Shown here: piece after piece, positions 1 to 64,000 of the stretch | Layout of the letters: the number at the start of each line of letters is the position of its first letter | How positions within the stretch are numbered: position 1 is the first letter of the stretch | Assembly (NCBI GenBank): GCA_025558095.1 | Contig: JAIVFI010000043.1 | Span: 62,001-126,000, forward strand | DNA from: Hyaloraphidium curvatum | Lineage: Eukaryota > Monoblepharomycota > Hyaloraphidiomycetes > Hyaloraphidiales > Hyaloraphidiaceae | Reading direction: 5' to 3' | DNA length: 64,000 nt | Translations under genes and position numbers: made by a program | Notes under the pieces: generated by a model | What the model was told of the DNA's origin: nothing | The model's input: the letters and a program-made list of their open reading frames with translations, nothing else | Databases searched by the model: none

Positions 1-2
1 TC

Positions 3-314
3 CGCGGGTTCGCGGGGCTGCTCCGCGCCGAGATCGGCCGGCGCGCACCGTGGAACACGGTCCCCTCCAACACCGGGGGCGGGCTGGCTAACTTCACCAA
101 CGTGCTGATGGCGCCTGGGAGCACGACAGCCGCGTTCCGGGGAGCGAGCGCGCTCGGATGTGGGTGGCTGCGCAAGGCAGCGTCCGTGGCGCGTTACTGA
201 TCTCATCTTTTTTCAGTCTTGAGCGGCACCCTGGGCCCTGCCTACGTCACCAGGCAGGCCTTCACCACGGGTGGCGCGGCCGCGTTCGCAAGTGGGTGGC
301 TTCCTTCCCGATGA
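3..314 (+). CDS. C-terminal part of an unknown protein (partial at window edge)
   Basis: The open frame from base 3 runs to 159 and splices over a 57-bp intron (160-216, GTGGGT donor, long T tract, CAG acceptor) to 217-314, ending in TGA. The tail is small-residue rich (GFLSGTLGPAYV, then a Thr/Gly/Ala-rich end). Reading through the intron instead stops at 198-200, so a short alternative end exists. No domain is recognised. The start and most of the protein lie outside the window. Confidence 0.45.
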
Positions 315-711
315 TACGGAGTGATTCAGATGCTGATGTTCGCCCTCCTGCCAGCACGCTGCTTGGCCCCGGAGGGCACCATCTGCGCCTGCGACAATGC
401 ACAATCGAGCGCGTGCGCGGTGTCGGGGCTGCAATGCGTCTGTCGGTGATGGGGAACACGCAAAAGGGCTGTTGAAACACGCAGACAGCACCCTCAAGGA
501 GAATGTCTGTGTCTCGTGTCCAATGGACCCAAGAGCAGCTCGGATGCCGGCCAATCCAATCCTTACTTCCCTATCCGGCTGTCCGGTCATGCATGCGTCA
601 CTCGGCGCGACGCGGCCGACTGCGGCCGGGGCCTTGCGTGCGTCGGATGCGTCATTGCGGGCCCAAACAAACATTCAGGTTCCGACGCCACTCGCCCGCG
701 CCTACCCGTCG
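315..711. other. Intergenic stretch upstream of the galactokinase-like gene
   Basis: About 400 bp between the partial first gene and the chosen ATG at 712. The galactokinase-like frame is open upstream to 397 but that extension is compositionally unlike the protein and has no family counterpart, so I treat it as 5' leader. No RNA gene or repeat was seen. Confidence 0.4.
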
Positions 712-1968
712 ATGGCCGCGGCAGACGCGTCCGGAAGCTCATCATTGGCGCCCGAACCGCCCACGGACGCCCTGCTCGCCGCCTTCCGCGCCGCGTTCCC
801 GCGCCACTCCTCCGCCCCGCTCGCCTTCTCCGCGCCGGGCGGCGTCGAGCTGTGCGGCGCCCACACGTACGAGCAGAAGGGCCGCGCAGTTGCCGTGGCG
901 GTGGACCCGCCGACGAGCCTGGTTTGCGCGCCCAGCGGGTCGCCGGTGTTCACGCTGGCGTCGCTGGGAGGGGAACGCGTCTCGGTGGACCTCGCCTCGC
1001 TGGAGCCCGTGGAGGCGGAGAAGGGCACCGTGGAGGCGCTCATTCGCGGCGTTGCCAGCGGACTGTCGCAAAAAGGTTACCGAACCGCTGGCCTGGACGC
1101 CGCCGTCGGCTCGGCAGAGCCCGTCGCCCCGGGCTTCCCTTCCTCTGCCTCCCTCGGCGTCGTCCTCTGCTGCGCCTTCCTGGGGGCGCTGAACGACCCA
1201 CCGCCAAATTCTATCCCGCCCATGACGCCCACGGACATCGCCATGGTCGCGCACCGCGCCGAAATGCTCTTTTTTGGCCGCCCGTGGGGCCCGGCGACCC
1301 ACCTTGCGTCGGCCCACGGCTCCGTTGTAGCCGTCGACTACTCCTTCTCTCCACCCAGGGCGGAAAAGGTCCCCATGGACCTCCCCTCCGCCGGCCTCTC
1401 CCTCCTCCTCGCCTCCCCCTCCCCTCCCTTCCACCCCTCGCCGGCGCTCCTCGCCGCCCTGCACCACGACATGTCCTCCATCGCGCGGTGGTGCTCCCTC
1501 GGCGAAGCAACGGCGCTGGGCGACTGCAACGGCGACGAGTTCCTCGACATGGTCCCGCAGCTGCGCCGGCACGGCGTGCCGGACGGGGCGGTGCTGAGGG
1601 CGCTGCACTTTTTCGAGGAATCCGCGCGCGCGGACGACATCGCCGCCGTGTTGCGGTCCCCCGCGCCCGGCTTTTCGGCCGTGCTGGATGCCGTGCTCGC
1701 GTCGGGGCGGTCGGCGGCCATGTACCTCCAGGCGCTGCACGAGGCGCCGGAGCACCAGCCTGCGGAGCTCGCGCTCGCAATCACGGAGCAGTTCCTGGCC
1801 TCTCGGGGGGCGAAGGGGGCCTGGAGGGCGGGGGAGGGGAGCACGGTGCTGGCAATCGTGCCCGGGGAGCTTGCCGGGGAGCTGCAGGAGGTGCTCGAGG
1901 AGGCATTCGGCCCGGGGTGCGCCGTCCGCGCTTCGGTTCGGGCTACCGGGGCAGGGAAGACGTCGTAG
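712..1968 (+). CDS. Galactokinase-like GHMP-fold protein, catalytic residues not conserved
   Basis: Intronless, 418 aa. The start at 712 is chosen because FRAAFP just after it matches the N terminus of galactokinases, which begin shortly before the APGRVNLIGEHTDY signature. Here that signature is APGGVELCGAHT (residues 41-52): the catalytic Arg is Gly and the Glu of GEHTDY is Ala. The GHMP loop, normally G-x-GLSSSA, is GFPSSASLG (141-149). The galactokinase CGxMDQ segment holding the catalytic Asp is PWGPATHLAS (191-200), with Thr at the Asp position. The fold is probably kept but phosphoryl transfer to galactose is doubtful; a sensor or pseudo-enzyme role, as in yeast Gal3-type proteins, is possible but only inferred. 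It converges with the next gene 18 bp away. Confidence 0.7.
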   Translation: MAAADASGSSSLAPEPPTDALLAAFRAAFPRHSSAPLAFSAPGGVELCGAHTYEQKGRAVAVAVDPPTSLVCAPSGSPVFTLASLGGERVSVDLASLEPVEAEKGTVEALIRGVASGLSQKGYRTAGLDAAVGSAEPVAPGFPSSASLGVVLCCAFLGALNDPPPNSIPPMTPTDIAMVAHRAEMLFFGRPWGPATHLASAHGSVVAVDYSFSPPRAEKVPMDLPSAGLSLLLASPSPPFHPSPALLAALHHDMSSIARWCSLGEATALGDCNGDEFLDMVPQLRRHGVPDGAVLRALHFFEESARADDIAAVLRSPAPGFSAVLDAVLASGRSAAMYLQALHEAPEHQPAELALAITEQFLASRGAKGAWRAGEGSTVLAIVPGELAGELQEVLEEAFGPGCAVRASVRATGAGKTS

Positions 1969-1986
1969 CAGCTTTGCCCGGCATGT

Positions 1987-3930
1987 TCATTCCGCCGCCA
2001 GCACATGGAACGGGTTGCTCGCCGGCGACGGCCGCGCCTTCCTCCCGGCCGCCCCCGCCTTCTTCGCCCCCTCCCGCTTCCCCTTCCTCGCCGTAGCCGC
2101 CCTGCCCACCGCCTCCCCGCCCGCGTAGTCGAACACCGCGTCCACGTCCCCGCCCAGCATCCCCACCGCCTCGTCGTACCTCCCGCGCAGGTCCTCCCCC
2201 GCCGCGAGCTCCCCCGCCAGCGCGGCGATCCCCGCCCCGCCCTTGGCCCTGCCCAGCGCGGCGAGCAGCGGCGCCGCGTCCCACTCCGCCAGCCTGTCCG
2301 CGGCGTCTGCCAGCCCCAGCGTGCGGAGGAGCACGGAGCACGAGGCGAGGAAGCACTGCAGGCACGCCGAGAGGTGCACGTTCCTCCGTGTCCATGCCGA
2401 CGCCGGTACCGGCGATGCGGTTCCGGGGGCGACGACGAGCGAGGCGAGCACGGCGAGCAGCTCGTGGTTGCCGAGCCTGGATGTGCGCGCGAGGGAGCGG
2501 GCGAAGGAGACGGAGAGGGCGGTGGGGAGGTCGACCGGCGAGGGGGAGAGGCGGGAGAGGAGGATGGATGTGAAGAGGGAGTGGGCGAGCTCGGTGGGGA
2601 GGCTCGTGAGGTCGCTGGCCCCACGGATGCCGAGGTCAGCTGCAAGCGAGACGAGTTCCGTGCGATCTGCCGGCGAAACAACTTCGCTGGCCATGGAGAC
2701 CACGTCGCGGAGGTACTCCGTCACCGGCTGCCCGCCGAGCAGCGCGTACGCGAAGCTCCGCACCCGCCGCCCCGGCTCCCACGAGCACCCCGAGCCGTGG
2801 TCCTCCAGCACGGGCGTGCAGAAGAACGACGCGGACCGGGCGATCTCGGCCACCTTGGGGTGCTGCCACGCGAACGGCGGGTCCGCGGGGAGCCGGTAGC
2901 TCCCGCTCGACAGCTCCAGGGTGTCCATGACGGGCGGCGGCAGGCCGCCGTTGGCGATGGTGATGGCGCCCAGCTGCTGCCGCTCCGTGGTCATCGTCCG
3001 GATGCGCAGGAACGCGGCGGCGTCCAGGATCCGCCGGTGCGAGGGCGACGCCGAACCCCTGGCGTCGGTGGCGGGGATCCGGACGGTCGAGGCAAAGTGG
3101 CCCGTCAGGTCGTTACCCACCAGGCCGGCAAACAGCGGCAGCGCGTCCTCGCGGAGGTCCAGCAGGGAGGCGAGGTAGCCCGGGGGAAAGACCTCGAGCT
3201 CAAGCTCGACGGCGCCGTCGCCAGCGCGAAGGGCCATCGATTCCAGGGAAGCGTAGGAGAAGGACGACGGGGTCATGGCGAGAAAGTCCGTATCGTTGGA
3301 GAGCACCACAGTGTCGGCATCCCCGTCGTCCGCCTGGGGCCAGAAGTTGCTCGCGACCCATGCCGCGGCGGCGTCCGCCTCATCCGCGGCAAAGACGATC
3401 CCGCCTGCCGGTCTGTCCCCGTGCGGTGCCAGCTGCGGGCCCAGCACCTGCATCCCGAAATCTGCCCGCAGCCTGCCGACGACCCGGTCGAACAGCAGCG
3501 GCGGCACCACGGCGCCGATGCCCGGGCGGTTGGGCACCGAGGGCAGGGACGAGACGGCGTCCCTCACGGTGCGCAGCTTGCCCGAGTCGCGGTCGAAGCG
3601 CGTCCGGTACTTTGCTTTCGGCAGCGTGCCGTCGAACACGACGACGAGGCGGCCGCCCGACACGTCGCGCAGCCGCCCGACGAAGGCGACGAAGGCGTCG
3701 AGGAAGGCCGCCAAGCAGCCGCCCGCGATCTCGAGCGCGGCCGGCGACTCCCGCGGCGCCGACACGACGGACTGCACGATGCGGTGGTGCACCGCCGCCC
3801 AGCCGTCGAGCACGATCCGCAGGTCGGGGTGCGGCGGGCCGTGTCCGGCATCCCCGGCGGCCCGCCGCCACTTCCGCAGCTGCGGCTTGCCGTGCTGCTT
3901 CAGGAAAGTTGCGAGCCCGGAAATGCCCAT
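1987..3930 (-). CDS. Asteroid/XPG-type PIN-domain nuclease
   Basis: Single-exon 647 aa. It begins MGISGLATFLKQHG, the N terminus typical of XPG/FEN1/Asteroid proteins, which fixes the start at 3930 rather than the longer frame from 4077. The acidic PIN residues are visible: LDG (41-43), FDGT (99-102), ADEAD (182-186) and SNDTDF (211-216); the last form is typical of the Asteroid group rather than FEN1. The C terminus ends in a Lys/Arg/Ala-rich tail, plausibly nuclear or nucleic-acid binding. Likely role: structure-specific DNA/RNA nuclease related to Asteroid homolog 1. The family is clear, the substrate unknown. A degenerate copy of its 5' end lies just upstream (4214-4277). Confidence 0.75.
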   Translation of the reverse strand: MGISGLATFLKQHGKPQLRKWRRAAGDAGHGPPHPDLRIVLDGWAAVHHRIVQSVVSAPRESPAALEIAGGCLAAFLDAFVAFVGRLRDVSGGRLVVVFDGTLPKAKYRTRFDRDSGKLRTVRDAVSSLPSVPNRPGIGAVVPPLLFDRVVGRLRADFGMQVLGPQLAPHGDRPAGGIVFAADEADAAAAWVASNFWPQADDGDADTVVLSNDTDFLAMTPSSFSYASLESMALRAGDGAVELELEVFPPGYLASLLDLREDALPLFAGLVGNDLTGHFASTVRIPATDARGSASPSHRRILDAAAFLRIRTMTTERQQLGAITIANGGLPPPVMDTLELSSGSYRLPADPPFAWQHPKVAEIARSASFFCTPVLEDHGSGCSWEPGRRVRSFAYALLGGQPVTEYLRDVVSMASEVVSPADRTELVSLAADLGIRGASDLTSLPTELAHSLFTSILLSRLSPSPVDLPTALSVSFARSLARTSRLGNHELLAVLASLVVAPGTASPVPASAWTRRNVHLSACLQCFLASCSVLLRTLGLADAADRLAEWDAAPLLAALGRAKGGAGIAALAGELAAGEDLRGRYDEAVGMLGGDVDAVFDYAGGEAVGRAATARKGKREGAKKAGAAGRKARPSPASNPFHVLAAE

Positions 3931-4213
3931 CGCGGCACTCCCGCAAGGGCCCTGCCTGCCCGGGGCCGAAGTGCGAGCTTTGTTTACGTTGCCTCGTTCC
4001 GCCCGGCCCCTCGTTGCGGGATGCGAAGTCCAAGCCAAGGCCGGACAGGGAATTGCTGCCAGGCAACCTACTGGCAAGGGGAGCAGATAGAAAAGATCTG
4101 GTCATCGGCATCCAGAGCACGGTCGGCGTCGTCCAGCCAACAGCTTGTCCTACTTGTCCTCCGGACCCCATCACCGGCAGATGCATTGGAGCTGGCCTCA
4201 AAATTGGGGATAC

Positions 4214-4277
4214 ACTGCTTCAGGAACGTCTTCGGCCCGGAAATGCCATTGGTGGCACTCCAAAAGGGAGCCCTGGG
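4214..4277 (-). repeat. Decayed duplicate of the 5' end of the Asteroid-like gene
   Basis: This 64-bp stretch matches 3894-3955 (the start codon region of the PIN nuclease) in the same orientation, including CTGCTTCAGGAA and GGCCCGGAAATGCC, with small indels that break the frame soon after the start. It lies about 260 bp upstream of the real start and looks like the remnant of a tandem duplication. The rest of 3931-4399 holds nothing recognisable apart from promoter sequence for the divergent GST gene. Confidence 0.6.
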
Positions 4278-4399
4278 GGTTTCGGCGGGACGGGGAAAAG
4301 GACGCTCTTCTCATTCCCCGCCCTGTTTGCTGACGAAACGCGTCCGTCACTTCCCCCTTCCCTCCATCTACAGCCCGAAAACTTCTCTTCTCGATTGCC

Positions 4400-5347
4400 A
4401 TGGTATTTGCCTCGCGATTCCCAGCCCTTCGACGCGTGCTGACCGGAATGCCCGCCGACGCGTCCCTTCAAACAGGCGACGTACAAAGTCCTGTACTTCC
4501 CGATCCGCGCCCGCGCCGAGGTCACCCGCCTCATCCTGACCTACGCCGGAGTGAGCCACGTTTGCATGCCGCCGTTGAGGACGGCCGCTGACGTCTCCGC
4601 CAGGCCAAGTGGGAGAACGTCCACCCGGAATGGCCAGCGGCCAAGGCGAGCACGCCCTACGGCCAGCTGCCCGTCCTGGAGGAGACGGACGCGCAGGGCA
4701 CGTTCGTTCTTGCCCAGTCCAAGAGCATTGAGCGCTACCTTGCGAGGAAGTTCGGTGGGCCACGATAATGTCTCCCGACCGGGACGCGAGGGAACTGACG
4801 CCCCGCGGACAGGGCTGCTGGGCAAGACGGAAAAGGAGACGGCGGTGCTGGACTCTATCGTCGAGTCCTGGACTGATTTCAACACGAAATGGGGCGAGTT
4901 TGCCTTTGCCAAGCCCGAGGCCAAGGTGCGCAGGCCACGCGTTCTCCCATTTCACTGGTATCTGATTCCGTTGTGCGCGCGCACGCGCAGGAGGAGGCCA
5001 AGGCCAAGTTCTCGGAGCAGTTCTGGCCCGGGTTCGCCAAGATCCACGAGGGGCTCCTGGAGAAGAACGGCGGCAACGGGCACTACCATGGCAGCTCGGT
5101 GGGCCTCGCGCACATCCACTGCTTCCACCCTCCGCTGATGAACTCCATTTTCCGCATCATCCAGGTCACCTGGCCCGACCTCGTCCTCCTGTACATGCTG
5201 GAGCGAGTCGAGGACGCCGTCCCGGAGCTGCTCTCCCCGTCCGCCACGCCGCAGCTGAGCAAGGCGCTGCAGACCATCCGGACGGACGAGAAGCTGAAGG
5301 CCTATGTGGAGAGCAAGGACCGCGTGCCGATCACCTTCAAGCGGTGA
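4400..5347 (+). CDS. Glutathione S-transferase, sigma-like
   Basis: Five exons: 4400-4402, 4476-4550, 4604-4754, 4813-4925, 4991-5347; 232 aa, close to the usual GST length. The first exon is only the ATG: intron 1 (73 bp) begins directly after it, giving M|ATYKVLYFPIRARAE, a normal GST beta1-alpha1 start. PYGQLPVLEE holds the cis-Pro loop and QSKSIERYLARKF the glutathione gamma-glutamyl site (Gln-Ser). The second half is the all-helical C-terminal domain. Expected role: cytosolic glutathione conjugation or peroxide/prostaglandin-type isomerisation; substrate unknown. Alternative downstream ATGs are out of frame with exon 2, which supports the ATG-only first exon. Confidence 0.8.
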
Positions 5348-5558
5348 TGTATTTGCCGGAAGTCGCGGCCAGTAGACGGATGTTCTCGCCTCTTTCGGAT
5401 TCGCAGCGATGGCTGCTGGATCTCGAGTTGTGTCCGGTGAGCTTGTTGACAGTTTGGGACGACCAGACGCCCATTCGCTTTGTGTGATGCGTCCTGTGCG
5501 CACAAGTGTCACCCGCGGGTGACTCACCTCGCCCCGCTCACCACACAATTCCAGCGAC

Positions 5559-8531
5559 ATGGCCTCCAGCGGCTACATCCGCTGGTTCTCCGAGCTCGCG
5601 CTGGGCGACGTCCCCCTCGTGGGCGGCAAGAACGCGTCCCTCGGCGAGCTGGTGCGCAACCTCGCGCCGCTCGGCGTCCGCGTCCCCGACGGCTTCGCGG
5701 TCACGGGCGACGCCTACCGGGACAACCTGACGGAAAACGACTGGCAAGAACTGCATTCCCTGCTGGACGGCATCTCCAAGGAGAACAAGACCTTCTTCGC
5801 GGTTCACGAGGTCGCCGCGCGGTGCCGCGACATTGTGCACCGCAGCTGCCTCTCCCCCGCCCTCGCGGACGAGATCCTCGCGGCCTACAGGGAACTCTGT
5901 GCCCGGTACGGCGGCAAGATATCGGTCGCCGTGCGGTCCTCGGCGACGGCGGAGGACCTCCCCGATGCCTCGTTCGCCGGGCAGCACGACAGCTTCCTCA
6001 ATGTCGACGGCGAAGAGGAGGTGCTCGAGGCCTACAGGAAGTGCTGCGCTAGCCTTTTCACCGAGAGGGCGATTTCGTACCGGCTCGACAAGGTGTGACT
6101 CAAGGGTGACACCGGGCGCGGCGGCTGCTGACCCCGCGGAACCAGGGGTTTGATCACTTCAAGGTACGCCTCAGCGTCGGCATAATGAAGATGGTGCGGT
6201 CCGACATCGGCTCCGCCGGGGTCATCTTCAGTGAGTCATCCATGTCCTGCTGTCACCTTGCGTCTCACTGATCGCACCCCTCGAACCGAGCTCTCGACAC
6301 CGAAACCGGCCACCCCGACGTCGTGTTCCTCACGGGATCCTACGGGCTCGGCGAGAACGTCGTCCAGGGCGCCGTCGACCCCGACGGTGACTCCTCTCCT
6401 CCACGCCTCCCCACCGCCTGCTGATCAACCCCCTTCCCTGCGCAGAGTGGTTCGTACACAAGCCCATCTACAAGCAGGGCTACCGCGCCGTCCTCAGCCG
6501 CCGCCTGGGGAGGAAGCAGCTCACCATGGTGTACTCGGACGGCGCCCCGGGGGAGGCGCCTGTGCGCAACACCGACACCCCCAAGGACAGGATGCGGAGG
6601 TTCTGCCTGACGGACGAGCAGGTGCTCGAGCTTGCGGGGTGCGCGGTCAAGATCGAGGACCATTACTCCGCGCTGAAGGGATCCTGGCAAGGTGTGATCT
6701 ATGTCGTTGCGAGATCCGGCCCCTGACTCACACCTTCCGGCAGCGATGGACATCGAATGGGCACTCGACGGTGACGATGGCCTCCTCTACATCGTCCAGG
6801 CGCGCCCCGAGACCGCGCACTCGGCCAAGGCCGCGCGCCGCGTGCTGACCAACTACCGCCTCGTCGGCAAGGCCAAGCCGCTGTCGCGGGGGCAGGCGGT
6901 GGGGACGGCTGTCGCGCAGGGGACGGCGAGGGTGGTGCGGGAGTTTGCGGAGCTGGCGAGGTTCAAGGAGGGGGAGATCCTGGTGGCTACGTCGACGACG
7001 CCAGACTGGTGCGTCTCGCCGGACGATCGGGGTTAGCTTGTCCATTGATGCCTTCCATCGCAGGGAGCCGATCATGAAGCGCGCCGCCGGCATCGTCACC
7101 GACCACGGCGGACGCACGTGCCACGCCGCCATCGTCGCGCGGGAGCTCGGGATCCCCGCGGTGATCGGGTGCGGCGACGCGACGGGGACGGTTCCCGACG
7201 GGGCCGAGGTGACGATCGACTGCTCCGGTGGGGAAACGGGGACGGTGATGCCGGGCAAGGTCGAGTTCCGGATCGACGAGTAGGCTTCGAATCACGCTCC
7301 GTGTATGGGCCTGACGGGTCACCTGACGTACCGTCCTTCCTTCAATCTCTTCCCAGGATCAACCTCGACGAGCTCGCCCGGCCCCGCACCAAAATTATGG
7401 TCAACCTCGGCAACCCCGAGCTTGCCTTCAAAACCTCGCTGGTCCCCAACGACGGCGTCGGCCTGGCCCGGATGGAGTTCATCATCAACGAGTACGTCAA
7501 GGTTCACCCGATGGCGCTGATACACCCGGAGCGCGTGGATGATCCCAAGGCGGTCGAGACGATCCGCGAGCTGACGGCCGAGTACGCGGACGGGGGGGAG
7601 TACATGGTGCAGAGGCTGAGCGAGGGGGTTGGGATGATCGCCGCGGCGTTCTACCCGAGGCCCGTTGTCGTGCGGCTTTCGGACTTCAAGACCAACGGTC
7701 AGTCCGCTGTGATCGAGGCATGTGATGGCGAGCTGATCTTGTCCATCGTCGCTGTAGAATACGCCTCCCTGATTGGCGGCAGGAACTTCGAGCCGCTCGA
7801 GGACAACCCCATGATCGGCTTCCGCGGCGCCTCACGCTACTACCACCCGGCGTACGAGGAGGGCTTCGCGCTCGAGTGCCGCGCGCTCAAGCGCGTGCGG
7901 GAGGCCATGGGTCTTCTCAATATGGTCGTGATGATCCCATTCTGCAGGACGTTGGGGGAGGCAAAGGGGGTCCAGGCGGTCATGGAGAAGAACGGGCTCA
8001 AGCGCGGGGAGAACGGGCTCGAAATCTACTGCATGGCCGAGATCCCCAACAACGGTGGGTATTGGGTGCTCGTTCCGATGCACCTCTCGCTGGAACGCGC
8101 CCCACCCAGTCATCCTCATCAACCAGTTTTCGGAGCTCTACGACGGCTTCTCCATCGGCTCCAACGATCTCACGCAGCTCACCCTTGGCGTCGACCGCGA
8201 CTCGTCCATCGTGCAGTCCTTCGACGAGCGGGACCCCGGGGTCAAGGAGATGATCCGGCAGGTCATCGAGGGGTGCAAGCGCAACGGGCGGCACAGCGGG
8301 ATCTGCGGGCAGGCGCCGAGCGACTACCCCGAGATGGCCGAGGTGGGTGCCCATGCGGCGCGTACCGTGGATGGAGGATCGCTGACGGCGGATGGCCAGT
8401 TCGTGGTCAGGGCCGGGATCGACTCGATGAGCCTGACGCCGGATTCGGTGATGAAGACGACGGTCGCGGTGCGCAAGCTGGAGGAGCGGATGGGGATGTG
8501 GGATCAGCCTGCCGCCGCCAACGGGGCCTGA
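5559..8531 (+). CDS. ppsA: Phosphoenolpyruvate synthase (pyruvate, water dikinase)
   Basis: Ten exons: 5559-6092, 6146-6230, 6291-6386, 6446-6691, 6744-7008, 7064-7279, 7357-7697, 7758-8054, 8110-8342, 8400-8531; 814 aa against about 792 in Escherichia coli. Domains in order: ATP-grasp pyruvate/PEP dikinase N domain ([10 protein letters not shown] near the start, [20 protein letters not shown]), the swivelling phosphohistidine domain with [19 protein letters not shown] (His429), and the C-terminal PEP-binding TIM barrel with SNDLTQ and GICGQAPSD (Cys759). His429 and Cys759 each sit eight residues after the E. coli catalytic residues. It converts pyruvate, ATP and water to PEP, AMP and Pi, a gluconeogenic bypass of pyruvate kinase. 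The enzyme is mainly prokaryotic and rare in eukaryotes, yet nine introns interrupt this copy, so any transfer is not recent. No targeting peptide is obvious; probably cytosolic. Confidence 0.9.
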
Positions 8532-8638
8532 TGACTCTCATGGCTAGTATCTAACTACCAATCTCTTGCACGTCTGCGCAGTTCATCCCGATCCAGCCCT
8601 CCGCCCAATGCCGATCGTCGTCATCCCGCTTTCCAGCG

Positions 8639-10256
8639 CTACCTGATCCACTTTCTGTACGCGTCGTTGTAGGTCACCATCACCACCTCCTCCCACACTC
8701 CTTCGACAGCCATCCACAGCGGCTCCGCGTCGACCTCGCCCCCGTCGGGCGGCTGCCGAAGCGTGGCGACGCTCGAAGGCGGCCTCTCCGGGTCCGATCG
8801 CACGACGAGGTCGACGCCTTCGTCCTCGTTCTCGCCGGCTGCAAAGTCCCTGAATGCCATGCGCGCGGGGTCCATGATCTTCGCGGGAAGCTGCAGCTCC
8901 ATCATCGCCCCCGGCCTGATAAACGCCTGGTAGATCGCGCGGAGCCTGCGCACCACCTCGTCCGTCTCCTCATCCGCGTCGAGAGCGCGGCGGAGCATTT
9001 CGACCTCCTCCATGAAGAACCCGTTCTCGACGCAGAGGCATCGGACGAGGTAGGCGCGGAAGGCGGGCCAGTCGGGGTCGGTGTCGAAGCGCCGGGAGAA
9101 GTCGACGAGGGAGGCGACGTCGAGGGCCCGGGATCTCGGGATCGGACCTTCCTCGACAACCTTTTCGTCCTCCTTGGGGATCCCGGCGCGGGTCAAGGAG
9201 GGCCCCCGATCGTAGGAACGACCGAGGTCTTCAATCACGGGTACGACCACAGAGACGATGTGGATGAGCACGAAGGAGGCGATCGGAAAGACGAACGACG
9301 TCATCTGCTGCGCTACGATTCCATCGTTAGATCGTCAGCTGGAACCCTTGAGATCGGGACGGACGGTGCTGAGCTCACCCAGAGGCTTGGTGGCCGCGAT
9401 CTGGAACCAAACGAGGTACAACACGAACCCGGCAACACCGCCGACCAGCACGACGAATGTTTCGGTACGGATTCCGTAGGTGTCCTTCCGGGTCTGGGTC
9501 AGCTTGAAAAGTAAGTACGGCAGAAGCACCACGAGGTAGACGCCGAGAACTGGTGATCGGAGACGGTGAGCCGACCAGCGGTCCGGACGCATGCCACCTT
9601 GAGCTATACGTACGAATGTAGAAGCCGTAGAGCTCCCAGCCGTTCGGGCAGAAGCCGTCCGGGTTCTCCGGCGTGGGCTGCACGCCGAACTGGGCGTTTC
9701 GGAAGCCAGCCCCCGAAGGCGAGATGGTCAGCACAATCAGCTGGTAGAGCGTGAAGAAGCCGATGCAGATGGTGGAGAGCTGGGCATCGGAAAGGTGGCC
9801 GCAGTGGAAGACACGGCGACGCCCCGCCGATGACTTGGAGTTGGCCGGGCCGAACGACACGAGCTTCGATCGTTCCTGCAGATCGCGTGAGATTCAACGT
9901 CACTCCTTCAGCCAGTGCGGACTCACTGCCTGGTCACGCGACTCTTCGATGAACCGCCATGCCCGCGCCGCGCTCGCAAAGAAAACTATGAACGCGCCCC
10001 AAGGGCAGAGCATGGTCACGAGAGGGCACGGGTAGCCCGAGTAGTACTCGTAGGCAGCATAAAGGAGCGCGACGAGGACGAAGGTGCCCGCTCCCAGAGC
10101 GCCGAGACACGTGAGGAAGAGGCGCCGCCTCCGAAGCGCGGACGACGGCGACGTCCGCGAGGCGCGCCAGGCATAGAGGGCGGTGGTCGCGAAAATGAAG
10201 GCAAAGCCAACGACGGCGAATGCCGTGTAAATCGCCGTGTACTGAGGGTAGGCCAT
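8639..10256 (-). CDS. Seven-transmembrane receptor with C-terminal RGS domain
   Basis: Four exons on the minus strand: 10256-9927, 9875-9614, 9549-9365, 9307-8639; 481 aa. Hydrophobic segments: three in exon 1 (around AVVGFAFIFATTALYAW, FLTCLGALGAGTFVLVALLY and WGAFIVFFASAARAW), then IGFFTLYQLIVLTIS, YLVVLLPYLLFKL, FVVLVGGVAGFVLYLVWF and FVFPIASFVLIHIVSVVVPV, giving seven. The cytoplasmic tail holds an RGS-like box (about residues 325-450) with FSRRFDTDPDWPAFRAYL and ENGFFMEEVEMLRR, matching the helical core that accelerates G-alpha GTP hydrolysis. This is the architecture of fungal GprK-type and plant RGS1 receptors. The intron 3 donor (GTCCGT) is the weakest splice site. It is divergent from the histidine kinase at 10742 and convergent with PEP synthase (107 bp apart). 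Confidence 0.75.
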
Positions 10257-10741
10257 CGTTCTTCAGTTGAAAGTGTGAATGGGGTGAATTGGAGGTCCGG
10301 GAAAGAGTCGATCAACTCTTGTGCACTTGCCGCTTGGACCTCGACGAACCTCACGCAGGAAATAGCATTGGATTGCATGCCATCGATCAGATGGTATCGA
10401 TCTTGTTCCTCCTTCTCGAAACATCGTCCGAGATGCAACTGTTCCGTTAGGAGCATCAATGATTCACTCGCAAAGCCTCCATGCAGGCCCAACCAAACGT
10501 CTAAACGGAGGATCAAAATGACTATCATAGGAAGCGTGGTGTGCAAGACAACTTCCAGGCCGAAAATAGAATGGGTGGCCGACGCGTCGGATCGTGCCAC
10601 AGGCTTTTCGTCGGCCGCGAACAAAACATGCCCCCCATTCGTGCCGGACCTGCTGGACCTTCTACGCCATTTTGACTCCCGTTCGACACGGCTCGTTAGC
10701 GCATCGTTGTCGCCTGGTGCTGAGTGGGGCCGGACGTCGAC
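10257..10741. promoter_or_regulatory. Shared upstream region of the 7TM-RGS receptor and the histidine kinase
   Basis: 485 bp separate the two divergent start codons. It contains no convincing coding frame; a long antisense frame (10624-10016) overlaps it but has no family features. It presumably carries both promoters. No clear TATA box was seen. Confidence 0.4.
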
Positions 10742-13700
10742 ATGGGCCCCGTGGCAGCGCGAGCCGGCGCGGCGCTGTCATGGGTCGGTTTCGCTGACCC
10801 CGGGCTCCACTCGAGGGCGACGAAACTCAAGCCGGACTCTGGAGGTGCTTTGGACACCGCCAGCGTGCCAGACTCCGCAGGCGACGGCCCAGATCTTATG
10901 GCGAGCGCCCCTGGAGTCACCGATTTTGAGTCACCCGAACTCTCTCGCCTGACATTCGGCCCGGGCGTCGGTATCTGGACTGGCATGCTCTCTAGCTTGG
11001 AGCTCCCCGCTCCTCTTGAACGCTGCGTTCCGTGGGGCGCCGCGCTGCTCTCATCCCTCGTCCTGGCCCTCGTCTACGGTGCCCTCTGGGTCATCTGCTC
11101 CGGGTTCCGCACGTTTCAAAACACGTACACGGCGTTTTGGCCACCCACGGGCTTCGCAGGTTCGTTTCTTGAGTGCCCCTTCATCGTGTGGGATGATGTG
11201 GGACTGGAAGCTGACGTGCTTGTCTAGTTGGAGTCACGATCGCGATGGACTTCCGCATTCGTTGGGTTTTCCCTATCCTTGTCTTTGCCGTTGCTTTGCT
11301 CATGGTAAGCTCTGCAACACGGTCTGCGAGGTATGGCAATGGGAGCTGATCCGCCTGTGCTTCGGACTCAGAGGGTGTTCTACCTCGGCCGCCCGTCTGG
11401 TCCGTCGGCGGCATTCGCGGCCGACGTGGCGCTCGAAGTCTTCGGCATCAGCTTGACCACCATCGGCTTCGCTTCGCTGATTGCCAGGAGGCCAGGCGTG
11501 CGGATCGACCTCTCCAACGGCTGGCACGTGCTTTCCTTCGCTCTCGGGATGTCTTGGGCATGTGTCGCTGCGGCGATAAGGGTGACGATCATCACCGCCT
11601 ACACCTCTTGGCAATGGCCCGCGACCTGGGGAGATTCGTACCTGAACGTGCTCGACATTGCGACAGTCTGGTAGGCAAAGACGCTGCCGACTTGATGCAA
11701 TCAAGTGATTCTCCTGCAGCCTCGTCGCGCCCTTCGTCATCTCCGTGGTCAATCAGCGACCGACCTTCCGCGATATTGTCCGCCATCCGGTGGTCACGCT
11801 CGCCTATTTGGTCGACCTGGCTCTCATCGTCACGATCCCGCTAATCGCATACGCCATTCTCACGGGATACTCACTGTTTCCTTTCATGACGGGCCTCTAC
11901 GTCAGCTTTCCCTTGATCAGCGTCATGGCTCCCTTCGTCGGGGTGACTGGCGTCTCGTTCGGATGCCTTTTAAGCGGGTTGAGCGCGGGTGCGACCGCCG
12001 TCGGCCGCTGGAATGCCCTGCCCGAAGATCAGCGTCTGGCTGCGCAGTTCAACATCCGGGATCAAATGCTCTGGATCCAGCTGGTGAGGAAACCGCGCAA
12101 TGCGACAGACTCCGCGCGCGGTAACATTTCCGTCCAGTTCTGCACGATCCTTGTCTTCGCGTCCCTCTCCTTCGTCTCGGTGATCAAAGATCGTGACAGA
12201 GCACGGGAGCATGTCGAGCTTCAAGTGGAACAGAGGACCGAGGAACTTCGGCAGGCTCTCGCTCTCGTGGAGAAGGAACGGGCTCTCGCCCAGGTGGCCG
12301 CGAAGGATAAGGGAGACTTCCTCGACTTCCTGGCCCACGAACTTCGGGTAAGGATCTTTCGCTTCCATCTTTCGGCTCTCCTGAACGCGGCGCCTTGCAG
12401 AACCCCCTCCACGCGGTCGCCAACTTGTCTGAGACGTTGGTGGAGCATTCGGGTCTCTCGCCCGTCCTCTCGCCGTCGCTTCCTCCGCAATCTTTGCTTC
12501 CGCGATCCGAATTCAAGTTCATCGATGGCGGCCCGTTTCCGCGGCGGGCGGCACTCGGTTCCGACGCGTCTCCTTCCGCTTCCGACCAAGGTGCCGACAT
12601 TTCCTCGACGGCACGGGGAATCCAGCTCTGCACTTCCTACATGCTTTCCCTCGTGGAAGAGGTGATGGCCATGAGCAGTTTGGAGAATGGCTCCGAGCGC
12701 GTCCAGATGGCGCCGACGGATCTTCGCGAACTGTTCGGCAAGCTTTTGGCAGCGGTCTCGGCATCGGCCACGGGTTGCACGGGGTCGAGTTCCTTGGCAA
12801 TGTTGGCGACAGAGTTCCGGCTATAGCGGAAACGGATCTCGGCAAGATGCTTCGCGTTGTCAATGCTCTTGCCAACTGCTGGTGGGTTGCGGCGGCGGCT
12901 GGAATGATTCGAAAGCCGCTGACGTCTTCGAAGCCTGAGCAGGACCGTTCAAGGGGACAAGGTCGCACTCGAGATTGATTTTGAACCGTCCAGCAACGTG
13001 TCGAGGGCTTCGAATACTTCGCAGGAGGGCGCTGTTCTAGTGCAGCTCGGCGAACCTGATCTCGCGCGCGCCGCGAACGGCTTCCTTGTCGTCTCCTGCT
13101 CCAGTTCAAGGCTGCCCTCGGACATGAAAACCCTGGAGAACTTGTTCCATCCGTACTCGATCACAGCCGCCGTGGGCGCGTCGGAGTACTCTGGCTCCGG
13201 GCTCGGTGGGATTGCTTTCGTGGGCCGGTTTGTGACTAGCTAACCCTTGTACCTTCCAGGCCTCGCCATTGCGGATAGAATTTCTCGCCTCATGGGTGGC
13301 CAGGTCGCCGTCGAGCGCGTCGGGAGCCAAGCCGGACCCGAGGCGCAGGCGCCGGTGAAGCTCGTCTTTCGGCTCCCGATCAAGGTCGTAGAGGCCCGGC
13401 CTCCTGAGTCTGCGGCTGCGGCGACAACAATAACCGCTTTACCGTCGCCCATCGTGCTGAACGACGTTGGATCGAGTCTGGATTCTTTGCCCACGGGAAC
13501 CACGCCGTGGCCTCGCACTTCCTCCAACGTCAGCGGCGCATCTATTTCGACGTTGCCATCTGCCTCCGCATCCGTTCAGCCGGCGACTCGATCGCGTCGC
13601 AGGATGCTAGTGACGGACGACTCGCAGATGAACCGCAACATTCTGGTGCGCATCCTCAACAAGATCATTTCCGACTGGCGGCCTGAGCCTGGAGTGGAGT

Positions 13701-14268
13701 GGCCCGTGGAAGAGGCAGAGAATGGACAGGAAGCCGTGCGAAAGGTCGCCGAGCGAGTCAAGAGCGTGGAAGGCGGGCTGGACGAGATCGACGTCGAGGA
13801 CCGCTACGTTGTCTGCTTCATGGACGTGGTGAGCTTTCATGCCGCGGCGGTGCTCCTCCGCGGTCTCATGCGTTGCTTTTCCGTCGCACAGATCATGCCT
13901 GTCATGGATGGTGGGCATCCATTGGATCCTCTCCCGAAAGCTAACGACTTCCGGGCCCTCCGCAGGCTTGAAAGCCACGAGACGCATAACGTCCCTTACA
14001 GCCCCAGAGGAGGACGGATCGTCGGGTCGGCGACATCCGCCGGTGCCGGTGATAATCACGACTGCCAATCGCGTGACGGGCTCTCCGGAGGCGGAGGAGG
14101 TACGCGGCGGAATCTGGTCATCAACCGGATGGTGATGCTGACCGTGGATGCCTTCTCCAGGAATGGCGATCCGTGGGCGCGTGCGACGCGATCTCGAAGC
14201 CCTTCGGTCGAGACAAGATCGAGCTGCTCCTCAACGCGCACTGCTTCGGCGGCGCTAGGTCAGCCTGA
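10742..14268 (+). CDS. Membrane hybrid histidine kinase (7TM sensor, HisKA/HATPase, receiver)
   Basis: Modelled exons: 10742-11159, 11228-11304, 11372-11670, 11720-12347, 12401-12773, 12827-12881, 12943-13205, 13260-13828, 13892-13910, 13966-14099, 14161-14268; about 980 aa. The N-terminal half has about seven hydrophobic segments. A coiled coil (VELQVEQRTEELRQAL) leads to the H box DFLAHELR|NPLHAV, split by an intron; its His is the phosphorylation site. NALANC resembles the N box and GSGLGLAIADRISRLMGG is a good G2 box, but the G1 box D-x-G-x-G is absent (FLVVSCSSSRLP at that place). The receiver has TDDSQMNRN, CFMDV|IMPVMDG with the phosphoacceptor Asp, and SKPFGRDKIELLL. A 19-nt microexon encodes IMPVMD. 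Around 12774-12826 an HK-like stretch (HGVEFLGNVGDRVPAI) lies in another frame: either a frameshift or, as modelled, a 53-bp intron. Confidence 0.7.
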
Positions 14269-14435
14269 CTATGGTTATGGCTAGGACATGGACGCGGAGT
14301 GCTGCGGGTGTGTGCCAGTGGGCTCAGTAATGTAGTTGGATCGGTAACTGGTCAATCTATAATGCTCTACATCATGTAACGCGGAATGTCCAAAGTGGTC
14401 CAAGAGGCAGGTCCAACTCCAACGGCATCAGTACT

Positions 14436-16164
14436 TCATGCAGTACATCTCATAGCGTTCCTGTCGAAGCGAACAATTGGGTTAGTTCCGCCCGCCATAG
14501 CACGCGCCAGTCGCACCTTGTCCGGCAGCTTCTGCACGTAGTCGGCAATGAACCGGTTCGTCGTCGAGAACACCCTGGCAAAGTCCCGTCCCATGGCTTC
14601 TTGCAGCACGGTGTCCTCCTTGAAGGCCGCGAGGGCCTCGTCCAGCGAACCTGGCGCAGGTGTTATCTTGTTCCGCCCCCGCACTTCGTCCGAGGCGTCG
14701 GCAGGATCCATGGTCGTCTCGGGCGGCAGCTCCAGCTTTCGCTCGATACCATCCATGCCGGCGGCGAGGATCATGGCGATGGCGAGGTAGGGATTCGAGG
14801 TGGAGTCGGGCAGCTGGAATGGATGCGCGCGTCGGACAAAGAGTTGCGGGAGACAGACCCAACAAAACATACCTTGAGCTCGATGTTCGAAAGCTTCCCT
14901 CCAGGGCAGCACACCCGGATCGCTGCTTCCTTGTTCTCGCGGCCCCAGCAGGAGTACACGCCCGCCCACATGTGGCTCTTGGCCCGAGCTGCGATCACGA
15001 AGAAGAGCGATGAGCACGGACCAGCGCAGCAAGTCTCCTTGTACCAACCATACGACATCTCTGTCGGTAGAATGACGGCACAGAGACCGGGCAAGTGCTC
15101 CAAGATGCCGGCCATGAAGTACTTGCCCATTTGCGAGATGCCGTACTCCTCCCGATCGTCCTCGAGAGAGTTCGATCCGGATGCGATATCTCGGAGCGAA
15201 AAGTGCTGTGGTGGAATGTCAAAAACCCGTCCGGTGATGCAAAACGAACCTCCACGGACCATGTGCCCGCCGTTGCCGATCTCCTTCTCTCCCAGGGGCT
15301 TCGGCGCCATAGTCGCCTTGTAGCCGTGCTCCATGGCGACCGCCTTGACCGCTTGGCGAGTGTAGACGATGTTGTCGGCCTGCTTCAGCGCTTCGTACGG
15401 GGCGAGGGAGAATTCCCACTGGATGTTGCCGCCCTCGTCGTGCCAGTTGTTGAGGTCGATGCCGGCGGCGCCCAGGGTCGAGCAGATGCTGTCCATGACC
15501 TTTGCAGGCTTGCCGAGGAGGCCGGTCATTTCCCCGCACTGCGTCTTGAGCCACATCGCCGGCATTCCAGTCTCCTGGAACTCGGTGAACATGTGGAACT
15601 CGAATTCGGGCCCGACGACCAGCTCCGCGTTGAACTTGTCGCGCAGGCGGCCGAGGTGCTTCTTCAGCAGTGAGCGCGGGCAGTACTCCCACGGAACCGA
15701 TGCATCCGTGTATAGATCCGCGGCGCACCAGTAGTTGGTCGGGTGGTACGGCAGCGGCTTCAGGGAGGAGAGGTCCGGCTTCCAGTTGACGGCGCCGACG
15801 CAGCCGAACGTGTCGGGAGGCAGTCCCGACGCCATGAGGTCCTGCGGCCCGATGATCATGTAGGCATACGGACACTGAGCTCCCTTGTCGGCGACGCTGG
15901 AGAAGAACCGCTTGGTGGGGAAGACATGGCCGCGCGCGATCCCGCTGGCAACGTGCGTTGGAGACGAGGGCGACAGGCCGAGCGGGGACGAGGAACTCAC
16001 GCGACGTTCATCATGCACACCCGAACTCCGACCACACCCTCCGTGACCGCACGTTTCCACAGGGAAGAGCGTTCCTGGGCCCCGTCCTCCTTGACGCCGC
16101 GCGCGGGCGGCTTGGTGTTGGCCTCCTCATCCCGCAGCGAGCCCAAGTCCGAAGCCGGAGACAT
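14436..16164 (-). CDS. Glutamine synthetase (GlnA/FluG-type)
   Basis: Four exons on the minus strand: 16164-16001, 15944-15049, 14988-14873, 14813-14436; 517 aa. Family signatures: VVGPEFEFHMF (first Glu pair), the DEGGNIQWEF region in place of E-x-PGQ-E, KATMAPKP (ATP region), NGGHMVRGGSF (substrate His), YSCWGREN-EAAIRV (Arg site) and STSNPYLAIAMILAAGMDGI near the end. The reaction is glutamate + NH3 + ATP to glutamine. Its divergence from the common fungal Gln1 type (about 350-380 aa) and its length put it with GlnA-like or FluG-like enzymes, so gamma-glutamylation of another amine is possible. The start is uncertain between 16164 and an in-frame upstream ATG at 16212. It converges with the histidine kinase gene. 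Confidence 0.8.
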
Positions 16165-16681
16165 TGCGAGGGACCGCAAGTAGAATGTAAGTCTGAGCGG
16201 ATTCCCTGACACGCGGACGCGGAGATGGTGGAGGAGGACTCGTTATCTGCGCACCGATCCTGCGATCGGCCGCCCGGCCGCCCCGCCGCTCGCACAGCCA
16301 CTCGTCGAGGCGGCACGGAGCATTTACGCCAATGCCAGTTGGGAGGCAAGAGACGCTTTAAGCTTCTTGTTCATCTCGCACGAGTCTAACGTCGATGGAC
16401 CGGAAGCTCTTCTGGCGCAGGGACCAGCTTTGGCTGCATCACGACGAAGCAAAGGCCTGTACAGGCCGCAGTCCGAGTAAAAATGGTAGGTAGAGCGAGG
16501 GAATGAACTTGGAGACAACGTGATTTGCTTGGCATGACTTTTGCTCCGAGTTTCCTGGTCGAAGGGGCATGCTGAGGGGCGTCTCTGTCTCCGAAGTTGA
16601 CTTGCGCTCGATCGCGCGCGCTCACGCCACTGCCCCGCCTTCCGTTTTTTCGCGCACTCCCTGGGCCCCTCCGGACCGGAA
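16165..16681. promoter_or_regulatory. Divergent promoter region between glutamine synthetase and adenosine kinase
   Basis: 517 bp between the two start codons. Frames crossing it show no family features. No TATA box or repeat stands out; it presumably holds both promoters. Confidence 0.4.
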
Positions 16682-17963
16682 ATGGCCGCCGTTTGGACCG
16701 AGCCCATTGCGGAGAAGCCGGCGTCGCTGGCCGGCGTGCTGCTCGGCATGGGCAACCCGCTCCTGGACATTTCGGCCGACGTGCCCGCGTCCCTGCTGGA
16801 GAAGTACGGGCTCGAGGCCAACTCGGCCATCCTGGCGGACCCCGAGAAGCACGCGCCGCTGTACCCCGAGCTGGTCTCGCAGTACAAGGCCGAGTTCGTG
16901 GCCGGCGGCGCCACGCAGAACGCGATCCGCGGCGCCCAGTGGATGCTGCCGAAGGGCTCGACTGTCTACATCGGGTCCGTGGGCAAGGACAAGTACGCGG
17001 AGGAGCTGAGGCACGCCGCCGAGAGCGACGGCGTCGTTGTCAAGTACTATGAGGTTGGTAGGCGGCCGGGCGGGGCGGTTGGAGGCCGGTGACTGGGAGG
17101 ACTCGGTTGCCTTCTTCGGAATGGCATTCTCTCTTTTGCGGCTCTGTTCCTGCCCTCTTTCCCACCGTTCGAGCCTTATCTTACCACCTTGCCCGCGATT
17201 CTCTCCAGGACGAGGCCCAAACCGGCACCTGCGCCGTGCTCCTGACGGACGGCGGCCGCAACCGCTCCCTCGTCGCCAACCTCTCGGCCGCCAACAACTA
17301 CAAGCTGGCCCACCTGGAATCCGAGGAGATCTGGAAGGGCTTCGTCGAGAAGGCCAAGTTCTACTACATCGAGGGCTACTTCTTCACCGTCTCGCCCGAA
17401 TCGATCCTGAAGCTGGCCAAGCACGCCGCCGAGGCGGGCAAGATCTTTGCCCAGAACCTCTCGGCCCCCTTCCTGCCGCAGTTCTTCACCGCGCCCATGG
17501 ACGAGGCCAGCCCGTACTGGGACATCATCTTTGGCAACGAGGCCGAGTTCGAGGCCTGGGGCGTCGCGCACAAGTACGAGGACCCCAAGGACCTCAAGAA
17601 GGTCGCGCTCGAGGTGTCGAAGCTGCCCAAGGTCTCTAAGAGGGACCGCATGGTGGTGATCACGCAGGGCGGGGACCCCGTGATCGTGGCGTACAAGGGC
17701 GAGGTCAAGGAGTACCCCATCATCAAGATCGACAAGGAGAAGATCCTGGACACCAACGGCGCCGGTACGTTCGTTCCATTGGCCGTCGGCGGCACGGGTT
17801 CTTACGCCGTCCTCCAGGCGACGCCTTTGTCGGCGGCTTCCTCTCGCGCCTCGTGCTCGGCGAGTCGGTCGACCGCTGCGTCGGCGCGGGCAACTACTGC
17901 GCCAACTGCGTGATCCAGCGCAACGGCGCCACCTACCCGCCGACGGCGCCCGAGTTCAAGTAG
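16682..17963 (+). CDS. Adenosine kinase (PfkB family)
   Basis: Three exons: 16682-17053, 17209-17764, 17818-17963; 357 aa, a little longer than typical adenosine kinases (about 340-350). N terminus GVLLGMGNPLLDISADV and VAGGATQNAIRGAQWML are characteristic of the family, GTCAVLLTDGGRNRSL is the lid/substrate region, and the anion hole with the catalytic base is NGAG|DAF (Asp311), split by intron 2. It phosphorylates adenosine to AMP with ATP, salvaging adenosine and drawing off the S-adenosylhomocysteine cycle product. Cytosolic, no signal peptide. Intron 1 (155 bp) is long for this window. Confidence 0.9.
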
Positions 17964-19523
17964 GCCGGCACGGCCACGGACCCGGACCGCCTGCCGCGGG
18001 ATGCTCCGCGCCGACGGATGGCGCGGGGGCCCGGAGGCAGCCTATTCCCGCGCACGGATGGCGCCCTAGAACCCCGTCGGGGCAGTATCTGGATACCGCT
18101 TCCCAGTAATAGAGTAACCATTGTCTGACATTGGCGCAACGAAACGCGGAGTCCGCGCACATCGGATCGCAACCTATGCGAGCCGCCCCTGACTCCAACT
18201 GGGAACTGCAGCCGTGCCCACACCAGAGCGGGGCGGGAGAGGAAGGTTCGGGCTAGCGTTGAGCCCAGCGGGCCCCGAGCCGCTTTCGCCGCCGGCCGCG
18301 GGCGGCCGTCGGCGCGGCGCTTCGGGTGCTACTGCGCCCACGAACCGATAGCGAAAAAAAAGACCCTCCTGACTGACTGCATGAAGTTGCGCGGATTGGC
18401 CCACAAGCTCGAGAGTGAAAGGCGCCTGGTAGCTCGGCGATCCTGCACTTGGCGCCGAGCGGGCCCGGGCAGATGGGGGATCGAGCAACGAAAGAAGAAG
18501 CGCGGCAAGGGCATCGCAGCCACATCACATGCCTCGCGGAGGCGGCGAAAGGGGAACCTGGAGCGGTAACTGCCCGTGGGACTTAGAGGTTTCGCTGCAC
18601 TTGTGCCACGGCCGTTTCCGCCCCGCGGGAGGTCCAGGGGAGCTGCATTCGGGTCTGGAGGGGAGGTCCGGCCACCAATCGACATCCCCGGAAGTGCGAA
18701 ACGTGAAGAAAGGTGTGGGTAGACGATTTCTATCGATCGGAATCCGTTCCGCACTGCTTGAGAGATGTCCGATGGCCACGTAGGCGTGTTCCGCTCCTGC
18801 GTGGGTGGCTGTGGCGGACAGCTCCGAGCCCCTCCCCCGGGAGCCCCGCGCCCAAAACCCGTAGTCCAACGATACAAAACGGTTCCCATTCCCCCGGCCT
18901 GCAGTGCCCATTTGATGTTGTGCCCAGGATCTTGGATTTGAGGGCGGCAGATGCGCAACCGGCGCCACCGCATCCCCCTCTCCAATACTCCCGCCGCTGG
19001 CCCATGACCGCCGAAATCTAGCGCAGGGCATCTATCGGTAGCATTTTCTGATGCCGCAATGTCGCGATGTTGGATGGAGGACGTGGGATGTTCGTTCGGT
19101 TTGATTACCACGATTGGGGGGTGGACCCACCCGGCCGGGACTTGCCGCGCAGATAAGCACCTGCCCGACGACGAATCGCATAAAGAGCGACGTCAACCAC
19201 CACGCCAGGCCACCACTCGTCACCTCGCTTCGACACAGGTGAGCACCCGCGGCCTGAGCCCACGGCCTTCGCTGCGAGCGAGCGCCGGCAACGGCGCCCG
19301 ACGTCATGGCCGGCGCCGATGCCGATGCCGTTGCGCCGCCACCGGCCGCCCATCGCGGGGCGGCAGGCGCCCGGCGGGTCTCCAGCTGCGCGGCCGCCGC
19401 GACGCCGATCTCGGTGTCCCGGGCCCCGCGCGCCGCCGCCCGGTCACGCGCCCGCCCGCGCCGCCTGAACCCCGCTGATCCCCGCCCTCCCCCCCGCCGC
19501 ACGCAGCCGCCGTCGTCGCCACG
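17964..19523. other. Gene-poor intergenic region upstream of the ammonium transporter
   Basis: About 1.56 kb with no gene I can support. The longest frame (19111-18329, minus) has random-looking Pro/Arg/Ser-rich composition and no motif. The part nearest 19524 probably contains the ammonium transporter promoter and leader. No tRNA-like fold or repeat was recognised. Confidence 0.45.
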
Positions 19524-21445
19524 ATGCTCGGGCAGCCCGCAGATGTGCAGCGCGCAGCGCTGGAGCTCGTGCACCAGCTCCTCAAGCGCCAGGATGAGAA
19601 CGCTACCGAGCCCACGCCAGACCAGGGCCCGGCCGCGCCGCCGGACACCTACCAGTCCGGCAACACCGGCTTCGTGCTCATGTGTGCGGTTAGTTTCGGC
19701 CGCAGAGCCTGCACGGGGCCTCCCCCGGCGGGCCTGGTCCGCCCGCTCCACGGATCACTGATCCTGATCCCCCTTCCCCAACCAGGCGCTCGTCTTCCTC
19801 ATGATCCCCGGCCTCGGCTACTTCTACTCGGGTCTCGCCCGGTCGAAGAACGCCCTCTCCCTCATCTTCATCTGCTACCTCTCCGTCACTGTCGTCGCCC
19901 TGCAGTGGTTCCTCTTCGGCTACTCGCTGTCGTTCGCCCCCTCGGGCAACGTCTTCATGGGCAACTGCGACTTCTGCCTGCTGCGCCAGGTCTGGTGGGA
20001 CGTCCCGTCGGGAGCCATCTCGTCCATCAGCTTCTGCTTGTTCCAGCTGATGTTCGCGTCGATCGTGAGTACCTTCTCCCATGGGCCGCACGATCAGCCT
20101 TGTGCTGGTCGACGGTGCGTTCTGGGCGACGCTGCCGCATGCCGGACTACACGCAGATCATCTGACTTCTTTTCCCACCCCCAGACGCCCGCCCTGATCT
20201 TCGGGTCGGCCGCCGAGCGCATCCGCGTCATCCCCTCGGCCGTCTTCATCTTCATCTGGGCGACCATCGTCTACGACCCCCTCGCCTTCTGGGCCTGGGG
20301 CCCCACCGGCTGGGCCAAGACCCTCGGCGTGCTCGACTTTGCCGGCGGCACCGTCGTGCACATCTCCTCGGGCTTCTCCTCGCTCGCCTACGCCTACGTC
20401 GTCGGCAAGCGCCACGGCGAGGGCCACGAGTTCAAGCCCCACTCCGTCTCGAACGTCGCCCTCGGCACCGGTGAGTTTGCGCGCTTCAGCGGCGCCGCGA
20501 TCCGCCTGATCGCTGATCACTGATCGCATGCATAACTTCCCCTCCCCACCCCAGCCATGCTCTGGTTCGGCTGGTTCGGCTTCAACGGCGGCTCCGCCCT
20601 CGCCTCCAACGACCGCGCCGCCATGGCCTGCCTCGTCACCCACCTGTCTGCCGCCGTCGCCGGCGGCGTCTGGTCGCTCCTCGACTTCATCCGCAAGAAG
20701 AAGTGGTCGCTCGTCGGCTACTGCTCCGGCGCCGTCGCCGGCCTCGTCGGCATCACCCCCGCCTCCGGCTTCGTGTCCCCGGCCTCGTCGCTCGCCATCG
20801 GCGCCCTGACCTCGCTCTGCTGCCACTTTGCCGTCGAGCTCAAGCACAAGCTCGGCTACGACGATGCCCTCGACTGCTTCGGTAGGCATTCCCGTGCACC
20901 ATTGCCCGGATCGGACATCATCTGACCCCTTTCCCCCTCCAGGCGTGCACGGCGTCGGCGGCTTCATCGGCTGCCTCCTCACCGGCATCTTTGCCGACTC
21001 GACCATCGCCACCCTCGACGGCGCCGTCATCCCCGGCGGCTGGCTCAACCAGAACTGGATCCAGTTCCCCATCCAGCTCGCCGGTGCCGCCGCCGGTGCC
21101 GCCTGGTCCTTCGTCATCTCCTTCATCCTCCTGTTCGCCATGAACAAGATCCCCGGGCTGCAGCTCCGCCTGCCCAAGGACGCCGAGCTGCTCGGCACCG
21201 ACCAGGCCGAGCACGGCGAGGACGCGTACGAGTACGTCAGCACGTGAGTCTCCACCCTCGCCATGCGCTGTGGTGCACCCGCCTGACCCTCCCCCTCCCC
21301 ATGCAGCCTCTCGCAGACCCAGGAATGGGGCTACTCCGGCTCCGCCTCGGCCGACAAGAAGGCCGCCCTCGCCGAGGTCCAGGCCGTGCCGCCCGCTGAG
21401 ATCGCGGAGACCAAGCCCGCGGTGACCGCCGAGCAGGCCGTGTAA
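19524..21445 (+). CDS. Amt/Mep/Rh-family ammonium transporter
   Basis: Six exons: 19524-19688, 19786-20064, 20185-20470, 20555-20881, 20943-21243, 21307-21445; 498 aa. Hallmarks: MIPGLGYFYSGLARSKNALS (family signature), FLFGYSLSF, FGSAAERIRV, DFAGGTVVHISSG with the first pore His, AMLWFGWFGFNGGSAL, and HGVGGFIGCLLTGIFA with the second pore His. Eleven membrane spans are expected. It moves ammonium across the plasma membrane. The C-terminal cytoplasmic tail (after GLQLRLPKDAELLGTDQ) matches the regulatory tail of Mep2-type proteins and ends Ala/Glu rich. Genomic proximity to glutamine synthetase fits a nitrogen-assimilation role. Confidence 0.92.
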
Positions 21446-21951
21446 GCCCCCAGCGGGCGGTATGGGGCCTTGTAGGCGCCCCCCGGGAGGCGGTAGAGAG
21501 ACCTGCTAGAAGGTAGAATGTGGACTCGTTTCATGTAGGGTTGGATTTGGAGCTGCACTTTTCTTTGAAGTCAGACTGTTGCGACGCCCATGCCCGACTT
21601 CCACGGACGGGTGTGACCCAACAGATGTGATGTTGCCTGGTCCGAAGCTCGTCGGGGTCGGCTGGTCCGAAGCTGGTCGGAAGATGTCGATCCTGTCGCC
21701 GACGTCGCTGATCAAGGGCCGAATGGATTATAGATCAGCTTCCGTGATTCCACTTCGGCAATAGCTGCGTGTTTGCCTCCGTTTCGAGCACTGTGATCAG
21801 TTTGGGAAGGGGTCGCGGCAGTGTTGTCGCGCCTTCCCCAAGCTGCACCGCCCGCCCGGCCCACACAACCGAGCGCCCCGCTCTCCATGCCTCCCTCTCC
21901 GCCGCGGGATCTCGCAAGCCTCTGATACTGCGCGCCGCCCGCCCCGCCGCC
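21446..21951. other. Intergenic region upstream of the GDP-mannose transporter
   Basis: About 500 bp. The transporter frame is open upstream to 21769 but that Ser/Arg/Pro-rich extension is unlike the family N terminus, so I treat it as leader. No other feature seen. Confidence 0.4.
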
Positions 21952-23115
21952 ATGTCCGGCGTCCCGCGCGTCACGCAGGCGGTCGCCATCAGCGCGTACT
22001 GTTTGAGCAGCCTGTTGATGCTGCTCACAAACAAGCACGTCCTGTCGGGCTACAAGTTCACGGCGTCGTTCCTGCTGCTCGCCGTGCAGTGCGGCGCGAC
22101 CGTCGGGCTGCTCGAGGCCTTTCGTGCCGGCGGGCTGCTGAGCCGGCGCGAGTTCCGCTGGGCAGAGGCAAAGGCGTGGAGCCCCGTCAGCCTGCTGCTC
22201 GTGGCCATGATCTACACCAGCACAATGGCGCTGGCGCATTTTTCCGTGGGTTCCAACCGCCCCGCCGCGCCGGCCGCCCTCACGCCACCCCCTGGTCTCG
22301 CCGGGACCCCGGCCCCACAGATACCCCTCTTCACCGTCATGAAGCACTTCACGATCATCGCGATCGCCTTCTCGGAGCGCTTCTTCCTCAACGGCGCGCC
22401 CGTGACGCCGCTGGTCATGGTCTCGTTCGTCCTCATGATCGTCTCGGCCATCGTCGCCGGCTGGGGCGACCTGCGGATAAAGACGGGCGCCGAGGACCGC
22501 TGGAAAGCCTACGCGTGGATGTTTGCCAACTGCGTCGCCTCGGCCGCCTACTCGGTTGGCATGCGCGGCGCCATGCTGCACACGCACTTCAAGGACTTTG
22601 ACGTCGTGTTCTACAACAACCTCCTCGCCCTCCCCCTCCTCCTCATCCTCTCCTTCGTCTTCGAACCCACCGCCTGGACCGAGCAGCGGTTCTCGGCGCT
22701 GCCCCCTTCCTCCTTCAGCCCGCAGACGCTGGGCTGGCTCGTCCTCGTGACGGGCATCGTGAGCTTCGCCATCAGCTACACGACCTCGTGGTCCGTGCGC
22801 AGCGTGGGGAGCACGTCGACCTCCGTGGCCGGCGCGCTGAACAAACTGCCCGTCGCGGTCACGGGCATGCTTGTTTTCGGGGACCCGGTGACGGTCACGT
22901 CCGTCGGAGGCGTCCTGCTCGGTGGGCCCCGCGCCTCCTGCCCCGCGGCCGCATGCTCATTGTTCCCCGCAGCTTTCTTCGGCGGGCTGCTCTACACCCA
23001 CGCCAAGACGCGGGAAAAAGCCGCGCCGCCGGCTCTGGACGTCGAGAAGGCGGAGAAGGAAGCCAAGAAGCCTCTGATGGAGGAGGAAGCGGAGAAGCAG
23101 TCGGCCAATCCCTAG
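21952..23115 (+). CDS. VRG4: Golgi GDP-mannose transporter (VRG4/NST-TPT family)
   Basis: Three exons: 21952-22245, 22321-22921, 22973-23115; 345 aa against 337 in yeast Vrg4. Around ten hydrophobic segments are visible. The substrate motifs FYNN and GALNKLP, specific to GDP-mannose transporters, are both present. Both introns read in frame with the CDS or nearly so; removing the first (75 bp) restores AHFS|IPLFTVMKHFTII, the expected junction. The C terminus is short and charged. The protein exchanges GDP-mannose for GMP to supply Golgi mannosylation. It fits with the exostosin-type glycosyltransferase at 28-29 kb, although no operon-like link is implied. Confidence 0.88.
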   Translation: MSGVPRVTQAVAISAYCLSSLLMLLTNKHVLSGYKFTASFLLLAVQCGATVGLLEAFRAGGLLSRREFRWAEAKAWSPVSLLLVAMIYTSTMALAHFSVGSNRPAAPAALTPPPGLAGTPAPQIPLFTVMKHFTIIAIAFSERFFLNGAPVTPLVMVSFVLMIVSAIVAGWGDLRIKTGAEDRWKAYAWMFANCVASAAYSVGMRGAMLHTHFKDFDVVFYNNLLALPLLLILSFVFEPTAWTEQRFSALPPSSFSPQTLGWLVLVTGIVSFAISYTTSWSVRSVGSTSTSVAGALNKLPVAVTGMLVFGDPVTVTSVGGVLLGGPRASCPAAACSLFPAAFFGGLLYTHAKTREKAAPPALDVEKAEKEAKKPLMEEEAEKQSANP

Positions 23116-23277
23116 ATGTGCTTTACCATGTGGCATGCCATAGAGCTCTGAATGCTCTTTTGCTCGATCGTAGGGCCCTCCGTGGCTTCGGGGAGACTCC
23201 TGACTGTGGTGCGTACCAGCGGCGGCTCATCAAAACACCCGACCCCTCCCCTTCCGTCCCTCCCCTCCGCAGCCGCG

Positions 23278-24714
23278 ATGTCGTCCTTGGCATCCTCCGG
23301 GCGAATGGACCCCCTCGAGCCGTCCACGTACCGGCACCAGTACACGTGGCTCAACGGGATCCGCTTCCGTGGGGCCGCCCGCGGGAGACGCGCCGCGGAG
23401 GGCCGCTCACGCGCCCGACCCGCGCAGACTACGTCGACGAGGGCGAAAAGAACGACAAGCTGATGATTTTCTTCCACGGATACCCGGACGTGGGTGTTTT
23501 GGAAGGCGCTGCCGCCCTGGGAGCTGGGAACCGACCCCCTCCCCGCTCCGGCTCGACGGCAGTTCTGGTACGGCTGGCGCTACCAGGTGCCGCACTTCGT
23601 GAAGCTCGGGTACCGCGTCATCGTGCCCGACCTGCGCGGCTACAACGAGACGCTGAACCCCTACGTGGGCCACGACGGGCCGGACGTGGACGCCAACCTC
23701 GCGCCCTTCACACTGGAGGGGCTGTCGTCGGACATGTGCGGGCTGCTGGACCAGCTGGGGTACGCGGGGAAGAAGGTGGTCGTCGTGGGGCACGATTGGT
23801 GGGTTGTTCGGGGCGGATCGATGTTGGAACGGAGTCTGATCCGCGGTGCCGGGGTACAGGGGCGGGTGGTTCGCCTGGCGCTTCGTCCAGAGGCACCCCG
23901 AGCGCGTCCGTGCCGTTGCCGTCCTCTGCACAGCGTACACGGCACCAAACAAGAGCTACGTTAGCACCGAGAAGCTCGCCCAGATGTGGGTTCTGCCGGC
24001 TGTCCGCCCCCGGTTGCCCCACCGCTCACCGACGACGGCATCCAGCTACCCCAACTGGATGTACCAGGTCTTCTTCAACTCCCCCGGCGCCGAAGCCCAG
24101 CTCCTCTCCTCCATCAAGCTGTACTTCACCCTCACCCTCCGGGGCGCGGCCGACTTCTCGACGGTCCCGGCGGAGCTGCGGACGCAGCTCTACACCCGCG
24201 ACCGGTGGGCGCTGGCGGGCAAAACGCCGGAGGAGGTCGGGATCAAGAGGGGCACGATGGTGACGGAGAAGGAGCTGGAGGAGTACGTCAAGGCGTACAC
24301 GAGGGGCGGGTTCAACGGCGGCCTCAACTGGTTCGTTATCCGGCCAACGCGGCGACGATGTTGCTGATTCTCCGCATCGTGCCGAACAGGTACCGAGTGC
24401 GCCACCTGAACCACGACCAGGAGGTCAAGCTGAACCCCGTCATCGACCAGTTCCCGGCCCTGATGGTCACCGCCGGCAAGGATCCCGCGCTGAGTACGTC
24501 GTACGCCGCAGCTCTAGTCCTGTCGCCGCTGACGCTGCTCCCCGCAGGCCCTGCCATGGCCCGCAAGATGCACCAGTTCATTCCGAACCTTCGGATGGAG
24601 CACATCGAGGAGGGCGGCCACTGGCTGCAGGTGGAGCACCACGCGACCATCAACTCGATGATCGAGAAGTGGCTCAAGGAGGTGGTCGAGGCGCCGGGGA
24701 AGGGGAAGCTGTGA
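23278..24714 (+). CDS. Alpha/beta hydrolase, soluble epoxide hydrolase family
   Basis: Seven exons: 23278-23368, 23428-23489, 23563-23798, 23860-23985, 24046-24330, 24390-24493, 24548-24714; 356 aa. F|HYVDEGE starts the core domain, HGYPD is the oxyanion-hole HG-x-P motif, and GHDWGGWFAWRF is the nucleophile elbow with catalytic Asp. GLNWYR in the cap, GKDPAL near the acid and EGGHWLQVE with the catalytic His complete the family set. Likely hydrolyses epoxides to diols; fluoroacetate or haloalkane dehalogenases share the elbow, but GLNWYR favours epoxide hydrolase. No signal peptide. The splice sites restore family motifs at each junction, which strongly supports the model. Confidence 0.85.
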
Positions 24715-24825
24715 AGGTTGTGTTGCGTATTTGGAAAGATGTTGATTGGCGTCGAAGTTCTGCTTCTTGCGAGATCGCTCCGCCCGTCAGACGTCCCCCA
24801 ACTCAGCTCCCGTCCACCATTCCAA

Positions 24826-25803
24826 AATGCTCCCCAATCCGGCCTTCGTCCTCACGCTCCACCCTACAACTTGTGACGGTGCTCGTGTGGCCTACGACCC
24901 GGCACAGGGAAGCCACCGGATCCTGGAGACCCGCAGGCGGCGGTGCCCCGAATCTCCCCATCCGGCAGCTGCGGCGCTCAGGTTCGCCGCCCAGGGGGTC
25001 GCAGCGGACTTGGGTGCCTGCCCTCAGGATCCCATTGGTGCGTGGATATGCTGGAAGGGCAGAAAAGAGGGCGTCTGAACCCGATGACGTGGCGCGGAGA
25101 TCCTGGTCCCGTTCGAGGTCGGTGACGCGGGCATCGAAACGGACTCGGGTCCTCTCGGGGTGAACTTGGGCGGAAAAAGGATCCTGAGCAAGCGGGAGCT
25201 CGTCGACATCCTGGGCTTCGGGACAGGATCGTGGACGTCGCCTCGCTCCACGCGGCGGACGCCGTAGGCGAGCTGACGGCGCGCCAGGAAGCTCCCGGCA
25301 CGGGGACGATACTCGTCGTCCGCATCTCGAGCTACGTGGCTTCGTCGCTCATCTCCGATGGGCGCGTGGTGGGCGGGCCGCGCGGGCTTGCCGGGGCCCA
25401 GTTCTTCGACGACCACGCGGGGACCGTGGAGACCATGCTGGCGATGCCCAGCAAAGTTCCAGCTGGAGAGTAGTGAGTCTGGGAGGGAAGAGCTTGATTC
25501 TTTTGATCTCAATGGGAATCTAGTACCCGGCGCCTCCAGCGCCTTTTGCAGATCGGGGACTCGTTGGCCGACTACGACGCCATTGTGATATCCGGGGAGA
25601 TCTGCGACCAGCACAACGAGAAGTGGCTCCGCGCTGCCATCAGGGGTCTCGGATTGCGCTGCCAGTCGGTGTCGTTCGCACGCCGGCGAGGGGCGTCGAT
25701 GCTGGTCGGAGGGGCGGTCCTCGCGAAGGAGTGCAAGGAGAGATCGGCAATTCTCAAAAAAGAAGAAGATAAAGGTGTAGGAAACTTCAATGTGGCTGCT
25801 TGA
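24826..25803 (+). pseudogene. Decayed or mis-split gene of unknown family
   Basis: Several frames with coding-like composition follow one another but do not join by clean GT-AG introns: a first segment from ATG 24826, a segment with FEVGDAGIETDSGPLGVN, then one shift later RIVDVASLHAADAVGEL and ILVVRISSYVASSLISDGRV, and a last one with ADYDAIVISGEICDQHN and GASMLVGGAVLA. The change near 25220 is a -1 shift with no intron of normal size to explain it. The Gly-rich segments faintly recall actin-like ATPase/sugar-kinase folds, but I do not claim this. Could be a pseudogene or an assembly error. Confidence 0.35.
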
Positions 25804-25949
25804 ATACATATGAAGCTTCTTCAATGGAGATGTTGGGCTCCTCGGCCCGTGGTCGGTCGTGTGCTTTTGGACGCGCTCTTGGACACGCTCCAAATCTGGT
25901 TCTCGTAACGTCGGATCGCGTTCCCGCCGGTGACCACGCTGGGGGCGGC

Positions 25950-26843
25950 ATGAGCTATAGCGGCCCGTTGCCCGACCACGGGCGCTTCGGCTATTCGGCG
26001 ATCACCGACCGCAGCGACTACACGTGGCCCGGCGGCGCGCGGCTGGCGGTGTACATCGGCTTGAACCTCGAGCACTTCGCGTTCGGCGAGGGCCTGGGCG
26101 CGTCCATCGGCCCGCAATCGCCGCAGCCCGACGTGCTGAACGCGTCGTGGCGCGAGTACGGCAGCCGTGTCGGCGCGTGGCGCTGCCTCGAGCTGTTCGA
26201 TCAGCTCGCTCTGCCGGTGGCCGCGATCGTCAACACCTCGATGCTGGACCACGCGCCGGACCTGGTTCGCGCGCACGTGGCGCGCGGCGACGAGCTGGTC
26301 GGCCACGGCCACACCAACTCGGAGCGCCAGGGGACGATGGACGAGCCCGCCGAGCGCGCGCTGATCGAGGCGTGCCGCGACCGCCTGGCCGCCTTCGCGG
26401 GCACGCCGCCGCTGGGCTGGCTGTCGCCGTGGATCAGCGAGAGCCGCGTCACGCCCGACCTGCTGGAAGAGGCCGGCTACGCGTACACGCTGAACTGGTG
26501 CCACGACGACCAGCCGCTGCCCATGGCTACGCGCAGCGGCCGGCCGCTGTGGGCGGTGCCGTACCCGCAGGAGGTGAACGACATCCCGATGATCGTCGCC
26601 CGCAAACTCGAGGGCCCGGCGTTCGCCGACCTGGTGATCGACCACTTCGACGAGATGCTATCGCAGAGCGCGCGCCAGCCGCTGGTGATGGGCATCGCGC
26701 TGCACCCGTACCTGGTGGGCCAGCCGCACAGGCTGAAGCACCTGCGGCGCGCGCTGCAGCACATCGTCGCGCGGCGTAGCGAGCTGTGGATCACAACGCC
26801 CGGCGCCATCTACCGGCATGCGTCGGCGCTGCATCGGGGGTAG
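25950..26843 (+). CDS. Polysaccharide deacetylase family protein, bacterial-like
   Basis: Intronless, 297 aa, starting MSYSGPLPDHGRFGYSAITDR. It matches the bacterial allantoinase-like/PuuE-like branch of polysaccharide deacetylases: LAVYIGLNLEHF, NTSMLD, GHGHTNSERQGTM (metal-binding His region), GWLSPWISESR, LNWCHDDQP, VPYPQEVNDIP and GIALHPYLVGQPHRLKHL. Such enzymes remove acyl groups from amides or sugars in a metal-dependent way; the substrate is not evident. Codon choice (GCG, CTG, CGC heavy) and lack of introns contrast with the neighbours and resemble beta-proteobacterial DNA, suggesting recent transfer or bacterial contamination of the assembly. No secretion signal is apparent. The upstream in-frame ATG at 25800 adds non-homologous sequence and was rejected. 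Confidence 0.8.
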   Translation: MSYSGPLPDHGRFGYSAITDRSDYTWPGGARLAVYIGLNLEHFAFGEGLGASIGPQSPQPDVLNASWREYGSRVGAWRCLELFDQLALPVAAIVNTSMLDHAPDLVRAHVARGDELVGHGHTNSERQGTMDEPAERALIEACRDRLAAFAGTPPLGWLSPWISESRVTPDLLEEAGYAYTLNWCHDDQPLPMATRSGRPLWAVPYPQEVNDIPMIVARKLEGPAFADLVIDHFDEMLSQSARQPLVMGIALHPYLVGQPHRLKHLRRALQHIVARRSELWITTPGAIYRHASALHRG

Positions 26844-27056
26844 CTGCAGCGCAGCGATCTTGCACTGCTCAGCGCGGTCGTTCCGGCCATCGCGGGTTGG
26901 AAGCGACAATCCGGATGTAGAATCTTGAGTAGATGGGCGATAGTTAGAAATTTGGCGAGGGGGTGGCCAGTTGCTCCCAACGATGACTGGACGCCCCTCC
27001 CACTCGAGCAGAGTCGACAACAGCAAGCTACTCGCGGTCGATCGCCCGCAGCCGCA

Positions 27057-27905
27057 ATGGAGGCTTCTACGGAAGAGTGCTCTCTGCTCCCCACGGAAAT
27101 ACTTGGCGAAATCATGGAGAAGCTCGAAGCCGCCGGCCTCAAGAAGACGCTCCTCGAAATCGCCCTCGCGTCCCGCTCGTACTTCGCCATCGGCGAGAAG
27201 CTGCTTTTCCGCACGATCTGGGTGACGCCTGGAAACGCGGTTGCGGTGGAACGAGTCTCCAGGGCGCGCAAGGGCATGTTCAGCGACTTTGCCAATGCTT
27301 TCGCGTGGAGAGGAGAGTTCGGCGACTTCCACGTCAGCTCGTCGGCCCTGGGCGCACTAATGCCAGCATGGGAGCTTCTCTGGGCCCTGAAGCCTCTGCG
27401 CTTGACTGGACTCGACCATGGCGGCTCTAATGCGGTCATCGAGACCCTCTTCCAGGGACAACACGGACCTACGCTGCCGGTGGTCGATCTGAGCGAGCCC
27501 TCTGCCATGGATCTCTTCGAACGGCTCCTGCACTACCGTCGCAAAGCCCATTTCCCCGGACACGACCTTCTGAAGACGCCGGAGCAGATCATGAACTACA
27601 TGGCGGACGTCGGCAACAAGCGAATCATCGATCTTCTCATCGTCCGGCGCCCCAAATACACCCCGCAGGAGCTGGAGCATCCGCAGATACTATTGGAGAA
27701 CATCAAGGGTTACCTGAAGACCCTCAAGGATCCCCACGTGGCGACCGACTCGCTCATCCTGGAGCTCGCGTACATGCTCCGCACCGTCAAGTACCCGCTG
27801 GGGCTCGCCAAGGTCGGAAGGATCGTGGTCCGCGAGATCGACGCGGGAGGCCCCGGGCAGCGAGAGCTCTGGAGCGGGTTGCCGAACGTGACGATCGTGG
27901 ATTAG
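27057..27905 (+). CDS. F-box-like protein
   Basis: Intronless, 282 aa. Residues about 10-55 (LLPTEILGEIMEKLEAAG, then ALASRSYFAIGEKLLFRTIWV) resemble an F-box: Leu-Pro start, hydrophobic helix spacing and the closing LLFRTIWV. No LRR, WD or kelch repeat is visible in the rest, which has a helical, charged composition. If real, it would recruit substrates to an SCF ubiquitin ligase through Skp1. The start at 27057 places the F-box near the N terminus; the frame is open to 26925 but that extension is unlike coding sequence. Confidence 0.55.
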   Translation: MEASTEECSLLPTEILGEIMEKLEAAGLKKTLLEIALASRSYFAIGEKLLFRTIWVTPGNAVAVERVSRARKGMFSDFANAFAWRGEFGDFHVSSSALGALMPAWELLWALKPLRLTGLDHGGSNAVIETLFQGQHGPTLPVVDLSEPSAMDLFERLLHYRRKAHFPGHDLLKTPEQIMNYMADVGNKRIIDLLIVRRPKYTPQELEHPQILLENIKGYLKTLKDPHVATDSLILELAYMLRTVKYPLGLAKVGRIVVREIDAGGPGQRELWSGLPNVTIVD

Positions 27906-27971
27906 CGCAAGTGGACGTCAAGGAGAATCAGTTGCATGAGCAGGAGGAGTGGATAGCAAGGGTCCCCTTCG

Positions 27972-29318
27972 TCATCCCTCCATCATCCTCGTCGGTCGTT
28001 TCCACCCCGTTACTACCTTCTGCCGACCCGAGACTGCGTCCTCATCCGGCTTTTCTGGCCCCACGTCGACCTCCACCTTCGGGTCGGCATCAGCGACATC
28101 TTCGTCGCCCTCGCCCTCCTTCCCCGGCTCCGGCGGGGGATAAACGATGTTCCTGACCTCCGTCTCGCCCCTGACAATGCTGCCCGCGATCCGGAGCGTC
28201 GTCTCGAACTGGTGGTAGATGGAAACGAGGTGCCCGTAGCAGAACCGGAGCGCGTTCTTGCGCAGGACCAAGTGGTCGCCGCGGAGGTAGCGCTCCGTGA
28301 GGATCTCCACGAGCCTGTCCAGGTCGGCCTCGGCCACCTGGATCCCGTAGGTCCGGAAGTCGATCATCTGCTCGAACGGCGTGACGTAGCCGTCGGCGAG
28401 GAGCACCGGCACGCCGCCCGAGCACACCGCCTCGGTGAAGCGGTACGAAAACTCGGCGTCCCCGCGCGGCGCGAGGACAAAGGCCGAGGACGAGAGCAGG
28501 TTGTCGAAATTGTAGCTCGGATCCCACGAGTCCACGATGATGACCCCCTGGGTCTCGTTGTGGAGCTCCAACATTCGCTTCCTCAAAGGGTATGCCTTTG
28601 TGTTGCCCTTGAAGCTGGCAAAGTACGTGTAGAGCGGATCGCGGAAAGCGTTGCGGTCGCCCTCCTTCCGCGTCCGTGCCCGGCGAAGCGAGTGAAACTG
28701 CGGCATTCGCTCGAACCTCGTCCACCTCTCCTGGAAGGGAGGCGGGAGCGAAATCGACGACTGAGGCTTGTAGCGGGTGGTCTTCATGTTGATATGGGCG
28801 TAGATGAGCGGGTGCTTCCCGTTATAAACTGCGTCGTCGAGGTCCTCCCACGGCGCGCTGTCGAGCATGAGGACACGCAGCTGCTTCCCGTTCCTCCCGG
28901 TCATCCCGCGGAGCGACCCCAGCGCGGCTTCGATGGCCTCGCTGCGGCAGATCTTCTCCTCCTTGCCGGCGACGCCGTTGCCCCTCCAGCCCGTGTTGAA
29001 CGGCCAGTTGGTCTCATAGGACAAGTATCCAGGGAACACGGCGACATCCGCCCGCGACGGGTCCGCGACGCGCGCGGGGTGGTTCTCGAAGAAAACGTAC
29101 GACGCCCCGCCGTAGACCGTGAAGGCGCAGTTCCGAAGCTTTGGAAATCGCGCGGGGAGGCCCTCCAGCTCGACCAGGTAGAACGGCGGCGCGTCTTTTG
29201 GGTCGACTTTCCGCAGCGCGCCGCGGGGCGCGCGGAACGCGGCAAAGGCGACGAGCGCCAGCGCCGCCAGGCAGATCAACCGCAGGCGGCCGCGCGACCA
29301 GTAGACGCGGGCGACCAT
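27972..29318 (-). CDS. Exostosin-family (GT47-like) glycosyltransferase, type II membrane protein
   Basis: Intronless, 448 aa. Short N terminus then one transmembrane anchor (LRLICLAALALVAFAAF), a stem, and a catalytic region with the exostosin block SSSAFVLAPRGDAEFSYRFTE followed by AVCSGGVPVLLADG and FEQMIDF. The topology is that of a Golgi lumenal glycosyltransferase. The acceptor is unknown; GT47 members transfer sugars such as glucuronate, galactose, arabinose or xylose. The start at 29318 (MVARVYWSRGRL) was preferred to 29399 because it places the anchor about 10 residues from the N terminus. The C-terminal tail (about 60 residues) is acidic and probably disordered. Confidence 0.78.
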   Translation of the reverse strand: MVARVYWSRGRLRLICLAALALVAFAAFRAPRGALRKVDPKDAPPFYLVELEGLPARFPKLRNCAFTVYGGASYVFFENHPARVADPSRADVAVFPGYLSYETNWPFNTGWRGNGVAGKEEKICRSEAIEAALGSLRGMTGRNGKQLRVLMLDSAPWEDLDDAVYNGKHPLIYAHINMKTTRYKPQSSISLPPPFQERWTRFERMPQFHSLRRARTRKEGDRNAFRDPLYTYFASFKGNTKAYPLRKRMLELHNETQGVIIVDSWDPSYNFDNLLSSSAFVLAPRGDAEFSYRFTEAVCSGGVPVLLADGYVTPFEQMIDFRTYGIQVAEADLDRLVEILTERYLRGDHLVLRKNALRFCYGHLVSIYHQFETTLRIAGSIVRGETEVRNIVYPPPEPGKEGEGDEDVADADPKVEVDVGPEKPDEDAVSGRQKVVTGWKRPTRMMEG

Positions 29319-29830
29319 CTTCCCTGCGCCCGCGTGAGCTGGTTGGCATGTTAGCGAGTGACCGTGGTCCCTGTCCGACTGTCCGCTCTCCGCCCGCAAT
29401 CGCGTGGACCGGACCTAGGAACCATCGTCGTCGGCGACCTTTACACGACAGGCTGTTGCTAACAGATTTCAGTGGAGAACTCTGACCTAATGCGGCGTCC
29501 GATCCTCTTGTTTCGGGGCCGATATGGCATTCCACGAGGGACGTCGTGTAGCTTTCGGAAGCTCGATCCTTCGCGCATGTCGGTTATCAAATGAGGCGCA
29601 TTTCGGTCCATGGACACTCTGAAGCTTGATTCGAGCTCGAAGCATCGCGACCATGTGCCGGCAAGAGGGTTGGGAGACGGCAGCCAAGCCCCGCAGTTCT
29701 CGCGCCTGTGCTGTGTCGCTTATCGGCCACCTGCCCCCGAATACACCCCGTACGTCCTCAGGCGGTCGGGCGCCGTGCGGCTTCCCCGCTGACCCGCAAC
29801 GCCAGCTCCACCGTCCGCCCGGCACCCGCG
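29319..29830. promoter_or_regulatory. Divergent intergenic region between the exostosin gene and the two-repeat gene
   Basis: 512 bp with no supported gene. It should hold the two promoters. No TATA box or repeat was evident. Confidence 0.4.
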
Positions 29831-30839
29831 ATGGCCGCGGGCAGCACCATGACGCCCAGCCCGGGCAACCTCTTTGCCGGCACCATCCTGTCAAACGGTC
29901 CCTTCGTCTGGAACATGGAGGAGGACTGGAACCTCTCCGTCTATTCCGGGGACGATCTGCTCACCCCGCTCGCGCGCCTGGCGCTCAAGGGCCGCGCCGC
30001 GCCTGGCACCCGCGAACTGCGGTTCATGGAGTTTACCCCAGAGGGGTTTGAATTCCACGCCGACAACGGGCGTGGGGACATCGAGCTGGCGCTCGAGGCC
30101 GCATTTTCTTCGGGTCCGGTGGACAGGATCGAGATGGACGAGAAGGGGAAGGTGACCTTCTACTCTGGAGACAAGCCGGTGTACACGCTCGAGGGGAAGG
30201 ACGCTGCAGAGGTCGAGGACGGGTTCTTCCGCTTCACCGGTAGGATTCCTGTGCCATATGTGCCGGTGATTGAGCTGATCAAGCGCAGCTCATAAGCCCA
30301 GCAAACCCAAGGCAGCCGCACCCCCGGCACCGGTGGCCGACGGCAGCAGCGTGACTCCCAAGCCCGGCAACCTCTTCACCGGCACTATCGTTTTCAATGG
30401 CAATTTCGTCTTTAACGTGGAGGAGGATTGGAACCTCTCCGTCTATTCTGGCGACGATCTGCTCAGCCCGCTCGCGCGGCTGGCGCTCAAGGCCCGCGCA
30501 GCGCCGGGGACGAGGGAGCTGAGGTTCATGGAGTTCGTTCCCGAGGGGTTCAAGTTCCATGCCGACGATGGGTGCGGGGACATTGAGCTTGCGCTCGAGG
30601 CGGCATTTTTGGGGGGCCCGGTGGACAGGATCGAAATGGACGCAGAGGGCAAAGTCACGTTCGTTTCCGGAGACAAGGTCGTGTACACGCTGGAGGGAGA
30701 GGACGCTGGAGCGGCCGACGATCGGTTCTTCCGCTTCACAGGTAGGTTCCACGTCAGCCTCATGCCGTTGATAGCGCTGATCTGAGTAGCCCACAAGCCC
30801 AGTAAGAACAAGCATGGGGCAGTGCACGACAGGCATTGA
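29831..30839 (+). CDS. Unknown protein made of two tandem copies of one domain
   Basis: Three exons: 29831-30239, 30289-30741, 30790-30839; 303 aa. Two about 135-residue repeats share most residues, for example EEDWNLSVYSGDDLL, ARLALK-RAAPGTRELRFMEF, and DIELALEAAF with GPVDRIEMD. Each repeat ends FFRFT, then a phase-1 intron of 48-49 bp, then HKPSK. Both introns sit at the same place in the repeat, so the intron was duplicated with the domain. A Pro/Ala linker joins the repeats. Reading each frame alone gives two smaller ORFs, the second without ATG, which favours the spliced single gene. No signal peptide and no family recognised; the pattern suggests a beta-rich domain, but that is only an impression. 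Confidence 0.65.
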
Positions 30840-31110
30840 TTGAGGGTGATCGGCCGTAGAGGGATGTGTGGAAGCGGTGCATGAGGTCGGTGAGACGAAA
30901 GGATGATGAGAGGTCCTGTACCTGGACGGCCCAGTCAGAAAGCATATTGTCTTTTTGGACGATTACCAAGGAATGAGCTTCTGATCGCTCGTATAGCAGT
31001 CGCTCTGCTCCGTCGATGGTACCATTATGGATCGGAAAATCGGCGTTTCCTTGTTCGAAGCCCCGACTCGCGCTGTATCCCAGGCGCGAACACGCCGCAC
31101 ATTCGCAAAG

Positions 31111-33704
31111 ATGCCGCGTGTTCTGCACGTCGCAGTCGCGGCGTTGGCGGCGCTTGCGCTCTCCGGGGCTCAAGCGGGCCTGGCGCCGCCCCATGACGAG
31201 ATGGTCGACACTCGTACTGTGGATCCCGCCCAGTGGTTCCAGAATGCCGAGAACGAGGTGCTGGCCTGGTGGAACGCGCTCACGACGAACGCATCATCCG
31301 TTACTCCGGATGGCCGGCTGCTTGCGCGTCAGATCCAGCAGTTTCTCGCCGAAGCGGGACCCTCGACCTCGGCTTCCGGAGCCGGCGACAAGGCGGCGAG
31401 CGCGACCACGAAGGGCGACGTGAACAAGCCCCGGCCCAACTTTGTCATTGTCCTCGTCGACGACATGGACCTCATGATGGGATCGCTTGACGTGCTGCCC
31501 AAGATCCGGAAGGTGCTCCGCGAGGAAGGTACTGTACACGGCCGGGAGCCCTCGAGCTGCTCGACGTGCTAACTTTTGTCAAGGTACCGAGTTCCGGAAC
31601 CACTTCGTCACCTGCTCGGTCTGCTGCCCGTCGAGGATGAGCCTGCTCACCGGGATGTTCGCGCACTCGACCAACTTCACCGACGTCGTGGCACCCGGAG
31701 GCGGGTGGGAGCGGATGTTTAAGCTCGTGAGTGAACTTCTCCTCCAGCTGCACTGACCAGCAATGACCATGAGTTTGACGGCTTCCGCTCAGGGCCTTAC
31801 CGACATCTCGCTGCCCAAGTACCTGAACGACGCGGGCTATACCACGGCCTTCTTTGGCAAGCTCGTGAACCAGTACCTTCCGCGCAACTTCCAGCTCGTC
31901 CCGCCCGGCTGGGACCTGTTCGACTCGCTCGTGAACCCATGGATGTACAACTTCTACCAGACGGTCATGGCCAAGAACGGCGACACCATCAAGGTCAGCC
32001 AAAACGGGGTTAACGGGTTTCCATGTAGATCTGACCGCCTTTGTTTGCTGCAGTTCTACCCGAAGAAGCACCAGTCGGACATCATCACCTCCAAGGCTAC
32101 GACGGCGATCCGTGACGCGGCCCGCATGAAGAAGCTCAAGAAGGACGAGGGCGTCGACAAGCCTTTCTTCCTCTACGTCGCGCCTACCATGCCGCACACC
32201 GAAACCCGCTTTAAGGCCACGGGCGAGTTCCCCGACCCGCCCATCCCCTTCACCCCGCAGCAGTTCCTCCGCCTCCTGATCGGCAACATGGGCGACACGG
32301 GCGGCTTCAGCGGCCCCGGCATGTCGGACCAAGGGGGCAACCCGATGGACGGCCGCCTCCTCGTGCCCGGCGTCGTCATCCAGACAACCGAGGTGATCCC
32401 CGCCGAGCGGCACCGGCACCTCTTCCCGGACTCCAGGGTGCCGCGGGACCCGAACTTCAACCCGGACGTACAGGACAAGCCCGGGTGGATCGGCAAGCTG
32501 CCCAAGTTGAACCAGACGCGGATCGACAGGATGGACCACTGGTACCGCCAGCGGCTCAGGGGCCTCATGTCGGTCGACGATATGGTCGGGGACATTGTCG
32601 ACACCCTGCAGCAGACCGGGGAGCTCGACAACACCTACATTCTTTGTGCGTGGGCCGATGTGCTTCCCTCATTCCCATCTGACGCGGCCGCGCTGCATTG
32701 TCAGTCACGTCCGACAACGGCTGGCACCTCGGCCTGCACCGCCTCGGCGGCGGCAAGCTCACCCCCTACGAGCACGACATCCGCGTTCCCATGCTCGTAC
32801 GCGGCCCGGGCGTCCCCAAGAACCACGTGTCCAAGGACGTCACCACGCACACGGACATCGCCCCTACGCTGCTCAAGCTGGCCGGCATCCCGCTGCCGGA
32901 CCACTTCGACGGCGCGCCGATGCCGCTGCACGGGGAGGCCAAGGACGGGGAGAAGCTCGAGGCGTTCGGCGTCGAGTACTGGATCGGCCTTTTGGACGAG
33001 GAGGCGTCGAGCACGGTGAACGACAACAACTACAAGTCGGTCCGCTACATTGTGAGCCTCATCCGCCGAACTCCGGACGGAATGCTAACTTGCCCGCCAT
33101 CCAAGTCGAAATCCGGCCGCAACTATCTGTACACGGTCCGCTGCGAGGGCCACGAGCGCGAACTCTACGTATGTCCTCTTTTTCCTTCTCCGATCGCCCA
33201 CCCTCATTTGCTCCCCGAACAGGACCTCTCCAAAGACCCCTACGAGCTCCGCAACGCCGTCCGCGATCCTGCCTACGCCACCCTCGTGGACCGCCTTGAC
33301 GCCCTCCTTCAAGTGCTCCGCGGCTGCGCCGGCAAGACGTGCCGCGAGCCGTGGCTGAGGTACCACCCCGACGGCTCGGTCAGGTCCCTGGACGACGCGA
33401 TGGACGCCAAGCATGACGGGATATACAGGGCGCTGCCGAAGGTGACGTTCAGGGAGTGCAAGTGGGTTCCGTTCCGCGCAACGGCGGGGGATGACAGCTG
33501 ACGGTGCCGGCCAGCTGGATCCACGACCTCTACCGCGAGGGCCTCTCGGACGAGCCCGGCGCCACGGTGCGCCTCCCAGACAAGCCCGTCAGGCCGGCAC
33601 AGCCCAGGACGGCGGCGGACCTGGCTGCTGCAGGGTGGACCGACGCGCCGGTGGAGAAGGACGGGCTGGATTTGAGGATGCCCAAGGCCAGGGCCAGGAT
33701 GTGA
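31111..33704 (+). CDS. Secreted sulfatase (arylsulfatase family)
   Basis: Eight exons: 31111-31528, 31584-31726, 31793-31993, 32054-32645, 32705-33051, 33106-33168, 33223-33461, 33515-33704; 730 aa. The N terminus MPRVLHVAVAALAALALSG is a clear signal peptide. RPNFVIVLVDDMD is the metal-binding start and SVCCPSRMSLLTG holds the C-x-P-S-R motif, whose Cys153 becomes formylglycine. Further on are FFGKLVNQY, F|TSDNGWHLG, and DIRVPMLVRGPG. The closest look is to N-acetylglucosamine-6-sulfatase-like and arylsulfatase-like enzymes of fungi and plants. It would hydrolyse sulfate esters outside the cell or in vacuoles. If the last 53-bp intron is retained, a stop at 33499-33501 ends the protein about 50 residues earlier. 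Needs a formylglycine-generating enzyme elsewhere in the genome. Confidence 0.85.
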
Positions 33705-33809
33705 TGCCCGCGGAGGGGGCGTGGACGCCCGAGGGGTATGCTATTGGAAGAACGGCGCAAGATTGCCCCTCACTACATACATTATGCCCACGATCATTGC
33801 CAAAGATGA

Positions 33810-35011
33810 CTACTTGCGGCCAAAGAATCTGTTGACCGGGGCGAGCAGCCGCGTTACCAGCGGCTCCTGCGTGCCGTGGCTCGCCAGCGCGCCCTTGGTC
33901 GAGTAGTCCGCGAGCGTCTCGGCGGGGAAGGTGCCCGTCGCGTAGGTGCGGTAGAGGTCTGGATCGAAGGACGATCAGCGACTTCCCCGGCGGAACAGTG
34001 CCCGAATACCCACAGTCCACGATCCGGAACCAAAGCCCGCTCTCGAACCCCGTGTTGGGGTCCCGCAGGTACAGTCCCCAGCCGCCCGGCGCCGCGTGCT
34101 CCGTCCCCCAGGGGGTCGGCTTCCACACGTGCTTCATCTCGAGCGAGCACAGCGCCTCGCGGACCATCGCCGAGCCGGGGTTGGCCGTCGACGCCCAGAG
34201 CTCCAGCGGCCTCGCCGGTTCCTTCGAGGGGCAGCGCAGGATGCCGGTCTCGATGCCCTGGAACGAGAGGAGGCGGACGAGCGTCGGCAGGCCGAAGGCA
34301 AGGAAGCGGTTGCGCAGGGTGAGGGCGAACGGGCGGGCGGGCTCGGCGGGGCCGTAGTGCGCGTAGAGGTACTTGATGATGTCTTCGGATTCGTAGAGCT
34401 TGGTGGAGGTGTTGGGGTCGACCAGGAAGGGGAACTGGGCACGGCCCCCGAGTTCCATGACCGTGGGGCGGTAGCGGGAGTCGGAGGAGACTGCGGACGG
34501 GCGGAGCACGCGTGTGAGGTGGTCGAGGAAGCAGTGGCGAGCTCGAATGATCACGCACCGACGCCGTACTGCTTGATCGTCAGGCGGGGGGTTGGGTAGA
34601 CCTCCACTTCGAGGTCAAGGGCCGAGATTGCCTCGCGGACCTGATCCCGGGCAGAGAACGCGTCAGGCGGGGCCAAACGGGATCGTAGCCCAACGAGCAG
34701 TCACCCACGTTGCGGCAGAAGGGGCAGCCCGCCCACTCGTACAGCTGAAGCCGTTTCGCAGGCCTCCTCCTCCCCTCCTTGCCGACGACCGCGATACCGC
34801 CCGAACCAAAGCGTGCGAGCACGTACAGCGTGGCGCTGGCCCAGTTCGCGCCCAGGAACAGCGACAAGTACTTTATTAGCGCGAAGAGGGCCTTGGCGCT
34901 GGTGAAGGGGCCGCGTGGAACGAGGCCGGCCGGGGGCTCGGCGCGCTGGGGAATGATGACCGGCCCGGCCTCGAGGTCCGCGGCGGCGGCAGCGGCGGGA
35001 GCGGCAGACAT
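33810..35011 (-). CDS. Double thioredoxin-fold GST-like protein (plant/cyanobacterial type)
   Basis: Four exons on the minus strand: 35011-34709, 34640-34559, 34490-34014, 33958-33810; 336 aa. After an Ala-rich N terminus and a hydrophobic stretch, LQLYEWAGCPFCRN (Cys96-Pro-Phe-Cys99) opens a first glutaredoxin/GST N-type domain that continues through RYRPTVMELGGRAQFPFLVDPNT and ESEDIIKYLYAHYG. A second domain starts at RPLELWASTANPG and contains LRDPNTG and a spliced repeat of the ES-IVDYLY pattern. The same two-domain plan with RPKV-E-GG-QFP-LVDPNT occurs in plastid-type proteins of plants and cyanobacteria. Probably a glutathione-dependent oxidoreductase; N-terminal targeting is possible but unproven. 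Confidence 0.72.
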
Positions 35012-35328
35012 CGCGATGCGGGCTGGCTGCCAGGCACTGCGGGGCCAAACGCGTCGCGATGGTCGAGCTCGTCGGCGGCGGTGTGTTTGGCGATTCGATC
35101 GCTGTTGACATGTGAAACCCCCGATCGGTCTCGACGACGCGTGCCCCCCCGGGCAGGTCGCTGGTCCAGGTCGAGTCCGTCTCGCCTCGTCTGGCGACCA
35201 TCCATCCTAGCGCGACTGAACCTAGCGAACTCTCGTCGAGCGAGTTCGCGGCCTGAGAAACCGATGCCTCGAGGCCCGATCGGATCCAGGGTCATCCGCA
35301 AAACTCCGACCTTGCGGACGCGGACGGA

Positions 35329-35336
35329 TATAAAAG
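35329..35336 (+). promoter_or_regulatory. TATA box upstream of the lipase gene
   Basis: TATAAAAG lies 51 bp upstream of the lipase start codon at 35387, in the 375-bp divergent spacer (35012-35386) shared with the double thioredoxin-fold gene. It is a textbook TATA box and one of few in this window outside the transposon. Confidence 0.6.
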
Positions 35337-35386
35337 GCGGTCGACGGAACTGATTCCTGCTTCCACCTTTGCCCGCTGTCTCCGAA

Positions 35387-37231
35387 ATGGCATCGCAGGA
35401 TCCGCCCAGCGACGGCCCTCCCGCCGAGGCGCCCGGGCCCGGGTCTCTGCCGAGGTTGTCTGCCGTGCTTTCGGGGGTTCGCGCGGCCTCTCTGCTCGCG
35501 CGGCCCATCACCGACAGCGTGTGGAGCTGGCAGAAGTGGGGCACGCAGCTGGGCTTCGGCATCGCCCGGGCCGCGACGGGGGCGCTGCCGGGGGCGCACG
35601 AGGTGCTCGGCGCTGCAGAGGGGGCGGCGCTGACGGGCATTGCCGCCGTCGGGGCGGTCGTCGGCGCGTCGCTGGACGCCTCGGCCGCCGCGCTGGGGCT
35701 GGCGAACGCCGCGCTGCCCATGAGCGACGACGAGCGGCGGGCGGCGGCGCTGGGGCCGGTGGGCCTGGTCGAGCGGTTCCTCGAGCTGCTCAACAGCGAC
35801 GACGTCAGCTTGACCGGCGAGGACGGGTCGCCCGAGGGCGCCGTGAAGACCGTGGCCAAGCTGTGGGCGTGGGGCCGGATCGTGCACCACTCCGAGGCCG
35901 CGTGGAGGGACATGGTCATCATGGACGGGCTCGCGGCGCCGCTGGCGGACTTTTCCCAGTCGGCGACGGGCGGGCCGGGCGCGGACCCGGTGCCTGCCGG
36001 CGAGCCCGCCCCTGTCACGATGCCGTCGTCGGTCCAGGTCACTTCGGCGCCGGCCGGGACGGAGGACTACGACGTGGTCGCCGGGACCATTGCCGAAAAG
36101 GAGCCCGTTGCTGATCACGCCGGCGGTTTGAACGCCCCGACGGACGTGTTTGATCTGCTTGCGTCGTCTGACCCGAAGCACCTGCCGGCCCAGCTCAAGG
36201 AGCTCCACCGGCTGTCGCGCCTCTGCACGGGCTCTTACGGCGAGGTTCTGGCACGGTTTCTGGGGCTAACGGGCGGCACCAAGGCGCTCCCGGGCACCCG
36301 ACCCGCCGCGCAAGCTCCGGAGGCGCCGGCAGAAGCCATCCACCCCTCACACGCCTACCTCGCCCAAGCGGCCGACATCTCCCACTCTGACATCCTCCAT
36401 TCGACCCACACCATCCTCCCCGGCCGCTCCCTGCTGGGCACGTACCACCCTCTCCTCTTCCTCCTCCGCGACCCCGCCCGCCGCGCCCTGACCGTCGTCT
36501 TCCGCGGCACCCTCGAGGCGCCGGACGTGCTGGTGGACCTCGCGGCGTCGGCGGCTGATTTTGGGGCCGGCACCGCGCACGGCGCCATGCTCGACGCCGC
36601 GATGCACCTCGCGCGCCCTTCGTCGCCCTTCCTCGCGGCCGTCCGCGCGGCACTCGAGCCCGGGTGGGGCATCATCCTTGCCGGGCACTCGCTCGGCGCC
36701 GCGCTGGCCTCGCTCCTCGCCCTCCTGCTGCCCCCCCTGTTCCCGGGCGTACGCGTCTTCGCCGTCGCCCTGGCACCGCCGTGCGTCGTCTCGGTCGACG
36801 TGCCGGCCGCCAACGTGCTATCTTTGGTGCTCGAAGACGATCTCGTGCCGCGGCTGTCGCACTCGGCCGTCCGCGAATCCAAGCTCGCCCTCAACGGCCT
36901 CCGCATCGACCTCGCCGACCTCGCCCTCCGCGACGCCCGCGTCACCAACCTCCCCGGGACGGCGCTGGACGCCGACCGCACGTACTTCCTCGCCGCCCGC
37001 CTCGCGGCCCTCCGCGCGGCCTTTGGCTCGTCCTATCCGCCCGTCGAACGGGCCACCCTCCGCCCCGCCGGGCGCGTGTGGTGGATCAGGGGGAGGGAGG
37101 TGCTCCTCGCGCGCGACGCGAGGGCGCTGGGGGGGCTGGCGCTAAGCGCCGGGGGGGTGGCGAGACACATGCCCGACAGGTACGAGCGGAGGTTGGGGGT
37201 GCTGGAGGCGCTAGCGGGGGCGGGGAACTAG
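35387..37231 (+). CDS. Class 3 lipase, diacylglycerol-lipase-like
   Basis: Intronless, 614 aa. The C-terminal half carries the lipase 3 fold: LTVVFRGTLEAPDVLVDL (oxyanion-hole strand), ILAGHSLGAALASLLALLL (nucleophile Ser435) and LSLVLEDDLVPRLS (catalytic Asp region), a set typical of sn-1 diacylglycerol lipases. The N-terminal about 220 residues are Ala/Gly rich with two amphipathic or hydrophobic segments (TGALPGAHEVLGAAEGAALT and neighbours) that may associate with membrane, but the four-span module of animal DAGL is not evident. Likely releases fatty acid from diacylglycerol or related glycerolipids. ATG at 35387 follows a TATA box at 35329. Confidence 0.8.
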   Translation: MASQDPPSDGPPAEAPGPGSLPRLSAVLSGVRAASLLARPITDSVWSWQKWGTQLGFGIARAATGALPGAHEVLGAAEGAALTGIAAVGAVVGASLDASAAALGLANAALPMSDDERRAAALGPVGLVERFLELLNSDDVSLTGEDGSPEGAVKTVAKLWAWGRIVHHSEAAWRDMVIMDGLAAPLADFSQSATGGPGADPVPAGEPAPVTMPSSVQVTSAPAGTEDYDVVAGTIAEKEPVADHAGGLNAPTDVFDLLASSDPKHLPAQLKELHRLSRLCTGSYGEVLARFLGLTGGTKALPGTRPAAQAPEAPAEAIHPSHAYLAQAADISHSDILHSTHTILPGRSLLGTYHPLLFLLRDPARRALTVVFRGTLEAPDVLVDLAASAADFGAGTAHGAMLDAAMHLARPSSPFLAAVRAALEPGWGIILAGHSLGAALASLLALLLPPLFPGVRVFAVALAPPCVVSVDVPAANVLSLVLEDDLVPRLSHSAVRESKLALNGLRIDLADLALRDARVTNLPGTALDADRTYFLAARLAALRAAFGSSYPPVERATLRPAGRVWWIRGREVLLARDARALGGLALSAGGVARHMPDRYERRLGVLEALAGAGN

Positions 37232-37473
37232 GGAGGCGGGAACGGACGGATGGATCGGACGGAGGAGCTGCGAAACAGGACCGTGCGCAATGTCTGCCAC
37301 CAGCATGGAAATATACTTACAATCGAAACATCACTCCGCTGGTCTGCGTCCAGGAACCATGTCCGTGCGGGGAATGGGCCCCCCGAGATTCGAGGAGGCG
37401 CTCCGGGCGGCCGCTGGCTCACTCGTCGCTTTCCCCGTCCGACTCGACTCACCTCGCGCACAACTTCCCCGCG

Positions 37474-38568
37474 ATGTCCACCAACGGCAACGCCCTCGGG
37501 CTCGCGGTCCCGCTCGGCGTCGGCACGATGATGTGGGGCGACACGCCGCTGGACGCCCGCATCGCGGGGATTCTGGACGCGAGCGTGCTCGACTCGCTGG
37601 TCGCCGAAGCCACCGCGGCGAACATTACCCTATTCGACACCGCCGAGGGCTACGGCGGCGGGACGAGCGAGAAGCGGCTCGGCGACGCTGTGGCGAGGGC
37701 GTCCAAGGTGCCTGCGGCGTCGTTGCTGCTGTCGACAAAGTTCCTCCCTACGCTCTGGAGGTGGACTCCGTGGGCCGTGGCGCGGGCCGCGAGGGGCAGC
37801 TGCGAGCGCCTCGGGATCAAGCAATGCCCGCTGTACTTTATTCACTCCCCCGTGCACCCCATGCCGGTCGAGGTGTGGATCCGCGGGGTGTCGTTGGCGG
37901 TGGAGGAGGGCACGGTCAGGGACCTCGGCCTGAGCAACTTCAACGCGCGGCAGGTGGAGCGCGCCGTCGCCGAGGCCAAGCGGCTGGGCAACGTCCGCAT
38001 CGCTGCAAACCAGTTGATGTGCAACCTGCTCGTCTCCAACTCCCCGGAGCTGAAGGAGACCATCAGAGTGTGCAGGGAGCACGGGATCGCCGTCGTTGCG
38101 TACTCCCCGCTGGGCCAGGGGCTGCTGTGCGACGGGCTCACGGAGGAAAAGGCGGCCAACACGCGGCTGCTGACCATGACGGGCCTGACCTACCCCGATC
38201 TGGCCAACCTCCGCGGGGTGGTGGCGGAGATAGCCGCGGCCCACGGCAAGAAGATGGCTCACGTCGCGCTGCGCTACCTGATCCAGCAGGGCCACGTCCC
38301 GCTTGTTGGCATGCGCCGGATCGAGCACCTCCGCGAGGCGCTGGGCGCGGTCGGGTGGGAGCTCACCGCGGACGAGATGGCCAGGCTGGACGCCGCTGCG
38401 CTGGGCAGGCACACGTTCGAGAAGCCGCGGTGGAGGAGGTCGCTCTTCGTCGTGTTCATCTCGCTGCTGATGGTGGCGTACAAGGCGAGCTCGCTGTGGG
38501 CGGCGGCGAGGGAGCGGCTGAGCTGGTCGTACTGGTTCCCGGCAAAGGCGGACAAGAAGGAGCGTTGA
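37474..38568 (+). CDS. Aldo-keto reductase with C-terminal membrane anchor
   Basis: Intronless, 364 aa. The (beta/alpha)8 aldo-keto reductase tetrad is visible: DTAEGYGGGTSEKRLG (Asp and Tyr), LLSTKF (Lys) and YFIHSP (His). LGLSNFNARQVERA and VAYSPLGQGLL are typical of the AKR family that includes plant and bacterial NADP(H) oxidoreductases. Unusually, after the cofactor-binding end a hydrophobic helix (SLFVVFISLLMVAYKASSLW) and basic tail follow, predicting tail-anchoring in an ER, outer-mitochondrial or plastid-like membrane. Substrate unknown. The start at 37474 is the first ATG in good context; the frame is open far upstream through the end of the lipase gene, but only out of frame with it. 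Confidence 0.82.
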   Translation: MSTNGNALGLAVPLGVGTMMWGDTPLDARIAGILDASVLDSLVAEATAANITLFDTAEGYGGGTSEKRLGDAVARASKVPAASLLLSTKFLPTLWRWTPWAVARAARGSCERLGIKQCPLYFIHSPVHPMPVEVWIRGVSLAVEEGTVRDLGLSNFNARQVERAVAEAKRLGNVRIAANQLMCNLLVSNSPELKETIRVCREHGIAVVAYSPLGQGLLCDGLTEEKAANTRLLTMTGLTYPDLANLRGVVAEIAAAHGKKMAHVALRYLIQQGHVPLVGMRRIEHLREALGAVGWELTADEMARLDAAALGRHTFEKPRWRRSLFVVFISLLMVAYKASSLWAAARERLSWSYWFPAKADKKER

Positions 38569-38887
38569 TGGGCGGGAGATTTTGAGGACGGCTTGGATCT
38601 CTTCTCGGACATTCGAGCCCGGAGAGCTCACTGGTTCGAGGACGAGCTGGGCTCTTCTCGCGCGAGCCGGATCGTGCAGATTGTAGTCATTTGATACATC
38701 TTGATAGGGCCGGAATGGATCTCGTTTGTCCGTAAGGCACTGATCGGAGTCGGTCGTTGCGGGGAAGCTTGGCCGCCGGCTCGGCTGACTCGGCTTCTCT
38801 GCGACCGAGTCGACCGAGGACCGCCCGCCCGCGCCCCAGAACCCTCGTTCCGCACCCGGAACGTGTCCGCAGCGTAGTCCGGACACG
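38569..38887. other. Intergenic spacer
   Basis: 319 bp between the aldo-keto reductase stop and the cytochrome b5-acyl-CoA dehydrogenase start, same strand. No gene or repeat seen; presumably the promoter of the downstream gene. Confidence 0.4.
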
Positions 38888-41064
38888 ATGCCTTCGTACA
38901 CCGCTGCGGAGGTCGCGGGCCACGCGTCGGAGAAGGATGCCTGGATCATCATCCGCGGCAAGGTTTACGATGTGACCTCCTTCCTGGAAAAGCACCCGGG
39001 GGGCAAGAAGATCCTGCTCAAGGTGGCAGGGCAGGATGCTTCGACCCAGTTTGCCCAGTTTCATGATGTGCGGGCCCCGACGTCTCTGTGCGGGAGGCAT
39101 TTCTGACACCGACCTGTTCTCGGACCGCCAGGTGGAGAAGGTCCTCGCCCAGTACTCGAGGCTGGAGGTCGGCACCGTCGTCTCGGCGCTCTCTGAGATC
39201 GCCAAGAAGGAGGATTCGGGCAAGGTCGGCAAGGGCAAGCTGTACACCGGGGACAACGAGGTGTACGGGGAGATGCTGCCGTTCGCCGACCCCATGTGGA
39301 TGCAGGACTGGTCGGTTCCTGCTTTTCGGTATCGTCGGCACCCTTACTGACGGGTCTGACCTCGATGGACACCCCTTGGCTTTCTTTGGACACCGACATC
39401 CGCGGCGCAACAGGTACTCGCCCTACTACAACAAGTCGCACTTCGAACTCGCGCGCCACCTTCGTCCCCTGATCGACGAGCACCTCGCGCCCCACGTCGA
39501 GGAGTGGGAGGAGAAGGGCTGGGTCCCGGACGAGGTCTACGCCAAGTGGGGCGAGCTCGGCCTCCTGGCTTTCGAGCAGGCGCCGGAGGTCTATGAGCAC
39601 CTGCCCAAGAACTTCCCGCGGCTCCCCGTGTTCCAGAAGGACGATCAGATAGACAAGTTTCACAAGCTCGTCAGGTACGTTGAAGTGGCTGTTTGCGTGA
39701 ACTGGTCTCCCAATTGGCCATTCCAGCGGCTACGAGTACGCCCGCCTCGGCGCCGCCGGCATCAGCCAGGCCATCTTCGTCGGCATCCACATCGCCACGC
39801 CGCCGATCATCCACTTCGGCTCCCCCGAAATGAAGGCCAGGGTGCTGCCCGAGATCTTTGGCGGCAAGCACCGCTGCTGCCTCGCCATCACCGAGCCGAC
39901 GTCGGGCAGCGACGTCGCCAACACGTCGACGACGGCCACGCTGAGCGAGGACGGCAAGCACTTCATCGTCAACGGCACTAAGAAGTGGTGGGTTTCGTCG
40001 CCTTGTTCCTTGGCTGGCTCAGTCTCACTGAGGCTTTTACAGGATCACGAACGGCATCTACGCCGAGTACTTCTCCACTCTCGTGAGGACTGGCGGCCCC
40101 GGAGCCGGCGGTCTTTCGATGCTGCTCATCGAGCGCAAGTTCGGCGGCGTCAACACCCGCCGCATGATGGTGCAGGGCACCTGGTCGGCCGGCACGACCT
40201 TCGTGGTACGTCTCCCAAGCTCGGCATAGTTCCGCAATCTCTGATTCGTGCTTTTTGCTCAGGAATTCCAAGATGTCAAGGTCCCCGTCACGAACCTCAT
40301 CGGACCCCTCAACCAGGGCTTTATGGTGTTGATGCGGAACTTCAACAGGTGCGTTTGCGAAGCTTGGCAGAGCGCGGCATTGCATTGCCTGATTCATCGT
40401 TGTGTTTCCAGCGAGCGTATCGGCTCCATTTCGGGAGCCATCTTTGCCGCTCGCGTCGCCTACTCCGAATCGCTGAAGTACGCCCACAAGCGCAAGACCT
40501 TCGGCAAGTACTTGATTGAGCACCCCGTCATCCGCGCCAAGCTCGCCAACAGTGCGTATCGCCGCCGCGCCCGACTTTTGGCACGTTCTTATGGGACCTC
40601 GGTCTTTCAGTGGCACGCCAGATCGAGTCGGCCCAGGCATGGATCGAGCTCCTTGTCTAGTACGTTCCCATCGCTCTGGACGCTCCCCAGGCACTCACCG
40701 CCCTTCCAGCCAAACCCAGATGTTCAAGGACTATGTGCAAATGAACGACAGGATCGGCGCCGTCACCGCCCTCGCCAAGGGCCACGGCTCCCAGGTCTGC
40801 GAGTTCGTGCTCCGCGAGGCGAGCCAGATCTTCGGAGGCCTCTCGTACACGCGCGGCGGTGTCGGCGGCAAGGTCGAGCGGCTGTACCGCGAGGGTGGGT
40901 GTGACGTCGGTCCCGCTTGGATGGTGTGCTCATCCTCCGACCTCCCTCTACCAGTCCGGCAGTTCGCCATCCCCGCTGGCAGCGAAGAGGTAATGCTAGA
41001 CTTCAGTATCCGCGACGGCCTCAAGAAGGCCAGGATGATGGGCGCGCCCCTGCCGTCGATCTAG
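38888..41064 (+). CDS. Cytochrome b5 domain fused to acyl-CoA dehydrogenase
   Basis: Ten exons: 38888-39067, 39132-39310, 39414-39674, 39727-39987, 40043-40205, 40263-40348, 40412-40551, 40611-40659, 40710-40894, 40955-41064; 537 aa. Residues 1-70 are a cytochrome b5 domain ([19 protein letters not shown] with haem ligand His36, and FAQFHD with His59). From about residue 120 the acyl-CoA dehydrogenase fold follows: [37 protein letters not shown] (FAD/substrate), [24 protein letters not shown] and PAGSEEVML near the end. Such fusions occur in fungi. The haem domain suggests electrons leave through cytochrome b5 partners rather than ETF. Substrate and compartment cannot be read; no clear C-terminal peroxisomal signal (ends LPSI). 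Confidence 0.85.
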
Positions 41065-41085
41065 GGAGGGCTTGGAGGGCTCGGT

Positions 41086-41340
41086 TCCTTTGGCGGACGA
41101 GTTTGTCAATGTGCATTGCCACAAGGTCAAATTCCATTCTTTGCTGCACCGATTGCGGCTGTTCAGAGGAAGCTTGCTTCGTTATCGGATCCTTTGTCGA
41201 CGAATCTGGCGGACTCGGTCCGTTGGCAGATGGTTTGTCAATGTGCAAGCCGAAAACAATTCCATTTCTTTGGTACACCACTCTGGATGTTCAGAAGAAG
41301 TTTGCCTCGAAATCAGATCCATCGTCCACAGATTCGTCGT
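41086..41340. repeat. Tandem duplication of the 3' end of the ankyrin-like gene
   Basis: Two imperfect copies of about 125 bp, 41086-41212 and 41218-41340, share GTTTGTCAATGTGCA, AATTCCATT, CTTTG, GATGTTCAGA-like and CAGATTCG blocks. The second copy contains the real end of the ankyrin-like gene (minus strand, stop at 41291-41293); the first holds a diverged version of the same C-terminal codons (a GSD-EA-F pattern then TGA). It is therefore a downstream, non-functional copy of the gene tail. Confidence 0.6.
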
Positions 41341-43940
41341 CCGCCTGCTGCGGATTCGACGGCCCCGGCTCCGGCGCCGCCGCGGAGCTCCGGCGCCGAA
41401 ACGACGCCTTGTACTCTTCCCACCGCCTCGCAAACACACCCCCGACGGCCCGCACTCGCGACTCGATCTCTGCACGACCCACGATCAGCTCTGCTTGCTT
41501 TGCGGCCCGGCGGAGTAGGTGCTTAAACATCTCCGCGCGGCCCTGGTCGTCGAACCGGCGAAGGCACTCGAGCACCGTCGAATCGTCCACCGTGACCTTT
41601 TGACGGAGGAATGTGCGCGCCGCCAGGTCCGCCTGCGCCCGGATGCAGGCCCGAAGGGTCGAACTCTTGCCCGAAGCACGAGGCTGCAGTTCGATCAGGC
41701 GCACCAGGGCGGGTTCGTTGGCGGGCGGTCGGGCGCCGGGATCGATGAGCTCGCTGCTGAATTCGACCTGGACACCCTTGGCGTGCAGGTTGGCGACCTC
41801 CTGAACGATGAGTCATTAAGGCGGTGAGACGACGAGTAGAACCGGCGGCGTCCCCGCTACGAACCTCGACGTCGTTGCGCAGCACCGCCTGCGTCATGTC
41901 AAACTTGGCCACCCTGCTCGCCGTGCCCAGCGTCTCGATGCTTCCCATGTGGGCCCTGAAGAGCGAGCGCCAGGCCGGGTTGTTGTTGCGGTCGAACATG
42001 TCGCTCAACATGTCCAGCCCCCTCGGGTCGTCCCACAGCGCCGCGTTGTGCCGCACCAGGATCTCCACCGAGGCGACGAGCTCGGCTTCGGGGTTGAGAC
42101 CAGCGCCGGTGCGGGCGGGGAAGCGCCACGACGGGACGACGGCCTTGAGGACCTCGTCGAGGGTGTCGGGGGAGAGAGGCAGGAGCTCCAGCAGCTCGGG
42201 GAGGAAGGACCGTGTTGCAGGGGCCTTGAGGACGGCGGCGAGCTGGGATGTTGAGAGGAGGGTGCCGGTGCCGATCAGGTCCCGGGCCTTTGATTGGTCG
42301 TTGGCGAGGATGGACGCCAAGAGCTCCATTGACTGCAGGCAGAGTGAGCATTTCCCAACGCCGCAGTAGCTCCCGGCCTGCGTACTCTGTTTGCGCTCGT
42401 CGTGCAGTAGCTGCGAATGAGGTTGAAGCATGCCGCTTGCTCCTGGCACAGGTCGAGGCACTGGTGCAGTAGCTTTTGCCCCGGTTGGCTATCCCATCCC
42501 TGCCGATCCTGCACGTGCTCCAGGATAAGCCTGAGGGTGACCAGCTGCCCGTTGGCCGCGGCCGTCACCACGGCCTCGCAACTCGACCTCGGAGGCGTCA
42601 GCGGTCCCACGGCACGGTGCTGGTGTCCGTACGGCGACGGTACGCCGTGCTTCCGATACAGAGTGTTGAGGATCCGGCCGACGGCACACGGTTGCTGGGG
42701 CGGCTGCGGCACCAGGCGCGAGCCCAGGACGTACTCCACGGCGCGGGTTCCGTTCTCCACAGCCACGTTCCAACCCCCAGTTTCCTCCTCGGAAAGCGTA
42801 ATCCAGGTCTCCATGGCGTTCCAGAACCATCCCTTCGTGATCTGACTCGTGACCGTCGGGGCGCCGAGCTGCAGCAGCCAGCGCACGGCTCGCTCGTTGC
42901 CCGCCGCAGCTGACTGCACCAGGAGCGCATGGGCGGCGTTGGTGCCAGGGACGTAGCTGTCGTAGCGAAGGTCCGACGCCGGTTCGATGCGGAAGGTCGG
43001 GTCGAAGGTGGGTTCCTGGAGTCGGCCGACGTTGTTGGACAGCGAGACGGTGAAGAGGGCCTGCGAGAGCGAGGAGCGGCCGGAAGAGGTGTGCTCGATG
43101 GGCAAGTGGTACTTGCGGATGAGGGTCCGAAGGGCGGTGATGACCGAGTCCTATGTGAATGTAAGCAAAGCTCATCGGAACAGCCGACAACCAACTCACG
43201 TTCGGATCCGCCCAACCGCCCTTGACCCCTTCACGCACGAGCTCCTCGCATCCTTCAGGAACACGGCCCCAGCACACGAGGAGGCGAAAGAGCTCAGAGT
43301 CCGTCAGCGAGGCCCCAGTCCCATAGGGAAAAGAAGCGCGGTCCCTGAACTGCAGCGGCGGACCGGGGTACAGCTCCGCCTGGTGCGCCATGACGATAGG
43401 GAGCAGATCCGTGCGCGACGCGATCCAAAGCCGGCGCTGCAACCTCTGGAGCTGGTATCTGGAACAAAAGGGCGATGATTAGTTGCCGTTGCCAGGGCTC
43501 CCTTCCCGGACTCGCCTGGGAATGGGTTCGCCGCACGACCTGAGCCGCGAAAACACGGCCGTCAGGACCTCGGGCGTGACGAGCCGCAACCAGTCGCCCA
43601 TGCCGTCCCCGATCTCCGCCTTTCCGAAGGTGCCGACGAAGAACTCGACGCGGGTCGACGTTGACTTTGCCAGCACATGGACCATCTTGCAAGACTGGAA
43701 AAACGTGGCAGGGCTGCACCTCGGGTGATGCCTGGAAGCACGTGGGCCGAGGTATCCCGCGAGCGCGGCCAGCAGCTCGGGTGGCAGCAGCCGGAGCAGC
43801 GACGACTCGTGTTGCGCGTCAACCCCGCTCAGGGCGACTTCCCCGAGCACGGGCCCGGCCAGGAACGCCGAGCACGGCGCGACGCCCTGTGATGGCAACT
43901 CTCCGCCGTCCTCATTATCGAAGAACAAATCGTCGTCCAT
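41291..43940 (-). CDS. Ankyrin-repeat-like protein with N-terminal F-box-like segment
   Basis: Five exons on the minus strand: 43940-43537, 43458-43200, 43150-42386, 42332-41865, 41800-41291; about 801 aa. Near residue 48, LLPPELLAALAGYLGPRA has F-box-like spacing. Two ankyrin-type helix pairs are seen: HALLVQSAAAGNERAVRWLL-LGAP and EAVVTAAANGQLVTLRLILE. The rest is Leu-rich helical sequence, compatible with degenerate ankyrin repeats. The end is acidic (DDESVDDGSDFEANFF). Likely a protein-interaction adaptor. The first intron's donor is uncertain (GTGCGG chosen; GTCGTG one codon earlier gives nearly the same protein). Divergent from the methyltransferase gene, 164 bp between starts. Confidence 0.6.
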
Positions 43941-44104
43941 CGTGGCGTCTGTGGAGATGCCCTTGCAGTCGGCCTGCCTGACTCTGAGAGGTCATCAAAC
44001 TGCTGTTTCCGGATCCAGACAATCCCCCGTTTCCGGCGATTCCGTGTCTCCATTATCTCGAAAGTGATTTATCGAAGCATCTTCCGAGGCCAGCCGTGGT
44101 TGCG

Positions 44105-44932
44105 ATGGCCGAGAAGCGCACCGGGACGGCCCGTGACGCGTCGACCGAGGCCAAGGTCGAAGAGCACTACACACGCCGGGATTCCCCTTTGGAAGCGGCC
44201 GTTCTCGATGCAGTCGGTGGGGACGTCAAGTCGCACGACGATCTCGCGCAGGTGGACGAGTTTCATTATGGTGGCAGGACTGCAACGGTCGCCCTGGCCG
44301 ACCTGATGCAGCTGAGGCCCGGTATTAAGATCCTGGACGTGGGGTCGGGAATCGGGGGGCCGGCACGCTACTTTGCCAGCCGCGGATGTGATGTCACGGG
44401 TGTGGACCTCACCGAGGACTTTGTGGCGACAGCGACCAGCCTGACCGCGCGGGTCGGGCTGGAGGACCGCGCCCGCTTCGTCAGGGCGAGCGCCCTCGAG
44501 ATGCCCTTTGCCGACGGATCGTTCGAGGGCGCGTACATGATCCACGTCGGCATGAACATCGGCGACAAGGGCGCCCTGTTCCGCGAGGTCAGGCGTGTGC
44601 TCGCGCCAAACTCGACGTTTGTCATCTTCGACATCATGCGCACCAAGGACGGGGACCTGACCTTCCCCGTCCCGTGGGCTTCCGTGCCGGAAGCCAGCTT
44701 CGTGACCCCAGCGGCCGAGTACCGCCGCGCCCTCGTCGAGGCCGGGTTTGACGTGGTCGAGGACAAGCCCCGAACGGACTTCAACCAGGCCCCTCAGCCT
44801 GGTGTCAAGGTGCCTCCGAGCGTGCTAGTCACCCTGGAGCGGCGAGTCAACCTGATGAGCAATATGAAACGGGGCCTCGTAGTGCCGACGATGATGATTG
44901 CGAGGGCGGTGAGGATGCTCCCTGGACTGTAA
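44105..44932 (+). CDS. SAM-dependent methyltransferase (class I, Methyltransf_11-like)
   Basis: Intronless, 275 aa. ILDVGSGIGGPARYFA (about residues 76-91) is motif I for S-adenosylmethionine, VTGVDLTEDFV follows as the acidic loop, ALEMPFADGSFEGAYMIHVGMNI is motif II/III, and EVRRVLAPNSTFVIFDIMR is the post-motif helix and strand. The sequence pattern, including HVGMNI and PVPWAS, closely resembles a bacterial family of unassigned methyltransferases. Absence of introns and this resemblance suggest acquisition from bacteria. Substrate unknown. It converges with the LEA-like gene 98 bp downstream. Confidence 0.78.
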   Translation: MAEKRTGTARDASTEAKVEEHYTRRDSPLEAAVLDAVGGDVKSHDDLAQVDEFHYGGRTATVALADLMQLRPGIKILDVGSGIGGPARYFASRGCDVTGVDLTEDFVATATSLTARVGLEDRARFVRASALEMPFADGSFEGAYMIHVGMNIGDKGALFREVRRVLAPNSTFVIFDIMRTKDGDLTFPVPWASVPEASFVTPAAEYRRALVEAGFDVVEDKPRTDFNQAPQPGVKVPPSVLVTLERRVNLMSNMKRGLVVPTMMIARAVRMLPGL

Positions 44933-45030
44933 GCAGCTGTGCGAAACGGAATGAAAAGAGTATCTATGTGATGAAGACTTCAAGCTATCTAGATCGTCGC
45001 ACCGTCATGTCGGGTTCAGGAGGCAGGCCT

Positions 45031-47602
45031 TCAGGCAGCCTGCGATCCGCCCTGCACGACCTGCTTGACCTGGCCGACGACCTCGCGGGTGTCCTGCCTC
45101 CCCTTGTCGAACTCGCTTTTGGCCTCCTGCGTCGAGAGCCCGGTGGTGCCCTGGCCAGCCGCGCCCGCTCCGATCTGGCCCTCAGCGCGAACCCCGGCAG
45201 ATCCTCCCGTGCCCCCGATCTGGCCTCCAGCTCCGATCTGGCCCCCGGCTCCGATCTGGCCCTGGCCCCCGGCGCGAACCCCGGCAGATCCTCCGACTTC
45301 GACGCCGACCTGGCCGCCGACCTGGCCTCCGACCTGAGCAGAGCGGTTGCCCGGCGCCGACGTCGTTCCCTGCTGGTAGCCCTGCTCGGCGGTGCCCCTG
45401 CCCTGCTCGTAGGCCTGCGACGCCGTCTCCTGGGCGCGTCCGGCAGCCTGGCGACCCTGCTCGACGCCCCGCTCGGCGGTGCTCCTGGCGGACTCGTAGG
45501 CCTGCGAGGCGGTCTCCTGCGCGCGGCCCGCAGCCTCGCGACCGGTCTCGATCCCGCGCTCGGCGGTGCTCCTCGCGGTGTCGTACGCCTGCTGCGCCGT
45601 CTCGCGTCCCGTCTCGATCGCACCCGTCACGGTCTCCTTGGAGGTCTCGTACGCCTGCAACGCGGTCTCCCGGGCACGGGCCGCGGCTTCCGAGGTGGCC
45701 TGCACGGCGGGCTGCACCAGGTTCTCGTTCAGCGCGGTGCCGATCTGCTGCGCGCGCTCGGTGGTGCTCTCCACGGCGGCTTCGACGGTCCCGACGGCGC
45801 GGCTGCCGAGCTCCTGGGCCGAGCGGGCGGCCTGCTCGGCGGTCTGGACGGCGGCCGAGGGCAGGTTCTGGATGGTCTCGGAGACGGCGGAGACGCCGCG
45901 CTGCGTGGTCTCGGCGATCCCGGAGGCGAGTTCCGAAGCGGATTCTCCGATCGCTGCGGGGTGCATAAAGTTAGCTGATGCGTCATCGAGAGTGCATCGC
46001 AAACACCAACAGCGTTCGGCGAGCCGGTCCTCGGGGACGGCGGGCTTGCCGGTGGCCAGCTCCTTGACGACCTCGACGCCGGCGACGGCGACCTGCCGGG
46101 CGTCTTCGCCGACCTTGCTCACGACCTGGGCGGCCTTGGAGAGGGCTTCCTGTCCGACCTGGCGGGCCTGGCCGACGACGCTCGAGACGGTCGACGCGGC
46201 GGAGGAGAGAACGGAGCCGGCGGTGCTGGCGGCGCTCTCGGCGGTCTCGTAGGTGGCGCGGGCGGCCTGCTGAGCCCCCTGGGCGGCGGTGCTGGCGGCC
46301 TGCTGACCGATCTCGACAGCGGTGCCCGCGGCCTGCTGTCCGAGCTCGACGGCACCCGACGCGACGCGCTGGGCACCCTGGGCGGCCTGGCTCCCGAGCT
46401 CGACGGCGGTGCTTGCGGCCTGCTGGGCGCCCTGGGCGACGGTGCTCGCGGCCTGGCTGCCGTTCTCGAGGGCTCTGGATCCGGCCTGTTGCACGCCGCT
46501 CGCGGCCATCTGCGCGCCCGTGGCGGCTGTCTCGAGGCCGACCTCGCCTGCTTCGTAGACGCGGCCGGCATTGCGGGCGGCGGTGTCCATGGCGGCTTGC
46601 GTGACGTTGGTCGCGGTGGCGGCGGCAGTGCCGGCGGCGCGTGCTCCGGTCTCGAGGGCCTGCGAAGCGATCGATCCCGTGGCCTGGAAAAGCGAAAGGC
46701 GTCAGATGATGCGAAGGCGTGATCGTGACGAGCGAATCACCTGGGCGGCACGGCTCCCGACCTCGGCGGCGGTCCCGGCGGCGCGACCGGCAACGTCAGC
46801 GGCGGCCTGCATGCCCTGCTGCCCCATCTCGGCCCCGCGCTCCATGGCCTGCTGGCCGGTCTGCACGGCGGAGCTGGCGGCCTCCCTGCCGGCCTGCATG
46901 GCCGAGCTTGCGGCCTGGCTGCCGGTCTGCATGGCGGAACCGATGGCTTCCCTCCTGGTCTGCAAGAAAAGCCTGATCAGATCATCGTTCAGAAGGCCCA
47001 ACGAAGATCACGCACCTCGGCCGCACGTCCAGCAGTCTGCTCCGCTTGGCCCATCATTCCTTGGCCGACCTCCTGACCGCGCTGATGACATGCGAAACCA
47101 TCAGTGATCTGGCACGACTCGGAACCCATTGCCCCGGAAATCACCTGCGCGACGTTGCTGGCCGACTCGCTGATCTGGCTGCCCATTCCCTGCCCAGGCT
47201 GACGAGAGATCTGGCCTCCCTGTCCGCCCCCGAGGGAGCCGGACGCCTGCGCGAGGGCGGAAACAACAAAGTCAGCGAAAGCTCGGCTCGGGCCCCGCAG
47301 CGCCGAAGGCGCACCTGCATGCTTCCGCCGACCGCGACGTCGCCCGAGAATCCTGTCGAGGTGCCGCTCCCGCCCACCGAAGCGCTTCCCGAGAGCCCGC
47401 CGGCGGCCCCGGTTCCGCCTGCCGCGCCCTGGCCCCGCGTGCCCGCCGAGCGCTCCATCGCGTCGATGCCGGGCGAGTCGGTGCCGCGCGGCACGGGGAT
47501 GCCGGGGACGGGCGGCTGCGCGAGGCCCTTGTCGAGCGTCGAGTACTCGACCCGGATGACCTCCTCGGGCTGCGGCGTGGGGATGTGCCTGCTGTCGGAC
47601 AT
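45031..47602 (-). CDS. Large Ala/Gln-rich LEA-like repeat protein
   Basis: Six exons on the minus strand: 47602-47315, 47246-47145, 47081-47016, 46959-46741, 46683-46011, 45953-45031; 756 aa. After a Gly/Ser-rich N terminus, about 500 residues consist of degenerate 11-residue units such as QAASTAVELGSQ and SAERGIETGREAAGRAQETA, with Ala and charged residues placed to form long amphipathic helices, as in group 3 LEA (LEA_4) proteins and perilipin/apolipoprotein-like repeats. The C-terminal about 120 residues are Gly/Gln rich (VGGQVGGQVGVEVGG type). No signal peptide or membrane span. Likely a desiccation- or stress-protective, intrinsically disordered protein or lipid-surface coat. An in-frame readthrough of intron 5 is possible (57 bp). 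Confidence 0.7.
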
Positions 47603-48014
47603 GGCGCTTGAAGGTGCGTAGACGCTCTGAGGGGTGGCAGGCAGTTCGCGAGGTTTGCTAGTGATGGCGGGGCGGGGAGTTCGGCCGCTTTTGTTGTTGG
47701 GGTGCCGGGTGAAGCCGTGACGGAGAAGCCTCCGACCGCTTGCGTGTCACCTGACCACGTGCAAACGGCGGCAATCGGCTGCCGAACCCATCCATCCCTC
47801 CCACCAACTCGCCATTCGGAAATGCAAGGTGGTAATGACATTCATGAATCAGCTCACGCGCGGCCGGAATTGGCCACTTGCCAGCCGGCAGCGCGGATGC
47901 CGAGGAACGACGAATTCGAAGTCTTACGATCTAATAGACACCTCGAGGCACACGGGTAATCTAGAAGGAAGAGCAGCTGTCCAGGGAAGAGAGGAAAGAG
48001 ATAGATACGGTCGC
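47603..48014. promoter_or_regulatory. Upstream region of the LEA-like gene
   Basis: 412 bp between the SCP2 gene end and the LEA-like start (both minus strand). Contains a CCACGTGC palindromic core near 47756 but no TATA box I would insist on. No coding frame of note. Confidence 0.35.
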
Positions 48015-48732
48015 TCAGAGCTTGGCAGCGGGACCAGCGGCCTGCAGAATCTGGGAGAGCTGTGGAAGGTGAAAAAGAAGCGTCAGCGATGATGAAACAA
48101 GGCCAGACATCCAGAACGATGGAGAATCCCGGATGGAACTGCCCACCTTCATCGCCAGCATGATGTTGCCTTCGACGTTGAGTGCTCCCATCATGAAGGC
48201 CTTCTGGGCGTCCAGCTTGCCCGAAGCGAGGTCGACCATGTCCACGTCCTTAATCTGAGCAGGCAGATGATGTTGTTCGACGCCAGGAGATAGCCGAAGA
48301 CGTCGGATGACCGGGTCAGAGGGCGACGACACAGCAAGACAAGGGAGGAGGTCGGAACACAGCGTCAGACCCGGTTCCCGCGCAAAATTTCCACCTCCCG
48401 AAGAGTCTTCGAGTCCGAAAACATGTCACAGCAGTCTTCCGCGGCACCCCGGAGCCAACTGGGGCCTGAATGCCTTCCCCGCCCCGAGACTCCGTCTCCT
48501 CCCCCGACAAACACCGCACCTGAATGGTCACGTCCGCGTCCGGCGCATCGCCCTCGACCACCTTGCCCTCCTTCTTGAGGTCGATGTAGTACTTCTTGAC
48601 GTCGCTCTTGTTCTTGATTTCGAACAGGAACACGCCCTTGGTCTTCTCGACCTGCTTCGCGCGCTCCTCCGCCGACAGGCCCGCCATGAACGCCCCGATG
48701 CGCTTGAAAACTTCGTCGGAAGCAAAAGACAT
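48015..48732 (-). CDS. SCP-2 sterol-transfer domain protein with peroxisomal targeting signal
   Basis: Three exons on the minus strand: 48732-48520, 48254-48147, 48059-48015; 121 aa, the length of a stand-alone SCP2 protein. MSFASDEVFKRIGAF, GVFLFEIKN, YYIDLKKEGKVVEGD and the spliced DADVTIQ|IKDVDMVDLASGKLDAQKAFM then GALNVEGNIMLAMK match the SCP2 lipid-binding fold. The last three residues AKL form a PTS1 peroxisomal signal, reached only when the third exon is spliced on. It probably carries sterols, fatty acids or acyl-CoA in peroxisomes. Intron 1 (265 bp) is much longer than the norm here. Confidence 0.85.
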
Positions 48733-49182
48733 GGTTGCCGGTGTCTTCTTCGGGGACGGAGGGGAGGGGCGGAGTCGAGCTGTGGAGCTACAAGACCGTC
48801 ACGTGCTCGCCGCGCGCCAACCCGGGAGACTGTCCCGGTTACGCTCGTTTAGGTAGCTCATTTCACCTGCTTCCCCACGACATCCTTGCCTACTTTTGAA
48901 GGGTCCGCCGTGGACGACGAGGATATTCTCGCAGCACTGCGCGAGGAAGCCAAAACAGACGGAACGGCCGCGCCGGTCAAGCAGACGAAGCGGCGGCACG
49001 TGGTCAGACCGCTCACGATGATAGGAGCTGTGGCTTTTCGATGAGCAAGAACCACCTTAGTTAGACAATAGTAGTCAGACAGTAGTTAATAGGTGACTCA
49101 GACGAAGGTGTAGGCTTGGTGGCGGAAAAGGAATCATCACGATCTGTATCACAGGCGCTGAGCGCCCCCCAACCCCGATACA
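48733..49182. other. Intergenic flank of the transposon block with a short coding-like fragment
   Basis: A plus-strand frame ending at about 49044 reads FEGSAVDDEDILAALREE and onward for about 50 residues without an ATG, bounded upstream by a stop. It looks like an orphan exon or gene fragment next to the mobile elements. The rest is featureless, except that 49155-49182 begins the stretch repeated in inverted orientation at 60802-61030. Confidence 0.3.
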
Positions 49183-49756
49183 TCACGTCACGCCATATAC
49201 ATTGAATTCGGGGAAGAGGGGAGGGGTTAGATGTCCGCCGAGCTGCGGGGTACAGGCTTCCTTGAACCTGTTCATAAGCTGTTGGCAACCCAGTACGCGC
49301 CCCCGCTGAACAACGGCGCGCAGACGGCCGGTCTGGCGGGCCATGAGACCATCGACATCCCAGTCTTTGCCGTCGGATTTGGTGCGCGGGGAAGAGATCT
49401 CTCGAGACCAAACACGAAGCTGTTCGTCCGCCGCGTCGTGCAGGCGGCCGAAGGTCGAGACCGCAAACCAAACGAGGTTGTGCACGGGGGGATCGGGAAC
49501 GTAGAACTGGTTGGCAAGGGCCGTCGCCCTTCTTCTGAACAGCGCGGCACAGGAGCGAGGTCTCGTTGCGGGAGTCCGTCGAGCGCGAGGCCGTGACGCT
49601 GGGGGTAACAACGGTGACGTCGACGAGGTCAGAACGAGCGCCCACGCGGCGGATGACGATGTCGGTCGAGGTTTTCCCGATGTCCAGGGCTCGTGCAAGT
49701 GTGGTGTCTTTGGGCACGAACCCATTCTCGAGGTAACCACGATGACGACGGTCGAC
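49183..49756 (-). pseudogene. 3' part of an older RT/endonuclease-type element ORF, interrupted by the LTR element
   Basis: On the minus strand the frame entering from the LTR edge (49756) reads YLENGFVPKDTTLARALD, then TSTDIVIRRVGARSDL with LVDVTVVTP, a D-x(n)-DVTV pattern typical of the C-terminal domain of some non-LTR-like reverse transcriptase ORFs. After a frameshift near 49545 it continues LVWFAVSTFGRLHDAADEQL and ends NVYGVT-stop at 49183. Joining it across the LTR element to 60431-60705 with one copy of GGTC keeps the reading frame, showing it is the target of that insertion. The frameshift makes it a pseudogene. Confidence 0.6.
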
Positions 49757-49760
49757 GACC

Positions 49761-50236
49761 TGCGACGGTCCGGGTCGGAACCGGGCCTGAAGCTCTAACC
49801 CGGCGCGCGAATCCCGCTCGGCTCTTCGGGTCGGATAGGCCCTGAATATGAATAAGCGAACAGCGCTGAAGATACTTGACTGTAGCCGGGGGAAAGAGGT
49901 TACGGGATGTCTCCCGGGGTGCGTCCCAAGGGCTCTCAGAACGAGGATCCGGCCGGGCGGGGTTCCGCACGGTGGTCGAACGACACGGAGAGCACGTAGA
50001 GTCAACTGGCGATCAAGATTGTACTGTTACATGTCCCGCTCTTTATATATCCCAGGAGGGTGGCTGTGCCGAGTCACTTGCGAGTCGCTCGCGAGTCGCT
50101 CGCGAGTGACTCGCGAGTCACTCGCGAGTCGATCGCGAGTCGATCACGAGTCGATCGCGAGGACCGACGCCTCCACGCCTCCGAACCGAAAATGAAAATA
50201 CCCTTGTCCGAATGTCAGACGTCCTGTACCTTCGCA
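49761..50236 (-). repeat. 3' LTR of the chromovirus (minus-strand sense)
   Basis: 476 bp, TG...CA ends. Carries in the sense direction an array of GCGAGT/ACTCGC palindromes (50071-50161) followed by TATATAAAG (plus positions 50041-50049) and the presumed R-U5. I found no difference from 59951-60426 when compared line by line. Confidence 0.95.
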
Positions 50237-50378
50237 CGCCCCCACCCAAAAGAAGGCGCCGCCCTCGGCGCCACGAAATCGAAGATCCTCCGCGGAGTGA
50301 CGTCATGCTTGCAGTAGAAGATGTTGAAGGCCGAGGTGGAGACAACAGATGTTGGAGAGTGTAGGGCCGAAGGGTGGC

Positions 50379-51644
50379 TTAGGCGTCCTCAAAGTCGACG
50401 TCGGCGTCCGCCTCGTCGTCGCTCGGCGGCGGGGCGCGGAGCCGGCGGGTAAAGCCGAGAGCGAAGGCGGCATGCACGGCTGAGCCGTCCGCGGCCGAGG
50501 GGGTGTAGACCGGGGGCATGGTCGACTTGTAGGGAGCGGCCGGGATGTCGTCGTACAGGGCGGCCAAGAGGCCGTCGTCCTGCGAGACGATGGAGGAGGC
50601 GTCGCTGCTGGACACGCTCTCGGGGCGAGGAGCTGGAGGTTGCATATCCCCAGCCTCATCGTCGGAGGTGACGAGGTCCTCGTCCTTGACGCGGCCGACC
50701 GGCGTGGAGGTGACCACGGCGGGCGTCGTTTGCCCCGCCAGGGGAGCCACTTGATTGCCGAGGAAGCGACGCAGGAGGGCCCGTTGCTCGTCGGCGGTCT
50801 TGGTGAAGTGCTCGCGCTGCGCGTTCAGGCCGGCCGTGAGGAGCGTGGTGTGGTCTTGAGCTGAAAGCATGAGCTGCTTGTGCTGCTCCGACCCAAATCG
50901 CTGCAGATGGGCCGCCAGGACGCTCTTGAGGTCGGCCGCAAACTCCGCCATGGGGCCATTGTTGTGACGGGCGAGATTGGTCTCGACGACGGTCTCGATG
51001 GTGGTTTCGAGGTTGGTCCCGGTCTGAGCAACCAGCCCGGCGAGGGAAGAGCCGAACTCCCTCAACTCCTCGATGGTAGCTTCGTCCACCAGGAGAATGC
51101 CGTTGAAGTTCTGACGTTGAGCCTCGAGCACCAACGCAAGCCGGTCGAGCTGCGTCTCGATGGCACCGAGACGAGCGTCGTCGGTCCGGCGCAAGGCGGT
51201 GACGGCGAACTCAAGTTCGCGGTGGCGGCCACTGAGGACCACCTGGAGCTCGTCACGCTGCTGGCGGATCTGGGCGTCCAGGCGGGCCTCTTGCTGCTCG
51301 AGCGTCGCCGTTACGCGGTCAAGAGCGTGCTGCTCCAGGTTGCCGACATTGACGAGGGTGTTGAGCACCGGGTGGAGTGCGTCGAGGGCTGCGCGGATGG
51401 GCATGACCGCGGAGAAGGCGGCCTGCTCGACCTTGTGCAAGTGGGCCGTCGTCTGGGAGTGTCTGACGTCGAGGTCGGCCCGGAGGTCGTCCAGCCGGGT
51501 CGAGAGGGAGGCAAGCGCCGACCGATAGTCCGGGGGTACGACGCCAGGCAACGCAGCGACGGGCGCAGTCGCCGGCGGCGGCGCCGTGGCCACATGCGGC
51601 CGGCGGGGCCGCAGGTTGTGGCCGGCAGTCGTGGGGGTCGCCAT
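50379..51644 (-). CDS. Accessory sense ORF of the chromovirus: coiled-coil protein of unknown function
   Basis: 421 aa, intronless. N-terminal Pro/Ala/Arg-rich segment (about 50 residues), then about 240 residues of mostly helical, heptad-like sequence (STRLDDLRADLDVRHSQTTA, ATLEQQEARLDAQIRQQRD and similar), predicting a long coiled coil, then a disordered Ser/Pro/acidic tail ending DEADADVDFEDA. No enzymatic motif, signal peptide or membrane span, so it is not an obvious envelope protein. It lies after pol in sense orientation, and its ATG is 69 bp downstream of its own TATA-like box (CCATATAAG, 51713-51721) and near a palindrome array (51735-51885), suggesting separate transcription. No homologue recognised. 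Confidence 0.7.
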   Translation of the reverse strand: MATPTTAGHNLRPRRPHVATAPPPATAPVAALPGVVPPDYRSALASLSTRLDDLRADLDVRHSQTTAHLHKVEQAAFSAVMPIRAALDALHPVLNTLVNVGNLEQHALDRVTATLEQQEARLDAQIRQQRDELQVVLSGRHRELEFAVTALRRTDDARLGAIETQLDRLALVLEAQRQNFNGILLVDEATIEELREFGSSLAGLVAQTGTNLETTIETVVETNLARHNNGPMAEFAADLKSVLAAHLQRFGSEQHKQLMLSAQDHTTLLTAGLNAQREHFTKTADEQRALLRRFLGNQVAPLAGQTTPAVVTSTPVGRVKDEDLVTSDDEAGDMQPPAPRPESVSSSDASSIVSQDDGLLAALYDDIPAAPYKSTMPPVYTPSAADGSAVHAAFALGFTRRLRAPPPSDDEADADVDFEDA

Positions 51645-51712
51645 GGGAGACGGTAGCGGCGAGGTCGACGTTGGGTGCGTAGTCCGCGGCCGCGGCCTCC
51701 TGTGGTCCGCCG

Positions 51713-51721
51713 CTTATATGG
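51713..51721 (-). promoter_or_regulatory. Internal TATA-like box of the accessory coiled-coil ORF
   Basis: Minus-strand CCATATAAG, between the palindrome array and the ATG at 51644. The order array-TATA-ATG copies the order seen in the LTR (array, TATATAAAG, transcript). Confidence 0.55.
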
Positions 51722-51734
51722 TGCGAAGCGCAGG

Positions 51735-51885
51735 CAACTCGCGAGTGCATCGCAAGTCGCTCGCGAGTGACTTGCGAGCGACTCGCGAGTGACTCGCGAG
51801 TGACTCGCGAGTCACTTGCGAGTCAACCGCGAGCCAACCGCGAGTCAACCGCGAGTCAACTGCGAGTCGAGTCGACCGCGAGTTC
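51735..51885. repeat. Internal array of GCGAGT/ACTCGC palindromes between two divergent ORFs
   Basis: About a dozen copies of GCGAGT or its reverse complement, many joined into palindromes such as ACTCGCGAGT and GCGAGTGACTCGC, with later units spaced as CAACCGCGAGT. Spacing is irregular, about 8-12 bp. The same units fill 50071-50161 and 60261-60351 in the LTRs. It lies 91 bp upstream of the coiled-coil ORF (minus) and 139 bp upstream of the spliced antisense ORF (plus), so it looks like a bidirectional upstream activating or operator array. Confidence 0.75.
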
Positions 51886-52023
51886 GCCCGCACACCGGGT
51901 CACCAGTCCCCGCCACGGGGGACGGGGCGCGAGCGAGGGCCGTACGCCATTGCGTCGACGAAAGCGCTCGCGGGGGATCGCGACGTAGGGTCCAGAAGAG
52001 CTGGGGGGATCTCCGCGCCTGTC

Positions 52024-53009
52024 ATGAGTGCGGAGCTGCCGAACGTCGTCCCGCCGAGTTCGTGGTTCGAGGTTCGGTTGCCGACCTTCGACGTCCTGCT
52101 GTGCACCAAGGTAAGAGCGTAGCGGCGTGGTCCTCGAACGGGAGCTCAGCGCCGCGCCAGGAGGACGACGTGGTCGACTGCTTCCTGCAACTGGTGCGTC
52201 TGGCCGCCATGCGCGGGATGTTGCCGCTGGCCGAAGAGGCTGGGAACGTCGTTGTCGAGGTCCGAGTGCTCCGTCGGCTCGTCGCCGAGCTGCGCGAGGC
52301 CGGCGGGACCGCCAAGCTGCGCGAGGCTGGCGGGGCCAGAGGCAACGACCCGATCGCGGCCGCGGCCGCAACCCGGACCTCCGGCGTCTTCCTGCCGGCG
52401 ATGTCGTCGAAGGGTGCGCCTTCCGTCGGCGAGGGCGAGTCGGCGGCGGACTCGAGGGAGGAGCTCGAGGCGGCCGACGAAGTCCCCGTGCTGTCAGTCA
52501 CGCTTCATGCGCCCTCTTGGGAGCTGGACCACTTAGGCGACTTCGAGGCCGCCACTGAACAAGGGAGCGCCTTCCAGACGGCCCAAACGGCAACTTCAGG
52601 TAAAGACGAGGGGCATGTGGTGCAGCGCGGGGAGGCCCGGGAGCAGATTGCGCAGGTGAACGGCTCGACGGGAGTACGCCCCACAAGCGCTGATCGTCAC
52701 TGAATGTGCCAGATGAAGAAGTCGTCGCCGGTCTGGGGCTTGAAGGCGGAACGGGTGACGAAGAAGGTCCCTGATGCCGTGCCGGCAGGCTCCTTCCTCC
52801 GATGGAAGATTGCCGGAACGTACGCCGGCGAACTGTACCGGAGCCCCACCAAGGGCGAAGTGGCGGTATGCTCGTTCCCGTGGTGCCATCTGGTAAAGCA
52901 CAAGGCTAAGGGCCTCCTGGGCAATCTGAACACGCATTTTCAGTCCGGGTATCACAAGTTGGCGTTCGAGGGGGTCGAGGATAGGCTCGAGGTAGTACGT
53001 CGGGTTTGA
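52024..53009 (+). CDS. Antisense, spliced accessory ORF of the chromovirus with zinc-finger-like motif
   Basis: Three exons: 52024-52110, 52161-52655, 52713-53009; 292 aa. Intron 1 is GTAAGA...CCAG (50 bp), intron 2 GTGAAC...CCAG (57 bp) and both preserve frame. Exon 2 encodes helical, charged sequence (VVDCFLQLVRLAAMRGMLPL, VLRRLVAELREAGGTAKL). Exon 3 has C-x4-C-x16-H-x5-H (CSFPWC at 247-252, then LNTHFQSGYHK), like a BED or C2H2 finger. The gene runs opposite to gag-pol, and its start region faces the coiled-coil ORF across the palindrome array. A DNA-binding regulator of the array is a reasonable guess. Splice signals rather than a single frame support it; a further 3' intron near 52995 cannot be excluded. 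Confidence 0.6.
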
Positions 53010-53079
53010 GTCAGTGAAAAGCCGGGGATCGGAGCACAGAGATGGTAGTGCTGTGACCGGATAGACGTCGTTGGTGTTA

Positions 53080-56000
53080 CTAGCGACGCCGAGTCCGCAT
53101 GCGCCTGGGGAGACCCGTCGGGAGCTGGAGACCAACGCGATCGGCATAGGCGCGGACGATCCCTATGGCGCCGTGCAACATGTCCAGAGGGAGCTTGGTC
53201 GTGCGAGCGAAGCCCCGCCACTTGACCTCGAACTTGAGTCCGTGACCCTGGCCCTCGTGGCCGACGATGTCCTCGACGGTGTACTCCTGCTCGTTCCCAA
53301 GCGCGTTCTCGACCTCGATTTCCTCTTCGAACTCGTTCACCGGTTCCGAGAGATCGAGCTCTTCACCGGCGGCGAGCTCCGGGGCGCGTGCGTTCCACGA
53401 GCGCGCGTTGAAGGTGGCCGACTCCCAAGGCTTGTAGCGCGCCAGCCGGTCCACATGCACAGTGGTGACGTGGTCGGTCTCGTAGACGTGTCTACACTTC
53501 CAGGTGAGCTCGGTGTGGCCTGACTCCTCGATGCGGTAGGGCCCAAGATAACGAGAGACGAACTTGCCCGGCTCGCCCTTGCGCGGTCGTTCTGGTCCCC
53601 AGATGAGCACGAGGTCGCCGGGGCGGAAGGTAATCGGAAGCCGGGTAGCGTTGGCCTTGGCGTTCCGAGTCTCCGCCGCTGCGGCCATCTTCTCGGCCAC
53701 CAGGTCGTAGGCCGCACGAAGCTGCGCCACGAGCTCCACGACGTAGGTCCGCCGGCGCTCATCCTCTGTCTTCTTGTCCTCCTCGTCGCTGGCCCGCAGG
53801 TGCACTGGCTCGCGAATCTCGGTCTCGTCGTAAAGTAGGTCGAGCGGAATACGAGCATCCCGACCATGCATCAGAAAGAACGGAGTTTCGCCGGTCGTCG
53901 CGTGGATGGAGGTCCGGAAGGCAAAGATGACCCCCACGATGTCCTCGTCCCATGTCTGGTAGTTCTTGGAGACCGCTGCGCTCAGGGCGTCGATGATCCA
54001 CCGGTTCGGGCGCTCCGCGAGGGAAGCCCTGGGATGCCCAACCGTGACCAGGCCCCGGTTGATGCCGAGTAGCTTGAGCAGGTACTCCATGTAATGGTTG
54101 TCCAGGTTCGAGGCGTTGTCGTGGTGAATCCGCTTCGGAAGACCGTGCTCGAGAATCCATCGCGTATAGAGCAGCTTCGCCGTCGTCGGCCCAGAGAGGT
54201 CCGGAGTCGGATACGCCGCGACCCATTTAGTGAACGGATCGTAGACGACGAGAAGGTACTTGTTGCCGCGGGGCGTGGCCGGATTGATCTCGCCGATGTA
54301 GTCGATGTAGATGTCCTCGTTGGGACCTGTGAGAGGAACCGATTTCAGTAAGCCCTGGTTCGATACCGAAGGCATCTTCCGGGTCATGCATGTAAGGCAG
54401 GCTCGCGTCCAGCGGCGAACGTCGTGCGCCATGCCGACCCAATATACGCGGCGCCGCAGATTGCTGTACGCCCGGTGTCGCCCGACGTGCCCGCTCAGGG
54501 GATCGTCGTGCGCACGTTGCAGGTAGGCCTCCCTCAGCTCGTGCGGTATCACGAGCTGGGTGACCGGGATACGACGGGTACCAGTCGCGAGTACATCGCG
54601 CCGGCAGAGCACGCCGTCCGTAGCGAGGAAGTACTGCTCGCCGTACTTCTTGCAGAATTTGGCCAGATTCACGTTGGGAGGGAGCTCCCCGTCTCGCACG
54701 AAGCGGATCAGCGCGCTGGTCTCGACGTCGGCTTCTTGCACTTTGCGCAGGGCATCCCGGGATCTGACGTCGGCAAGGTCAATAGCACTGATGCCCCCGA
54801 CATCGGGTAGCACCTCAAGCAGTGCCGGATGAAGGAACGCCAGGTCTCGCTCAGGCACGTCTGCCGGGTCGACCTGTGCGTTCGTCGTTGGGATCGGCAG
54901 GAGGATCTGCGTCTCCGGTGCCGCAGCCTCGGGCAGGGTCCCCGGATCGCTCCACAGGGTTCCCTCCACTGCGGCAACCGTGGCCGGGAACTCCGTGCCA
55001 GACAGCACTCGCTCCATTGATTCACAATTGACTGAGGAACCCGCAGTAGCTCGTCCCGAGTCTGACTCGGTGACTGGGGTTGACGAAGAACGGGAAGTCT
55101 GACCGAGATCACTCCCGGAGAGGAATCCGGGCGCCCGTCCCCCCCCAGAAAAAGAAGAAAAAGGCAAGGGGTCGGGAGGGTTTGGGGGCCAAAAGGCAGG
55201 GATGTCCAAGATTTCCTCGGGGTCGCCCATAGGCACGTCCTCGTCGGGCGACGGCGCCACGAGCTGACGAGACAGGAAGTCGGCGTTGGAGTTCGCTTTG
55301 CCCGAGCGATGGATGATCTGGAACCTGAAGTCCGAGAGCCGGAGGATCCAGCGCTGTAGGCGGCCCGGCTTGGAGGTCTCCAAGAGCCATTTGAGGGCGC
55401 TATGGTCGGTGACCACCTCAAACTCGTCCCCGATCAAATACGCCCAGAAATGCTCGCATGCCCAAACAACGGCCAGGGCTTCGCGCTCCCGAGTGTCCCA
55501 CTTGCGCTCGTTCGGCTGCAGAGCGCGGCTGGCGTAGGCGATGACGTACTCCTTGCCATCGGAGTCCCGCTGGCTGAGCACCGCGCCGAGGCCGATATCG
55601 CTGGCATCCGTGAACAAGACGAAGCGCTTGGAAAAGTCGGGGCGACGGAGCACGGGCGCCGACGTAAGCCGTTCCTTTAGCATACGGAAGGCGGCCTCGC
55701 ATGCGTCGTCCCAGGCCCGAGAGACCGAGACGCCGTCCTGCGTCAGGCGGGTGAGCGGGCTGGCAATGTTGGCGTAGCCGGCAATGAAGGGGCGATAGTA
55801 GTTGGAGAGGCCGAGAAACGATTGGAGCTCCTTCTTGGTCGTTGGGCGGGGGAACTGGTCCACCGCGCGGGTCTTCTCGGGGTCGACCTTGAGGCCGTCG
55901 GCGGTGACGTAATGCCCGAGGTATTTGACCTCGCGGCGGAAGAACTTGCATTTGGCCAGCTTCAGAGTCATCCCGGCCTCGCGCAGTCGGTCAAAGAGGA

Positions 56001-58215
56001 GCTCCAGGTGCACGAGGTGCTCGTCGACCGTCTGCGAGAAGATAATGATGTCGTCGATGAAGACCACCAAGCAGTACCACTGGAGGCCGGCGAGGAGCTC
56101 GTCCATGATCCGAGCAAAGGTTGCAGGAGCGTTGGTAAAGCCCATGGCCATCCGCTCCCACTGGTAGAGACCGCGGTGCGTCGTGAAGGCCGTCTTTTCC
56201 TTGTCCTCGTCGGCCACCTCCACGTGCCAAAAGCCGGAGCGGATGTCGCAAACGCTCCACACCTTGGCCGCGCTGAGGAGAGCGAGAGTGTCGCTTGGGT
56301 TCTTCATCGGGTAGACGTCGCGCTTGGTGGCGGCGTTGAGCTTCCGGTAATCGATCACCAGGCGCCATTCGCCCGAGCCGTGCCCTTTTGGCACCATGAT
56401 GCAGGGCGTGGCCCAGGGGCTTCGCGAGGGGACGACTACGCCCTGCACGAGCAGGTCGTCGATGATCTTGTCCATTTCCCCGCGAAGCCGGAACGGGGTC
56501 CGGTACGGCATCTGGTGGATCGGCTTGAGGTCGCCCGTGTCGATCCGGAAGCGATGGTTGCGCAGCTTGCCGATCCAAGGACCAAACACGTCCCGGTAGC
56601 GGTCGCAGAGCTTATGGAAACGAGGTTTGTCCCCCTCGCTCAGGATCGTTTGGTCCATCTTGAGCTCGATAGCCTCGACCGGAGGAGGCTCCACGCCGGG
56701 AGGCTGAGGTGGTCCAATCGATCCCGGCGAGGGCACCGCGAACAGATCGATGGTCTCCTCGACCGTGAGCGTGGATTCGGCCGGTTCGGTGTGGGGCAGC
56801 TCGGGCTCCAGCATCGAGATCTGCGCGGGAGCCAGATACGTGGGCGGTTCCGGAGCGAGAAATCCAGGAATCCGCACGCGGAAGCGGCCGAGGTGGGTGC
56901 CCGGGCCGATCGTGACCGGTGTCGTCCCGTAGTTGCGGATGAGAATCGGCAGCCGACCGTCTCTGTCGGGCGTCGCCGACGGGATGATGAAGAGGCGATC
57001 GAACGGCGAAGTGTTCGGCGTCTCGATGACCCCTGTCAAGTCCATCTCCACGACGGTCGCCAAGGGAGTCGTCGGGGCCAGCTCAGCGGTGATCGAGACG
57101 TCCTCGTTGGGGTAGACCGTGATGGAGGTGGTTGAATGGAGCGGGGCGACCAGGTGTGATCCGAAGAGCGGTCGCGCAACAATGTGCATTGGCACGACGA
57201 CCCCCTCCGGATCGTCCTTGAAATAGAGGACCGGCGTCTCCCAGTCCATCTGAACGCGTAGGGCGGAGAGCCAAGGGGTGCCGAGGATCACGTCGTCCAT
57301 GAGACCGTCCATGATGGCGACGTCCATGACGCAGTGTTGATTCCCGACCAGGATGTCCATCTTAGCAACTCCGCGGACCCACATGGTTCCGCCGGCCGCG
57401 GCCGTGCTGAGGGTGCCGAGTGTCCATGGTTTGATCGGTGGCGACGGGTGGATCCGGCAGAAGAAGGACGACCGAACCGCCACCACTGAGGCACCGGAGT
57501 CGACGAGGGCCGCGGGGGTATTCACGCCGTTGACCCATGCCGAAACGCGTGCCGCCTGATAGTGGAACTGCACTTGCGAAGTCCACGTCCAGCGATCCGG
57601 CGGAGGGGCGACCGGAGCAGGTGGCCGCGGGCGAGGCCGAGGGCCAGGCAGCGGTGGTCGTGCGTAGGCGGAAGGAGGAGGGGGCCTTTCGAAAGGTCCG
57701 GGAACGGCGCGGACGGTCGGGCCCTCGTGCATAGGTGCATCCGCTGATCCCGCGTCCGCATCCTGTGCCGCCGGTTCACCGTTTCCCACGACCTCGACCG
57801 AGCCGGGCGACGCCGAATCCGCTGCCGGCGGCGGGGCCAGGGTCTCGTCGATCGGCATGAGCGCCTCCCGCTGCTGACGAACGGCGGCCTGTCGAGCTGC
57901 CTCCGCCTCGAGGAAGAGGATGTACTCCGTGCCCCCGAAGGGCCAATGATGAACGTGGTCCTCCGCCGTCGGTTCATCGGTCGCGGAATCCGACAACTCC
58001 GGCGATCCGCCAGGAGATGAAGGGTCCGTGCCGTCCGGCAGCGGGGAAGTTCCAGGAAGAGGTTCCACATGTGGTTCAAGAGCTTGGATCTCTGCCCCCC
58101 TATGGCCGTGCGGCACTGAGGGCAAAGCTAGTTTTTTGGCATCGAAGGGGTGTTGCCGAGGCGAGACTTCCAGTTGAGTGGGCGGCGGTTGGCATTCTTC
58201 TCCAACTCCCAGCAC
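53080..58215 (-). CDS. pol: pol polyprotein of the chromovirus (protease, RT, RNase H, integrase, chromodomain)
   Basis: Open frame of 1711 codons; productive translation should enter at 58131 by -1 frameshift from gag, so the first about 28 codons are probably not used. Domains in order (frame numbering): aspartic protease ALVDSGASVVAV (about 236-247); reverse transcriptase with WSVCDIRSGFWHVEVAD and VVFIDDIIIFSQ (about 715); RNase H FVLFTDASDIGLGAVLSQ (about 863); integrase HHCC zinc site (about 1234-1275) and DDE core with IYIDYIGEI (about 1300); C-terminal chromodomain YTVEDIVGHEGQGHGLKFEV and KWRG (about 1642-1667), presumably directing insertion to marked chromatin. The frame is intact from end to end. 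Confidence 0.95.
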   Translation of the reverse strand: MLGVGEECQPPPTQLEVSPRQHPFDAKKLALPSVPHGHRGAEIQALEPHVEPLPGTSPLPDGTDPSSPGGSPELSDSATDEPTAEDHVHHWPFGGTEYILFLEAEAARQAAVRQQREALMPIDETLAPPPAADSASPGSVEVVGNGEPAAQDADAGSADAPMHEGPTVRAVPGPFERPPPPSAYARPPLPGPRPRPRPPAPVAPPPDRWTWTSQVQFHYQAARVSAWVNGVNTPAALVDSGASVVAVRSSFFCRIHPSPPIKPWTLGTLSTAAAGGTMWVRGVAKMDILVGNQHCVMDVAIMDGLMDDVILGTPWLSALRVQMDWETPVLYFKDDPEGVVVPMHIVARPLFGSHLVAPLHSTTSITVYPNEDVSITAELAPTTPLATVVEMDLTGVIETPNTSPFDRLFIIPSATPDRDGRLPILIRNYGTTPVTIGPGTHLGRFRVRIPGFLAPEPPTYLAPAQISMLEPELPHTEPAESTLTVEETIDLFAVPSPGSIGPPQPPGVEPPPVEAIELKMDQTILSEGDKPRFHKLCDRYRDVFGPWIGKLRNHRFRIDTGDLKPIHQMPYRTPFRLRGEMDKIIDDLLVQGVVVPSRSPWATPCIMVPKGHGSGEWRLVIDYRKLNAATKRDVYPMKNPSDTLALLSAAKVWSVCDIRSGFWHVEVADEDKEKTAFTTHRGLYQWERMAMGFTNAPATFARIMDELLAGLQWYCLVVFIDDIIIFSQTVDEHLVHLELLFDRLREAGMTLKLAKCKFFRREVKYLGHYVTADGLKVDPEKTRAVDQFPRPTTKKELQSFLGLSNYYRPFIAGYANIASPLTRLTQDGVSVSRAWDDACEAAFRMLKERLTSAPVLRRPDFSKRFVLFTDASDIGLGAVLSQRDSDGKEYVIAYASRALQPNERKWDTREREALAVVWACEHFWAYLIGDEFEVVTDHSALKWLLETSKPGRLQRWILRLSDFRFQIIHRSGKANSNADFLSRQLVAPSPDEDVPMGDPEEILDIPAFWPPNPPDPLPFSSFSGGGRAPGFLSGSDLGQTSRSSSTPVTESDSGRATAGSSVNCESMERVLSGTEFPATVAAVEGTLWSDPGTLPEAAAPETQILLPIPTTNAQVDPADVPERDLAFLHPALLEVLPDVGGISAIDLADVRSRDALRKVQEADVETSALIRFVRDGELPPNVNLAKFCKKYGEQYFLATDGVLCRRDVLATGTRRIPVTQLVIPHELREAYLQRAHDDPLSGHVGRHRAYSNLRRRVYWVGMAHDVRRWTRACLTCMTRKMPSVSNQGLLKSVPLTGPNEDIYIDYIGEINPATPRGNKYLLVVYDPFTKWVAAYPTPDLSGPTTAKLLYTRWILEHGLPKRIHHDNASNLDNHYMEYLLKLLGINRGLVTVGHPRASLAERPNRWIIDALSAAVSKNYQTWDEDIVGVIFAFRTSIHATTGETPFFLMHGRDARIPLDLLYDETEIREPVHLRASDEEDKKTEDERRRTYVVELVAQLRAAYDLVAEKMAAAAETRNAKANATRLPITFRPGDLVLIWGPERPRKGEPGKFVSRYLGPYRIEESGHTELTWKCRHVYETDHVTTVHVDRLARYKPWESATFNARSWNARAPELAAGEELDLSEPVNEFEEEIEVENALGNEQEYTVEDIVGHEGQGHGLKFEVKWRGFARTTKLPLDMLHGAIGIVRAYADRVGLQLPTGLPRRMRTRRR

Positions 58216-59783
58216 TCGTCCTGAGCATGCCCATCCATGCCACAGAGATGGCAGTGGCGAGGCTGGAAGCGCTTCTGGTCGCGGTACTCCGAGGTGAAGG
58301 GCCGGCGATCCTGGCGCTCCTGCTGCTGGCGGGGCCGATCGATCGGAGGAGGCCTCGCGGGGGGGTTCGACCTGGTCTCCGCGGCCTGAACCTGATGGCG
58401 AGGCGACGGCAGCAGCTTGGTGATGAGCTCCTTGATCTCGACGAGGTCGCTGTTCGGCCCCGAAGGCGGCAACGGCTGGCTCCGACGAGACTGGAAGGGG
58501 ACGAAACGGCGCGGAGGCCGGAACGCAGACTCCCCCGGCGGTCCACCGGTGGGCCTGCGCTCTCCCTTAGGCTCCAGCAGCTTTGTGAGAGCCTGCGTAT
58601 GAGCCAGCAGCACTTCCGTCGTCGCCTTGTCGGTCGCCTTGGAGGAGCCCGAAGACGAGTGCTGGCCGACCAGAGCCGGAATCTCCGAAATCGAGTTCTG
58701 GCCCAGGAAACGGATGTCGCGCGGCTGCGCAGGGCCCGATGCTTGCATGACGGTGCGCATCTTCTCGATGACCTTGGTGACGGAAGTGCGGTTGATGAGG
58801 TGATCCCCGAGGAGCTCCAGCGCCTTCCCGCGTAGCTCCGGGCGCAGTCCGTAGAGCAGGTTCTGGCCGTACACGCTGTCTTGCACTTCCCTGGTAGGAA
58901 GCTGATCGCCGCAGTGCGAGAGGAAACGCGTCTCGGCCAGGGATACGCGGGCAACGAAGGCGTCGAGGGTCTCATCGTTGGTCATCTGAATCGTGTTGTA
59001 GTGCCGGCGATAATGCATCGATGCGTCGCGGGGCTCGAAGTGGTAGCGTAGCCAGGCAAGCACATCGTTCTGGGTCACCGGAGGATAGGTGGCCGTCGCG
59101 GGATAGTCCGGAGGGCGGTTCTGCGGCGTGATGTTGTGCCACATTGCGCGCGGCAGAGGCCCAAGGAAGACCGGGAAGACCTTGACGAGGTTGTTGATGG
59201 AGCCGAACGCCGTGAGAACCGTAGTGAGGTCGCGGAAGAAGTCTTCCGGGTCCTGCGTAGCGGGATCGAAGGGCTGAACAGAAGCAGGCAGCAGCTGAGC
59301 CGGGAGCTTGGCGGCTCCGCCCTGGCGATCCGCCTGGGGGAGGCCGGTGCTTCCATCGTTCGGCGGCTGAGCGCCAACGATGGCCCGTACGGCGTCGACG
59401 AACTGCTGCGGCTGGAGACCAGCGGCGGCAGCGTTGACAGCCGGGGCTTGCTCGCTCCGCTGACCCTGCTGCTGTGCGGCGAGCTGCTGGAGCTGCTGCG
59501 CTGCAAGCTGCTCGGCGGCGGCTTGCTGTTGAACTTGGGCAGCTGGCAACTGCTGAGCGGTCTGTTGCGCCACGAGCTGAGCGGCAAGCTGATCGGCGAC
59601 GGCTTGCTGGGCGGCTTGCTGGGCGGCGAGTTGGGCGACGTCGTTGGCGGCGGCGCCGACTTGCTGGATCGCGGCCTGCGCAGCTTGGATAATCGCCTGG
59701 GCCTGCGGGTTGTTCTGCAAATCGTTAGCTTCCTGAGGCTGCTGAACCTCCTGCTGAGGGGCGGCTTCTTGAACGGGGTCCAT
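58128..59783 (-). CDS. gag: gag of the chromovirus
   Basis: 551 aa from the ATG at 59783 (MDPVQEAAPQQ); the frame is open to 59849 (573 aa). The N-terminal third is Gln/Ala rich and likely helical or disordered. The middle shows a retrotransposon gag capsid pattern (FFRDLTTVLTAFGS, WLRYHFEPRD, ETLDAFVARVSLAETRFL). The C terminus has one CCHC knuckle, CHLCGMDGHAQDEC, then ends PSMPKN-stop at 58128, directly after a slippery heptamer that leads to pol. Confidence 0.9.
   Translation of the reverse strand: MDPVQEAAPQQEVQQPQEANDLQNNPQAQAIIQAAQAAIQQVGAAANDVAQLAAQQAAQQAVADQLAAQLVAQQTAQQLPAAQVQQQAAAEQLAAQQLQQLAAQQQGQRSEQAPAVNAAAAGLQPQQFVDAVRAIVGAQPPNDGSTGLPQADRQGGAAKLPAQLLPASVQPFDPATQDPEDFFRDLTTVLTAFGSINNLVKVFPVFLGPLPRAMWHNITPQNRPPDYPATATYPPVTQNDVLAWLRYHFEPRDASMHYRRHYNTIQMTNDETLDAFVARVSLAETRFLSHCGDQLPTREVQDSVYGQNLLYGLRPELRGKALELLGDHLINRTSVTKVIEKMRTVMQASGPAQPRDIRFLGQNSISEIPALVGQHSSSGSSKATDKATTEVLLAHTQALTKLLEPKGERRPTGGPPGESAFRPPRRFVPFQSRRSQPLPPSGPNSDLVEIKELITKLLPSPRHQVQAAETRSNPPARPPPIDRPRQQQERQDRRPFTSEYRDQKRFQPRHCHLCGMDGHAQDECWELEKNANRRPLNWKSRLGNTPSMPKN
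58131..58137 (-). promoter_or_regulatory. -1 ribosomal frameshift site between gag and pol
   Basis: In the gag frame the last codons are CCA AAA AAC TAG: the heptamer A AAA AAC (X XXY YYZ) immediately precedes the gag stop. pol is in the -1 frame and is open across this point. A AAA AAC is one of the canonical -1 slippery sequences. Sequence beyond it is GC rich and could fold, but I have not modelled a pseudoknot. Confidence 0.8.
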
Positions 59784-59931
59784 GTTTGGCGAAGGGGAAT
59801 GAACTTGGTTGACGGAATACGGTTGACAGAAAAGAGTGGCAGTCGACAAGCGCCGGTGCCAGGCGAAGTTGTTTTTGGATTATCGAAGTCGAAACTGAAG
59901 TCGAACGAGGTGTCGAAGACCCGAGAGCAGG

Positions 59932-59949
59932 ATCACGGAGGTCGGACCA
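59932..59949 (-). other. Primer binding site candidate
   Basis: One base after the 5' LTR end (sense direction) the minus strand reads TGGTCCGACCTCCGTGAT, beginning TGG as expected for pairing with the CCA end of a tRNA. The donor tRNA was not identified. Confidence 0.5.
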
Positions 59950-59950
59950 G

Positions 59951-60426
59951 TGCGACGGTCCGGGTCGGAACCGGGCCTGAAGCTCTAACCCGGCGCGCGA
60001 ATCCCGCTCGGCTCTTCGGGTCGGATAGGCCCTGAATATGAATAAGCGAACAGCGCTGAAGATACTTGACTGTAGCCGGGGGAAAGAGGTTACGGGATGT
60101 CTCCCGGGGTGCGTCCCAAGGGCTCTCAGAACGAGGATCCGGCCGGGCGGGGTTCCGCACGGTGGTCGAACGACACGGAGAGCACGTAGAGTCAACTGGC
60201 GATCAAGATTGTACTGTTACATGTCCCGCTCTTTATATATCCCAGGAGGGTGGCTGTGCCGAGTCACTTGCGAGTCGCTCGCGAGTCGCTCGCGAGTGAC
60301 TCGCGAGTCACTCGCGAGTCGATCGCGAGTCGATCACGAGTCGATCGCGAGGACCGACGCCTCCACGCCTCCGAACCGAAAATGAAAATACCCTTGTCCG
60401 AATGTCAGACGTCCTGTACCTTCGCA
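59951..60426 (-). repeat. 5' LTR of the chromovirus (minus-strand sense)
   Basis: 476 bp, no difference found from the other LTR. Palindrome array at 60261-60351 and, downstream of it in sense direction, TATATAAAG at plus positions 60231-60239, forming the likely promoter of gag-pol transcription. Confidence 0.95.
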
Positions 60427-60430
60427 GACC

Positions 60431-60705
60431 ACGCCACGGGAGGCGAGCTTGTCCTTGAGCTCATCCGCCAACGCAGATTCAAGCGCGTTGTGCCGCGCAA
60501 CCTTGCCCATTATCGGGCACGTGAAGGCGTGCAGGAAGTCGGCTCCCCGCGGCGCAAGGATGCGTGTGACCTGCCTGCCACTGCCGTCATCGACAGTGCA
60601 CCCGAGCGGGCAGAGCATCTGCGATGGTAGGGCCGAGAGCCAAGGGGCAGGGAGACCGAGGTCGGTACAGATGTTCAGCTGCAACGCCTCGTCGTCCAGG
60701 CCGAA
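60431..60705 (-). pseudogene. 5'-ward part of the older RT/endonuclease-type ORF split by the LTR element
   Basis: Minus-strand frame beginning near 60705: LDDEALQLNICTDLGLP, MLCPLGCTVDDGSGRQV, FLHAFTCPIMGKVARHNALE, then ADELKDKLASRGVV at the insertion point. C-x-x-x-C, then a C-x(n)-RHN segment before a D-x(n)-DVTV domain is the C-terminal plan of some reverse transcriptase ORFs. It continues in frame at 49756. The upstream RT itself is missing; the copy is cut off near 60705 where an inverted relative begins. Confidence 0.5.
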
Positions 60706-60719
60706 TCATCACGCTTTCC

Positions 60720-61003
60720 GTTGAATTTTGGCTTTCCACCAACTGGCGGGCAGGCGACGATGGTCCGGTGGGTTTGGAGCTCAGGGCCCAGCTTGCCCCG
60801 CCGTCTAATCCGACGGCAAAGACTGGGATGTCGATGGTCTCATGGCCCGCCAGACCGGCCGTCTGCGCGCCGTTGTTCAGCCGGGGCGCGTACTGGGCTG
60901 CCAACAGCTTATGAACAGGTTCAAGGAGGCCTGTACCCGGCAGCTCGGCGGACATCTAACCCCTCCCCTCTTCCCCGAATTCAATGTATATGGCGTGACG
61001 TGA
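60720..61003 (+). pseudogene. Inverted relative of the older element: 3' end only
   Basis: From about 60802 the plus strand nearly matches the reverse complement of 49155-49384 (about 230 bp with few differences), including the shared ending FPEFNVYGVT and stop TGA at 61001-61003. Upstream (60720-60801) similarity is weaker and an in-frame stop is present. It is a decayed 3' fragment in opposite orientation to the copy that hosts the chromovirus. Confidence 0.55.
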
Positions 61004-61067
61004 TGTACCGGGGTCGGGGGGCTCAGCGCCTGTGATGGAGATCTGATAGAGATCTGATCGCGGCAGT

Positions 61068-63393
61068 CCGATTGCCAAGCTGAACGCGTGGCTGGCGGCC
61101 TTCCCCGACCACGTCGTCATGAAGGTCGACTCTAGGAACGCCTTCAATACGCTGCGCCGCCTCTTCGCGCGCGAGGTGGTCCGCCAGGTGCCTCAGCTTA
61201 TCCCGTACTACAACCTCGTTTACTCGCGCCCTTCCCACGCCTACTTCCGCGACCGGCGCTCGGCGGAGCTCCTTTTCCGGATCACCATGTACGAGGGCAA
61301 CATCCAGGGCGACCCGCTGTCGTCTGCCATCTTCTCCTGCGCCATGAGCCGCATGCTGCGGCCCATCCGCTCTGGGCACCCCGACTGCCTCATCCTTGGG
61401 TACCTCGACGACCTCACCGTGGTCGGGCCGCTGGACTCGGTCATGGCCGTCCTGGGAGAGGTGCGTGACGGCCTTGCTTCCCTCGGCATGACCCACCGCC
61501 CGGACAAGAGCTACCTGCTTTCGCTCTCGACGAACCCGGCCGTGCTGGAGCGGGTGCGCGCGGCCGGTGCGGCCCACAACATCCGCGTCGCTGGCTTCCC
61601 GCCTCACGAGGCCGACCCCGAGGTGCATGCCACGGCGTCGGCCCCGGGCTCGCCTGACTTCGCTCGCTCGTGCGGCCTCAAGGTGGTAGGTGCCCCGGTC
61701 GGCACCCCTGCCTATGTGGAGTCGTTCCTCGCGGCCAAGATCGACTCCATTGCCGCTCTTCTCGATGAAATCGAGCGCGCCGCGCTCGGCTACGCCATGC
61801 CGGCCGACATCCCCTCCCTCCAGGGCCTGTACTCCCTCCTCCGTCTCTGTGTGACCCAGCTCTTCTCGTTTTGGCTCCGCATTCTCCCCCCCTCGGTTAC
61901 CCAACCCTTTGCTCGACGTCTTGACAACGCGCTTTTCACCACCTTCTTGCGCTTGCTGGGAGATCGGGCCGAGGATCTGGATCCGCTGTCGGTGGAGGGT
62001 CGGACTGTGCAGGAGCAGGTATTCTTGGGTCTGCACTACTCGGGGATGGGGCTTCTGTCATCGGAGAAGGTGGCCTCGGCGGCTTACCTGTCTTCACTCA
62101 ACCTCACGGCGGGCCCCTTGGACGCCATGCTTGGTCTTCGAACCTCGGCCCGGGGTGTGGGCGTGGAGCACGTGCGGGAACTGGTTCCCGTCATCGAGGC
62201 CCTCCGCCCCGCCTTTGAGCGTGTCGAGGATGACACGGCCGCAGCGTACGCCGAGGCTGCGCGTGCTGGGCAACCGGTGGGCGCCGCGCCCGCCCGCCGT
62301 ACGCTCCCTGCGGACGCCAGTTTCTTCGCTCAGCCGGTCTGGCACGGCCTGCAGAGCGACCTTACGCGTCTCGAGGACCAGCGCCGCCTCGCGGCTCTGA
62401 TTGCCTTGCAACCCGACACTTCCGCTGGTCTGGAGCGCCGCAAGCGGCTCGTCCAGGCGCAGGACGGCCTGTCGGCTTTCCTGACTGCCTCTCCCGCGCT
62501 GCTTGCCAACCACATTCGCAACAACTTTTTCCGCTTACTTGTACGCTTCCGGCTTTGCCTCCCGCTCCTGCACGAGGCCGACTACCCTGGTCTTTCCTTG
62601 CCCTGCCGGCGGGGCTGCAAGCGATCGGCCATGTCGCTGACGGGGGAGCACGCGTTCTCGGGCTGCTATGGCCGGGATCTCTTCAGTCCTGGTCACGACG
62701 ACATTTGCGCGGCCATCCGCGCGGCGCTTCGCTCCATCCCGCTCCTCCGCGTGCACCCCATGCCGCCAAACCTCCTTGCGCATGGCTACGAGACTGTCAC
62801 CCCGCCCACGCCTGCGGATGCTGGCCGCCTTGGCGACATTCTCATCACGCACCGCGAAACCCGGAAACGGTGGTTGCTCGAGATCAAGACCCTCACCTCT
62901 ATGGCCCATTTGCACACGGGCCTGGTCTTCTCGGTCCCGGGCCACGCAGTCGAACGGCGGGTCGAGGCCGCCAGGAAGGACTACTCCCGTTTCGTCTTCA
63001 ACGCCAACTTCTACCCTCTGATCGTGCTTGCTTTTGATTCGTACAGCGCTGTCTCTGCCACTTTCTCGCGCTTCTCCTCGGAGATGGGGCGCATCCAGTA
63101 TCCCGGGATCGTCGGCCGCGATGGGCAGCCCGTGGACCTCGATGGCCTTTACTCTCGTTTTGTGCGGCGCTTCCGCGAACGGATCGCGGTGGCCTGGGCT
63201 CTTGGCGTCGCGGCCCAACTCCAACACTGGCTTCAGCTGTGCACCGAAGCCGCCGCTGTCAACGCTCCGGCCCCCGGGCCGGTCGCTTTTGGTTTGAATG
63301 TAGATGAGGAGCTGATTCTTGGGGCGTAGGGGGATTTCTAAGTGTACGGTGGCATTGCTAGCTCCTCATTACATATAGGCCGATTGCCAAGCT
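61068..63393 (+). mobile_element. 5'-truncated non-LTR-type element with 14-bp flanking direct repeats
   Basis: CCGATTGCCAAGCT occurs at 61068-61081 and again at 63380-63393. Between them lies an uninterrupted RT/endonuclease ORF that starts inside the RT domain and ends at 63329, then a 50-bp 3' tail without poly(A). Variable-length target duplication plus 5' truncation is the hallmark of target-primed reverse transcription. The left repeat is also in frame with the ORF, so part of it could be element sequence by microhomology. Confidence 0.65.
61119..63329 (+). CDS. Truncated reverse transcriptase with C-terminal PD-(D/E)XK-like endonuclease domain
   Basis: 736 codons from the first ATG (the frame is open back to the repeat at 61068). 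RT motifs: VDSRNAFN (motif A Asp), GNIQGDPLSSAIFS (motif B) and LGYLDDLTVVGP (motif C, YLDD). RT motifs before A are lost. Mid-region is thumb/connection-like helical. A Cys/His cluster (LPCRRGCKRSAMSLTGEHAF) precedes LGDILITHRETRKRWLLEIK, a D-x(n)-E-x-K arrangement as in restriction-like endonucleases of R2/CRE/Dualen-type elements, then FNANFYPLIVLAFDSYSAV. No stop or frameshift, so the insertion is young although dead by truncation. Confidence 0.75.
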   Translation: MKVDSRNAFNTLRRLFAREVVRQVPQLIPYYNLVYSRPSHAYFRDRRSAELLFRITMYEGNIQGDPLSSAIFSCAMSRMLRPIRSGHPDCLILGYLDDLTVVGPLDSVMAVLGEVRDGLASLGMTHRPDKSYLLSLSTNPAVLERVRAAGAAHNIRVAGFPPHEADPEVHATASAPGSPDFARSCGLKVVGAPVGTPAYVESFLAAKIDSIAALLDEIERAALGYAMPADIPSLQGLYSLLRLCVTQLFSFWLRILPPSVTQPFARRLDNALFTTFLRLLGDRAEDLDPLSVEGRTVQEQVFLGLHYSGMGLLSSEKVASAAYLSSLNLTAGPLDAMLGLRTSARGVGVEHVRELVPVIEALRPAFERVEDDTAAAYAEAARAGQPVGAAPARRTLPADASFFAQPVWHGLQSDLTRLEDQRRLAALIALQPDTSAGLERRKRLVQAQDGLSAFLTASPALLANHIRNNFFRLLVRFRLCLPLLHEADYPGLSLPCRRGCKRSAMSLTGEHAFSGCYGRDLFSPGHDDICAAIRAALRSIPLLRVHPMPPNLLAHGYETVTPPTPADAGRLGDILITHRETRKRWLLEIKTLTSMAHLHTGLVFSVPGHAVERRVEAARKDYSRFVFNANFYPLIVLAFDSYSAVSATFSRFSSEMGRIQYPGIVGRDGQPVDLDGLYSRFVRRFRERIAVAWALGVAAQLQHWLQLCTEAAAVNAPAPGPVAFGLNVDEELILGA

Positions 63394-63471
63394 AGCCGGC
63401 GGTACTCACTTCACGTTCCAACGGCGTTTCTACGTGTAGTACGCGATCCAGCCCCTCCCTTCGAGGGCCCG

Positions 63472-64000
63472 ATGCAGGCCGCGGAGGCGGAGCCGGCGCC
63501 GCCCGGTGCCGGCAAGCCGCCCGCGCGCGCCGGGTTCTTTGCGCGCGCGGACGTCTCGGCGGCGTTCCCGCTGCCGCCGCCGCCGCCCGGGCCGTGGGAC
63601 CGCCGCGCCGCCGCGCCGCCGCCGGAGCCGTGCACGCCGGGCACCGTGCTGGCGGCCCTCGCGCCGCACCGCGCCCTGCGCATGCTCGCGGCGAGCCACC
63701 TGGCGCTGTGGCTGCTGCCGATCACGCTGCCCCTGCGCTATGCGGTCGCGGGCGTGGTGGCCGCCGCTTTCGGCGCGTCCATGCTGGCGTTCGGAGCGGA
63801 CGCGTTCGGACCGTCGCAACTCGTCGGCGGCTACGTGCTGGTGGCGGTTTACTGTGTCGCCTTCCCATTCGTGTGGTTCGTGGGCCAGGTCGCGCTGATA
63901 CGCCAGCGGCTGCGGCTGCGGCACCCGAAGAACTTTCCAACCTGGGTTGCAGCCGCGCGCGAAAGGCTGGCGGGGGTCTTTCACCCGTGGAGCCGGCGCA
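63472..64000 (+). CDS. N-terminal part of an unknown membrane protein (runs off window)
   Basis: From ATG 63472 the frame stays open to the end of the window (176 codons). First about 65 residues are Pro/Ala/Arg rich and disordered. Then two or three hydrophobic segments: LALWLLPITLPLRYAVAGVV, AAAFGASMLAF and GYVLVAVYCVAFPFVWFVG, followed by a basic stretch. No family recognised. Very high GC with GCG/CCG runs. The antisense frames here are shadows. Confidence 0.55.
   Translation, partial: MQAAEAEPAPPGAGKPPARAGFFARADVSAAFPLPPPPPGPWDRRAAAPPPEPCTPGTVLAALAPHRALRMLAASHLALWLLPITLPLRYAVAGVVAAAFGASMLAFGADAFGPSQLVGGYVLVAVYCVAFPFVWFVGQVALIRQRLRLRHPKNFPTWVAAARERLAGVFHPWSRR

Follow-up and report, generated by a model that had tools for sequence, protein, structure and literature searches.

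Divergent genes around a U3-matched tandem array between pol and the 3' LTR of a Ty3/gypsy element in Hyaloraphidium curvatum

The element and the genes beyond pol

The window analysed here, a 64,000-nt stretch of contig JAIVFI010000043.1 from Hyaloraphidium curvatum, contains an LTR retrotransposon whose features are collected in Table 1. It was assigned to Ty3/gypsy on the basis of its LTRs, a target-site duplication, gag, and the pol order protease-RT-RNase H-integrase. Since the two LTRs are 100% identical over 476 bp, with the GGTC target duplicated at the flanks, insertion of this copy was evidently recent. The gag and pol frames are open; gag had no match in a Pfam profile search and no env was found in the element. 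The initial annotation had called the element a chromovirus, and the LTRs and pol order bear out the Ty3/gypsy part of that assignment. The narrower label fared less well, as the Chromo profile at the end of pol scored 17.8 bits against a Pfam cut-off of 25.1, with half of the profile covered, compared to a score of 51.2 in another gypsy family of the same genome.

Table 1. Features of the element in the window (positions are those of the window; the minus strand is the gag-pol strand).
Feature	Position	Strand	Basis or remarks
Ty3/gypsy element	49761-60426	-	LTRs, target-site duplication, gag, pol order
5' LTR, 476 bp	59951..60426	-	Identity to 3' LTR, edges, flanks
U3 array, 5' LTR	60260..60351	.	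Upstream of gag-pol TATA box
gag ORF, 573 aa	58128..59849	-	Position and CCHC-like motif in sequence
pol: protease, RT, RNase H, integrase, chromodomain-like tail	53080..58215	-	ORF and profile matches
Antisense gene	52024..53009	+	Exons 52024-52110, 52161-52655, 52713-53009; in-frame splice model
Internal 11-bp tandem array between the divergent genes	51737..51868	.	Period 11, 12 copies
Sense-ORF TATA box (CATATAAG)	51713..51720	-	17 nt from array, 69 nt before ATG
Sense ORF, 421 aa, helical middle, acidic tail	50379..51644	-	ORF list; low-confidence model
U3 array, 3' LTR	50070..50161	.	Same array as the internal one
LTR TATA box (TATATAAA)	50041..50050	-	20 nt from U3 array
3' LTR, 476 bp	49761..50236	-	Identity to 5' LTR, edges, flanks

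Between pol and the 3' LTR lies a module of 2843 bp (positions 50237..53079), and its coordinates confirm the earlier description of a divergently oriented pair, a 421-aa sense ORF and an antisense gene. The sense protein was predicted, with low confidence, to be mostly helical (mean pLDDT 53), and it is probably a coiled-coil protein. Its last 110 residues carry a net charge of -15; the tail charge is -13 in a piece from a related family, F3, and -3 in another family, F2, whose sequence is shortened by N. Two candidate families for the sense ORF, Baculo_PEP_C and DUF2218, were rejected, both matches being under the Pfam cut-offs.

The antisense gene model comprises 292 codons in frame and two GT...AG introns of 50 and 57 nt. 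The spliced antisense ORF with a CCHH motif proposed in the initial annotation was thus recovered as a predicted three-exon gene, with C-x4-C ... H-x5-H located in exon 3. Its 3' end lies 70 nt from the pol stop, in tail-to-tail orientation. Pfam searches with pieces of the gene and with exon 3 of three families yielded no zinc-finger match, and the structure model of exon 3 was unusable (pLDDT 40). The profile search suggested for both proteins came back empty, in that no Pfam family exceeded its cut-off and no DNA-binding family was matched by either; a PDB profile search returned a single match (E 0.96), regarded as chance, and scans with both proteins found no relatives of either in viral contigs. 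The GC content is 65% in the window's first 49 kb, and the modelled introns measure 50-57 nt.

The two genes are separated by an 11-bp tandem array, which had been described as a dense palindrome array. This description held, with five CTCGCGAG palindromes within the 132-nt array, whereas 4443 background tiles hold 0.68 palindromic 8-mers on average and never more than 4. The same array recurs in the U3 of both LTRs, i.e., outside positions 50237..53079, and a TATA box stands about 20 nt downstream of the array at both the LTR and the internal site. At 0.05 per kb and strand over the GC-rich initial 49 kb of the window, the motif TATAA is scarce. On the antisense side, neither TATA nor TAAA occurs from the array to the antisense ATG. 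A 19-bp array pattern, allowing at most one mismatch, had 146 forward matches genome-wide and none with a reversed control; among the matches listed (50 of 146), all lay by eye in LTR or internal arrays of F1, the family of the window copy. Perfect 11-bp odd palindromes were also considered as the array unit, and gave a weak signal: two or three each in the F1 and F2 stretches and none in F3, against a background of 1.7 per kb. Consequently, we make no case for dimer sites in F2 or F3.

Copies of the module and related families

A search of the genome (31.9 Mb, 55 contigs) for other copies, as had been suggested, found at least 10 near full-length copies of the module stretch at 99-100% identity, plus partial copies, which excludes a captured gene present in the window copy only. 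Array length varies among them, most F1 copies measuring 2832 bp versus 2843 bp in the window, a difference of one 11-bp unit. The initial annotation had also raised the prospect of copies in which the ORFs are missing or riddled with stops. Incomplete modules do exist, yet 14 of the 23 genome matches of the sense protein were full length, all 14 free of stops, and exon 3 was full length at 100% identity in 12 of 15 matches. The antisense gene was complete, with a difference of 0 or 1 nt and all four splice sites, at 12 of the 16 distinct places represented by loci L001-L032, other partial copies lying outside this count; at the remaining four (C2:164k and three copies on C11) the stretch was incomplete. 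Apart from element copies, the genome protein searches returned element-like pieces on contig C1 and one non-significant match (E 0.10).

A second family, F2, is represented by an element on C1 whose RT is 98% identical to that of F1 and whose exon 3 is 45% identical. Its order is that of F1: pol, antisense gene, array, TATA box (CTATAAAG), and sense ORF. The F2 antisense gene, again with predicted splicing, has three exons in frame (286 aa) and its protein shares 36% identity with that of F1. Intron positions are conserved between the two families: intron 1 precedes a matching stretch in both (DVVDCFL in F1, DAVDAFL in F2), and intron 2 has an identical junction and phase (GEA..QIA|M). The sense proteins have N- and C-terminal stretches in common, with a score that was reached by none of 1000 shuffles. 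The internal array of F2 is unlike that of F1 and consists of units of GACGGCGTCG. F2 is known from one module copy and a 494-nt piece at 98% identity; in the module copy the 5' U3 has been lost to a LINE and the 3' side is N, and its U3 array was accordingly taken from two separate LTRs, L062 and L063, placed in F2 by 99% and 96% identity of the R/U5 part. In both of these LTRs a GACGGCGTCG array lies immediately upstream of the TATATAAA box.

More distant relatives repeat parts of this layout. The RT of F3 is 86% identical to that of F1. One F3 copy (L071) has an antisense CX4C...HX4H ORF after pol and a mostly deleted sense ORF, and its U3 holds an 11-bp repeat of CTGATCCCGAT upstream of CATAAAAGG, which is non-canonical as a TATA box. 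A second copy (L073) carries TATAAGAGG in its LTR and a sense frame in pieces behind a TGATCCCG array and a GGTATAAAGG box; here a truncated LTR is fused to the internal array, a recombination of LTR with internal array. F4 (L072; RT 82%) is decayed, with a C..C..H..H stretch recognised by eye. Similarity of the antisense ORFs to that of F1 was not significant in F3 (score reached by 164 of 1000 shuffles) or in F4 (11 of 1000). Nor was homology of the F3 sense protein established, whether over the protein (26 of 1000 shuffles for F1-F3, 617 of 1000 for F2-F3) or over the tails (340 and 173 of 2000). Since the antisense similarities were not significant, we consider F3 to share the layout and array logic, with protein homology unproven. 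A further gypsy family in this genome, which serves as an outgroup (RT 38% identical) and has a good chromodomain, is without the module: in the one copy inspected by eye, the pol frame enters the LTR, whose start is known from L072.

Array matching and the limits of F1-F2 similarity

To compare arrays, the 8-mer positions of each internal promoter stretch were counted in the U3 of each family, excluding for F3 the LTR-derived part of its internal array. The F1 internal array had 75 such positions in the F1 U3, 5 in that of F2, and 1 in that of F3; for the F2 array the counts were 0, 31, and 3, and for the F3 array 0, 0, and 16, the weakest own-family value. None of 1000 dinucleotide shuffles reached the own-family counts of 75, 31, and 16, the maxima of the host background over 164 tiles of 300 nt were 7, 11, and 12, and the cross-family counts of 0-5 are chance. 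Each internal array therefore matches the U3 of its own family. The longest exact tracts that U3 and internal sequence have in common measure 26, 19, and 11 nt.

In gag, the DNA of the F1 and F2 elements is 94.6-96.9% identical. In pol, where F2 lacks a segment close to the start, the alignable portions are 91.5-98.6% identical; between their modules, blastn finds no DNA similarity. The edges are sharp: by eye, DNA similarity ends at the pol stop codon and restarts at the LTR TATA box, and the LTRs of both also begin with the same 17-18 bases. For RT, dN was 0.014 and dS 0.60. The dN/dS comparison suggested for the accessory ORFs gave 0.68 and 1.44 for exon 3, 0.73 and 1.09 for exon 2, and 0.80 and 1.24 for the sense ORF, values that come from a counting method on alignments of diverged proteins and in which module dS is near saturation. 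Among pol tracts dS ranges from 0.01 to 0.87, a spread that suggests a mosaic pol; dN is inflated, at 0.37, in the first tract, which adjoins the F2 deletion. By these sequence comparisons, either the module has been exchanged or its evolution is much more rapid than that of pol, and the abrupt edges of the block favour exchange together with fast change.

A candidate self-regulation cassette and its counterparts

The initial annotation had proposed a transposon-encoded regulator pair. The conserved two-gene module stood, recurring in related families with arrays that match U3 by family; regulation itself is the subject of the following proposal. The stretch between pol and the 3' LTR may be an element-encoded self-regulation cassette that acts on operators in both promoters, presumably by DNA binding, and we regard the chances that this is right as evenly balanced. 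The two divergent genes would use one operator array in common, with the internal TATA promoter driving the coiled-coil protein and the antisense zinc-finger-like gene starting on the other side of the array, and the same operator array would precede the LTR TATA box that drives the gag-pol RNA. Because the families differ jointly in the arrays of two promoters and in the adjoining proteins, and hardly at all in gag-pol, the simplest reading is that at least one protein recognises the array. We propose the CCHH protein as the better candidate for binding the array unit and the acidic-tailed coiled-coil protein as the better candidate for a partner or activator, activation seeming preferable to repression. 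Together, both proteins would set transcription of copies that bear their own array, at the internal promoter first and at U3 next.

An extension of this proposal, which we put forward as tentative and somewhat doubtful, is that LTR elements of this host swap a contiguous block, made up of the two divergent genes, the internal promoter, and U3, and that a backbone could thereby gain a private transcription or anti-silencing specificity in one template switch. In the 3' part of the RNA the cassette directly adjoins U3, which reverse transcription copies to the 5' LTR, so a single switch near the pol end could replace the proteins and both operators, giving the gag-pol backbone a new specificity. 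If this is right, it would show how an LTR element acquires a different regulatory identity in a single step, and the families would offer natural protein-operator pairs with separate specificities. They tie two proteins to a candidate DNA target, one that is recognisable from sequence, common to two promoters of one element, and different between close relatives. The candidate target being readable and family-specific, the question is directly testable by swapping proteins and arrays.

Several other explanations were weighed against this one. The arrays could be enhancers for host factors, kept alike inside one element by recombination or copying, while the proteins serve unrelated ends such as nuclear import, RNA export, or particle assembly. 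We consider this, the foremost rival, rather unlikely, even though recombination of the kind found at L073, where a truncated LTR is joined to the internal array, could by itself keep arrays alike, tandem arrays shift copy number easily (most F1 copies are one unit off the window copy), and neither protein matched a DNA-binding family. However, the brevity of the exact U3/internal tracts and the unrelated appearance of the remaining sequence in F1 and F2 argue against recent block copying in these two families, and a host factor would need to have its site changed between close relatives in one genome, exactly where the adjacent proteins change. The same parts could instead act in the manner of VANC, one or both proteins binding the arrays so that silencing chromatin is removed from, or kept off, copies of the same family. 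VANC binds family-specific short tandem motifs of its own transposons that diverge quickly (PMC5735166, PMC10398659), and here too the arrays differ between families with nearly identical gag-pol; but the spacing between arrays and TATA boxes, in U3 and at the internal site alike, is that of promoter elements and suggests direct action on the promoter, and we judge the silencing explanation to be unlikely.

It is highly improbable that the module is a functionless passenger, captured or open by chance. At a GC content of 65%, long spurious ORFs arise frequently, and both proteins lack a Pfam family above cut-off. Nevertheless, chance coding in GC-rich DNA is ruled out by the F1-F2 protein similarity and conserved intron positions, and a captured host gene or single-copy oddity by the multiple copies and the second family. 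Intact copies are numerous, and the genome protein searches described above yielded little beyond element sequences. The F1-F2 sequence comparison largely refutes the passenger explanation.

The analogy offered in the initial annotation was with TnpA/TnpD of CACTA elements, where a protein encoded by the element would bind short repeats of that element. This general idea is retained here; the rest of the comparison does not carry over. TnpA and TnpD come from one alternatively spliced transcript of a cut-and-paste DNA transposon, whereas the present element is of the LTR type with RT and integrase and has divergent genes, rather than CACTA ends and a transposase.

For an arrangement like that of the module, the available portions of work on plant elements are informative (PMC11963269, PMC7264820). 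They report an antisense ORF between pol and the 3' LTR in Retand, Grande, and RIRE2, with TRP28 in Retand, a non-chromovirus plant lineage; family-specific tandem repeats in the same region of about half of Retand elements; and, for the Grande antisense ORF, its own promoter and a nuclear protein. The role of these antisense ORFs and repeats in plants is there called unknown. An antisense ORF and tandem repeats likewise occupy this region in H. curvatum. In contrast, TRP28 (PF04195) was without a match in the antisense gene pieces or in exon 3 of three families, and the array here is flanked by one sense and one antisense gene and is found again in U3, for which no counterpart is stated for Retand in those portions. 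Among fungi, the gypsy-type Boty-like elements of Botrytis cinerea have an antisense gene, brtn, at the same place (Zhao et al. 2011, cited in PMC7264820), a likeness judged by description only; the portion of PMC7264820 that describes them mentions neither a sense partner nor a U3-matched array. An additional ORF of unknown function also appears in a figure legend of a fungal gypsy survey (PMC2864245). In the open-licence literature, most subscription papers lying outside it, we found no description of a sense/antisense pair around a family-differing array that recurs in U3. An antisense ORF in this position is already known from Retand and Boty.

With respect to regulatory logic, foamy viruses drive a regulator gene from a promoter located beyond the last structural gene and ahead of the 3' LTR, and their Tas protein acts on both the LTR and this internal promoter (PMC4929722, PMC7828637). 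The likeness, at the level of sequence, is an internal promoter before a putative regulator gene, with sites that match the LTR; the differences are that no env was found here and that an antisense partner gene is present, and we claim no sequence relation. For VANC of the Arabidopsis VANDAL elements, binding and demethylation have been shown (PMC5735166, PMC10398659). The two systems have in common an element protein and tandem-array motifs that differ between related families, the arrays of H. curvatum being candidate targets. VANDALs, however, are Mutator-like DNA transposons of unrelated anatomy, in contrast to an element with LTRs and RT. On this comparison, the systems closer to the module than TnpA/TnpD would be foamy-virus Tas and VANC/VANDAL in logic, and the antisense ORFs of Retand/Grande and Boty in anatomy.

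Pol divergence and element rearrangements

Along pol, dS between the family of the window element (F1) and the related family F2 (L033) ranged from 0.01 to 0.87 depending on the tract, and this tract-wise variation in sequence suggests something resembling a mosaic. On contig C11, the accessory stretch between pol and the 3' LTR occurred three times, at spacings of 11,079 and 11,078 bp and with the same truncation in 3/3 copies; the interval is a tandem array of element copies.

LTR arrays and an LTR with a palindrome

In L073, a copy of the related family F3, the internal array preceding the sense ORF was fused to a truncated LTR, and this fusion is a trace of recombination between the U3 array and the internal array. 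The short LTR of L070 was found to be without a long array and to carry a single long palindrome, AGTCGCGACG-C-CGTCGCGACT, upstream of the TATA box, possibly representing another regulatory type.

Repeat-rich ORF and LINE-like ends

The 519-aa ORF in the window had no match in Pfam, and its DNA repeats were frequently spaced at 33 or 66 nt. At seven loci, gypsy LTRs of different families were joined to one LINE-like 3' end at a near-identical position, just 5' of GACGC in all seven; perhaps these LTRs are targets of one LINE.

Coordinates of the features described
Feature	Location	Strand	Remark
ORF, 519 aa	window 45031-46590	-	many short repeats
F1 pol	window 53080-58215		
Accessory-stretch copies	C11:508227-532379		
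LTR/array fusion	L073:2040-2291		
Short LTR with palindrome	L070 (C36:513.1k)		
LINE-like 3' end at LTR	L041 (C1:245.7k)		
LINE-like 3' end at LTR	L042-L044 (C11)		
LINE-like 3' end at LTR	L061 (C1:515k)		
LINE-like 3' end at LTR	L063 (C22)		
LINE-like 3' end at LTR	L064 (C15:610k)
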